Assembly (NCBI RefSeq): GCF_026914265.1
Contig: NC_069133.1
Span: forward strand, 27,331,272 to 27,395,271
Reading direction: 5' to 3'
Length of the DNA stretch: 64,000 nucleotides
Source of the DNA: Mya arenaria
Taxonomy: Eukaryota; Mollusca; Bivalvia; Myida; Myidae
Part shown: piece by piece, positions 1-64,000 of the stretch
How positions within the stretch are numbered: position 1 is the first letter of the stretch
How the letters are laid out: each line of letters opens with the position of its first letter
Notes under the pieces: generated by a model
Told to the model about the DNA's origin: nothing
The model's database searches: none
What the model saw: the letters and a program-made list of their open reading frames with translations, nothing else
Translations under genes and position numbers: made by a program

Positions 1-1810
1 AGCCCCTTGGACGTATCTTATTACCCTACTACCTATAAGGCCCCTTGGACATATCTTATTACCCTACTGCCTATTAGCCCCTTGGACATATCTTATTACC
101 CTACTACCTATGAGGCCCCACTACCTATTAGCCCCTTGGACATATCTTATTACCCTACAACCTATTAGGCCCTACTACCTATTAGCCCCTTGGACATATC
201 TTATTACCCTACTACCTATTAGGCCCTTGGACATATCTTAATACCCTACTGCCTATTAGCCCCTTGGACGTATCTTATTACCCTACTACCTATTAGCCCC
301 TTGGACATATCTTATTACCCTACTACCTATTAGCCCCTTGGACATATCTTAATACCCTACTGCCTATTAGCCCCTTGGACATATCTTAATACCCTACTGC
401 CTATTAGCCCCTTGGACATATCTTATTACCCTACTGCCTATTAGCCCCTTGGACATATCTTATTACCCTACTGCCTATTAGCCCCTTGGACGTATCTTAA
501 TACCCTACTGCCTATTAGCCCCTTGGACATATCTTATTACCCTACTACCTATTAGCCCCTTGGACATATCTTAATACCCTACTGCCTATTAGCCCCTTGG
601 ACATATCTTAATACCCTACTGCCTATTAGCCCCTTGGACGTATCTTATACCCCTACTACCTATTAGCCCCTTGGACATATCTTATTACCCTACTGCCTAT
701 TAGCCCCTTGGACGTATCTTATTACCCTACTACCTATTAGCCCCTTGGACATATCTTATTACCCTACTGCCTATAAGGCCCTTGGACATATCTTATTACC
801 CTACTACCTATTAGGCCCCACTACCTATTAGCCCCTTGGACAAATCTTATTACCCTACAACCTATTAGGCCCTACTACCTATTAGCCCCTTGGACATATC
901 TTATTACCCTACTACCTATTAGGCCCTTGGACATATCTTAATACCCTACTGCCTATTAGACCCTTGGACGTATCTTATTACCCTACTACCTATTAGCCCC
1001 TTGGACATATCTTATTACCCTACTGCCTATTAGCCCCTTGGACGTATCTTATTACCCTACTACCTATTAGCCCCTTGGACATATCTTATTACCCTACTGC
1101 CTATAAGGCCCTTGGACATATCTTATTACCCTACTACCTATTAGGCCCCACTACCTATTAGCCCCTTGGACAAATCTTATTACCCTACAACCTATTAGGC
1201 CCTACTACCTATTAGCCCCTTGGACATATCTTATTACCCTACTACCTATTAGGCCCTTGGACATATCTTAATACCCTACTGCCTATTAGCCCCTTGGACG
1301 TATCTTATTACCCTACTACCTATTAGCCCCTTGGACATATCTTATTACCCTACTGCCTATTAGGCCCAACTACCTATTAGCCCCTTGGACATATCTTATT
1401 ACCCTACTACCTATTAGCCCCTTGGACATATCTTAATACCCTACTGCCTATTAGCCCCTTGGACATATCTTAATACCCTACTGCCTATTAGCCCCTTGGA
1501 CATATCTTATTACCCTACTGCCTATTAGCCCCTTGGACATATCTTATTACCCTACTACCTATAGGGCCCCTTGGACATATCTTATTACCCTACTACCTTT
1601 AAGGCCCCTTGGACATATCTTATTACCCTACTACCTTTAAGGCCCCTTGGACATATCTTATTACCCTACTACCTATAAGGCCCCTTGGACATATCTTATT
1701 ACCCTACTACATTTAAGGCCCCTTGGACATATCTTATTACCCTACTACCTTTAAGGCCCCTTGGACATATCTTATTACCCTACTACATTTAAGGCCCCTT
1801 GGACATATTT
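1..1810. repeat. 37-bp minisatellite, about 48 units, open at the left edge
   Basis: The unit is about 37 bp and contains ccccttggacatatcttatt followed by accctactacctattag. Variants differ at a few sites (gacgta/gacata, tactac/tactgc). From about 1560 the junction changes to tttaaggcc. Positions 661-990 are repeated almost exactly at 991-1320, a 330-bp higher-order unit of about nine monomers; part of the same block is also seen near 115-280. The array ends in the unique sequence after 1810 and starts before the window. No gene lies inside it. Confidence 0.97.
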
Positions 1811-2599
1811 TATTACAAGTGAATCGAGGGGGTTAGAGTGCTTGCGCACCTCAACCCACTTAAATCAGCAGATGTATTTAATGTGTACGTCGACTTTTAT
1901 TATTATATATATATATAGATATGTTGAATAAATATGTTTAAACTAAATCAGCAGAGTTTACTTTTAATTTCAATATAGCAGACAAAAGTAATAAAAAATG
2001 CCCCAAATGCACCAATTCAGACTAGAAATTGTTAAGATCCCCATGCAAACATTTTAAACCATATCAATTTGGGTTCTGAGGGATATGCCCCTAAGATAAC
2101 TCCCCTCTAAAATTAAATCCTAGAGGCACCTTTGGCTTTAGTAACCAAACAAAAGGTGTAAAACTTCTGTCAGAATACATAACATCTACCAAGTTTCCTT
2201 TGAAAATCTTGGAAGGGTTTTTGAGTTTAATGGCCAAGGTTAAACTGCTCTGTAAGACAACAATGAGACCACCAAAGCCAAAAACTAAGGCTATCTCAAT
2301 ACATCAATTATTCTTCTTCAAAAAGCAAAAGAGAAAAGCACGGTTTGTCTCCAACTGTTGGCTAAATGGGAGAAATAAATCTAACATTTAATTATCATGC
2401 ATGCAGACATTCCTTCTGTATTTAAATATATTGTCAAATCTAAAATGTGAAAAATAACAAAACTGAAATACTGATTTTACAAAGCTAGAGATAAATACAG
2501 TTTAATTATTTTAATTATTTAGACAATTAAGATCTTTATAGAATTAAATTTTAATAATAATCTTAAGAGACCCATTATTTGCTATTATAAAATTTTGTA
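1811..2599. other. AT-rich intergenic DNA, nothing recognised
   Basis: The stretch next to the minisatellite has short AT runs and only short open frames. The 63-residue plus-strand frame at 2200-2391 has no recognisable motif and no clear splice context. Confidence 0.6.
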
Positions 2600-3491
2600 C
2601 AATGAGGGCTGTTCTTAAAGTTTGTGGATTGTGAGCCGTCAGGGCCAATTTAAATTCACCATTTATTAATGTAAGCAATTTGACATATTCTAACAACAGG
2701 TCATTCAATATTTTGTGAAGAAGCATTGAAAACTTCATTCAAAAATTTTGATTGGAAGACCCCTGATTTGATCGGAGCACCTACACTTACTACACATCAA
2801 AGCACCTTGAAGTAAAAAATGCAATTTATTTAAAAGAAATTAATCCGCCCATATTTTTGTTATGCTTTATCTTATTACAGTTTTATGTTTATAATTTTAT
2901 ATCACAAAATTATGAATATCAATTTGTTGTAATACAGACTACCTATTTTTTGTCTTATTTTTTTCTCATGTTTTATATATTGTGGTTCAATAATGCTCAT
3001 GAAAAACCTGTAAGTCGCATTTAAAAACAGTTCCAAGGTCAGAAACCTTTAATTTCAAGCTAGAAATTAAGAATTACATCTAATGTATGCCTTCTTTGGT
3101 AAAAAAGAATATGCACCTTCCTATCAAATGTAAAAACAATCAGATGTAAGGGGATGAGTTAAGAATAAATGGCAAAACATTTTTATATTACATGTTGTTG
3201 TTTTTTTATTTTATGTTGAGTTATGTTTCAAATGAATTTTGTATCATTCAATCTTTGTTTAAAGTATTTTATAACCTAAGATATTTCCAAAGTGCTCTAT
3301 GTTCAATATCCTTAGTTTTCTTGGCAATGTTTACAATAATATGATATGGTCATTTCTAGACAATCTGTTTCTTAAATGATCTCAAAAAGGTGGCTCTTTG
3401 AAAAGTTAGATCCTCATTACATATATGATAACTTATAATATTCATATTTAAAAGTACTAAGCCTGTCCATTAAATTTGGGAACAGCCCTCG
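2600..3491. mobile_element. Mariner-like relic with inverted ends, TA flanks
   Basis: The left end reads gagggctgttcttaaagttt after a TA at 2598. The right end, read on the minus strand, is cgagggctgttcccaaattt before a TA at 3492. The gagggctgttc end and TA target are typical of the mariner group. About 890 bp lie between the ends and I see no transposase catalytic motif, so this is decayed or non-autonomous. A segment near 3090-3180 recurs near 17375-17465. Confidence 0.5.
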
Positions 3492-3831
3492 TATTAGAAG
3501 TGCAGAAAAACAGCAGATAACATGTATTTCAAGATGCCAATTTTCAGAATTACGTGACATTGAATTCAAAGCTGCTAAAAGTATTTAGCAATCAAAGACA
3601 AAACAGGACACTCAGCCAGCTCTCAAAATGGACACCAGAGCTGGTTTCTTCCCAGAAGAGTGCTTCTTTAAGCTATCAGCTTTCTTCAAAATCAAGCTTT
3701 AAGAAATTAGTACAACTTAAAACTAATTGAAATCTGATGATATCTTATGGCCAATTTATCAATCTTTGGAGGCCAATATATGTGTTTCATACACATTTCT
3801 TTTAATAAGTTATCATTCTTTTAATAAGAAT

Positions 3832-4188
3832 CAGTGCTCTAGCTAGGGGTTGAAAAGGGCAGGGTACTAGGTCAAAAAGGGCCCTTTTTGATTGCATTAA
3901 GCCTTACTGTTGCACTTGCAAAGGCCATTATGTTCAATTCCTATTGAGTATGTGTTGTAACTTCGTGTACTTTTAATAAAACATAGTAATAGTTTTTTTA
4001 TGAGTACTTAACATGTCCTTAGATTTTATCTTTACTTAAGTGTAAAAATGTATATTCATTATTTTATAATTATTTTTCTCTCAAACAAAAGGGCACAGCT
4101 TGGTGTAGTAAAAAGGCAGCTGGGTGCTGGAAAAGGGCAGCTATCAAAATGGACCCCACCCTGCTATTCAGGTCTAGCTGGAGCACTT
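3832..4188. mobile_element. Possible hAT-type MITE
   Basis: The left end cagtgctctagctag is matched in inverted form by the right end (agtgctccagctag on the minus strand). Both ends are followed inward by similar GGGCAGGGT-type sequence. A CAGTG terminus suits hAT elements, but I find no convincing 8-bp target duplication, so the exact ends are uncertain. Confidence 0.4.
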
Positions 4189-4966
4189 GAGTATCATTTA
4201 AATACATATATTCTATCTTTACACACTAAACCCTTTCAAATGGTACCAAAATGATATGGGTCATTCAAAACTCATTGATTGTCATTTGATTGTACTCGAT
4301 AATCGTTTCATCACTATGTATATATCGTTAGGTAAAAATAGATTCCCGTCACATGACTGTCCAATTTTCGCACAAAGCTAAACAGTCTATGGTAACAAAT
4401 TCATACAACTTTTTCACTTCATATGTATCTTTTCATATTTACTAACCTTCTTTGCAGTTTAGAACTCATTAGTGGAGAACTTATTTAAAGTGTAAAATAA
4501 GGTTAAAAATTATCATTTGCCATACCAGTTTCAGCTGCCTTAAAATGATAAAATCTGAGATACAAACAAATTGATATATTTCTGCACCCATACTTTTTTC
4601 AATAATATTTCTTGAAAGAAATTATAAAAACATTCAGTTCTCACATAATTATAAATCTATGTAATCTAGAGCCCAGTGGATGCCCAACTTACTCGTCCAG
4701 ACGCTTGACTTCTCTCTCAATCTCCCGTTCAGAATGGCGGGACACCACAATCTTCTTCGAGCCCGCGTGCCGACTAAATGGATTCCTGCAATAAATACCT
4801 CAAATACCTGTATATACCAGGAAGAAACAATACAGTTTTGATGGATTTATAAGTGGAGTGGAAAACCAATTTTTGCTAAAGAGGCCCAATATAAATACAC
4901 ATGGGAATTCAAAACAAGCTGGATATACATAATGTTTAAAATTGAAGTAAAATAAAGTAATATGTA
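4189..4966. other. Intergenic DNA, nothing recognised
   Basis: Contains only short frames on both strands. I see no motif, splice structure or repeat unit I can support. Confidence 0.5.
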
Positions 4967-5814
4967 CTGTTAAATCATCCCACGAAATATAGACCATTTA
5001 TTCCCTTTTTCAATTGCCATGCTATGTACATACTCTACAGATGCCGCAGTATACAATACAATACCCATCTCACTGTATATCTTACTATCATTGTTTTGTT
5101 AATATATTATATCTGCCTTTAACAAATAATAAACCAAATCAATTAAATTTATTTAATTTAAAATGTGTTTTTATGAACCAAATGACAGAAGCACGTGCTT
5201 AAACGTGTCCTGTTCATGAAAATCTCAAGGTTAACAAGATATGAGTGAAGAGCGTCGGTACTTTTTCTTTAATGAAATAATTAATCGATTACATTGGAGG
5301 TTACTGAGCACACAATGTGTCAATTTTCATAACAATGCGTTCAATATATAATTATTATAATTATTAAACAAAAACGTGTGAATAAATATTGAAATGAAAT
5401 GGTAGGAAATGAGATGATAATCAAAAGTGATTAAATTTGTAAACATCGGCTATCTTTTGGGATTGTTTACTCAAATATATGCACCTTCTCGGTGTTTTCA
5501 CAATTTGCAAAATTCATAATTGGCATTCAATGGCTTTGCCTTTCTGTATTTATGATGAAGGTACATCTTATTTTATGACCTTAATTTCCAATTAAATTGA
5601 TAATTGACATGGGTATATGCACTAATTGGCATTTCATACCACTTTAGCGAGCGTCATAAACGGAGTTACATAGAATACGGAAAAAGCGGGCGAGCGCGTG
5701 GAGATTATGGAGACAATCGCAGTTTCAATTTTTTTTCACGAATTCAAGTACCCATGAAATGGTAACTTTTCGGCAAACCACGAAATTTCATGCCAACCAA
5801 TATAAATGTTTTCA
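4967..5814. mobile_element. Older copy of the TA-flanked non-autonomous transposon, without the nested insert
   Basis: From about 4976 this matches the element at 11041-12735 almost throughout, including the right-end sequence ccacgaaatttcatgccaac. It lacks about 50 bp behind the left end, and the right terminus has lost the final G. At 5171 it reads tttttatgaaccaaatgaca, the uninterrupted form of the site that carries a 780-bp insertion in the younger copy. No transposase frame is present. Confidence 0.8.
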
Positions 5815-5982
5815 CATTTCATCATTCACCTAGGTACTGTTATGGTTGATCATGTGAGGATGACTACAATTTCCAACATTTGGCATTAGAATGAAGTGTA
5901 TTGTAAATTTAGCACTACATATTATTAGTCAGCCTAAAATGTTAATGGGAAGGAGTGTAGTGTGTGTGGGTATGAACCAGCT

Positions 5983-6058
5983 GTCCGGTTAGCTCAGTTG
6001 GTGAGAAGGTCGTCCTAGTGATCGGGGGGCTGTGGGCTCAAGCATCACACCAGGCGCA
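5983..6058 (+). repeat. tRNA-like unit 1 of a tandem pair
   Basis: It contains an A-box-like ggttagctcagttggt at the D-arm position and a degenerate B-box (gggctcaagcatc), and ends in ccaggcgcac. The flanks (tatgaaccag before; cactttt, ccaggttta after) are repeated at the second unit 167 bp downstream, so the duplicated block is larger than the tRNA-like part. Best explained as a tRNA-derived SINE or decayed tRNA pseudogene rather than a working tRNA. Confidence 0.6.
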
Positions 6059-6150
6059 CTTTTCATTCCAGGTTTATTTTAATGGTGTTAGCGGTAAATG
6101 TCAGCTTAAAAGACTTATGGGGAAGGAATTTGTTGTGGGAATGAACCAGT

Positions 6151-6229
6151 TGCCCGGTTAGCTCAGTTGGTTACTGTGCCGTGCTAGTGTTCCAGCGTTC
6201 ATGGATTCGGGCCCCACACTGGGCACACT
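6151..6229 (+). repeat. tRNA-like unit 2 of a tandem pair
   Basis: It starts tgcccggttagctcagttgg and ends ctgggcac. The first seven bases can pair with the last seven (6 of 7), as in an acceptor stem. The B-box region is ggattcgggcccc. It has 78 bases with a poor anticodon arm, so I do not call it a functional tRNA. The flanks match unit 1. Confidence 0.6.
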
Positions 6230-8395
6230 TTTTCTCCCAGGTTTACTATACCATTAAAGAGTGGCATAATTTGTGGTTTTACACTGATTTGGCAGGAAAA
6301 TAAGCATCCAATGGCTTTTTTCAGCTGACTTTGAGTGTGTGTTTTGATTGATTTAAGATACTGTTAGGACTACATGTAACTGGTAAGATTGTTGAACTTG
6401 TTACATGTACGGATGTAGTTTTGAATCTGCAGCATGGACATTTATTTTAAAATAATTTGTTTTCATTTTAAATAATATAAGGCTATGCTGACATGTGCCA
6501 ATATTGTCTTAAAATCATGAAATGTTGTTGTCTTAATTATGTTTATGATCAACAGCGCAAAACCGAAAATATGCCTTTGCGTCATACATTCTGGTGTCTG
6601 TGATTTCATGTGCGTAATGAAAGCCGATCCTGATAAACTACGACATATGTAAGTTAATGTAAACGTTTTAAGGTAACGTAAGAAAGACAAACCAGCTCAT
6701 TCTTGAATTTTCCCGACATAAATCCTGTAAATTTGTTATTTTGTTGACATTTTCTCGTTTCTACTTCCGGGTGCTCTTGATTAACGGATATTATGAAGTT
6801 ACTGGAGAACAGGACAGGGAGACAAGGAAAGAGGGTTTTATATCATGTTTTACGCAGAACATATATATCATATTGTGTCAATGACATATGTATTGTTACA
6901 AAGCAACGAGAAGGGGCTATATTTTTATTAAAAGCGCAAAGGAATTCAAAGTTTAATCGACTAAGTTCGATCGATTTTAGTCAAGCACGAAATGATACAG
7001 AGGCTGCTCCAACAAGGTCGACCCTCCAACAACAATATTATTAAAAGGGGAAAAAAAGAAAATACGAGCCATATAACAGGTTGATAAAGTTGTATTATGA
7101 ATTTTATTTGCATATTTTAAAAATTTTCATTGTAGCAATGCTTTGTGGTTTTGAAGAAGGAAGGTTGTTTCTTTTTGAGAAATCTAATTGATCTAGCTAC
7201 ATGAGCTAGTAACTAAGTAAGGGTGTAAATATTTCAAGTTATTATTAAAGGGGCTCGCTCATGGTTAAGGTATGTTAAGTATATTTTTTTATTACAAAAA
7301 AAAGTGTCACAACTCATCAGGCATGTTTGAATAAAGATATCAAAACCTCGAACCCTTTAGCAAATGTTGATATTTGCTCGAACATCATCTTTGACCTTTG
7401 AAGACCACAATTTTCAGTACCGTTACTAACGTTTTTCAGCAATTTCATTGTTGCATGATTGGTTGATTGACATGATCACATGATGTTATAAATGTATTAT
7501 TAAATTGTCAAAATAACCGAATCTTCTGTTTAAGTCCTGGTGGCCTAGCTAGTGGTTACAGTAACGTGTCTTTGCCAGTGTGAGTTCACACCAAGTCCAA
7601 ATAATTGTACGTTGACAGATTTTTTTATGATTTTTGATAAGGCAAATCCTTCTGGTACAAATTGTTTTGTACAAAAAGTGGGTAGTTTTTCCGATCGGAA
7701 TTTCGGGTTTAAGCATATTCGTCTATAAAATATCATAAAAATAAGAAATATTACCAGATAATGTTATTTTATATTAGTTCCACACAAAAAATAAATATTC
7801 AACGAATAATTATGTGTTTGACAGGTTTTTCTTCATTTCATTCCGTCAAAACATAACGATATATCCATGAAGGGCACCTGCAAGGCTGCAGTTCACAATT
7901 TTACAACAATCGGAACATTTAGGCCATGACCGAGTTGTTAAGATTGTATTTTACGAGGTCTATCTTTAAGCTTGTCGGAGGTGGCCGAGTTATTACGATT
8001 GGGTCGAGTTGTTCCGCTTGGCATAATTGTTGTCTGTATCAGTCAACTATTGTTTTATTGGAAAGGTGTTATAATTGCATTAAATGCTTGTTTTGTGCAA
8101 AATAGCTTTACACTTCCATGGTGAAATATGAATATAAACTTTTATTATCCATTTCAACCATAAAATACATCACTTAATACAATTTCAATATTTTTCAAAC
8201 ACCCCCGGTTTTTGCACAAACCCGTTTAGACGTTAGGGATTGGAAGAATCCCGTATAACACGTCTATTATTTTAGACTAGGTTCATACCCCATTTAAACC
8301 AGTACTTTAGTTTAATCTTTTTAATACTATGACTGTATTTTTTCTGCAATTTCGATAGCATAGTGATAGAGTAAAATAATGATAAAAGAATAATA
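6230..8395. other. Intergenic DNA with weak repeat traces
   Basis: No gene is supported; the frames at 6463-6690, 6793-7044 and 7545-7736 lack motifs or splice context. A weak tRNA-like stretch (tggtggcctagctagtggtt) is at about 7540. A short phrase resembling gagttgttaagattg recurs near 7930-8015. Confidence 0.5.
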
Positions 8396-8729
8396 CAGGG
8401 CTTTTTCTATAGTACCCATGGGTCTGATTATCATGGTCCGACTATCGGACCCATTCCCAAAGCAAAATATAAGATATTTTTCCCAATCTCCAGAAAAAAA
8501 TCTCAATCAAAAGTAAACAAAATAATATATATTTTTTTTTAAAAGATATTTCAGCCATTTTGGGTCTTTTAAAAGGGAAATGAAACTAAAATGAAATCAT
8601 TTCCTCACTGCAGGAGACTAGACAGCTTGTTCTTTTAACTGTAAAATTTCCCAATTTCGGCATTTTTGTTACCCAAATTTTCCCAAAATGTCTAGGGTCT
8701 TTTTCCCAAAATTGGCAGAAAAAGCCCTG
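8396..8729. mobile_element. 334-bp non-autonomous transposon, CAGGG ends, 5-bp target duplication
   Basis: The termini are cagggctttttct at the left and its exact inverse agaaaaagccctg at the right. TAATA precedes the left end (8391-8395) and follows the right end (8730-8734). The interior has no coding capacity. The CAGGG terminus plus 5-bp duplication is the same pattern as in the elements at 11314-12093 and 54715-55604. hAT-like affiliation is inferred from the terminus only. Confidence 0.85.
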
Positions 8730-8734
8730 TAATA

Positions 8735-9539
8735 ACAACATAAAAACAATCGTCATAGTTTGTGACCCTTTTCTGCCATCTTGGATCGTTTATGTCCTAA
8801 TGTTAGATGCAGTAACCCCTGTCAACATCCATTATTTTAATGTGTAGAGGTTATTTAACATCACTAAATTTGTTACATTTTGAAACTATATATAATATTT
8901 TGAAACTGCATAAGTTGAAATGATAAAAAAATAAGACTAATAAGAAAAAATATTATGTTCAGTTGTTATCACTTCAACATTCATTGTTTTGATTATCTTT
9001 CATTTTAAACATTTTTTCTAATTTTTTGATCATTTCAACAATAGTATTAATATTCAGCCACACATAACACTTCTTTAACAGCTCATTCTTACATTTATTT
9101 AATGATTAATGTTTTAAAAATTGATATTTTATGATGATGGGGCTTGCATAACTTATAAACTCAACACTCATATATATGATAATATATCGCAACAAGGGCT
9201 GTTGTTTATTACACTTCTTGGTTAAGTACACATTGTTGCAGACCAAGTGAGTGGTGGGTTGAAGTGTGTTTCTGTCCGCCAATGTTTAGTTTATGTTAAG
9301 GTCAACTTTTCTCCTCAACCAATTTTGTTTTAAAAAGCTGTTGGTTTTAAACTTTTAACACTTCTTTGAAACATTGGTGAAATATGTTCGGAAAGATTCA
9401 TTACACTACATATTTTTTGTTCGGATTTATGGCCCTTTGGCCTACAGTTTACAAAATAAAAAAATGTAGAAAAAGTCTATAAAATGACAAGAATGTCTGC
9501 AGCTGGATTAAAACTTTTGGTCTATTTGGTCTGTTAATA
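8735..9539. other. AT-rich intergenic DNA
   Basis: I see no gene, repeat array or transposon ends that I can support here. It borders the second minisatellite. Confidence 0.5.
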
Positions 9540-11040
9540 TTGCTGGTACCTCAGTACCACTTTGGCTCACTTGACTAGGCTGGTACCTCTGTGTCACTTT
9601 GGCTCACTTGACTAGGTTGGTACCTCTGTGTCACTTTGGGTCACTTGACTAGGTTGGTACCACTGTGCCACTTTGGGTCACTTGACTAGGCTGGTACCTC
9701 TGTGTCACTTTGGGTCACTTGACTAGGTTGGTACCACTGTGCCACTTTGGGTCACTTGACTAGGCTGGTACCTCTGTGTCACTTTGGGTCACTTGACTAG
9801 GCTGGTACCTCTGTGTCACTTTGGGTCACTTGACTAGGCTGGTACCTCTGTGTCACTTTGGGTCACTTGACAAGGCTGGTACCACTATGCCACTTTGGGT
9901 CACTTGACTAGGCTGGTACCTCTGTGCCACTTTGGGTCACTTGACTAGGCTGGTACCTCTGTGCCACTTTGGGTCACTTGACTAGGCTGGTACCTCTGTG
10001 TCACTTTGGGTCACTTGACTAGGTTGGTACCTCTGTGCCACTTTGGGTCACTTGACTAGGCTGGTACCTCCGTGCCACTTTGGGTCACTTGACTAGGCTG
10101 GTACCTCCGTGCCACTTTGGGTCACTTGACTAGGCTGGTACCTCCGTGTCACTTTGGGTCACTTGACTTGGCTGGTACCTCCGTGTCACTTTGGGTCACT
10201 TGACTTGGCTGGTACCACTGTGTCACTTTGGGTTACTTGACTTGGCTGGTACCACTGTGCCACTTTGGGTTACTTGACTTGGCTGGTACCACTGTGCCAC
10301 TTTGGGTTACTTGACTTGGCTGGTACCACTGTGCCACTTTGGGTTACTTGACTTGGCTGGTACCACTGTGCCACTTTGGGTTACTTGACTAGGCTGGTAT
10401 CACTGTGCCACTTTGGGCTACTTGACTTGGCTGGTACCTCCGTGCCACTTTGGGTTACTTGACAAGGCTGGTACCTCTGTGCCACTTTGGGTTACTTTTC
10501 TAGGCTGGTACCACTGTGCCACTTTGGGTTACTTGACTAGGCTGGTACCACTGTGCCACTTTGGGTTACTTGACTAGGCTGTACCACTTTGGGTTACTTG
10601 ACTTGGCTGGTACCTCTGTGCCACTTTGGGTTACTTGACAAGGCTGGTACCTCTGTGCCACTTTGGGTTACTTTTCTATGCTGGTACCTCTGTGCCACTT
10701 TGGGTTACTTGACTAGGCTGGTACCACTGTGCCACTTTGGCTCACTTGACTAGGTTGGTACCTCTGTGTCACTTTGGGTCACTTGACTAGGTTGGTACCT
10801 CTGTGTCACTTTGGGTCACTTGACTAGGTTGGTACCACTGTGCCACTTTGGGTTACTTGACTAGGCTGGTACCTCTGTGCCACTTTGGGTTACTTTTCTA
10901 TGCTGGTACCACTGTGCCACTTTGGGTTACTTGACTAGGCTGGTACCATTGTGCCACTTTGGGTTACTTGACTTGGCTGGTACCACTGTGCCACTTTGGG
11001 TTACTTGACTTGGCTGGTACCTCTGTGCCACTTTGGGTTA
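9540..11040. repeat. 37-bp minisatellite, left arm (about 40 units)
   Basis: The unit is ggctggtacctctgtgccac followed by tttgggtcacttgacta, with c/t and cact/ctct variants. The array is unrelated in sequence to the 37-bp array at 1-1810. It is split at 11040 by a transposon and resumes at 12738 in register, so the two arms were once one array. Confidence 0.97.
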
Positions 11041-12735
11041 CTGTGAAATCATTAATGTTCGTGGGGCATAAATGTTCGTGGTTTTCGTGGGTTGGGTGAT
11101 CCACGAATTCAAGATCCCACGAAATATTGACCATTTATTCCCTTTTTCAATTGCCATGTTATGAACATACTCTAGTTTATTCGTTACGGAGGCCGCAATA
11201 CACATCGTAAATATACATCTAACTGTATATCTTACTATCATTGTTTTGTTAATATAGTATATCAGCCTTTAACAAATAATAAACCAAATCATTTTAATGT
11301 GTTTTTATGAACCCAGGGCTTGAATTTAACTTTTTCTGATACTCGCAAATTTTTGCGAGTGCTTAAATTTTCAACTCGCAAAACCAGACACTCACTCGCA
11401 TTTTTTTAAGGCAAACCATTGTGTTTGCTAGGAAAATATATATATTGTATGGAAAACAATGGTTAAAGGTATAGTGTAACTGTTTTAATGAATGATCATG
11501 TAATTTTTCATTATTGATTAAACGATATCATCATAAATGTAACACTGGCAATACGTTCTGAGGAAGTCTGATCAGGCCAGTATTGGTCTGTTTAATGTTT
11601 AACTTCCTCTTCCACATTGAAACAGTTTTAACGGACGGATTATTTCATTTTGGATTCTTTTTTGGAACTGATTGATCATTGCCGTCAGCAATTTTAAAAT
11701 GAACATGCATATTTTTTTGCTTGTCATCATTTTATAGACTGTATCTCGATACGATTATCACTAAAAATAGCCGCCAAAAGTTTAAACGAAAGACCAGTCT
11801 ACAAAAATACATAGTAACGAGTACCTGCCACATTGTAACGAGAACCAGTGCCTGTGCGCATAATGTTAGTCTACATCATCAGTTTCTATGTGATTATCGG
11901 AAAACGAAATGAGTAGGCATTTTTAAAATTAATTTTATATCTATTGTGCAGGAATTGATCACCGATTATGTTCATATCTATTTCAATGATTGCATATTTT
12001 CTGCAAATTTTGAACTCGCAAATTTTTGCGAGTGTCTTTAAATTCAACTCACATTTTCAAATTTTGGCTCGCGAGTGCTAAATTCGAGCCCTGGAACCAA
12101 ATGACAGAAGCACGTGCCTTAACATGTGCTGTTCATGGAAATCTCCAAGTTTACAAGATGTGAGTGATGAGTGTCAGTTCTCGATTTTAATTCTTTAATG
12201 AAATAATTAATCGATTACAATAGAGGCTACTAAGCACCCAATGTGACAATGTACAAAACAAAGCGTTCAATATACTTATTTAACGAAACGTGTGAATAAA
12301 TATTGAAATGAGATGATTCAAAAGTAATTGAAATTGTAAACACCAGCTATCTTTAGGGATTGTTTATTCAAATATATGTAGACCTTCTCGGTGTTTTCAC
12401 AGTTTGCAAAATTGGCATTCAATGGCTTCGTCTATCTGTATTTAGGATCAGGGTACATCCTCTTTTATGACCTTAATTTCCAATTAAATCGATAATTGAC
12501 ATAGATATATGCACTAATTTGCATGTCATACGACTTTAGCGAGTGTCATAAACCGAGTGACGTCGACAAAGGAAATCACGGGTCAGCGCGTGGAATGCAG
12601 TAGATCTAGGACGATCGCAATTTCGATTATTTATTTTTTTCAAAAATGAAAAACCACAAATTCAAGTACCCACAAAATTGTAATTTTTCTGCAAACCACG
12701 AAATTTCATGCCAACGAATATAAATGCTTTCACAG
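11041..12735. mobile_element. TA-flanked non-autonomous transposon inserted in the minisatellite
   Basis: The left terminus ctgtgaaatcattaatgttc is mirrored at the right (ctgtgaaagcatttatattc on the minus strand). TA lies at 11039-11040 and 12736-12737. Removing the element and one TA restores the minisatellite phrase gggttacttgac, so the insertion point is exact. Length is 1695 bp, or about 910 bp without the nested element. No transposase frame is seen. TA target use suggests a Tc1/mariner-type helper; that is inference. Confidence 0.9.
11314..12093. mobile_element. 780-bp CAGGG-ended transposon nested inside the TA element
   Basis: The left end is cagggcttgaattta; the right end, inverted, is cagggctcgaattta. 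GAACC lies on both sides (11309-11313 and 12094-12098). The older host copy near 5171 shows the empty site. Just inside each end is a palindrome-like actcgcaaatttttgcgagt block, which also occurs in the 54.7-kb relative. Non-coding. Confidence 0.92.
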
Positions 12736-12737
12736 TA

Positions 12738-13690
12738 CTTGACTTGGCTGGTACCTCTGTGCCACTTTGGGTTACTTGACTTGGCTGGTACCACTGTGCC
12801 ACTTTGGGTTACTTGACTTGGCTGGTACCTCTGTGCCACTTTGGGTTACTTGACTTGGCTGGTACCACTGTGCCACTTTGGGTTACTTGACTTGGCTGGT
12901 ACCACTGTGCCACTTTGGGTTACTTGACTTGGCTGGTACCACTGTGCCACTTTGGGTTACTTGACTTGGCTGGTACCTCTGTGCCACTTTGGGTTACTTG
13001 ACAAGGCTGGTACCTCTGTGCCACTTTGGGTTACTTTTCTATGCTGGTACCACTATGCCACTTTGGGTTACTTGACAAGGCTAATACAACTGTGCCACTT
13101 TGGATCACTTGACTAGGCTGGTATCACTGTGCCACTTTGGGTTACTTGACAAGGCTGGTACCTCTGTGCCACTTTGGGTTACTTGACTAGGCTGGTACCA
13201 GTGTGCAACTTTGGAATACTTGACAAGGCTAATACCACTGTGCCACCTTGGGTTACTTGACTAGGCTGGTACCACTGTGCCACTTTGGGTAACTTGATTA
13301 GGCTTGTACCTCTGTGCCACTTCTGGATCACTTGATTAATCTGGTCTCCCTGTGCCACTTTGGATCACTTGACCAGTCTGGTCTCCCTGTGCCACTTCTG
13401 GATCACTTGACTAGTCTGGTCTCCCTGTGCCACTTTGGTCATTTGACTAGGCTGGTACCTCTGTGCCACTTTTGGTCATTTTGGCATGGCTGGTATCCCT
13501 GTGCCACTCTTAATCACTTGACTAGTCTGGTATCCATGTGTCACTGTTGGTCATTTTGCAAGGCTGGTATCCCTGTGCCTCTTTTGGTCACCTAACTAGG
13601 CTGGTACATCTGTGCCTCTTTTGGCCACCTGACTAGGCTGGTACCTCTGTGCTAACTTTGAATCATTTGACTAGGCTGGTGAATTTGTGC
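12738..13690. repeat. 37-bp minisatellite, right arm, decaying toward the zinc-finger gene
   Basis: This continues the left-arm unit, with growing divergence after about 13280 (tctggatcacttgac, ttggtcattt variants). It ends only about 135 bp before the splice acceptor of the first recognised exon of the zinc-finger gene, so it lies in that gene's promoter or first intron. The 93-residue frame across it is a translation of the repeat. Confidence 0.95.
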
Positions 13691-13826
13691 CACAGAAGTT
13701 CGAAGATTTGACTGGTGTTAAGTATTGTAATTACTCAAAATGGATGTCTAAGATATGAATTCTATACTGTAAGTTTGTTTGCAAATGAGTACATTTTATA
13801 AATTATTGATACTTGTTTTTCAGGCA

Positions 13827-16800
13827 ATGGATGGGGATGGGAGCAGTCTCCTGGGTCTGCCCATTGTGGGAGCCTGCTTGCTGGACGATGTGGGGCTAAC
13901 AAGCTCTCATGGGGGTCGGAACAGGGGAGGGCGGCAGAGAGCAGTGGACAGCCTTCTCCCAGACCCTGACCACCAGACCAACAATATAGCCACCATCGAG
14001 TCTGGTGGTATGGACTTCGAGTTTGTCAGCTCAGACTTGGTTCCTGTTCCAGAGTTCAGTATCGACAATAGCTCGGTGTTTGGGATATCTGAAACGGGAA
14101 TGAGTGAAAGTGAGCGAGATTGTGACGACCTGTTAAAAGACACCCAGTGTTTTACCTCCAGTGGCGTATGTAGACCTGGGGACCAACTCACATCTGGGGG
14201 TGTGGCTGTGTTACCCAGCAGTGCTGTCATGGAGATGTACAGGAGTGTTGGTCTAAGGCTGCAGATCATCCCCCTGAATAATCTGCAGTACATCTCCACC
14301 ATTCAGACCAGTACAGGGATGCATATCTTGGCTGTACCTTCTGGTACAAGTGTAAGCGATCTGGGAAGGTTAGTTGAATCTCCTAATGTTTCAATACTAG
14401 ACAGCTGTGAATTGGAGACGACACAGGAGTGCAACAGCAATGTCAGTAACCTTTGCTGCCCTTCTCTGCACTGTGGCTCGTACCTTTCTCACACGGATGG
14501 CGCAACTTTCACATCAAGTCAGTCAGATGAAATCACAACTGTAAAAGATATGTGTAAAACCCTGGTCACCCCAAATGTCGGTGACACATGCAAAAATAAA
14601 TCTTGTACAGGCAATCATACTCTTAGTAAATGGACAGATAATGAAGCCATATTAAACTTGCACGCAGCAGGTTTAATGAATGGAGCAAATTTAGAAACGA
14701 CGAATAAAAGTGTTAAAATGGTTTCACTTTTGAACTGCAGTGACATCAAAAAGGTTAAAATATCAAGAAAAACTAAAATACAGCTTACAATACCTGTCAA
14801 AACACAAAACAACTTAAAAAATAAAGGAGAACAAAAGAATAAATCCATTGAAATAAACTTCTCTTCTGAGAACCCAGAAACAAATGTACAGAAATTTCCT
14901 AAATCATGTGTTAAACAGCCAAATTTTATTCCATTGAGCAAAGTCGAAGAGATTGATGGCATGACCGTTTTAAATCCTTTGTCTAGTTCTGAGAAAGAAA
15001 TTCCATTTGCAATACACAATCATCAATCAAGTGAAAGTGAACCCCTTCGAGTTATTGATGAACAAGATTCAAAACTGATTTCATATCTCTCAGATGCTGT
15101 AACAAAATCTGAAACGGCTGATGTTGGTATCAATAACTGTCAAAACAATCCAAAAGAATGTTTTCTAAAATGCCTTAGATGTCCAGCAAAGTTTATGCGA
15201 AAAGGAAATCTAAAACGGCATACTAAAACACACGTGTTATTTACTGACTCAGAAATTAATCCAACAAATCCAATTAACACAAGTGAGAATTTAACAAAAT
15301 TTATTACCTGTAATTCAAATAAAATGGAATTAAATTGCAAAAAGAATCCTTGTACAGAGTTCTCAAGTACAAACAAAATTAAATCATGTGATATGAAATT
15401 AGTTGATGACAATTTACAGTCTTCAAAGTCAGACGAAACCACAACATCTTCCTTGGAGTTTGAGAATGAGGAAACTGAGCTTTCTAAGTATGAATGTGAA
15501 CTATGTCAGATGAAGTTTATATCCCATGGAAATCTGACACGCCATCTTCTCACTCATTCCAAGTCTCTTATGGTAAGCATGTTTAAATTTAATTGATTTA
15601 CATGTATTATCAAAAAGTGACATAAACTTTTGTACCCATCCTTATCCTTAATTCCTATTTATAGCGGTTAAACTAAACTTTTACTTTGACATAAGCGGAG
15701 TGCAGTGTTTTCTATGTAAGTGCAAAAGTCTCTGTAATAGCCATTGTAAACTTGCAAACTACTTGTTTTTAATGCTAAATCAATTTTTTTAATCCAAATT
15801 TTGGAGTTAAGTTTTGTCAGAAACCATGAAAAAAAAATGTTTTTGCCCAATGATCCCATCGGTAGAGAACAACCTTTAACATTTTAGTTACAAGGGCGAT
15901 ACAGCTGTAAGATATGTGGGCGGGGCTTTCTGCAGCGCTGTGACCTGACCAGACATCAGCTGACCCACACACACCAGTTCCCCTACACTTGTGAACTATG
16001 CAGGAAAGGTGTGATCACTGCTTCCGATTTATTTTGAATAATGCCAACATGCATGATTCTAGAAGATCTGCACAAATATTTCTTTGTTTTAAAAACTATA
16101 TACACAATGAGTGCAAAGCAAAATTTAAGTCATGAATAATTTAATTGTAGGGTTTTAGCGAAAGAGTTATGGAAGGGTGCTGCACCTTGTCCTTTTTTGG
16201 TAGCACCCTTCTGCCCTCCTGCCTAAATAGAGTTAAATGCTTAAATGTATCTTTTGTTTGATTGAACCTCAAAAGGCGATTATTGCTTGAAACTCAAAAG
16301 GGGATTATAAATTCATACAAATTTAAGAGTTGAAACCAAATATTTACTTCAATTAAGCACAGTTCCTAACATTTATTATCAAATTCATAATGATCCGATT
16401 CCTAACAACACAACACAATGAGTATTTTTCTCTGTTAGAACCCTGTCCATTTTCAACAGAAACCTGCCCTGCCTGGCTTATACCCTAGAATAACTCCCAT
16501 AGTTGTTGCAGTAAGTGTTACTGTTTTATACAATATTGTCAAACTTATCAATATCATGCAATAAGTAGCATGGTATATTGAAATATTACTGTAATTTAAC
16601 CGCACTCTGCTAATGCCAGTGTGAAACTGATATTAATGTTTTGATGGGAGAATTAAGAACTGCATTAGCCACAAAAAGAAAACACTTTCAAAAATGGTAC
16701 AAGATATTATGAACAGCCCCTGCTACATTTAGGTAACTGTGTTATTTATATGCATACTGCTCATTTGATATTTTATTACAGCTGTAGGTAAAGTTTGAGG

Positions 16801-19778
16801 AGCAAAATCATTCCACAAATAATTGATGTAGACATTAAGACATCTCCTCGTTTTATTCCTACATCCTACGAGTCCCAAATTATTAAAAAGCTTGGATGCT
16901 TGTCTTGAATGAGATTTCGTGCAATTTATCTGTCTAAAAATAGTACTTCCAGTATGACATACTAATATACGACGTGTCAGGAAATATACTGTGAAGAAGA
17001 GATGAATTTTTCATTCAAGAATACTGATCAGAAGCCTTGCTTTGTAAAGTTTTAAACAACAACTCCTTTCAGCATGGAGTACCTTGACACAAAATGGCGT
17101 CATGAAGTCAAAAATACAATTTATTTCAAAGACTGTTATCTGTAGATATCCTTATTAGATGCTGTATCTTATTGTGTTTTTTTTTATCATTTTATATTAA
17201 GAAAGATCTGTATTGTGACTAAGACCTCCTGTTTGGAGGTGGGTTTTTTTGGCTTTTATTTCCTTATGTTTTATTATGTTAGGTAAACTCTGGTGATGCA
17301 ATGCTCAAAAAAAACAACTCTAAGGCGCATTTTGTTCAAAGCCAGAATTAGATGATTTAATGAATACCTTAATTGGAGAAAACATATGTACATTCCCACT
17401 AAATGTAAAAACAACCAGGTGTTAGATGTCAGGGATAGATGTTCAAAGCTAATGGCAAAACATTTCATGACAAAGATTATTGTTCTGTGTTTATGTCAAT
17501 TTTAAAAAATTTCAATGTTGCTATGTATTTTTGTCCGCGAGTTTCTCAATCCAAAATTAAAGTTCTTATAATGTTTATGATGATATGATCGCATACATTG
17601 TTGAGTTTGTATCATGCAAGGTATTTTGCAACCAAATACATTTTTAACCAAGAACATTGTCTAATGTTTATTTCATTTATTTAGAAATAACTTTTCACTG
17701 ATAAACTTAAGGTAAATCCCAAATTCTACTCGAAATTTCCATTTTTAAGGAATACGAGCTTATTGTAAAAAAAACATTTTCTGTGATAAAGCAATTAGGT
17801 TACGGCGGCCTCTGGTGTCGTAAACAAAACATTTTAAATTGAATTTCATCATAGTTTATCCCTAATGTGTGTCTGTTGGTTGAATTTTTTGTCAAGACCA
17901 GATGAGGCAAGGAATTATATGTCAGCCCCTGAGTTTGGGAACAGCCTAATGGCACCATGTGTCAGTAAATACATGGGAACAGATTTAGGGCACCATACTT
18001 ATGGCTCCATGTGTCAGTTACAGTAGAGCTCATCCCAACATTAGAATTGCAAACTGATTAAATTCTGATTGAAATTTCTGAAAAGTAATTACTGGTAGAC
18101 TATGTGTGATCATAACAAATAGTTAAAACAAAACAAATTATAATCACTTTGAAATAAGAATTATATTGTTAAGAGGCAAGTTATTGAACTCAATTTTAGT
18201 AATGCAATTACGATACACAGGGTTTTATGTTTACATAGTCGAGGCTGTCTAAAAGCGTCTTCCTCTCTAAAAGTCTTATTAGGAGTGCAATAACCTCCAA
18301 AATTGAAAATCTAATTCCCATAATATGATTGTGTAGGCTTGGTTTTCCACAAACTAGCAGGCTATGGTTCTTTCACTGATATTCCTGATGATAACACCAG
18401 TCCTGTGAAAGAATTTAATTTTAACACCATATTGCTTGCTTGAATTCCAAATAGTTTGTCATTTCTTATTATGTCTGTGAAAGGTCTTCCTTTGTCCAGT
18501 TGGCGGGTGCTATTGGTGGGGGCTGAATTTGCTCTGAATTTTGATCCATCACTGGTCCCCTAGCTAATGTTGCAGTTAATAGAAAGGATTAATTTGCCTC
18601 TGAACTTAAAACTGTCCGTGTAGCCTCGCCAAACTGGCCTTTAACAAGTTTGAAATGAAGTCATGCAGCCATGCTTACCGTAATGGTTAATTTAACATTT
18701 TTGTGAGTAACCCAGACCATTTAACACATTATATATAGATGTCATTTAATGCCCAGTATATGTGTAACACTTAGTTAACACATTAACACATTTCCTCATG
18801 CTAGTTGACACATTTTCTAATGAGGTTTTTAATTTCAGGTTTCGTGCGACGGAGTGACTTGCTTGTTCACAGACAGTATCACGAAGGCAAGAAGAATCAT
18901 CTGTGCTCACATTGTTCCAAGTCTTATTTTAAGAAAGGTAATAAAACGATAACACCTCAGGTGAAGTAATTGTTTGATACCACATCACATTTTTTGTACA
19001 AGTTTACAAAATGATTATGATTTTGGCTCAAGAGTGCTAAGAGTTGAAGATGTACTGGTACAGAGCTGTATTCCTCTTATCATCAAACGTGTGGCATGAA
19101 AAACCAACCATTGACAGACATATGATTTATGTGCCTTGGAGTAACACATGATATTCGTAGTATATCTTTCTCGTGAAATGGTTTCATGCTGAATTCGTAA
19201 CATATCATATTCAGGTAAATATCAAAGTTTTTCATAATGCAGGCATGATCAAGCTGCAACACTGATTTGTGAATTATAAGGAGAATATGTTTGTGTTTGT
19301 TTCGGTGTTATTAAGATCCCAGTACATTATAATCCTTTGGTTTACTTTTTATTGTTGCTTCGGCGTGAAGTCCTTTTTCAAGTTATTAACAAAGAAATTA
19401 TTACATTTTTAGACTAAACATGGCAATTGTCATATATAGGACGTGTTATATATGTAATAATATAAAAGTTTGGCAAATTGAAACAAGAAGAAACGTTGCA
19501 AACCAGTAGAGGCAGAGTATGCATGTTTAGAGAGCATAACAACCCCATTTAAATACAAAACATAGTTTAGAGAATAAAGTCACAGATACATTATTTCATA
19601 AGTAAAATTAGATTTATCCTATCATTACTATTACATGATGTTGTCTGTTTCAGGTGACCTTTTACGCCATGTGCGCCACTCCCACAGTGACTCGTGCAGT
19701 CTGACATGTGACACGTGCGGCCAGCCATACAACTCCAGGAAGTCACTACAGCTACATGTGCGCCTCAAGCATGCTTGA
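13827..19778 (+). CDS. C2H2 zinc-finger protein, six fingers, 696 residues, four coding exons
   Basis: Exons are 13827-15572, 15888-16008, 18839-18937 and 19654-19778 (stop TGA). Junction phases are 0, 1 and 1 and all close. The ATG at 13827 is three bases after a good acceptor (tttttcag, 13823), so a 5' UTR exon lies upstream; a coding upstream exon cannot be excluded. Residues 1-448 are a low-complexity Ser/Asn/Lys-rich region without a domain I recognise. Fingers, all C-x2-C-x12-H-x3/4-H, are at about 449-469, 557-577, 589-609, 617-637, 645-666 and 674-695. Finger 1 stands alone; fingers 3-6 are packed at the C-terminus with 7-residue linkers that are not the usual TGEKP. Introns cut fingers 4 and 5 at the same point, after the second Cys plus three residues. 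It is probably a nuclear DNA-binding regulator; I cannot assign an orthologue. Confidence 0.9.
16009..18838 (+). other. Long intron of the zinc-finger gene with a transposon relic
   Basis: The donor is gtgtga, a weak match; the acceptor is tttcag. Around 17280-17950 there is sequence related to the mariner-like relic at 2600-3491: the aaatgtaaaaacaa/ggcaaaacattt segment near 17405-17465 and a tttgggaacagcc end near 17936. Otherwise I see nothing coding. The other introns (15573-15887, 18938-19653) hold nothing I recognise. Confidence 0.55.
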
Positions 19779-19847
19779 CAAACATCAAGCAGGCAGATTG
19801 ATAAACCATCAAGCCAACTGGATTTCAATATTCATATCTGTTAAACC

Positions 19848-19853
19848 AATAAA
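19848..19853 (+). terminator. Candidate poly(A) signal of the zinc-finger gene
   Basis: AATAAA lies 70 bp after the stop codon. A second AATAAA is at 20214-20219. Which one is used cannot be told from sequence. Confidence 0.5.
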
Positions 19854-21771
19854 ATGACGGATATGGCTTAATGCCGCGAACAGATGTAAGATTATGGACT
19901 TGATTTCTATTGAAACTTTTCTTAAAAACCTTGACCTTAATTAAAAAGCAGGCATAATCTGACTTTAGTGTGACTCCCAAGTCATTGTGCATTGGAGAGA
20001 GAGTTTTGATGTGTAATGTGCTGGAATATCATGTTAGCTATTTCTTTAGGAACACCAAAATTGAGAACTGTTCTGGTAAAAGAGAACCTAACTTTAAATA
20101 GCTGTGATATGTATGGCTGAATTTATTTAACTATTCAGCAAACTCTTGTCTCAAAACCATTGGACATTTGTTAGTTGAAATATGAAAGATCTGCAGACAA
20201 CAGGTTTGATGAAAATAAAAATGCCCAAAAGATATGTGTGTTATTTTATAAAAACTGATATATTAAAAAATACATGTAATAAAAATATATATAACTAATT
20301 CTTAGGTAATATTTATTGCAGTGATAACTTATTTCTTATGTATCTTATAATGGGCAAATTGTTCAAAACATGATAAACGATGTCTTTGTTAACTATTAAA
20401 CATGATTTTTTTTATGTGTTCTCACATATTTAAATACAAACAGCCAAAACAGTTGTCTCAAAATTTGTTAAAAATACTGCAAATCACAAGTGTATCCATT
20501 AAATTTTCAGAGCAGTAACAATTAGCAGTTAACAACGATGACGTTAACAACATTGTTTACTATAACAAAGTTCTAAGAGACTGGTCCACTATGTAATATC
20601 AGTGCTAATCACAATGCTAAAGTGATTTTTCCATCTTTTATGTGAATGAGGCCCTGAGAGCCCTTAGAATTGTGAAAATAGCGAAAAAATGCCTAAAATT
20701 GTAAATATGTTATACTATGATTTAAACAAAGAAACATAGCTAAGCCCCCTTAAAGTTCATGTATTTGAAGAATTTTAAGAGAAAAAGACTGCATTTAATA
20801 ATACTTTTACTAGTTTTACTTTTAAAGTATTGAATTTTTTTTTTATACTTTATAGCATTTTTAAGTTTGAAATCTACTATAAATGAGGCTCTGATAAAGT
20901 GATTAGAAATAAAAACAAACTATGGTGAACTGCTACTTGATATAAACTGCCTATGTTTGGTAGACAAATGTTTACAAATTTGTAACTCGTGTTTCATGTG
21001 GAAAAAAAATACCGGATATAGCAATAATCAGTATCTGCAGCATACAAAAAATGAAAATAAACCCAATAAATCATTAATACAATGAAAACTACAGGGACAA
21101 GCCCAGAAATAAAGAAATAAAAAATAAATTCTGTTTAGAGGCACAAGACAAGAGCCCAAATGAACTAAATAAACTAGAGAGACACAACAGAATAACCACT
21201 AACACAAATACAAACTCCATAGACAAACAGCATATGCATCAAGATAAATTTAATGATATATGATGGGATTACTGCCTCGGAACCGTCAGTGAAACACGAG
21301 TTCAGTAGTTTGTATGGACAAAACATTTATAGTTTAATAGCAGTATTAAAGTGTTGTGCAGTAACAATTAAAATTGGCACACAAAACAGACCGATAGTCT
21401 TCATCAATACAATATTACACAATGTCATCATTGGACCGTGGTTTAATGTCCTTTTGGGGATTTTAGGAACATCCTTGTGATAGCTCATGAACGTTGGTAA
21501 GGTAGGATAATCCCAAATAAAACTGCTAAAAAATGTATATGAAACTGGTCAAAGTTATATAAATTTCTTCGCGCGAGTCGTACATATACTCATTTTGTTT
21601 CTTCTTCTTCGGGGTTATTAGGAACGTCCTTGTGACATCTCATATACGTGGCAAGGAAGGATAATCCCAAATAAAACTGCTAAAATGTATAAGAAAATTG
21701 TCAAAGTTATGTAAATTTCTTCGCAGAAGTCGTACATACACTCCTCTCCAACAAACTGCCGCTGACGTAAA
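19854..21771. other. Convergent intergenic region with a local duplication
   Basis: This separates the 3' ends of the zinc-finger gene (+) and the B-box/RING gene (-). A block of about 140 bp at 21453-21593 (aggataatcccaaataaaac, ttcttcgc..gtcgtacata) recurs at 21613-21750, the second copy ending about 20 bp from the RING gene's stop. The remainder is AT-rich without recognised features. Confidence 0.6.
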
Positions 21772-24700
21772 TCACCAATTAGACAGTTGATCTTTAGCTT
21801 CTTGTACGTATTCTTTGCTACATCCTTTGAATATCATCACATTTAGGTTGTTTTTCAATACAAGAGTACAGAAAACCTTTGGGTCACGTCTCTTGCTGAG
21901 AAGAAATTCTTGCACTTTGACGTTGTAATAGAAGTTCTTTGGTTGTATATACTCATCAACGTAAAGGTTTCTGATGTCATTTTCAAGCTCTTCTAATTCA
22001 AATTTGACTTTTAAGTATTCTTGGTATCCACATATTACATCTACAATAGGAGGTGAGGTCTCGGTAAAGGCTTGAATCTGAAATCACAAATTGCATGTTT
22101 AATTGCATGTTTGTTGCCAAGTCAAGGGACACATACTACTGATATTACTGCTGCTGTTACTGTTTCTACTACTTCTGGTGCAGCTGCTGCTGTTACTGTT
22201 GCCGTTTCTACTACAACTGCTGCTTCTACATCTACCATTGCTACTGTTACTGTTGCTGTTTCTACCACTGCTGCTACTGCTACTATTGCTACTGTTGCTG
22301 TTCCTACCGCTGCTGTTTCTGCTACCATTGTTGCTGTTTCTACTGCTGCTGCTGCTGCTACTGCTAGCATTGTTACTGTTGCTGTGTCTACTACAACAAC
22401 TGCTAATACTTCTACCTTTGCTACTGTTACTGTTGCTGTTTCTACCACTGCTGCTACTGCTACCATTGCTGCTGTTACTGTTGCTGTTTCTACTACAACT
22501 GCTGTTTCTACTGCTACCATTGCTGCTGTTATTGTTGCTGTTTCTACTGTAACTGCTGTTGCTACTGCTATCATTGCTGCTGTTACTGTTGCTTTTTCTA
22601 CTGCAACTGCTGTTTCTACTGCTACCATTGCTGCTGTTACTGTTGCTGTTTCTACTGCAACTGCTGTTGCTACTGCTACCATTGCTGCTGTTATTGTTGC
22701 TGTAACTGCTGTTGCTACTGCTATCATTGCTGCTGTTATTGTTGCTGTTTCTACTGTAACTGCTGTTGCTACTGCTATCATTGCTGCTGTTATTGTTGCT
22801 GTTTCTACTTCAACTGCTACTGCTACCATTGCTGCTGTTACTGTTGCTTTTTCTACTGCAACTGCTGTTTCTACTGCTATCATTGCTGCTGTTACTGTTG
22901 CTGTTTCTACTGCAACTGCTGTTGCTACTGCTACCATTGCTGCTGTTATTGTTGCTGTAACTGCTGTTGCTACTGCTATCATTGCTGCTGTTATTGTTGC
23001 TGTTTCTACTGTAACTGCTGTTGCTACTGCTATCATTGCTGCTGTTATTGTTGCTGTTTCTACTGTAACTGCTGTTGCTACTGCTACCATCGCTGCTGTT
23101 ATTGTTGCTGTTTCTACTTCGACTGCTACTGCTACCATTGCTGTTATTACTACTGCTGCTGCTACTGCTACTATTACTGCTACAACTACTTCTACTGCTT
23201 ATTGTTTGGATGTTATATTAATTGATATTTTTTAACATTGCCATTTAATTTGCTTATGGTGTCTGAATTATTACAGCTTTGTGTATTCAAAGAACAGCTT
23301 CACATGTTGATTAATACTTGAATTGATTTCAAATGTGCTCAGCTTTGAAAGGATAGGTATGACCTTACTAGCTATACATGACTGTATAGTTTCTTGCCCA
23401 AATTTAAGGCAAGCATTTAATATTTCTTTCTATTTCTGAGAAATCTTAAAAAAAAGTTTGTTTTTATTTACAGTGTACATCATTAACAACGTTTCCATAT
23501 TTGATCCTATAACAGTTTTTTTCCTGGTCATGTTAGGTCAGTACAGGTCTATAGTTTTACATACGCAAGTAGCAATAAGAGATAATGTTACCTTCACAGT
23601 TTTGAATGTCTGCCTGATATTTGTGATCGTCTCTTTGAACAAAAAATATGCAATATGAGCAGTTTCTCCACGTAATCGCCACTCTACGTTACCATCTCTT
23701 AGCTGTATACTTATCCCTGCAAAATTTTAAGAACAATCAAAGCACTGACAGTACTGTAATATTGGGGCGGTGGATAATTTACCAAAAACTGACATGATAC
23801 CCATTGCCTTGCGATCCCTTTTAGATCAGTATCAATTGCACCACACAGTTATGAAAGATGCATTTATCTCTTATATAACTCACAGTCTACGAATGATATT
23901 GATTACATGCACATTTTAAATCTAATGAGATAGCTGAGTTTAAGATCATTATATATATATAAACCATCAAAAACTCACTTGAAGAAATAAAACATTTAAT
24001 AAATGTCAATGTCAAACAAAGTTTTATTTTGGAGTTAATATGCATATGTTTTTCTCAGTTTCACGCTTTGGACTCGTTATCATATATCTATGTACAGTAC
24101 AATCATTTTATACAAAACCGTTACTTTTCAGCCATACATGTCAGTTAAAGTAAATGGGTTCCTGTTTGTTAATTCATGCAAAGAAATGCAAAATCTGACC
24201 AACTTACCTGTCTTGGGCACAGACTCATTCAGATGTTCCAGCGTGTGTACAGCGAGGTCAAGGATCTCCTGTTGATGCCCATATATGGCAAGCCTGTCCC
24301 CCGTCCCACCTACACGGAGCCCAAAGTTTTGCTCCAGCAGAGCCCGCAGCCTTCCCAGACCACCTGTCACCCGCTTCCACTTATTTAGCAAAAACTTGGG
24401 GATCTTTGTGCTCATCTGTGGCTTTCCTAGGCTGCTCTGTAAAGATCAGGAGGTCGTTATAAACTAAGTCAATTTTGGTCGTAAATTGAAATTACCTTAC
24501 TGCCAAAGTTTCATTATATTTGTGTGAATTGTACTTCAGCCAACACTGAAAATGAAAACCGAGCTGAGGAAATAAAGCATACTCCATGCATTACTATTTG
24601 TGTCGTTTATACAGATCAAAAAACATTTAAGTAATGAATAAAACCTTTTTTGAAACGGCTCCGAGGAGGTTAATTGATTGAATAGACGCGAAATACAACT

Positions 24701-27700
24701 TGTACTTCTACCAAATGCGTAAGTTTCAACTCGCAAACTCTTAAGACCATCACTGGCAAGTTAATTGTCTCTCGAATAAAACACTTTCCTAGTGATTTTG
24801 TAGTAGTCATAATACCTTCCACCTTATATATTACCTGCCATAGATCATACATTTTACACGTGTCCTAGGTATGTACTTTCCGAGTCTTAGATTTCCTTTT
24901 ATGACGTAGCTCACAAGAAGCTGTCCACACATTCATGTATCCATACGAGCACTGTTTTCCAATCTCTGTTTAACTAGTTATTACATGTATATCTAATAAC
25001 TTATTTAACATATTAAAAGTGTTCTTCACTCCCGCCAGTTATATGCAGTTATTGTTGCAGTTTCTTTGTAAGTACATGTACTTGTACAATGTGTTAAGTT
25101 CAACCGTATATCACAGAAGCAGTTTTACATGCTTTAGCTAGATTCTAACATAACATAACTGATACATGTAATGAATGACTTTATAGACTGTTCAATTAAG
25201 CAAGAGCAATTGAACATGCATTGTTTAGCAGTGGAGACGTTTAAACTGTCTCAGGTAACTTCTGTTTATAATGTATGTGTTTCGAGGCGGGTTTTATTTC
25301 AGCATAGCTTGTCTGACCTGCACACACAGGTTAAGTATACCACTGGAACGAATATTCAAATTACATATATACACTTTTCCCACATGCACAAGTAGTCTAT
25401 TGCAATTCTTAAGGCATTTCACACTGAGTTAAATATGGCTGAATCTTGTGAAACTATCTCAGAAGAGCAAAAAGAGCATATTGTAAGATTCGCTGCCTAT
25501 TGGATTAAAGCGCATTAATTATTAAATAAAACAGATCCAGACAATGTGTATAGGGAAACAGCTCTTCAATACCGTACTGTTGTTTATACAGATTTAAAAC
25601 CATTTAAGTTGTAGAACTAATAAAACCTTTATTGAAACGGCCCTGAGGAGGGTGAATTTAATGAATAAATGAATAGAGGCCACGCGAAACACAACTTGTA
25701 CTTCCAGGGTATAGAGAAACAGCTCTTCCATACCGTACTGTTGCATGAGGGGAAGCCTTGGTTAAGGAAGGTAAAAAAGTGTATTCAAGATGAGCTCTGG
25801 CCTGGCTGGCTGATTTCGGTGGCCTCTGATAAAGACATTGATGCTGTCAGATCCATAATAAGATGCCCGACTTACAGTGAAAGAATTTGGGGACATATCT
25901 GAGTTGCATTCTGCAGTGATGTATTCCTTATTGAATAAATTATTAAACATGCACAATGTTTGTATACAAATGTACGTTGAAAAACTTGATGAAGTTACCT
26001 CTTTCCTCTGCAATGAGACTTGTGTTTGAGCTGTATACGATGACTTTGTTGTCCTTGCTCTATTCCCTAAATATGTCTTGTCCAGTGGCTGGTGCAGTGG
26101 CCGGTCTAGTGTCCGATCCAGGGCTTGGAATGCTTGAACCTACAGTAAGGATGTTAACAGCTTATTTATTCTGCACTTTTGTACAGCTGACCAGTCATCA
26201 ACATTACACTTTTTTTCACCTACTGTCGACCCCAAAAAGGTTATACAATAGGTTATACAAGAGTTAATAGTTTAAAAAAGTAAAGTACAGTGTCGTTAGT
26301 AATACGTCTTTATCTAGATCTTAAAGTACAGTGTGGCCCTATATGAGGCCAGTGACATCCTCTCTGTAACATACAATGTTCTATGCTAGAAGTACAGAAA
26401 CTTTGACAAATAGTGGCCTGGTTATTGACATAGTATTGACAGGTATAAACATTTCAATACTGAAAGTCGCCGGGACACAGATAAAAAATTCGCATAAATA
26501 TGTTTATGTTTGTACTTGTTGAACATTCTGTAATATATTCAGTTTTCAATACGTTCATACCTGTAGAGAGATGATTGGAGTTTTCTCCCTTAGCTGGTCA
26601 GCACACAGTGGGCACTGTGCAGTGGTGGTGAGAGAGGGGTCCACACATCCTGAACACAGCACATGCTTACAGGCAAGGTACACAGGGCTCGAACACTCAC
26701 GCTGACAGTGGGAACATTCTAAAATGAAATCTTTACTATTAAACATTTGCTTAATGCAATGACGTGCATGTCTGTGAGTTGTTCAATATTGAGCTTGTCT
26801 TTTACATACTTTCGGTCTTTCAAGGTTAAGTATATAAACTCTTTAACTTGTCTTCAATATTGTGTATACTTAGGTCCTCAACATTGTATGTTTTGGTATT
26901 AAGCAATGTATTTAATCTAGGTTTTTAATATGATGTATCATGTCTTCAACATTGTGTACATCAGTTCTTTAACAATGTGTATATCATGTCTTCAACATTG
27001 TGTATACCATGTCTTTAACATTGTGTATACCATGTCTTCTACACTGTGTATACCATGTATTCCACACTGTGTATTATGTCTTCAACATTGTGTATGCCAT
27101 GTCTTATTATTGTGTATACCATGTCTTCAACATTGTGTATACTACAGTACTGTTAAGACCAAACTTGACAGTAAGTGTATGTCTTTAACATTATGCATAT
27201 CATGTTTTCAAAAATGTGCATATCATGTCTTCAACATTGTGCATATCATGTCTTCAACATAGTATACATCATGTCTTCAACATAGTATACATCATGTCTT
27301 CAACATTTTGCATATCATGTCTTCAACATTGTGTATAACATGTCTTCAACATTGTGCATAACATGTCTTCAACATTGTGCATATCATGTCTTCAACATTG
27401 TGCATAACATGTCTTCAACATTATACTATGTCTTCAACATTGTTCATAACATGTCTTCAACATTGTGCATAGTATGTCTTCAACATAGTATACATTATGT
27501 CTTCAACATTGTGCATAACATGTATTCAACATTGTGCATATCATGTATTCAACATTGTGCATATCATGTCTTCAACATAGTATGCCTCATGTCTTCAACA
27601 TAGTATACATCATTCTTCAACATTGTGCATAACATGTCTGCAACATTGTGCATAGTATGTCTTCAACATTGTGCATAACATGTCTTTAACATCGTGCATA

Positions 27701-30700
27701 ACATGTCTTCAACATAGTATACATTATGTCTTCAACATAGAATACATTATGTCTTCAACATTGTGCATAACATGTCTTCAACATTGTGTATAACATGTCT
27801 TCAACATTGTGCATAACATGTATTCAACATTGTGCATATCACGTATTCAACATTGTGCATATCATGTCTTCAACATAGTATGCCTCATGTCTTCAACATA
27901 GTATACATCATTCTTCAACATTGTGCATAACATGTCTGCAACATTGTGCATAGTATGTCTTCAACATTGTGCATAACATGTCTTTAACATCGTGCATAAC
28001 ATGTCTTCAACATAGTATACATTATGTCTTCAACATAGAATACATTATGTCTTCAACATTGTGCATAACATGTCTTCAACATTGTGTATAACATGTCTTC
28101 AACATTGTGCATAACATGTCTTCAACATGATGCATATCATGTCTTCAACATTGTGCATAACATGTCTTCAACATTGTGCATAGTATGTCTTCAACATAGT
28201 ATACATGATGTCTTTAACATCGTGCATAACATGTCTTCAACATAGAATACATTATGTCTTCAACATTGTGCATAACATGTCTTCAACATAGTATACATCA
28301 TGTCTTCAACATAGTATACATCATTCTTCAACATTGTGCATAACATGTCTGCAACATTGTGCATAACATGTCTTCAACATTGTGCATATCATGTATTCAA
28401 CATTGTGCATAACATGTCTTCAACATGATGCATATCATGTCTTCAATATTGTGCATATCATGTCTTCAACATTGTGCATATCATGTCTTCAACATAGTAT
28501 ACATCATGTCTTTAACATTGTGCATATCATGTCTTCAACATAGTATACATCATGTCTTTAACATTGTGTATACCATGTCTTCAACATTGTGTATACTATG
28601 TCTTCAACATTATGCATATCATGTTTTCAAAATTGTGCATATCATGGCTTCAACATTGTGCATAACATGTCTTCAACATTGTGTATGTCATGTCTTTAAC
28701 ACTGTGCATATCATGTCTTCAATATTGTGCATCAACATTGTGCATAACATGTCTTTAACATTGTGTATAATATGTCTTCAACATGGTGCATGTCAGGTCT
28801 CACCATTTTGTGAATATGCAATAATATATTCAGAAATGTACTATTATTTATTTGGTAAAAGGGATACTTTGAAAGAATAAGATTAAAGGAGATCCGCCAT
28901 TTGGATCTACCATCTATATTTCTTTCAATCTAAAATGTCATTCAACTAGATTTCTAAAGGACCATACTTCAACATCATACATTGTATTACATAATCATAC
29001 TAACCTTTACAGAATATGCTGAGGAACTCCTGTTTTGTGGCTTGAACTGTGTCTTTGTCCTTGGCTCGAATGCCAAGCTTGTATCCAGAGTCTGTTTGTT
29101 TCACCAGGCATAAGACATTACTGTCAGTCTCCTTCAGCAAGGCATACACCCTCAGTCGGAACACATCGCTGTCCGGTCTGGCCACTTCCTCCATCGCCAC
29201 TGTATGCAGAGCATCAACAATATCCCTGAGGCCATAGTCAACCTCAGTGTAAGCCTCAGGGTCACAAGTCACAGTTATTTTGGTATCAATGTCTCTTAGA
29301 TCAGACATGCTGTCAAACAAATGTTTTTTCTGTGCTTGCCTGAGATACTGATCAGCTTGTCTGGAAATTCTCCCAGACTGACTTGAACATCTGTCTGAAC
29401 TGGCCTCAACAAATTTAGTCCATGATGTCCGAGTGCCATTACTGAACACTGTTACAACAACTGAATGATGTTCGGAGAATAAAGTCATTTTATCAACAAA
29501 CAATTTTAATGTTATGATGGCAGACTCACCACAAATTGTCCACTCTATCTTTCCCTGCTTCACCCGTTTGGTTATGTCCTTACTCTGATTAATTGTGTCA
29601 TTCCCCAGTTGTTTTACAGTGTCACATACAAGGTCCAGCACCTGGTCGTCATCAGCAAGCAGTGTTACACTTGAACTTATATAGTTTGCACACACCTGAA
29701 GGCCAAGCTCGGTTTTTATAAGGTCTACAGCTTGACAGAAATTCAGACCATATCTCTCTCTAAAGATTTGTAACAAATCTTCATCCACATGTTTGGACTT
29801 TGACATCTGTTGGACAACAAAGGTAACCAAAACATTAGTATTTTGCAGTACTGGTATCCCTTTCGAACTATTTGTGCTTTTTAAAGTAAAAAATTAACAA
29901 AAATACATAAAAATTGTCATTATTTCTAAGTATACTGTATAAAGGGCCATAAAGGTAAATATTAAGCATTAGTTACATAACAAATAACAATAAAAAATAA
30001 CAACCTAGTGACCTTACTTCAAGATTTTGTTATGACGATCCAATAAGATGTATTTTAGGGACTGGATTACATTTGATAAAGCAGATATGTTTAGACATCC
30101 AAAAAAAAGTATGAAATGTTAACAAGGTGCTTGTTTCATCAAAGTTCAGTTGCTTTCATTGTTAAAAAAATGAAAAAGGTGATAGGAAATGCTCTACCAT
30201 GCTGAAAAGCATTACCTAGTTACGCTACTAAAAATTGAATTGTTTTAGGCATCAACGAGGATCTTTCAGTCGCTGTTTGGTGTTCATTCATAAAAGTAAA
30301 ATGATCAATTTTAGTAAAATATTAATCTATTTGCCAGCATAAATCATTGAGTAGATCTCTTTAAATAAACGTAATCCATAAAAAAACTTACTTAACTTTT
30401 TGCCACAAAAGAAATTGGTTTAAATAAACTTGTACCTACATGTATATATAAATATTGACATGTCAAAAAAGAATATGTTTGTCTTACACATTGTACAGTG
30501 GTGTGGCGCAATGTTCCACCAAACCTGGCATGCATTTCCTCACAGAGGCCACACATCTTCTGACAGCAGTGGGGGCAGTAGCGGGAGGCGTGGTTAGCCT
30601 CGATCTCACACACATCACACGGCAGAGTGCCCCGCCCCGCTCCTAATGTACTGGGGGTCAGGCATGACACTGACTCTGCATCTGACGAGGGTGTAACTGT

Positions 30701-30790
30701 GGACTCCCGCCCATAACGAGCCTTTGTGGTAGCTCTTTGTCTGTCTATAGGTGTGTAGGACTCATCTGATCTTAAACTTGCACTATCCAT
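21772..30790 (-). CDS. B-box plus RING protein with a duplicated flanking module, 687 residues, seven exons
   Basis: Exons on the minus strand are 30790-30488, 29806-29005, 26718-26561, 26139-25999, 24436-24208, 23716-23592 and 22077-21772. All have GT-AG borders, with phases 0,1,0,0,1,0. A B-box-like zinc site is at residues 58-96 (CDVC, CPHC, CGLC, then two His). A C3HC4 RING is at 370-407 (CSHC, CKH, CSGC, CPLC). The stretch 106-368 and the stretch about 476-687 resemble each other: LGLQV/FGLRV, LDLVCDTVKQLG/LDLAVHTLEHLN, GKIEWTICGES/GNVEWRLRGET, and matching ends VQATKQEFL/YVQEAKDQL. The turns look KH-like, but that is inference. The N-terminal 50 residues are Ser/Thr-rich. No transmembrane segment or signal peptide. 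RING chemistry suggests ubiquitin ligase activity; substrate and pathway are unknown. TRIM proteins have RING first and then B-box, so this order is unusual. Confidence 0.88.
22135..23200. repeat. Triplet-rich array in the last intron of the B-box/RING gene
   Basis: About 1.07 kb of GCT, GTT, ACT and TCT triplets with a longer period; for example 22975 and 23029 start matching 54-bp blocks. The array has almost no stop codons in several frames, giving long Ala/Val/Thr or Leu frames on both strands. It sits between two well-supported exons (23592 and 22077) and begins about 58 bp from the acceptor of the final exon. Confidence 0.93.
24599..24712. repeat. Dispersed repeat, copy 1 (intron)
   Basis: About 110 bp running from gtttatacagat to acaacttgtacttc is repeated at about 25585-25700, with shared aaaacctttttgaaacgg and aggaggtt segments. 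Both copies are in the same orientation, in introns of the B-box/RING gene. Family unknown. Confidence 0.6.
25435..25902 (+). other. Orphan plus-strand open frames with a 160-bp local duplication
   Basis: A 27-codon frame from ATG 25435 starts MAESCETISEEQKEHIVRFA. After a repeat copy (about 25585-25700) another frame from about 25709 to 25902 includes LLHEGKPWLRKVKKCIQDEL. The phrase gaaacagctctt..taccgtactgttg occurs at 25556 and again 160 bp later. These lie antisense in an intron of the B-box/RING gene and look compositionally coding, but I recognise no family. They may be remnants of a retrogene or a second gene. Low confidence. Confidence 0.25.
26930..28800. repeat. 23-bp minisatellite in the intron before the RING exon
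   Basis: The unit is catgtcttcaacattgtgca plus taa, about 80 copies, with tagtatacat and gtatat variants. Block duplications are visible: the run near 27570-27830 recurs near 27870-28130. It fills most of the intron between exons 29005 and 26718. Frames through it translate the repeat and are not genes. Confidence 0.96.
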
Positions 30791-32384
30791 ATTGTTTAGA
30801 GGTCAGAGGATCACGTTGTGACTAAATAAAGACTGTTCATGTGGTATGACTTAAAATAAGTACATTAAACAAGTTTCACATAATTTTAAATGTGATAATC
30901 ATTTTTATCCTAAATGTTACTCCACAATATATCTTTCTTCGATATCATTACCAAACACGCGAATCACCTTTTAAGATAGCTTGCATATCCATGAACGATT
31001 TGTTTAAAATGTTCAACATATATTTCATTAATTAGTAGAAAAAGTGCAAGTGAGCCCAAAACCATTCATGTTTATCAATTTCATTATCTAAGATCGTGTA
31101 TTTTACGTTGATAAATCAGTGATCTATGACACAAATGTCATTTGATAGTCTTTCAACTGTTTTAAAGCACATTTTAAATCGAAGGGCATATCTATTTACA
31201 TGGACGTATATGATATTGTAACAATATAAGTCATTACAAATGAATGGTGCGATGGTATTGTTTAGTTTAAGTTCTAATTCAAATCTTATGAAATAGTTTT
31301 AAGATTTCTCCAATCATGCATGTTTATTAAATTATGTGACATATCTTGCATGTTCATTTAAATATGTGACAGATCTTGCATGTTCATTAAATTATGTGGC
31401 ATATGTTGCATGTTCATTAAATAAAGTGGCATATGCTGCATGTTCATTAAATTATGTAGCATATCTTGCATGTTCATTTAAATATGTGGCATATATTACA
31501 TGTTTATTAAATTATGTGACATATCTGTTTAATGTATGTCCGTTCATCAAGTATAGTAATTAATGGTATTGTCTTCTTCATATACCAACATGTTTTCTGT
31601 ATTCAAAATACTAGTTTGTTTCTGGTAATGTTTGCTTGATTTCAGCAGAATCCTGTTCTAACTATTCAATAATTAACATTACAGTGCAGAAAGATTTGGT
31701 TACAGAATAAATAGCATAACCTGGAACATAGTTTATCGAGAATTATTCTGCTGGTGTTAAAATGAATCTTTGAATACGAACAAGTCGTTGCCCTGTCATT
31801 ATTACCTAGAAGTTCAAAAGAAAAAGTAAATTGCTTCATAATTGAGTTGTCCCTATGAAATGCATAATTTAACTGAGTAGTCATAAACACTGTAGAACTG
31901 GGTTATTTAATGTGAAAAAAACATGAATGTCTACTAGGGTTTCCTTTTGTTCAAAACATTACATGAAGCAAATACCTTTCTCAGTGTAAATGTCAGTAAT
32001 TTAGTGTTCTCTTTGATTTTGTTTTTTGTCAAATTAGCATCATCTCCCAATGGGGTTTCATTGTAATTAAAGTAAAGATGTGCCCATCAAATACTCGCAT
32101 AAACAATGTACCTAAAATGAAAACACTTGCATGTTATATTCACATATATATATTAATTATAACTACTAGGGAATTTCTCATGTGACCCCTATGTGTGACC
32201 TTGACCCTGCCATTGAGTGACCTTGACCTGATGTGATCATCACCCTTTACCTTTGTCTGCACATCTACCTCTAATGAAGTTTTGCCATATAATATCAAAA
32301 TCCTTGAAATGAGGCTCAAGAGAGGGCTGACCACCAAGACCTTGACAAAAAGTGTCTATAACATGCAATCTGCGTGTTGTTGTG
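30791..32384. other. Upstream region of the B-box/RING gene with a short minisatellite
   Basis: About seven copies of a 30-bp unit (catgttcattaaattatgtg gcatatgttg) occupy about 31315-31525. The rest is AT-rich intergenic DNA between two minus-strand genes and should contain the promoter of the B-box/RING gene; no clear TATA or other motif is convincing. Confidence 0.6.
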
Positions 32385-32475
32385 ATGCGCACCCGGGCCC
32401 CCTGGCTATCAGGGAGAGTGCTCTACTGACTGAGCTACCAGACTGCTTACACACCTCCTCACCACCTGTTTAGGT
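32385..32475 (-). repeat. tRNA-derived SINE fragment, copy A
   Basis: On the minus strand it contains gtagctcagtcagtagagca, then ctctccctgatagccagg and a degraded gggcccgggt B-box. It continues into an aacaggtggtgagg tail. The same tRNA-like head and (a)caggtgttgagaa tail occur at 57985-58130 and 58260-58395. Confidence 0.65.
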
Positions 32476-32636
32476 ATTGGTTCAGTGACATCTAATGCTA
32501 TTGCATAAATTCACCAAAAAATTTCAACTGTGACCATCACATTTAAGGAAGGAGTCTGGGTTTTGTGTGCGACATATTGTCTTCATGTTGTGAACATTTG
32601 TAACTAGTTATTTGACTAGAACTCCGCGAGTCGGAT

Positions 32637-33680
32637 GTGTCGCCTGACGAATTATTTAATGTCGACATTATAGCTGTTAGATTGGCATTTCATTCATTTA
32701 TAGACAATGATGTTGCCATTTAACTTTCAAGTGTAGGTGGCATTTGAACCCTCAATCAGATATACCTACGGAATAAGTTTCAGGTTGAAACCTCCTATAG
32801 TTTACGAGATATGCCACGGACAAAACCTAAGCAAGAAAATTAACAAAGGGCAATAACTCTAAAAATATGGCAGCAAGAGTAACGATTCTTGTGTACTGCA
32901 CTTGCCCTCAATGAGATCTATCTAGCTATGAAGTTTCAAGTTGATACCTCTTATATTCTTCAAGATATGCCACGGACAAAACCTAAGCAAGAAAATTAAC
33001 AAAGGGCAATAACTTTAAAACTAAGAAAGCAAGAGTTACTGTTATTGTGCACTGCACTTGCCCTCAATGAGATATATCTAGCTATGAAGTTTCAAGTTGA
33101 TACCTCTTATATTCTTCAAGATATGCCCCGGACAAAACTTTAAGCATGAAAATTAACAAAGGGCAATAACTTTAAAACTAAGAAAGCAAGAGTTACTGTT
33201 ATTGTGCACTGCACTTGCCCTCAATGAGATCTATCTAGCTATGAAGTTTCAAGTTGATACCTCTTATATTCTTCAAGATATGCCCCGGACAAAACTTTAA
33301 GCATGAAAATTAACAAAGGGCAATAATTTTTAAACTAAGAAAGCAAGAGTTACTGTTATTGTGCACTGCACTTGCCCTCCATGAGATCTATCTACATATG
33401 AAGTTTCAAGTTGATAACCCTTATATTCTACAAGATATGCCCCGGACAAAACTTTAAGCATGAAAAATAACAAAGGACAATAACTCTAAAAATATGGAAG
33501 CAAGAGTTACAGTTCTTGTGCACTGCACTTGCCCTCAATTAGATCTATCTACATATGAAGTTTCAAGTTGATACCACTAATAGTTTAGGAGATATACCCC
33601 GGACAAGCGAAAATGGGACACGGACGCCGCCACCGCCGCCGACAAAAGTAACCCTATATGTCGTCTTTTCAGGCGACACA
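32637..33680. mobile_element. Non-autonomous element with GTGTCGCCTGA ends and five 157-bp internal units
   Basis: The left end tgtgtcgcctgacg is mirrored by ttcaggcgacaca at the right. Inside, the phrase cttgccctca(a)tgagatc recurs at 32901, 33057, 33214, 33371 and 33528, a period of 156-157 bp. Each unit also has aacaaagggcaataact and a degraded gatatgccccggacaaaac. Repeats of this type are, to my knowledge, common in bivalve genomes. Non-coding. Confidence 0.75.
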
Positions 33681-34140
33681 AAAATTGTCTCCTGCAGAAA
33701 GTTACATGCCCTGACATGAGAGCAGACAGTAAGACATACAGACGGACAGTTTACTATGTACCACCCTTCAAGGGCATAATAAAGCATGCAGAAAGTTTTT
33801 AATTTAATGGTATTGATAGTACATACAACTTCCTAACAAGACCAGGATATTTTCCCCAGACATAATAGTAATTAACAGATTTGTACATACATTCGCGTAA
33901 GTCACCAGTCTATAAAACTCTCAATAACCTATTTTTATTGTTAATTTGCTAAAAGGAGTCTTCGTATCTGAAGAATTTGGTATATTCACAATTTTATTTT
34001 CACAATTCTAAGGTCCCTGGCCCCATTCACAAAAAGATCGAAAAAAGCACTAACATTGAACATGTAAGTACAGTCTTTCCATAGATTGGAAAATATCCAT
34101 TTTTACTACAAAGAAATTAAGACATGAAATCATCACAATC

Positions 34141-34146
34141 TTTATT
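34141..34146 (-). terminator. Poly(A) signal of DDRGK1
   Basis: TTTATT on the plus strand is AATAAA on the gene strand, 85 bp after the DDRGK1 stop codon. Confidence 0.65.
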
Positions 34147-34230
34147 CTGACCTTTGAGGTTTCATTTATAATTTACAAATAATTTACACACAAAATGAGC
34201 ATGATAAGCAGAGATCCACTATAAGACCAA

Positions 34231-37200
34231 TCACTCCGTGACCTCCACAATCTCTCTCATGTCTGTATCACCCACAATCAGTTTTTTATGAATGTCCGCG
34301 TTATCTGGGTTCAAGTTAATCAATCTACTACTGGACTCAGCCAGCTCTCGTATCGACACACGGCCGTGCTGTTTGATAAACTTGGCAACTGCTTCTAGCT
34401 CCTCAACGGTGATATAGATAAACTTTCCCCGGTCATCAACAACTCCCGTTAACCGCCCGTCTGTCTGCAGGTCTTGTATTCTGTTTATACAATCCTGAAA
34501 AAAGGGACAATACTTGATCAATACACAATATCAAGGGAGCAAACAAATAAAAAAATAGAGATATCACTGTATGTGATTAAAACCCTTGAAGGCAGCCCTC
34601 ATAGGAAATAGCAGTGAAATATTTGGGAATCCCACCTAAAATTGACAATGCTGTGGAAAAAGTTATGGTTCTTCTACACTGCACTGAATCTCATTGTGCT
34701 TTAATTAAATTTAATCCAGTAGTTTTCAAGTAATGCACCAGACAAGAAAAAATAGAAACAAAAGACAATCACTCTAATTGGCTAAAAGTAATTGTGAGTG
34801 TACACTCCACTTCCTCTCATTATGTTATATCACTGTTTCAATAATATACTGATAAATAATTTAATTTCTTGAAGAGCGTACCTGTGTTTTGATTTTAAAG
34901 TGTGCAGCCAAATCTTCCAACATGACAACTTTCATCTCCTGAAATGCAAAAATTGCCAAAATAGTTGAGCATAGGCAGTCAAATATGGTTCCTTTCAAAA
35001 TTGAGTGCATAGCCTACATAGTCATGTACATGTACAATTAGCAGCCTCCAGGCCATTATGGAATTTTTCATAGTCGTGTCATTGTACACGTACTGTTAGC
35101 AGCTAGATGGCTGTAGGGTTTTATATTAATTTATATATATATTTATATTAATTAGTATTATTGATAGTCATGCCAAATGACTTGACAAGTGTTAGTTATA
35201 AATTTCCAAGAATTAAAACGCAAAGGATTTTATACAGTTATAAATTATCCAATTTAATCTGAAGCATTCTAAAATGATACTTGCAAAGACAAACCCAAAA
35301 CATGGCATCTTACTAACATTGTATAGAACTAACTGTTAGATTACCTTTATGTAGTTTATAAATTCTTGCAGCAATGACTGGGACTGTAAGAAAGGAAACA
35401 ACATTACATATATGTACCCACAAAATACTAGATATAACATTACGATGTTCTGTAAAAAAGTACATGGAGTGAACAAAGAAACTCATAGATCAGAAGAAAA
35501 CTATCAAAATAAATTTCTTTTTATCGGCTTCTTACAGTTACACTATAAAGTAAAAAACAAATGAACAAACTCAAAGCAATAAAATGTGATGTATAACAAT
35601 TTCTAAGAAACACTCCGCACAAATTGCTAGATAGTCTCAATCTATTTCCCCCATGCCAAGGTACAATTTAACATTACATTGTTCTGTAAAAGTACACAGA
35701 AGAAATGAAGGAAGTCTTAGATCTGAAGAAAACTAATAAAAACAATTTCTTTTAGCAGACATGCTCTGAGTGACCTTCAACAGTTATACACAATACCAAG
35801 AAACAAATGAACTCACTCAAAGCAATAACATGTTATGTATAACAAATTCTGAGAATTACTCATCACAAACTGCTAGATAGTTCTGATTTTTCCCCCATGC
35901 CAAGGTACAATGTATGTGGGGTTTTTATCTTTGTATCTAACATGGCTCAATATATGGCATTTGTTGGTAAACAATTGTATAGAAGATCACCTGCGTGTAC
36001 ATGTGTGTCGGTGCTATAAACGATGATGGTGATAAACAGGAATTAACACCTAACTTATGTCATCACCTTTCTCAACATTTAAAGTACACATTCGGTGAAG
36101 AACTGTGTACATAAGTTTACCTGTATACCTGTTGATTGTCATTACAGTTGAAGATCGGGATACGGTATATCGTAAGACGTTTATAATTTCAACAAAAATA
36201 TTTTTCGATTCAAGTTACCGTAATTCACCTAAGAGTTCGGACACTCTACATATTTGGACACCCATAATTATTTCCCAAAATAATTTATTTTGCGTACCTA
36301 ATTTTCGGACACCCAAAGGACATTAATAATTATTTTCATCGTTTTTATAGTGAAGTAATGAAATATTCACAGGGAAACAAAAATAGCACTTACCGAAATC
36401 TCAACCAAACAGAGAAATATGATTTCCTAAAGCTTAATAATTATATTAACAATGATCTGAGTTACAAAAAATTGTTTATCAGGAGAGGTTCAAATGTCCA
36501 GATAAAATGGACATTAAATGACTCTATGAGGCTTCATTTATGATTTTCATTTACAAAAGAGGCTATCATGGCCATTCTTTGTAGCTGTAAAGAGAATAAG
36601 GCTTGTTTTTTCATGTCAAATCAATTTGGTATGGCCTAATGATGAATTCCTAGAGACAACTAGAAATGTTGTTTTCGTAGCGCGGCCTTCAAAACCGATG
36701 TCTCCCCTTCAGGGAGTGAAATGTTTATAAAAAAGGAAAATTTCATTTACATGTTGTTATGGGGTTGAAAATGAATTTGAATTCCTTCAAGTAGTTTTTG
36801 AGTAAGTTTGCATTTTTAAAAAATGAACAAGGGGAGATAACTCTGCAATAAAGTGTCCCATAGTTATAGTTCTTGCAAGGGGGCACAACTTCACATCATT
36901 ATCTTTCTACGTTCTCAGAATCAATGACTCCCTTCCAGCAGTTTTTGAGTTCAGCTCCAGACAAAAAATTTGGTTGATGAAAAAAGAAGAAGAAATAGAA
37001 GAAGAATCAGCCGAATAATTACAAATTCATAAAGTCACCCTTCCAGTCTGTGGGGAGACATACTTAAGCAAAATAATGCCTGCAGTATGTGCACCACACA
37101 AAAATACATACATCGAGATTGGCTCCTTCCTCGGCCTCCCCCTCCTCCTCCACGGAGAACGCCTCCTTCAGCTTGAGGTATTCCTCGTGATCCCGCTTCT

Positions 37201-40200
37201 CCTGTTCCTCGCGGGCCTTCTTCTCATCCTCCAGCTGCAGGGGCAAAAAGATTTCTCAATATACAGCAATACAGCAAAATAAAGAAATGCAACAAGACCA
37301 CATCAAGAGGATGCTAATGCTGACCTAATCTTATTAAAGTCAGAGTTATGACCCTAGTACACAGGTGCATATTTTCTTTGGCAACATATGAACAAAGTTT
37401 AATTTAAATATCTTAATTTTTTTTGTTGTTTGGCCAATATGAATTAATTGATAGATTTTCATCAAACTTTTTTAATTTATTTTTTCAGTTTTTATTTTCC
37501 TTAAGATGACTGTTTCAGCGTGTTTATGCTCTTTCTTATAGCATAAATGGACCATAGACATGTGCTTCTAGACAAATCATGAACACGACCGTAACAATTC
37601 ACCTTTTTTAAATCTAAATGTTATACATCAACACAGAATAAACGCCATTCTCAGACGGTACAGGTCCAAAACGCAAATACAAACCCCAACATTTTTATTT
37701 AAAATTTTAGGGGTGGCGAAAAAAAGAGGGTGCTCACTCGGATGTAGATCTAGCACTTAATTTATAGTCGCCAGGGTAGAAGTTTTTGCATGCAGATGAA
37801 ATAACACAGGCTATCACAATTTTTCTTTCTTTGAAAATCATTCATATCTTGAAGGGGTATCACTCTACATATGAAGCAAGACTATGTAACCTACATGTAT
37901 CTTTATAAATGTGGTCAGACATTTTGATTTTCAGCCTGGTAAGGTGAAGTCACATGAACCATTATGCAGCATTCTACAGAGGAAGATGCATCAGCGAAAT
38001 GTTATCCAAGGGCAGTAACTTAACTAAAAAAGTACTATATGTAGCCAGAGTGACCTACCCTGGCCTCCTCTTCCTGTTTTTCTCTCTCATCTTCTTTTTT
38101 ACGCTGGGCCTCCAATTTCTTCTCCCGATCCCTTTTCTCCTCCCTCTCCTGCAGCTCCATCTACAAATAGGGCAGACTTTCAGTGAGACAAAGACAAATG
38201 TAAGCAGAATGCAATGAATACCTCCCATTTCTTAAATTGAGATGGCTCAATAAAAATTACGGTATTACACATGCAACTTCAAACTTTCGAAAATGATTCG
38301 ATATTAGCTTCAAGACTTTCAAGCATTCAAGCTAACCATATCGTGTAATTACATGTTTTTATGTTGTAATTGCACTAACTAAGTGTTTTTTATGTATCAT
38401 TTTTTTATAAAAGTAATTAAAATTTCTGAGTAGTTATTTGTGACACTCACTAAATTCTTGTCCTTACTTATTTCATTGTAAGCTCAATAATAAGGCTACC
38501 CCTAATGTCTTCCCAATTTCACCATTTGACAAAGGCTTACAATAAATCCAACTCCAGCAAATATTTTACGCAAACCCATGTTATTTAAACAGAGAATTAA
38601 TGTTCCAATTTGGTAACAACTCAGTTTGAACTTCTAATTGACATTTCAATTTTATTGTTAAAAGTTTTTTATCAGAATACTCAAACCAAAGCTCCCTACT
38701 TCTCTTTGTCTTTTCTTTTCTGCTTTTTCTTGTAGTTTCCTAAGTTTCTTGGCTCCAATCTTCCCCTCAGTCTGCCCGATCTCATCAAATATATCCTCCT
38801 CCTCCATCTCCCCACCTTCTTCATCTAAAATGCAAACAGATGCCTTATGCTTACAACATTATTACAAATATAAATGCAATGGACAACACATGCATACCTT
38901 AGCTTTTTTGAAAGAAAACATTTAAATACAATAAGTTTAATACCCTTAAGTTCTTTGAAATCAAATCTTACCCTTCTCCCTTGCACTGAAATACATAGCT
39001 GAAATTGTTCTATTATGCCTGGAACAAATCGGCTAAATGCTAAAATCATCAATAGACTATTTGGCAGCTATTTATATGGACTGCATAAATAAAAAGCATA
39101 TATAAAAGAACAAGAGCTGTCACAGAGACCGCACTCTCAACTATTACATTGCTTTTAAGTTTAAAAATTGCAAAGTTTGATGAAACACACATGGATCACT
39201 GTAAAATTAGATTACATGCAAAACCGTAATCAGATCTAAAGTTCTAAGTAAACAAAATAAAGGGTCATAATTTGCATTGTAAGCATGATAGAGTTATCAT
39301 ACTTCATTGTATTAAGTTTCAATGCATTACATGATGTATTTGCTGAGATATTGACTTAAATGTGGTTACATTCAAAACCTTAACCAGAATTTCTAAGTCA
39401 AATAATATGCATTATATGCAAAATACAGCTATCTAACATGATTATTCAAGTAGGTTGAATGGTTGAGAACCATTGTAAAAAGTCTCAATGCAATTCATCC
39501 AGTAGTTGCTGAGATATTAACCTTTGTGTGCTTACATGCAAAATCTTAACCAAAATTGCTATACAGAATAATAAAGGGTAAATATTTGTATTATATGCAT
39601 GATCGAGTTATCTATTTTAATTCATGTACTGGTTAGCGACCTATTATTCGCTCGTACCACTTTTTCGCCCACCCAATTTAAACCAGCCAAAATGAAATTA
39701 ATATTTTACACAAATCAGTCTGGCCTTTCATTGCGGCATCTTTTTTGATAGATAACAGCTGTTTTTTGCATTCAAATGTAAATAGTATGTGGAATACGAC
39801 CCAAATAAACAGTTGCACACGGGCATGACATCATCACGTGCGCGCTCATTTGCATGAGGCCCTGTTAGGATTTTTTAATTTTCCTTATACCTTACACTAT
39901 CAGACGACATTATTGATTTGTCATTATAAAGTATAAAACCTGTGTTAAATTATACAAAAACCATAAATTGCTGTATTTAAAGTTCAATTTTTGAAAAAGC
40001 AAATGGTAAAACCTGAAAACGGTGAAGTAATCGCCAAATTTTTCGTCTAAGGGAAGCAACTCAAATTTGAATTAATCATTACATTCTTGTATGGACAAGC
40101 GTTGTCCCCCTATAAATATGCATACATAATGTAGGTCATGTTTCAAGAAGGAATCCCAGTAGTTTTTAAAATTTTCTGCAAAGCCATAAAAGGCTTACCG

Positions 40201-41168
40201 AGTAGGTGTTGTATTATTTTAAACATACATAAACGGTATATAATAGTAAACATATTATATTTATTGATCAATTGTCATTTTAAACGGTCACTAGACTGGT
40301 CAAATAAAATAAAATTGTTTGAAGATATAGTTTGTATGAATGCATGAAAAACATAGTAAGAACAGCGAATTTATGGGGTGGGCGAATAATTGGTACAGTA
40401 GGGTGTTGTTTTTAGCGAAATTATAGGGGTACTTTGAACGTGGGAATATTCGGAATCCCTAGCTATTTTTAAAAACAAATTACACAGTTTTTGTCGGAAG
40501 AGCCAACCTGTCTGAGTGTAAAGTTTTATTGTAATAGCTATCTAGTGTCAAAAGTAACATAGGAAAAACCTCCATTTCCGGCCGAAAAGGGGTAGCTAAC
40601 CAGTATATGTCCACAACGTTTTGTTGAATACGATGCTTGTTTGATTGGGCGAAGTTTCTTTCGCCTTTGTGTTGTGCATTGTCCAAGTTTACAGGATTGT
40701 GTACAATATATTGAATAAGATACATTTCAAGAACTTAATGCTGATCTTACCTGAATCTCCATCAGCCATCTGCATCCGACCACGCCTATTTCTCCGTCTC
40801 ATCCCACCAGCCCTAGCTCCTGGGGGTCCCTCTCTAGCCCGCGGCCTACCTGCTGCTGCTGCCTCTGCCTGACCATCTTCTGGCCCTTTTTCTGAAATAC
40901 ACAGGGCATTCTGACAAACATTTTAAATAATAACATTTTTTTTTTAAATTCTAGATGATTAAAATATAAAACATATGTTACAGCTACATACAGGAAAAGG
41001 GACGGTTCTTGGCTATATACACATCAATTTATAATTTAAAGCAAATGATAATGTTAAAAATCAATAGATACTTTTGTCTCCTCCGCCAAAAATGTACACT
41101 AAGAGAATGACAAGCGCAATTATCGCAATTAACACTAAATACACTGTTTCCTGGCTGACAGGTGCCAT
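34231..41168 (-). CDS. DDRGK1: DDRGK domain-containing protein 1 (UFBP1), 315 residues, eight exons
   Basis: Exons on the minus strand are 41168-41072, 40891-40751, 38824-38700, 38160-38059, 37234-37112, 35383-35345, 34938-34882 and 34494-34231. All GT-AG phases close and the sum is 948 bases. The protein starts with a membrane anchor (about residues 9-27, [19 protein letters not shown]). An Arg/Gly/Ala-rich stretch follows, then [11 protein letters not shown], a long Glu/Lys/Arg coiled coil (about 105-200) ending [10 protein letters not shown], and a C-terminal winged-helix-like region containing the name motif DDRGK at 248-252 followed by FIYIT. Length matches the vertebrate protein (314). 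In the family the protein is an ER-anchored adaptor of the UFL1 ligase for UFM1 modification; Lys252 aligns with the human DDRGK lysine reported as a UFM1 acceptor (Lys267). No break or missing key motif is seen. Confidence 0.97.
34590..34850. repeat. Decayed fragment of a bivalve-type unit in DDRGK1 intron 7
   Basis: Phrases such as gttcttctacactgcact, agttttcaagtaatgcacca and gacaatcactctaa resemble the 157-bp units at 32637-33680, but are diverged and truncated. Confidence 0.4.
36698..37061. mobile_element. Short inverted-end element in DDRGK1 intron 5
   Basis: The left end atgtctccccttcag is matched by the inverted right end atgtctccccacag. The interior has ggggagataactctgcaa and two agtttttgagt phrases, typical of decayed non-coding repeats. 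The right end is about 50 bp from the donor of exon 37234-37112. Confidence 0.5.
39105..39620. repeat. Decayed tandem units (about 150-165 bp) in DDRGK1 intron 2
   Basis: Related phrases recur: aataaagggtcataatttgc, ttgctgagatatt, and catgat(a/c)gagttatc, at about 39255, 39410 and 39570. The units are strongly diverged and end at the next transposon. Confidence 0.5.
39629..40603. mobile_element. 975-bp TA-flanked non-autonomous transposon in DDRGK1 intron 2
   Basis: The left end ctggttagcgacct is mirrored by the right end (ctggttagctaccc inverted), with TA at 39627-39628 and 40604-40605. Second-layer inverted phrases (ttattcgc..cgcccaccca; tggggtgggcgaataa) lie inside. No transposase frame is visible. 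The right end lies about 150 bp from the donor of exon 40891-40751. Confidence 0.65.
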
Positions 41169-43580
41169 ATTGATCAATGATTGGCTTGATTGTAGGAAAT
41201 GAAGTGTATGAAATAACGCAGTGTGAAACACTATTTTTATAGGTTTTAGGTCGAAAGAAGTGTTAAGTGGTATGTCATTATAAGTTTTCATATGATTAAA
41301 AATCATTTAATGTAAGTTAAAAGTTAAATGCATACAACCGTTTACTGCGTCGTAAGTTTTAATCGATTAACAGTTTTAAAAAATTGAGCGCCGCGGGGCC
41401 AAAATAATTTTGGGTTGAAATTTTAGCAATAAAAAATGCAGACGAGCAAATATTTATTTTATAAATATGACCATTTATTCCAAGGTTGAAGTTAATTTCT
41501 TGTAAGTTTCGGACTATCCGCACAAATTGTCTTCCTTAATTATATCAGTTTTGATGGATAGACCTTGTTGACCTGCATTACTTTCCAGAACTGAATGTTG
41601 ACAACGTAAAAATTTGGATTTTCAGGTTACATACTACTAATTAATTTCTGTACATTTCAATTCAAACAGGCCAACTTCATACTTAAATAAATGCCATTTA
41701 GAGCGTTTTGCGTATATCAGGTAAAAACAGTAAAAACTTGAAAAATGCCATTATAGACTCACTTTTCTTTTGTGATATGCTGTATAACAGTCATTGAAAT
41801 AAGACTTTTGGATGAACAAGCCCTAATTCTTATACTTTTGCTTGGCATCAAATTTTTGAACAACTTGCTGCCCTGCTATATAAAATTCAGAATTTGAGCA
41901 AGCCTGAAACATATTTTACCAGTGCAGGGCTAGTGGGCTTATGATAAATTCCACCACTGGTATTATGTAAAATGTATTGTAGAACTGTCAATGCGAAAGT
42001 CCGTTCTTATATGATTATTCATCATGTTAATCCTTGTATCACTATTTATAAACCCCGTTTTGCACTTGTTATCGTAAAAAACGAAAATAGACAAAAGGTT
42101 CCGATAACATCTCATTGATAGTTGGAATTTTACAGAAATGTTCTGAAATGAAAAAAATTCCGTACATATATTTTTCGGCCAGATGGTTCCCGGCAATCAT
42201 GTAAATTTAGATATGATGATGAATTTACCGTACTACACTCTTTCTGCTATGTTTAACCTTATCAATAACAAGAACTTCACTTTTGTTTTTGCATAAATGT
42301 TGTGTCTGATTTTGACTTGTTACGTACTGTTCATTATATTTTGTAACCATATCTTTAATTTAAAGATGATTGAAAAGATTTAGATCTTGCTGCCCAAAGG
42401 GTTTAACGAAACCGGAGGAGGACTTATAGTATGATTTTATGGGAGGCAAGGGAGGAGGAATGATGACTTAAAGAAATAAAATTTTTTTTCGAAATATTGA
42501 TTTTTTGTCTTGATATTCAGCTTCCTTTTGTTTTATTTATTACAGTAAGACACATCCAACCAAGAAAATCTAAATATGTTACAGTGAGAAATAAAAAAAC
42601 TAAAGAAGCTTAAAATCAAGATTTAGATTGATGTTACTGAATACTGTTTGAAACATTGCGACAGGTAAAAAATTGTTGCGACAGGTAAATTTAAGTGTTT
42701 ACCTATGGCAATATCCTGTGAAGAAAAAAAGTTTTGTGTTGTCTGGTTGAGGTGACACTTGCCTAAACCCAATTCAGGTGTCTGTGTCTTCTACCAATTT
42801 AGAGAACTTTACAGAACGTTAAGTTGATGTTTTTGAACAGTTAAATAGCCCATCATTCACCCCTACATCATACATTTATGTCACAGTATCTTCAATCTTG
42901 TCACACTAGCCAGCTAGGGTTTGGACAGTATCATATCTACCATCCCATCTAATATCGGGAATGTCGGTCTTAACCCAATCCAGATGTTTTTGTCTTCTAT
43001 GAGTTCCCAAAGCTAGTCTTACTCTCCCAGAAAGGTTGTCCATGTCGGAAATGTCTATACAAGATGGCAGTAGAATCTTGTCTGCTAGAGCTATGGTTCA
43101 ATCGATTATGGTTTAACCGGTTTGATGAACTGATTGAAAGCAGTGTCTACAACACTTCCCCTTTCTTGAAAGAGGCCAAAGGCTTGGCGAATTCCCCTCA
43201 ACAGGACTAAGCTGGTATTTATTTTCCTGTTTGGGTGTGTGTGTTTTTCTCTAGGCTTGGTAGATAGCTTGAGATTCCTCCTAATTCCACTAAATAGTCA
43301 TCCATCTCTTTCACAGCATATTGTCTCACTGATGCAGAAATACTTTGTGACAAGTGCAGCAAGGACCTCGACGAGGTAACAAACTGGAGACTCACAACTT
43401 TACTAAACGTAAAATAGAAACTAAAGCCATAAATAGTCTAATAAAAAAGTTTTACCATCAATTATAAGTCATGAACAATCTGGGCTGTTAAGGTTAAGAT
43501 ACATGTATATAATTATATGGGAGAAAACGCTAGGGTAATTTTTGAAATCATGAATATTTAAAAAAAAACCCAAAGAACCC
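41169..43580. other. Upstream region of DDRGK1 and intergenic DNA
   Basis: The DDRGK1 promoter should lie just above 41168, but no motif is decisive. Inside is an isolated exon-like piece, 43317-43375, with a good acceptor (ctctttcacag), an open frame with LCDKCSKDLDE and a gtaaca donor. Its partner exons are not found. Otherwise I see nothing. Confidence 0.45.
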
Positions 43581-43584
43581 GGAC

Positions 43585-44993
43585 TCTTAATTTTTGCCGA
43601 CTTTGCTAAAGCTTTTGACAGTTTAAACGACAGTTTTATCCTTGAATGAATAAAATCATTGAAGTTTGAATCAGATGTTTTATAATGGGTAGCTCTATTC
43701 TACAACAATATTCAGAGTTTGATAATTAATAATGGACATATATATCGCAGCCAGTTGGACTAGAAAAAGGTGTTCGACAGGGCTGGCCACTTTCGGCTAC
43801 ATTGTTCATAATTTACTTACACTCTCTATCTTGCTATATATTACACTGAAAGATGACATTAAAGGAATTAGAATAAATGACAAAATAATACAGCAAACTT
43901 CTTTGAAACACTCATACAAACCCTAGAAATGTTGTCTAAATTAGCTCAAGCCTAAACCTGAACACCCAATAAATCAGTTATAATGAGGTTGGGATCATTT
44001 AAAACTCGTACAAAAATCTGATTGTATACTACGACTTTAGGAATGACATTTGCAAATGATAAAAATACAAATATTGCAAGAAATATCGATAAAAAAATTA
44101 AAAAAATTAAGAAAGGTATTAAAACAATAGCAACACGGAAAACTGACACTGATGGGAAAAATTACGGTTATTAAAACGTTTGCTTTACCTAAGCTCATTT
44201 ATCCATTTACTGTACTAGCTAATCCAACTAAACAAATGATAGACATTATTAAAAAATACATTTTTTGATTGTATGTGGGATGGAAAAAAAACGGATAAAA
44301 AAAAATAGCATTTACCAAAACTACGAACACGGCGGACTTAAGCTAACAGATATAGAAATCATTTTTAAATTCAATTAATTAAATAGCACTGGATTAAGTC
44401 AAATAATGGAAACTGGAAATCATTTTTTCATAGAAAACTACAAAACTACGGCTATGAACTAATACAAGAATCAAAATTTGATCAAACAGTTATAAATAAT
44501 GAAACACCAGAAGGAACTTTCCTAAATGATGTACACAAGTCTTGGTTAAAAATAAGACCACATATCACGAGGACAAGTCGAAAACAAACGCAAGTAAACT
44601 GTATTTTAAAGAATGGTATGCAATTATTTGGACACATATTCGACTACAGGGCAATTAATGATTTTACAGTTTTGAAGAAGTAAAACCTTTATACGACATA
44701 AATAAAAGAATTTCTTAAAAAATCTGACACTAGTTAATTGTATCCCAATCCATCTGAGATGAAGAATAAATCTGAAAATATAAATCAAACAAGGCCCGGA
44801 AAAATTACAGATAAGATAAAAGAATCGAGCGTGAATGTTTGTGTGCTTGTGTGACTGCATGCGTGCGTGTGTTTTTGTTGATGTTTTCTGAAAATATTAA
44901 AACGACATAGATATGTTTTGATTTGTGCTGTGATGGTATTGTTTGTTATTCAGTTATTATGATATCTATGTTCAAAATAAATGAGAAAAAAGA
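43585..44993 (+). mobile_element. Dead, 5'-truncated LINE (reverse transcriptase relic)
   Basis: Plus-strand translation gives FADFAKAFDSLND at the start (the reverse transcriptase aspartate motif), then VFDRAG after a frame break where RQG is expected. The thumb region follows: GKITVIKTFALPKLIYPFTV with a tryptophan-containing CMWDGKK. Many stops and frameshifts lie between. The 3' end has aataaatgagaaaaaa, consistent with a LINE tail. L1/CR1-type organisation, subfamily unknown. It has no intact product. Confidence 0.8.
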
Positions 44994-45172
44994 TAGCACT
45001 GACTCTGGTGACCTGAACTAGATGTCTGCAACATGTTCCATAGCATTGATTTGTGCACTGTGTCAAAGTGTTGTCATACTCACCTATTCTTTGATACTGA
45101 AAGCTACATGTACATGCATGACAATTTAGAGGTCTGTCAATGGCATCACAAACTCACTTTTTACTATCAGTG

Positions 45173-45390
45173 TCAGACCAAATTGCCTTGTTTTTTGGAC
45201 AACCTGAGTTTTTTAACTTCCTTTTTCAAGGATACATCACTTTTATTTGTAAACTTTCTTAGCAGCTTATTTCTAAGAAAAGCCATAATTGAATGTCCCG
45301 TTGGGGCAGCGTTGTTTTTGCTTTTATTCCCATTATCGTCTTCACTTTCTGAATCTGCATTCTTGTCATTCAATGGTTTTCTTGTAAATC
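45173..45390 (-). pseudogene. Basic/acidic open frame beside the 810-bp array
   Basis: About 70 codons reading NDKNADSESEDDNGNKSKNN and ending KKLRLSKKQGNLV, stop at 45173. Composition suggests the C-terminus of a nuclear protein. There is no ATG, and a stop precedes the frame, so it would need splicing; I see no good acceptor. It may be the final exon of the decayed gene amplified in the neighbouring array. Confidence 0.3.
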
Positions 45391-47648
45391 TTTTACGTTT
45401 TTAGATGACCATATCCATAGGACATTCATTGGGTCTTTAATAGTTGTGTTTCATGTGTTTGCATAAAACAACACACAAAGTATTTCCTATAAGGTGACAC
45501 TACTGGTGTTTTGATTTTCTGGTTATAAGGTGCAGACTTTGAATGTACAACGTATTTATGAAACAAACTAGGTTATGGTTTAGATCTGCTCGATATTGTC
45601 TATGCCCGGAAGGGTCTTATTATCACTATCATTTTCACTTTTTTCTATGCACACACGATGATATGATATGCTGTTGTCACTTCCTGTGAGGGAAAACATC
45701 ATATGCTTTTTCAAATCTTTCAATAGTCTGGAACAGTACACTAAGAATTCCTGTAAGGTGAAACTACTGGTGTTTTGATTTTCTGGGTATAAGGTGCAGA
45801 CTTTGAATGTACAACGTATTTATGGAACAAACTAGATTATGGTTTTGTTGGGGTTTTGATGTAAGTCTGACTGTATATATATGGATGGTTAGGTTGACTC
45901 AGGATTTGTGAAATTATACAATGATTTTTGGAGATACCACTGTTGCTTTCAACATTCTCATTTAAACCTTGATCCTTTTCAGATAATGTTCTCTTGTGAC
46001 TAGCCAAGTTATATTGTGCCTGAAATGTTGACTAAATTGGGGATTTTCAGTTGCATATCTGGCAGAAGTACACAATATTTTCCCCTTTAACCCGCCTTAT
46101 AAATTTTCCTAAGTCTGCAGTTGAAGCTGGTGTATAAGGAAACTTGTTATCCATATCTTTTGACTGACTCCTTCCCTAAACATCAGATTTTGAAATTTGG
46201 TCAGTTATTTTTTTAAATGTCAATATCACTTCTCTTTTTTGGTTTGGAACTTGCAGCATTAAATGTTGCTCGAGCGTCATTCACAACTTCACCTTTCTTT
46301 GTCAGAACCAAAGATTCATTCAAAGTTCCTATTCCGATATGATCCACCAACTGTTTTGGATTTTGGAATTCATGTGATGGTTTTGATCTTTTTACAATTT
46401 TTGCTCGAAATTGTCTATGCCCAGAAGGGTCTGAATCACTATCATTTACACTTCCTTCTATGTCATATGATATGCTGATGTGACTTCCTGTGAAGGAAAA
46501 CATCATATGCTCTTTCAAATCTTCCAATAGTCTGGAACAGTACACAAATAGTTCCCTTAAGGTGAAACTACTGGTGTTTTAATTTTCTGGTTATTAGGTG
46601 CAGACTTTGAATGTACAATGTACTTATGGAACAAACTAGGTTATGGTTTTGTTGGGTTTTTGCTGTAAGTCTGACTGTATATATATGGATTGTTACGTTG
46701 ACTCAGGATTTGTGAACTTATACAATGATTTTTGTAGATACCACTGTTGCTTTCAACATTCTCATTTAAACCTTGATCCTTTTCAGATAATGTTCTCTTG
46801 TGGCTAGCCAAGTTACAGTGTGCCTGAAATGTTGACTAAATTGTGGATTTTCAGTTGCATATCTGGCAGAAGTACACAATATTCCCCCCTTCTTTAACCC
46901 GCCTTGTAAATTTCCCAAAGTCTGCAGTTGAAGCTGGTGTATAAGGAAACTTGTTATCCAGATCTTTCGATTGACTCCTTTCCTGAACATCAGATTTTGC
47001 AATTTGATCAATTACTTTCTAAATGTCAATATCACATCTCTCTTTTGATTTGTAACTTGCAGCATTAAATGTTGCTCGAGTGTCATTCACAACTTCACCT
47101 TTCTTTGTCAGAACCAAAGATCCATTCAAAGTTTCTATTCTGGTATGATCCACCAACTGTTTTGGATTTTGGAATTCATGTGATGGTTTTGATCTTTTTA
47201 CAATCTTGGCTGGAAATTGTCTGTGCCCAAAAGGGTCGAATCACTATCATTTTCACTTCCATCTATGTCATATGATATGCTGATGTGCTTTCCTGTGAGG
47301 GAAAACATCATATGCTCTTTCAAATCTTCCAATAGTCTGGAACAGTACACAAGTAATTCCCTTAAGGTGAAACTACTGGTGTTTTAATTTTATGGTTATA
47401 AGGTGCAGACTTTGAATGTACAATGTACTTATGGAACAAGCTAGGTTATAAATGGTTTTGTTGGGTTTTTGCAGTAAGTCTGACTGTATAAATATGGATT
47501 GTTAAGTTGACTCAGGATTTACAAGTGATCTTGTACAATGATTTTTGGAGATACCACTGTTGCTTTCAACATTCTCATTAAAACCTTCATCCTTTTCAGA
47601 TAATGTTCTCTTGTGGCTAGACAAGTTACAGTGTGCCTGAAATGTTGA

Positions 47649-47969
47649 CTAAATTGGGGATTTCCAGTTGCACATCTGGCAGAAGTACACAATATTTTCC
47701 CTTTCTTTAACCCGCCTTGTAAATTTCCCAAAGTCTGCAGTTAAAGCTGGTGTATAAGAAAACTTGTTATCCAGATCTTTCGACTGACTCCTTCCCTGAA
47801 CATCAGATTTTGAAATTTGGTCAATTATTTTCTTAATGTCAATATCACATCTCTCTTTTGGTTTGGTACTTGTAGCATTAAATGTTGCTCGAGTGTCATT
47901 CACAACTTCACCTTTCTTTGTCAGAACCAAAGATCCATTCAAAGTTTCTATTCCGGTATGATCCACCAA
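47649..47969 (-). pseudogene. Most open copy of the arrayed zinc-finger-like frame
   Basis: This is the longest stop-free stretch of an array unit. It includes LTKKGEVVNDTRATFN, SQSKDLDNKFSYTPAL and FCQMCNWKSPI, then a TAG. Beyond the stop the same frame gives STFQAHCNLSSHKRTLSE, which would complete a C-x2-C-x12-H-x5-H finger with the stop inside it. The same TAG position is seen in the other units (ttgactaaatt on the plus strand). Copies also have other stops and frameshifts. Function unknown; I regard all copies as dead. Confidence 0.6.
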
Positions 47970-48081
47970 CTGTTTTGGATTTTGGAATTCATGTGATGGT
48001 TTTAATTTTTTTACAATCTTTGCTCGAAATTGTCTATGCCCAGAAGGGTCTGAATCACTATCATTATTTTACACTTCCTTC

Positions 48082-48473
48082 TAGTGATGTTCCGATGATC
48101 GATTATAATCGAAAATCGATTGTTTGGGCCTGAAATCGGCGACAATTGATAGTATTTAGTTATAATCGATTATCGAAAAAAAAAAAAAAAAAAAAAAAAA
48201 AATTGTAAGTGTTCAGATGTTATCTTTAACAATATGGCTGATGAAAGCCACAATGAGCAAAGAAATGAACTTTTTTTATACAATAACACTTAATAACTTC
48301 AATCATAGACATAAGGTATATGCATATAATGATTAAGAGTTTAATACTGTACCTGAATAAAACTACAACTCTGGTACTATCTAGTATTTTAAAAACCGAT
48401 TGTACTATCGATATTCGGTTACTTGAGTGGAACCGATCATCGATAGTAAAATTGCAACCGATTCCTAACACTA
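48082..48473. mobile_element. 392-bp hAT-type MITE inside the array
   Basis: The termini are tagtgatgttcc at the left and, inverted, tagtgttaggaat at the right. CTTCCTTC, 8 bp, is duplicated at 48074-48081 and 48474-48481. The neighbouring units show the empty site (cacttccttctatg). A poly(A) run of about 27 bases lies at 48175-48201. Multiple ATCGAT/ATCGATTAT motifs occur at both ends. The 8-bp duplication supports the hAT superfamily. Confidence 0.9.
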
Positions 48474-50200
48474 CTTCCTTCTATGCCACATGGTATGCTG
48501 TTGTCACTTCCCGTGAGGGAAAACATCATATGCTCTTTCAAATCTTCGAATAGTCTGGAACAGTACACTAAGAATTCCCGTAAGGTGAAACTACTGGTGT
48601 TTTGATTTTCTGAGTATAAGGTGCAGACTTTGAATGTACAATGTACTTATGGAACAAACTAGGTTATGGTTTTGTTGGGTTTTTGCTGTAAGTCTGACTG
48701 TATATATATGGATTGTTACATTGACTCAGGATTTACAAGTGAATTTATACAATGATTTTTGGAGATACCACTGTTGCTTTCAACATTCTCATTTAAACCT
48801 TCATCCTTTTCAGATAATGTTCTCTTGTGGCTAGCCAAGTTACAGTGTGCCTGAAATGTTGACTAAATTGGGGATTTTCAGTTGCATATCTGGCAAAAGT
48901 ACACAATATTCCCCCCTTCTTTAACCCGCCTTGTAAATTTCCCAAAGTCTGCAGTTGAAGCTGGTGTATAGGGAAACTTGTTATCCAGATCTTTCGATTG
49001 ACTCCTTTCCTGAACATCAGATTTTGCAATTTGATCAATTATTTTCTAAATGTCAGTATCACATCTCTCTTTTGATTTGTAACTTGCAGCATTAAATGTT
49101 GCTCGAGTGTCATTCACAACTTCACCTTTCTTTGTCAGAACCAAAGATCCATTCAAAGTTTCTATTCCGGTATGATCCACCAACTGTTTTGGATTTTGGA
49201 ATTCATGTGATGGTTTTGATCTTTTCACAATCTTGGCTGGAAATTGTCTGTGCCCAGAAGGGTCTGAATCACTATCATTTTCACTTCCATCTATGTCACA
49301 TGATATGCTGATGTGACTTCCCGTGGGGGAAAACATCATATGCTCTTTCAAATCTTCCAATAGTCTGGAACAGTACACGAATAATTCCCTTAAGGTGAAA
49401 CTACTGGTGTTTTAATTTTATGGTTATAAGGTGCAGACTTTGAATGTACAATGTACTTATGGAACAAGCTAGGTTATGGTTTTGTTGGGTTTTTGCAGTA
49501 AGTCTGACTGTATAAATATGGATTGTTAAGTTGACTCAGGATTTACAAGTGAATTTATACAATGATTTTTGGAGATACCACTGTTGCTTTCAACATTCTC
49601 ATTAAAACCTTCATCCTTTTCAGATAATGTTCTCTTGTGGCTAGCCAAGTTACAGTGTGCCTGAAATGTTGACTAAATTGGGGATTTCCAGTTGCATATC
49701 TGGCAAAAGTACACAATATTCCCCCCTTCTTTAACCCGCCTTGTAAATTTCCCAAAGTCTGCAGTTGAAGCTGGTGTTTAAGGAAACTTGTTATCCAGAT
49801 CTTTCGACTGACTCCTTCCCTGAACATCAGATTTTGCAATTTGGTCAATTATTTTCTTAATGTCAATATCACATCTCTCTTTTGGTTTGGTACTTGCAGC
49901 ATTAAATGTTGCTCGAGTGTCATTCACAACTTCACCTTTCTTTGTCAGAACCAAAGATCCATTCAAAGTTTCTATTCCGGTATGATCCATCAACTGTTTT
50001 GGATTTTGGAATTCATGTGATGGTTTTAATCTTTTTACAATCTTTGCTCGAAATTGTCTATGCACAGAAAGGTCTGAATCACTATCATTTTCACTTCCAT
50101 CTATGTCACATAATATGCTGTTGTCACTTCCTGTGAGGGAAAACATCATACGCTCTTTCAAATCTTCCAATAGTCTGGAACTGTAAAGAACATGAACCAT

Positions 50201-50759
50201 AGGAATGAGGTAGGTAACCTTGTGACAAACGCAAATAATTAATTCAAGGCCTCCAGCCCAAAATACTCATCATTAATTTTAATTTTATGATTACATGTCC
50301 ACATTTTTAAATATTCAATGAATATTATAAATACACATGCAACATTAATATATTTAATATATACTTGTATGTTGAATATTAATAAACATACATGTATACA
50401 TACAGAACAATTTTGCAATACAATTTAACTTTGTTAACCTGCATGTACTAGCTTTAGACAGGTACGATATACATTCTAAAAAGGCACACATTTTATAATG
50501 CGCAAATTGATAATTATATTATTTCATAATCAGAAATAAATATAAGCATTTAATTATGGGATTAAATGTAACAATAAATGTTAAATTTCACCATGACATA
50601 CACTTCTCTCAAAAGAAAAGCTTTGTTTTAAAAATATTGCTAAGGCAAAAATATTGCCATCCTGGTTATTTGACATTTATGATCTCATTAAATAGTTCAG
50701 TGTGTGTGTTCCACGTGATGCATGTGTGTTGTCATTTACCAGCTCGGTTTTGGGGTAAA
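50201..50759. other. Intergenic AT-rich DNA
   Basis: No supported feature between the array and the LINE relic. Confidence 0.5.
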
Positions 50760-51800
50760 ATACGCTCTTAAGTACTTGTAAAATGATACATCGTCAGCAT
50801 ATGAATAATAGTGTGTAGTTGACCAGTATCATTTTTAATAACTACTCCATATTGGTTTTAACTCTTATGTTGCTTATTAAATCATTCATAAAGAAAGAAA
50901 AAATTCTCGGGGAGCTCAAACATCCCTGATTAATGTCCCAACTTCACATTGAAAAATGTCTGTGAGCCCATTCCTCAGTTTGACACTTGCTTTCACAGTT
51001 CACTTTGCTGTACATTGAGCAAAATATTTGCAAGTATTTTCCTTGTATATTGTTTGTAGTTTAAGACATTCCCAAATCTTTTGGTGCTGGCAACTATCAA
51101 AGGCCTTAAAAAAATCATCAAGAATTACATAGAAACGTCCGCGTTTTTGAGTAGTGTATTTCTGAATGAAAAATTGTAAATTGAAAACATTATCAATCAG
51201 TGAGTAGCCCTTTCTGAATCCTGTTTGTGATTTTTGTCTGTTGTAGTGTTGTTGCCAGACCAGTTCATGAATCTTTTTAAGAAAATCTGCAATTTTTTTT
51301 TTTCTCAAACTGCTCAATAAGGTTATTGCACTTTTATTAATAGGCTCTAATTTTGACTCTTTTTGTGAATCAGACAAATCATGCTTTCACCCATACGTCC
51401 GGAAAAGTTCCACTTTCAAATATTGAATTAAATAGTTTTGTCAAAAAAGTTTAATACTATCAGAAACTTCACAATCGCTTACTGGATCGTATAAAGTACC
51501 CGTATTGGTCTCCCTTGATAACCGTTCAGTTACATCGTTCTCAAAATGTGCTCCTATATTTTCGGTGTGTACATTTGTAAAGTATCTCAGCAAATTTCAT
51601 AACATTCTCATTATCATTGTTCTTGTACTCCTGCAAAGTTCTTGTACTCTTGTGCATGTGCATTTCCCTGCTTGTAAGCCTTTGAGGTCCTGTTGCCAAC
51701 ACTGAGCTGATTTTAACAGGAGTCTTTTGTTTCATTATTTAACCAAGCTCTAAAATATTGCACAGTCAGGTTTAACTATACATATCTCTTTACCACCATT
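50760..51800 (-). mobile_element. Second dead LINE fragment (reverse transcriptase)
   Basis: The minus-strand frame 51377-51000 contains QTGFRKGYSLIDNVFNLQFF and YVILDDFFKAFDSCQHQKIW, the reverse transcriptase region around the first catalytic aspartate. Frame-shifted continuation toward 50890 gives RNGLTDIFQCEVGTLI and FSFFMNDL. Upstream, 51735-51541 may be the linker before the RT domain. Stops and frameshifts are present. It differs from the 43.6-kb element, so at least two LINE types are represented. Confidence 0.75.
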
Positions 51801-51885
51801 CATGTCACTGGACATTTTTTTCACGTTTCACTTTGTTGGTGTTAATTGTCTTCGTCAGTTTTATCATTGTCCACATCACCTTTAA

Positions 51886-52259
51886 AGGGACAAGACACCA
51901 GATGGTCCCGAAATCGGCAAATACATTATTTCTTGCTGTCTCTGAAGAGTTTACCTGTTTAAAATAGTGCATAATAGTTTCCCTGTTTAAAATGTGTAAA
52001 TTTAGCATGTGAAAGTCACATGATTAGTAGAAACATTTACCAACATTTTTTTTTAAATACTGGTATTTACATGGTAAACAAACCCAGTAAATTTCCAATT
52101 GGAAAAATACCAAAATCTGCGAAAGATACATGTGTCCTTAAGCGAAGTGATACATCAGTAAGTATGATTCAATGAGTTGTACACAATATATCAATTTTAT
52201 GCAAGTTTTTGACCATTTTCTTTTTTTCTTGCAATTGTATCATCTGGTGTCTAGTCCCA
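51886..52259. mobile_element. 374-bp TTAA-flanked MITE
   Basis: The ends are agggacaagacaccagatg and, inverted, tgggactagacaccagatg, 17 of 19 alike. TTAA lies at 51882-51885 and 52260-52263. The TTAA target points to a piggyBac-type helper. Non-coding. Confidence 0.85.
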
Positions 52260-52446
52260 TTAATTCTTGATTAAACAATATTTAATATATCATCAACAAT
52301 ATTCTCTTCTTGCTTTCACTTTTCACTTTGTAAGTGTTGTCTTCATCTTTTTTATAATTTTTCACATAACCTAGATCCTTGATGACATAACATTTTCTGT
52401 TTGCTCTAAAGTATTAAACATATTTCCTTCATTGTTTCTTGTTTCA

Positions 52447-52835
52447 TCATTCTGACCACCATTTTTCTTCTGCAGAGTAAGCAGTCACTTTACTTGAATC
52501 TTCTGTTACTTTATTTTCGTCACCACCTACTGTATCCATTCCAGAGAAATCACTATCAAGATCCAGCTTGACAGGATCTTTCAGACAAACATGAGTTTCA
52601 GTACTACCATTGTTAGAATCATGAATCCATATCTCCAATATGTTTATCCTTCAGGCAAGCTTTAGTTTTACTGGTATCATTCTCATAATCATCAATATCT
52701 CGCACATTTGTTTCATTATAATTCTCTGTCTCAGGTTCATGTTTAGTTGATTTCACAACCGTTTCTTCTCCTTAATATCTTTATCTTCTTGATACATTTC
52801 ATTGCAGTTTTCACTTGGACTTTCCATGTCATGAA
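52447..52835 (-). pseudogene. Decayed acidic coding sequence
   Basis: A minus-strand reading with at least two frame changes gives MESPSENCNEMYQEDKDIKE, a KHEPETENYNETNVRDIDDY stretch, CLKDKHIGDM, then THVCLKDPVKLDLDSDFSGM ending AYSAEEKWWSE. The CLKD phrase recurs. It looks like a former exon of an acidic, low-complexity protein, possibly the same lost gene as the 810-bp array lying downstream on this strand. Unverified. Confidence 0.35.
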
Positions 52836-52839
52836 GTAA

Positions 52840-53645
52840 AGCTGGGGATTTTCAGAATATCTGAAGACATGGAACATGGGCAGGATCTAATTGCCAGAAT
52901 CTCTTGTTGTTTGAGGGTTTAAACTGTTTATTTCATGAACTAATTCTGAAGTGCCCGTTTAGAGTTATAGAATATGAAGTTAATGTTTTTGCATGTCTAT
53001 GTAGAATGTGGGGTTTTACAACCAACACACTATTTAGGGTTACAAATGTTTATTATCCAGTGAATATAAGATAAAACCTACAAAATGAATATAAATATGA
53101 GAACCCAGCAAATATATGAAATGTACAATACAAAATACAAGGGCCACACCCATTTTATTAACAAAAACCAACAGGCTAAATAATTGCTTACGCATAAATG
53201 ACTATCATAATATAAGGAAAAATAACTCACCAGACTGCGTGACAGTATACTTGTAAATGAAAAATTAAAGTAAAGTTCTTTTGAATTATTGAAATTTGGT
53301 GTACAAGAAGTACAAAATTCACTGAACCTCCAGTGACATACATAGTAGTATTGAAAAACAGTCAACATATTATGGAATCCATATTCACAAGATATATTGA
53401 AAAGAAATACATGTTTTCGTTTGAAAATACATTATCAGCAAACACGCAAAACATTGTAGTATCTGAAAATTAATATTTTTCAATATTTAATTACTAAAAA
53501 AATACTGATAAATAAAAATCAATATCCGCTGTAAGGAAATGATGCATCAAATGTTATAAAAAATAAAATCAAGTAACATTGTAGCAAATGTTTGGTGTAG
53601 GTACCGGATGGCGTTGTAGGGTTTCTCTGCATTTCCGTCACTGAC
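52840..53645. other. AT-rich intergenic DNA
   Basis: The 96-residue minus frame at 53078-53368 is hydrophobic and without motifs; not called. I looked for a long terminal repeat flanking the Gypsy relic and did not find one. Confidence 0.45.
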
Positions 53646-53649
53646 CTGA

Positions 53650-56160
53650 AACTAGGTGTATTTAGATGGGGAAACTGTGTCAGTGTGTGATGTGACGAGA
53701 AATGGGCAACAGGGAGTAACTGGGAAAAGGACAGGATTGCATGGAGTGGTGACAGGAGTAAAATGTAAAGGAGGGGTGTTTGGTTTGAAACTTGCGGATG
53801 GATTGGAAGCTGGACTTAAATATGATGTCCTCCGTTGGGGTATGATATACGAGCTGGACTCTGTTGAACTGGTGTGACCATCATAGCCGTCATGAACAGG
53901 AAAAGGGGTCGACCTCGTTTTGGGCTTGCGGCCAGTTTGAAGTGGACGGGCCTCCTCGGACTCTGGAATCAATATGAATGGAAGGAGTAGATTCCGGTGA
54001 AGCGTCCTGACTGGTCCTTTGCGAGTCTCAAGTTGGACCTTTGTAAACTGGCTGTCCCTCGTATGGAATATCTATGATGGAGTATGCGTTCTTCTTCCAT
54101 TTATCAGCAAGCTTTGGATGTCTTTGTAAGCTGAACTTCTGTACCAGCACTACATTACCAATAGATGTTCTCCCGGACTCTCTGGTTATACTGGTCCTTG
54201 TTCTGTTCAGCCCTCTTACTTGCCGCTTTGCCAGCTACCCTATATGCATATCTCAGGCATTCCTGGAGCCATTAGACATACGAAGAATGGTTTGCACCAT
54301 TCTCGTTCCTAAGTGTCGTGCCAAGATATGCATTCACAGAGTGCCGGGAATGCCAACCAAACATCAGATAATGGGGAAAGACCCCAGTTGAGCTGTGTTT
54401 GATGGCATTGTAAGCATGTACAAGGGAAGGAATGAAGTCGGCCCACCTGGACTTGTGGTCCTCCTCAAGGGTTCACAGCCTGCGGAGTAAAGTCCGGTTG
54501 AATCTTTCTGCTGAGGGGTTGCCAATAGGGTGGAATGGGATCGTGCCTATTTTCCGGACATTAGCAATGCTACACAACTCCTTTCGAAATTTTGACCCTA
54601 GTTGGAATGTAGTTGTTCGGGAAATGCTCGTACAGAGCCGTGCAGTATTCGTCGTCTTCTGGTTCCTGCATGGGATGGCTTTGGAATATTGAGTAAAATG
54701 ATCTGTGATAACCTCAGGGTTCGAATTTAGACTCGCATACTCGCAAAATGCGAGCAACATTTGGAAATTGCGAGTGACTTTTATTCAAGCTTGCAAAATT
54801 CTGCGAGTGGCTTTTTCTAGACCACAAAATGTTATAAGGAAAGTAGAATAAACATGAACTTAATTCTGCTATGTAGTCGAGTGTAAACAGCCTATAAGTG
54901 GCATGTTTACACTACCGGTATAAAGAAGACAGTACGAAGTCACACGTAGGTTTTCAAAAATAGAACAAATACGGAAAAGGCCGAGTTTTATCTTGAATCT
55001 TTCCGGGAGGCGTGCATAATACAAAGTAAATATGAATGACGTAATCACCCAGCTCAATCATTGGCTAAATTTAGCGCTTTTGCGCACTATATGTAAACCC
55101 CATCATCCTCTGAATATATTTCCGCCCAACTGTCAAAATGAATAGACTTCGTTGATCGATATATTTCATGGTCCAAAGTATCCACGCTACATTTACTGTT
55201 GCTTTTTTATTTTAAATTTATTATTTTATTGTTTTTAATGCCTATAGACTTAATGAAATCTGTAGCGTGCTTGTATTAAATTACCTGATGGCGAGGGTAA
55301 ATATACAAAGTGAACAATGTCAAATTATTGGACAGCTTTGTTATCAAAAAGCTGCCAGCATCAGACGAGTCTTTCCATACTCCCCAAATAGAATAAGCAA
55401 TCAACAAGTTCTAGTAGTCGAGTCACTCAAGATTGATACTTTTCAATATTCATAATATGTCTTAGGTATAATTTCTACTTTAATTAGACACTATTATAAG
55501 GGAATAAAGAGAAATAATAAAATTTGTTTTGTCATTTTGCGAGTTGCCTCAAAATGCACTCGCAAAATTTTGCGAGTGCTCCTCAAAGTTTAATTCGAAC
55601 CCTGAACCTATACATCTTCATATCCACCCTTGGATTTCTCCAACTTCAGAAAATGGATGCAGACAAGTTACATGGGCCTAGTAGTTTGGATGGGCACGAG
55701 CTCCGCTGCCGGAATAATCAAATTTGAGGGGTCTTTCTACATACACAAGAGCTGCACGAGGAAACAAGCTGCTTGAAATCAGACTCCATACCTGGCCAGA
55801 AGAAACGCTGATGTGCAAGCCAAAGAGATTTTTCTTGTCCAGGATGTCCAACTTCATTGTGCACACCATTTGGCGAGAACTGTGCCGCAGAAACAACTTT
55901 GGCTATGTCAGGTTCCTTAGCTTGTTCAATATCCCAGTTGATAGGGTTAACTGGTGCAATCCAGCGGTGACCAGTGGCGTCAAGTTTATCATTAAGAAGA
56001 TCAAAAGAAGACTGCTGGGCGTCACCCCAGACCAAGTCTACAGGTTTTTTTCGTTTAGACTTGGACTTTGACTTAGGTTTTGTGTTACCATAACTTTCAA
56101 GTAAGTGATTTAATGGCTGGACAATTTGAGAAAAGTCACGAATAAATCAGCGTACTTTGA
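53650..56160 (-). mobile_element. Ty3/Gypsy retrotransposon relic (RT end, integrase, C-tail)
   Basis: Read on the minus strand, the order is: an RT C-terminal piece (FIRDFSQIVQPLNHLL, then VWGDAQQSSFDLLNDKL), directly followed by the integrase zinc region (HNEVGHPGQEKSLWLAHQRF, with SCSSC). Then comes the integrase core start ITDHFTQYSKAIP and its end PFHPIGNPSAERFNRTLL, a PYYLMFGWHSRHSVNAYLG tail and a final KPKTR-rich segment near 53950. The RNase H region expected between RT and integrase is missing. Stops and frameshifts occur. An 890-bp transposon splits the integrase core. No long terminal repeats seen. Confidence 0.88.
54715..55604. mobile_element. 890-bp CAGGG-ended transposon inside the Gypsy integrase
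   Basis: The left end cagggttcgaattta and the inverted right end cagggttcgaatta agree. AACCT is duplicated at 54710-54714 and 55605-55609. Subterminal actcgcaaaa/tgcgagt blocks relate it to the element at 11314-12093. No transposase is recognisable. Confidence 0.9.
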
Positions 56161-56986
56161 CCAGCCCAATTGCGTTCATATCCCTGATAATGACATCAAT
56201 CCCGCAATTCATTACTTATATTTTCACCAATAGTTCATAATCATTCAAGAATTGCTAAAAGAATACTTCATTTAGTTTAAGAAAACCTTACACTAAGCCT
56301 TTCTCACCCATTCAGTAAATAGAACGACCCGACTGTAACCGGAAACATTTATCAAATGACGTCACAATAATGCGGGAAATGATCAACCACTTGAAATCAC
56401 TTTTAAAAGTAAAATTGAAACACTTATGGCAACAATACATTTAACATATCATAAATTAACACTTTCTAAAATGTTGATTTATATATTACGGGACTTGCTG
56501 ACACAATACAAACAATAACAGGATCAATAATTTCCATGTATATTGTTATGCGATGAATTGCAATCCGATAAATTCGAAGATGTTGCGTTCATCGAATGAT
56601 AACTGCAATTGCCGAAAGGCAGTTCATTGAAGGAAGTTGAGGTGTAAATATTATATAATGTTAACTTTATGATATTTTTTCTCTTAGAATTTTATTGAAA
56701 TGTCATATTATTACTTTTTAGAGTATGTGATGACCTGTGGCATAAGTCACTCAATATTTAATTTTCTAAAAATGGTTTTAGCTCAAAAGCTTGAATTAGG
56801 AATAACTCCGTGTTGAAACCATATAAGTCCATATAAATAGCCGCTTCAGAGTCTTTGTCGATTTTTGTTTTGGCTGGAATAAACGGGATCATGGTGAAGG
56901 TTGCTGTTACTTACATGGAAATAGAAAATCAAGGTCATTGATAATTTAATATACAGAGAAAAGGTTTTAATCAGTCAATAATTTAA
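56161..56986. other. Intergenic DNA, nothing recognised
   Basis: AT-rich, short frames only, between the Gypsy relic and a MITE. Confidence 0.5.
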
Positions 56987-57329
56987 AGCTGCACTCTCAC
57001 AGATGGACCGTTTTGCCTTTTTTATTTTTTGTCTTATAATGAGCCAATTTTTGTGTTATAGTCTAACAATTAGTGACTGCTGACGAAGGATCAGATCGCA
57101 GTTTTTCATATTTTTACGATCGAAAATTGATGTTTTATGCCAAAATACTCATTTTTCTTAAAGCGTTAGTAACGCTTTTAGCAACAAAACTTCAACTTTA
57201 AAAATTGCGATCTGATATTTTGTCAGCAGTTTTATATCACTGTTTTCCAGATATTTACGCAAAGATTGGTTCATTCCAAGACAAAAAAATAAAAAGTTGT
57301 CAAAACGGTCAATCTGTGAGATTGCATCT
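56987..57329. mobile_element. 343-bp TTAA-flanked MITE
   Basis: The ends agctgcactctcacagatg and, inverted, agatgcaatctcacagattg match, and both continue with gaccgttttg. TTAA lies at 56983-56986 and 57330-57333. The inner sequence is partly palindromic (gcgatctgat / atcagatcgc). Probably mobilised by a piggyBac-type transposase. I believe this MITE is widespread in molluscs, from memory. Confidence 0.88.
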
Positions 57330-57984
57330 TTAAGAATAACCTGTAGGCATATAATACTTAATATATTATGAAGGGTCTTATGTGACTTTCCCTGGGATTG
57401 GATTTAGGTCATTATTTTTCAAAATTTGGACAACTGTTAAGGCTAAAAAACCTTAGATAAGAAAGCGAGCAATGATTTTACTTTAAATAGCAAACTGTGT
57501 ATAGTATTCAGGGTTGATAGGGGAAAGCTGAAAGTCAATGCTTGTATTTTAAGATCCCAAAAACTTAATACTGCCAAATTTATACTTTTGTCATATCTTT
57601 AAAATATTGATATTTTTATGCCCTCAAAGGGTGGCATGTAGTATGTGCACTGTCCTTTACAGAAGTTTTAGTTTGTCCGCACAATAACACTAGAACTATT
57701 TGATCTAGGACTATGAAACTTCAGGGTTATGTTGCCTTTGAACAACATATGACGCTTATTGGTTTATCAGTAGGTCATAGGTCAAGGTCACAATTTTATG
57801 GAAACTTTGTCTGCACAATTAATTGCAAACAGTTTTACCCAGGACCATGAAACATGACCTTGACCAGTAGGTGACCTCATGAAAACTTTGACCAAGGACC
57901 ATCAATATTCAGTGGTAGGTTACCCTTCACCAGTAGGGGACTAATTGTAAAAACAATTGTTCCCATAATTAAAAGACAATTGTT

Positions 57985-58130
57985 GGGCGCCAAATGTCAC
58001 CGGGTGAGAAAAATGTGCAGCCTGACTGGGGCTCGAACCCGGACCCCTCTCTATCAGGGCGAGTGCTCTACCAACTAAGCTTAACTGGACCGCTTACACA
58101 ACTTCTCAACACCTGATTAGGTAACAATAC
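57985..58130 (-). repeat. tRNA-derived SINE, copy B
   Basis: The minus strand reads agcttagttggtagagcact, then cgccctgatagagagg and a good B-box gggttcgagcccc. The tail includes cacctgattaggtaac on the plus strand. The left boundary phrase gggcgccaaatgtcaccggg recurs at copy C. Confidence 0.75.
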
Positions 58131-58259
58131 CGTGATATACTCCCCTGCCAAGTTGGAATTCGTCCCTAAATTAACAGGATTGAGAACAAGGTAAACATGA
58201 TCTCGACAAAACCACGGGTAGGATATTGAGTATATATTATATACAGTCACATTCCCTCG

Positions 58260-58395
58260 TTGGGCGTCAAATGTCACAGGGTGAGAAAAGTGTGCAGACA
58301 GACAAGGGCTCGAACCCGGGACCCCTCGCTAACAGGGCGAGTGCTTTACCGACTGAGCTACCGAACAGCTTACACACTTTCTCAACACCTGTATA
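58260..58395 (-). repeat. tRNA-derived SINE, copy C
   Basis: The minus strand reads gtagctcagtcggtaaagca, ctcgccctgttagcgagg and gggttcgagccc. CTCGC and GCGAG can pair as an anticodon stem, but the loop lacks U33. Spacing to copy B is about 275 bp and the orientation is the same. Confidence 0.8.
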
Positions 58396-59023
58396 AGTAA
58401 GTATACCATGACACCTAGTATTATAAAATTTCAGTGGTAGGTTGCCCTTGACATGTATAAAGATGACCTCTATTGTTTTGGTGGTCAATGATCACATACA
58501 ATAATATAAATGATCTGCACAATAATACAATAATTTGAGAACAGTTTCATCTAGGACCAAACTATTTAAGTGGTAGATTGCCATTGACCAACATATGACA
58601 TCTATTGATTATTTATATAGTTGGTCAAGGTCATGGTCAACAGTCTTATGAAAACTGTATCCACACAATAGCTTGAGAACCGCTTCACCTGAGGACTGTC
58701 AAGCTTCAGTGGAAGGTTAGGACATTGACCAGTTGATGACCCCTATAGTTAAATGCCAGGTCAGTACTTTGATAGGACAAAGGTCAATACAATTTTTCAG
58801 AGCACCTCAAATGAATAATTGTCCACATTATCCTCTGATAAATTGGCTCTCAAGGAGCATAACATTTAACAAGCATCTCTTTTTCCCTGTTAAAATAAGG
58901 AGTTGTTGAATTTCTTTTTTCATCAGAAAAAAATAATTTAAGGAAATGTACTTGGACTCATCAAAAGTACAGCATTATTTTATTCTTTACATTTATATTT
59001 AAGTTTTACATTTCAGTGAAAAA

Positions 59024-62000
59024 ATGGGAGACTGGCTGCATTGTAATTCATGTTACCGACAGCCAGGCAGTGGCAGGAACTATTTCCTCACCAACTGTGG
59101 TCATATCTACTGTGAAAATTGTCAGGACAAAGGTTATGCATATATAATAACTTAAAAATACATTGTCAACCTTTAGTATATAAATAGCTTGATTTGAATG
59201 TGAGAATTTGCAGATTTATGACTGTTTTGTATTTTTGAAACATCAATCACAAATTTTACATGATTTTTTTAAATTTTCTTAAGACAGGAGGCAATTTTTT
59301 TTAATTTTAGGAAATAGCACTTACAAAATTTTAAATGAAAAAAAGGGAAAGGAGAAAATAACAAATTCCGGCTACTGCTTCCGGCGGATACTGCTCATCA
59401 ACCAGTAGATTATTATATTCAATAAAAATCCTTCAGCCATTCAGTATTTTATGCCTTTTATCAACATTTGTCTTGTACTTTGATGGTATAACATGCTCCT
59501 TCTTCTTCATTTTTTAATTTGTTACGGTAATTTGTTGATCAGTTATCACTAGTATTTGTTATTGTTGTAAAAATAATTAATGTTCCTGTTGATTATGTTA
59601 TTCTTTTATCTTGACAATTTGAATTTTGTGGAAAAAAAAGTTTGGCATGTTATCTCAGTTGGTAGCACACCTAGCTAATAAGACTACCTTTGTGAAACCA
59701 AATTGAGTTTTTATGAGCTGATACAATATTAATAACTTCTATATCCTTTGTTCAGTTGTTCAGGACCATCACACATTGAGGTTACATAACTCCATATTAT
59801 CCTAAATACAAGTTATGGCCCCTGATTGACTTAGGTTAAAGTTTTAGGGCAGGTTAAGTTTTAGGGCAAGTTGGGATTTTCACTTAAAACTCCAATACCA
59901 TTCATTCAATTGACTTAATACTTCACACAGATGTTCAGAGCCATCACATAATGAGGTTAGATAACTCCATATTCTCTTTTATACAAATTATGGCCCCTGA
60001 TTGACTATGGAACTTCGGTTAAAGTTTTAGAGCAGGTTGGGATATTGTTTAATAACTTCTATACCCTTCATTCAATTGACTTAATACTTCGCACAATTGT
60101 TCAGGACCATCACCCAATGAGGTTACATAACTCCATATCCTTAATACAAGTTATGGCCCCTGATTGACTTAGGTTAAAGTTTTAGACAAGTAAAAGTTAA
60201 GAGGAAATTGGAATTTTAATAAAAAAACCTTCTATACCATTCATTAAATGCACTAAATAAAATTCAAAATTATTTACGACCAACTTACAACAAGAAACAT
60301 AACTCCGTATTAAGCCTAAATACAAAATATGGCCCTTGGATTTTTTTATTATTATTTTTTTATTTTCTTTGAAAGGCATATTTGTATATTCTTAACCAGA
60401 TTTTCATAATGGGAAATCAAGTTATTTGAATGACTTGCGTCTTTGTTTGGGCGGGCTGGTGGAAGGGAAGCATCAAAGTCACCTTATGTATCGAATAATT
60501 TTAGTTAGGTTTGACATAAAGATACCAAACTTGGTATTATTTCATCTATATTGTATTCTAAGTCAAAGCGGCGTAGTTGAGCCCACTGTCTTACGACGGC
60601 TCTTGTTTTTTTAGTCATGGAAACTGAGATTTTCTTGAACATGTCAGAATGCTTTGATAAATTATGTTAATGATAAATATAAACTATTTATTTCATTTTA
60701 TATATAAATAAAAAAATAAAAATACATATTTATATAATAATTTAATGATTTATAATGATATTCTTTCAGGTTGGAAGGAACGTTGTTTGTTGTGTGGCAC
60801 AGGACATCCCAGTTCCTTCAAGCTCACCTCAAAAGTTTGTAGTGTTCAATATGATTGCAACAAAAATAATGAGTTTTAAATCAAATTCTGTAAATGAAAT
60901 GAAATGTTGACAGAGGTCTGCTTCATGTTGAATGTGAAAACTTGTATCTATGCTCTATAGTAATAGGTCATTGAAAAAAAGAAGGTTTTAACTGTCAGTG
61001 ATTGCTAAATATTTAGCAGGTAATGTAAGATGGCAATATATTTCAGGGAGTGAGCACCATGCAAAAGCTATATTACACGAGTGGCGTAGACACAAGTGAA
61101 TTACAGATTTTTGATGTCCACAAAGTGAAATTTATTGCAATCTTACACTAACACAAACATGTTTTTTGTTATCTTTATGCCTAAAAAGGATATAAAATGA
61201 CAGTTATTTGTAGTTTTAAGACTGTGGGAATTATCATTTTTTTTTATTTTAAAGATAAATCTTTATAAGTCTTAAGATAGCAGTATTGTAAATGTGCACA
61301 CATATTATCATGGTTTTAATGGTGAACAATTACCAGTAAGACTTGAATAATTCATGCTTCTGACTTCATTGATATGTTTGCAGTTACCCCCACCAGTGGA
61401 TGCCTACTTTTCTGATCCAATCAAGATGCTGAAGCAGACTGCATCAGAAATGAAACAGATACTAGCTGTAAGTAATTGCCAAAGTCTATCATAATGTGCT
61501 CGGACACACTGCTTCCATAACAATAAATCAATCCATTAAAGTATTCTTCTGTCTTCATGTTGGCCTAAATGAAACCGTGAACATTTAAAGAAAATCATAC
61601 ATTTAAACATGATTGTGAAAAAATGTATTAGATTTTTTAAATGGTCTTATAGAATTACCAGAATTTACTTCCATATTAAACCAACTGTGTTTTTTTATTC
61701 CATATAACAAATCTACTTTTGCAATGCTTCTCAAAAGAAATATGATTTTTTCTGTCAAATTAAAAATCATTTGTAAAGAAAAATAATATAAATTTTATTT
61801 AAAAAAAACAACCTTAGCTTTAAACATTTGAAAAAATACAACGTTAGTTTGTGGAATGGTATCACTTCTTGTCGTTTGTACAAGATTCATTGCATTCAAC
61901 CTTCAATTGTGCAAGATAGACTTAATATGCAAGCAACACAATACATATCTGGGCCAAAGCTATTTTGACCAATGCATAAAAGCTTGAATATTTAAGCTTA

Positions 62001-64000
62001 TGTTTTCCTTTCAGGCTACAGAATTTCAACATCATCAGAGGAAGCGCTTCATGACACATTTACAAAAAAATGTGAGTTGCAGCCAAATTGACTAATGTTT
62101 AAGATAATAATGTTAATGGATTTATATGTTAATATAAATAAAATGGCAGTGAAAGTCTTGTATTGGATAGATTATGATTAATTTAATAAAAAACAGGGTT
62201 AACTCATGTACTGTGTTGCGTTGTGCATTATAAGAACATAATGTTACAGACCCTTGTGTATGTAAAAGGGATAAGTCAGACCTGAAACGGGATTTGTATA
62301 ATAGGTTTATTCTGTACAACAGTTTAACAGCAGCTCCATGTAACTATGTTTCTTAGAATACCTGAAAATAATGCGTGAATGCTATTTGCTGAATACAAGC
62401 TGGTAGGTGGAGCTTATTAGAGACCATACAAAGCATAAAGGTGCATGTACTTTATTTTTAAGGGGCTCACATTGTCAGTGACGATTATCTTTTTTGCTTG
62501 GTATTCTTTACGTCACTGATGTAGGTGTCCAATCAGAAGGCCATTGTAGAAAAGTGTGAGAAAGAGCTAAAGGAGAAGACCCTGACTGTATTCGCTCAAC
62601 TTGAAAAGTAGGTTTGACTATAATGTGTTAAAAATTCAAAAACTTAATTTTAAAAAACAAACTTTTTTGACATAATTTTTATGTTGAAAAATGTATACTA
62701 ATCTGACTTTTTTCTTGCTGTTAATAATTCCATGATTGCATGCATTCATGAGTAAGTATTTGATGCTCATATGTCTGAAATTCACATTCTGTGGTGTTTT
62801 ATTTTTTCAGAGAGAAGACTAAATACCAGAATGAGAGCAGACAGTTGAAAGAGGAGAACAAGTACTTGAAGGTCCTCCTCAGTGAAAAGGTTGGTGGTTT
62901 TTCTGTTATGCATCATTCATGGTACCTACCAGAAGGTACACCTTAGTGAAAGGTTGGTAGTGAGTTAAACACCATGGTAGTTGAAGGTACTCCTCAATGA
63001 CAAAGTCTGTGGTTTTCTGTTATACATCATGATACCTGAAGGTCCTCCTCAGTGAGAAGGTCGGTGGTTTTTATTATACATCATGATACCTGAAGGTCCT
63101 CCTCAGTGAGAAGGTCGGTGGTTTTTGTTATACATTATGATACCTGAAGGTCCTCCTCAGAGAGAAGGTCATTGGGTTTTTTTATACATCATGATACCTG
63201 AAGGTCCTCCTCAGAGAGAAGGTCAGTAGTATTTTTTATACATCACGGTACCTGAAGGTCCTCCTCAGAGAGAAGGTCGGTGGTTTTTGTTATACATCAT
63301 GGTACCTGAAGGTCCTCCTCAGTGAGAAGGTCGGTGGTTTTTATTATACATCATGGTACCTGAAGGTCCTCCTCAGTGAGAAGGTCGGTGGTTTTTGTTA
63401 TACATCATGGTACCTGAAGTCCTCCTCAGTGAGAAGGTCGGTGGTTTTTGTTATACATCATGGTACCTGAAGGTCCTCCTCAGTGAGAAGGTCGGTGGTT
63501 TTTGTTATACATCATGGTACCTGAAGGTCCTTCTCACTACATCATGGTACCTGAAGGTCCTCCTCAGTGAGAAGGTCAGTAGTTTTTTGTTATACATCAT
63601 GGTACCTGAAGGTCCTCCTCAGTGAGAAGGTCAGTAGTTTTCTGTTAAACATCATGGTACCTGAAGGTCCTCCTCAGTGAGAAGGTCAGTAGTTTTCTGT
63701 TATACATCATGGTACCTGAAGGTCCTCCTCAGTGAGAAGGTCAGTAGTTTTCTGTTATACATCATGATTCCTCAGTGTAAAGGTCAGTGTTTTTCTGTTA
63801 TACATCATGGTATCTAAGGGTCCTCCTTAGTGTGAAGGTCAGTGTTTTTCTGTTATACATCATGGTACCTGAAGGTCCTCCTCAGTGAGAAGGTCGGTGG
63901 TTTTTGTTATACATCACGATACCTGAAGGTCCTCCTCAGAGAGAAGGTCGGTGGTTGTTGTTATACATCATGGTACCTGAAGGTCCTCCTGAGTGAGAAG
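59024..64000 (+). CDS. RNF212: RNF212/RNF212B-family RING protein, first six coding exons (3' end outside window)
   Basis: Exons are 59024-59132, 60770-60834, 61384-61467, 62015-62071, 62525-62607 and 62811-62889, phases 1,0,0,2,0. The 159 residues begin MGDWLHCNSCYRQPGSGR. The RING has CNSC, CGH, CENC and CLLC, split by intron 1, and FLTNCGHIYC is the family signature. After it come a helical segment (DAYFSDPIKMLKQTASEMKQ) and a coiled coil ending LKEENKYLKVLLSEK, as in RNF212B. An acceptor at 59016 implies a 5' UTR exon. In mammals these proteins (related to yeast Zip3) mark and stabilise crossover sites in meiosis and are SUMO- or ubiquitin-ligase-like. Donors gttatg and gtttgt of the first two introns are weak. 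The Ser-rich C-tail must lie beyond 64000. RNF212 versus RNF212B cannot be settled. Confidence 0.88.
59740..60330. repeat. Three decayed about 170-bp units in RNF212-type intron 1
   Basis: The phrase tgttcagga/gccatcac recurs at about 59757, 59932 and 60099, each followed by gaggtta..taactccatat and aagttatggcccctgattga. This is a typical diverged non-coding repeat. Confidence 0.7.
62863..64000 (+). repeat. 54-bp minisatellite derived from the end of exon 6 and its donor
   Basis: The unit is tacctgaaggtcctcctcag tgagaag followed by gtcggtggtttttgttatac atcatgg, about 20 copies with 54-55 bp spacing and a few truncated copies, open at the window end. The first 27 bases match the last 27 bases of the coding exon (62863-62889) at 25 of 27 positions, and the following bases match the intron start. 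Most units keep GAGAAG|GTC(G/A)GT. The frame translates as YLKVLLSEKVGGFCYTSW per unit. Confidence 0.95.

Follow-up and report, generated by a model that had tools for sequence, protein, structure and literature searches.

A probable mirage-type minisatellite where exon 6 meets intron 6 in an RNF212/Zip3-like RING gene of the bivalve Mya arenaria

A minisatellite composed of copies of the exon 6/intron 6 boundary was found in a RING gene of the bivalve Mya arenaria. It is quite probably a mirage-type minisatellite, originating from an in-place duplication of this boundary, with copies that are intronic and probably spliced out. This reading was drawn from a unit made of exon end plus donor, a unique locus, a reading frame that was not kept, similar numbers of variable columns in both halves of the unit, minisatellite-rich surroundings and the anatomy known from amphioxus. 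Three observations stand against this picture in its present form: a break of phase at the junction holding the array, fewer substitutions in the exon half, and 18 copies displaying donors as good as that of exon 6. The window is the whole 64,000-nucleotide stretch that was analysed (C12:27331272-27395271, in an assembly totalling 1,216,080,610 bases over 18 contigs); L003, L004 and L005 make up the next 30 kb downstream, and positions above 64000 are joined coordinates (64000 plus the position in L003).

The gene model comprised 12 coding exons with canonical AG and GT ends, six in the window and six downstream:

59024..59132, + strand, coding exon 1: RING finger with ATG start (exon model)
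60770..60834, + strand, coding exon 2: end of the RING, in phase
61384..61467, + strand, coding exon 3: in phase
62015..62071, + strand, coding exon 4: in phase
62525..62607, + strand, coding exon 5: coil-like, in phase
62811..62889, + strand, coding exon 6: 79 bases, C-terminal YLKVLLSEK, donor AAG/GTTGGT; its last 27 bases are the start of array unit 1
joined 64621-64676, coding exon 7 (exon model)
joined 65045-65087, coding exon 8 (exon model)
joined 65604-65634, coding exon 9 (exon model)
joined 65859-65919, coding exon 10 (exon model)
joined 66194-66248, coding exon 11 (exon model)
joined 66621-66675, coding exon 12 (exon model)

Exon 6 was considered a probable exon on account of its open frame, its splice signals and the family match. 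The predicted protein displayed an N-terminal C3HC4-type RING, zf-RING_5 (PF14634) matching exons 1-6 with an E-value of 5.5e-10 and 39.5 bits (cut-off 27.9). Heptad-like leucines were seen by eye in exons 5-6, as was a Ser/Thr-Pro rich tail in exons 7-12, for which the Pfam search gave no match; a PDB search with the protein returned nothing at E 0.01 or better. The gene seemed to resemble a meiotic crossover factor, and the RNF212/Zip3-like label is presumably appropriate, judging from the order of parts (RING, coil-like stretch, S/T-P rich tail). Nine matches at E 0.001 or better were obtained in a genome search with the protein (24 candidates scored), all within the RING gene, and neither a paralogue nor a second haplotype copy was found in the genome with this query. 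No RNA family reached its gathering score in the window or L003. The open-access literature yielded no paper joining RNF212, bivalve and meiosis, and RNF212 combined with 'mollus' apparently gave none on a mollusc gene. Downstream of the RING gene, a sugar transporter (PF00083, E 5.8e-102) was encoded on the minus strand by an uninterrupted frame of 436 residues running off L003 (L003:8688-9998).

The array was delimited by wraparound alignment, TRF and genome search:

62863..64000, continuing to about joined 64110 (about base 110 of L003), + strand: minisatellite of exon 6/intron 6 boundary copies

Alignment to the consensus gave 24 rows between 62863 and about 64110, of which 23 were complete or shortened copies and the last was partial; units 1-21 were wholly inside the window and unit 22 began there. 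The unit was composed of the final 27 bases of exon 6 followed by the start of the intron, unit 1 having 27 exon and 33 intron bases. As in mirages, the tandem unit straddled the exon-intron boundary and adjoined the authentic junction. The preliminary description had proposed an array starting at 62863 and running past the window, with a unit formed by the end of exon 6 and its splice donor. Both proposals held, the composition of the unit being borne out by unit 1 of the alignment and by a genome match over the exon-6 junction (C12:27394133-27394232, equal to window 62862-62961), the E-value of which (3.2e-15) indicates that the likeness between array and exon 6 is not due to chance. When the 1.216 Gb genome was searched with a 109-base query of two units, all 12 matches fell inside the boundary array, from which it follows that the array grew in place from the exon 6 boundary. 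A dispersed element was ruled out, the same query matching nowhere else in the genome.

Unit lengths were, in order, 60, 55, 55, seven times 54, 53, 54, 30, 55, 55, 55, 51, 47, 55, 54, 54, 60 and 59 bp. Identity to the consensus was 85, 72 and 84 % for units 1-3 and 83 and 81 % for the last two complete units; the 18 interior units ranged from 54 to 100 %, most of them displaying at least 87 % (exceptions 54, 76 and 85 %). These identities uncovered a homogenised centre flanked by diverged edges, which is again the pattern of mirages.

Whether the copies might be read as protein was addressed through their frame. An in-frame unit of 54 bp had been described, and the consensus was indeed open in the exon-6 register; along the array, however, the frame shifted repeatedly and stops were encountered in all three frames. 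Only ten of the 23 units were exactly 54 bp long and 14 had a length divisible by three, which means that the frame is not kept. The stop reported near 62944 was confirmed:

62944..62946, + strand: TAG stop read in frame with exon 6; the 18 good donor copies of the array all lie downstream of it

The longest open frame inside the array according to the ORF listing (63195-63470, 91 codons, about five units) was not in the exon-6 frame. Among the 22 complete non-junction units (the partial last unit left out), 24 substitutions fell in the exon half versus 46 in the intron half, and 15/27 versus 17/27 columns were variable. Exon-half substitutions were distributed as 2, 7 and 15 over codon positions 1, 2 and 3, and nine of the 23 scored changes were silent, as compared to 18 of the 81 possible single changes. 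This pattern is the one result leaning towards coding; it was given little weight and was not taken as purifying selection, because many changes are shared by descent, so that copies are not independent, and because the second codon position was not depleted relative to the first. Translation of the units as 18-residue repeats lengthening a coiled coil, as suggested earlier, would agree with a consensus open in one frame and with the stretch open over about five units. It was nevertheless ruled out by unit lengths (30, 47, 53, 55, 59 and 60 bp) and stops, the exon-6 frame ending at 62944 before the array proper and the exon half displaying no clear protection, and this reading is practically beyond belief.

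The donor copies of the array included the following:

62953..62958, + strand: nearest good donor copy, AAG/GTTGGT, in unit 2; its use would produce a 142-base exon holding the stop
63222..63227, + strand: first GTCAGT donor copy (matrix score and U1 pairing)
63575, 63630, 63685, 63740, 63783, 63838 and joined 64001, + strand: other GTCAGT donor copies (matrix score and U1 pairing)

A donor copy had been attributed to every unit. AAG/GT(C/T)(A/G)GT was displayed by 18 of the 22 complete non-junction copies (nine GTCGGT, eight GTCAGT and one GTTGGT) and was lacking from the remaining four; as in mirages, splice signals were retained by many copies. With a generic animal matrix, not species-specific, the exon-6 donor scored 2.6, GTCGGT 2.5 and GTCAGT 4.4. 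U1 pairing energies, computed with a U1 5' end that was likewise not species-specific, were -7.6 kcal/mol for exon 6, -7.6 for GTCGGT, -8.1 for GTTGGT of unit 2 and -7.6 to -8.4 for GTCAGT. The preliminary description was right in ranking the GTCAGT copies above the exon-6 donor, but the advantage was only modest. Since the donors of the RING gene itself spanned -2.6 to -8.1 kcal/mol, an argument for donor competition from energies alone was rejected as not decisive. Exons ending at the 18 good array donors would reach 142 to about 1190 bases versus 79 for the authentic exon; all 18 lie beyond the stop at 62944, so that their use would truncate the protein. Under exon definition, the nearest donor should usually win. 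A choice of the splicing machinery among array donors is possible, and the likeliest leak would be towards 62953.

The following course of events is proposed. In the RNF212/Zip3-like gene, 54 bp lying across the junction of exon 6 and intron 6 would have undergone tandem duplication in place, and the resulting array would then have expanded by slippage or unequal exchange. Through exon definition, the spliceosome would mostly take the donor beside the authentic exon and the array would leave as part of the intron. Were some splicing to leak to array donors, the 62944 stop would be included, which may yield truncated, decay-prone mRNA. The array itself is probably without function and variable in length.

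Minisatellites were frequent around the gene: arrays with a period of at least 20 and at least five copies numbered 11 in 94 kb (eight in the window, none in L003, one in L004 and two in L005). By rough arithmetic, this local density would correspond to about 140,000 arrays genome-wide; with about 200,000 donors assumed, a random 54-bp founder would span a donor about 0.9 % of the time, and of the order of a thousand boundary arrays could exist without selection.

Further minisatellites of the window were located at 1-1816, 9542-11042, 12736-13680, 26936-28807 and 32749-33606, with periods of 37, 37, 37, 23 and 157, respectively. Units of 37 bp recurred with differing sequences in the window and at L005:386-949. 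A TGC/TAC-rich triplet-like array with nested periods of 15, 54, 108, 153 and 255 (22185-23199) might be a coding low-complexity repeat, and a GTA microsatellite of about 75 units was present at L005:5024-5248. Fragments on the minus strand comprised an Integrase_H2C2 piece of a retroelement (55721-56146, E 1.8e-13) and a reverse-transcriptase-like one (51003-51386) for which RVT_1 gave 26.1 bits, under its cut-off of 29.6.

The original paper on mirages reportedly appeared in Nucleic Acids Research in 2002; the IFI6 (G1P3) minisatellite and its multiple splice donors are said to have been described by Turri in 1995, and the 31-bp VNTR of human CBS reportedly by Lievers in 2001. The IFI6 unit is about 12 bp long. 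In amphioxus, mirages were reported in Adh3 and in globins BflGb6 and BflGb9 as exon-intron boundaries duplicated in tandem in a minisatellite-like manner; many copies carry AG/GT signals, their length is unstable, and their edges are excluded from homogenisation and hence diverged, the centre being homogenised (PMC3087553). RT-PCR reportedly revealed no interference with splicing, and the mirages of BflGb6 consisted of six and three units of 150-160 bp (PMC3087553). Lancelet TnC and PGBD5 were given as further cases (PMC3902484). According to these accounts, the array described here displays the same anatomy, with a boundary unit, splice-signal copies, a homogenised centre and diverged edges. 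It differs in belonging to a bivalve RING gene, with 23 copies of 54 bp, instead of amphioxus Adh3 or globins; splicing and length instability were examined in amphioxus, whereas the present array is known from the sequence of a single assembly. A phase clash is a feature of the present case and is undescribed for mirages in the available portions of PMC3087553 and PMC3902484.

In human CBS, the VNTR occupies the boundary of exon 13 with intron 13, and lower enzyme activity was associated with higher repeat numbers (PMC5188458, PMC1395315); it shares with the present array its position as a tandem repeat at an exon-intron boundary, but has a unit of 31 bp, and both polymorphism and effect were reported there. 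Tandem genomic duplication was reported to generate new introns or isoforms in fission yeast (24-nt repeats), in potato RdRp and through human internal tandem repeats (PMC3629103, PMC4974935, PMC2812944). Tandem copies of a splice-signal sequence at a gene boundary are common to these and to the present array, but they made a new intron or isoform, whereas the intron considered here probably pre-existed. The boundary-copying minisatellite would accordingly represent an already known kind, the bivalve RING-gene case and the phase clash at the array junction being apparently new. No mollusc case of such an array was found in the open-access literature, in which the mollusc and bivalve queries were tied to RNF212 and none to mirages.

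All junctions within exons 1-6 (five) and within exons 7-12 (five) were in phase, which left junction 6-7 as the sole one of 11 that was not. The phase agreement of the ten clean junctions is partly by construction, the exon boundaries in the window having been picked as canonical and open; junction 6-7 could not be brought into phase with the best-scoring sites. Donor 62889, put forward in the preliminary description, did display AAG/GTTGGT at the end of exon 6, but it did not share the phase of the next exon that could be recognised, beyond the window. Joined to acceptor 64621 (L003:621) it reads EK-ESFW-stop, exons 7-12 being open in another frame as SPSGDRLRPDSSNSPATRG..., and the simple picture of an array that is just removed is therefore incomplete. 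Phase is possibly restored by a site or microexon, perhaps in the array, or by exon skipping (exons 7-9 total 130 bases and skipping them would also restore phase), or else the clash may come from a small indel in the reference, with or without a part played by the array.

Twenty-nine GT/AG pairs kept the whole frame (GT 62830-62959, AG 64560-64669). With the best nearby acceptor, 64621, in-phase donors were 62844, 62862 and 62922, all of them weak (scores -8.6, -2.2 and -0.8, respectively; the exon 2 donor scored -2.1). Donor 62862 is disfavoured because coil-like leucines, judged by eye, continue through YLKVLL. Donor 62922 (U1 -4.1) was similar to the exon 1 donor (-0.7, U1 -4.1). Donor 62889 kept the frame only with acceptor 64592, which fell outside the best 40 scored. 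Three candidates were retained:

62922..62927, + strand: candidate in-phase donor ATG/GTACCT at the unit 1/unit 2 boundary; weak, it would make the whole of unit 1 coding and add VGGFSVMHHSW
62933..62952, + strand: candidate 20-base array-derived exon in unit 2; it would restore phase, add KVHLSER and need a 43-base intron before it
64248-64264 (L003:248-264): candidate 17-base microexon outside the array; it would add GQTPIR and restore phase

The unit-2 exon was the best-scoring phase-restoring exon in intron 6. Among 300 random stretches matched in length, 196 held a phase-restoring exon whose summed score was 0.8 or higher, so that neither of the two exons reaching this score is established; microexons of the quality of 64248-64264 occurred in 67 of the 300.

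Three other explanations were weighed. The array might act as a bank of donors, several copies being used and setting the level of productive mRNA through donor competition and mRNA decay. The 18 suitable copies, eight with better scores than exon 6, are in keeping with this, as is human IFI6, in which downstream repeat units were reported to be used as donors (PMC4526556). In both cases a splice donor is present in the repeat copies found at the end of an exon, but donor use was demonstrated in IFI6, whereas the donors considered here are predicted and their use would truncate. The 62944 stop preceding every such donor, the length of the resulting exons and the undisturbed splicing reported for amphioxus mirages with AG/GT copies (PMC3087553) make a donor bank unlikely, though not far-fetched.

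The two remaining explanations concern the phase clash. That the frame-keeping junction comes from the array, or from its first units, by donor 62922 or by the 20-base unit-2 exon, would fit with junction 6-7 being the only one out of phase, with a donor about as weak as that of exon 1 and with the rank of the unit-2 exon; yet random stretches offer comparable exons in most cases, the unit-2 exon requires a 43-base intron, donor 62922 has no G at +5, and the microexon outside the array does about as well. This explanation is quite improbable, and its stronger form, in which the sole in-frame mRNA uses one of these array-internal sites and copy number tunes the amount of full-length protein, is very doubtful. 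Alternatively, the clash might reflect an assembly error of one base, or a frameshift specific to one allele (in exon 6, exon 7 or the acceptor), to which the array is unrelated. The published clam reference, presumably the one used here, was assembled with FALCON-Unzip from PacBio data and then polished using 10x reads (PMC10663159), and aberrant assembly of one mirage was reported for the amphioxus draft (PMC3087553). Against this speak the ten clean remaining junctions and the array copies, which repeat the AAG/GT register of exon 6, so that the end of this exon is unlikely to be a recent error; an error or frameshift retains a minority chance. A mirage-type minisatellite whose intronic copies are spliced out is still the preferred reading, and the phase clash at exactly the junction holding the array is a lead worth a cDNA check.

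The 23-copy array in a bivalve RING gene of the crossover-factor type suggests that boundary-copying minisatellites arise wherever minisatellites are dense. It constitutes a natural experiment on donor choice, the spliceosome having 19 near-equal sites to select from. Should the phase clash be biological, it would provide a tangible example of an essential junction changed by a minisatellite; and if an array-internal site were the true one, a meiotic crossover factor would now have a minisatellite of duplicated splice junctions as its functional junction.
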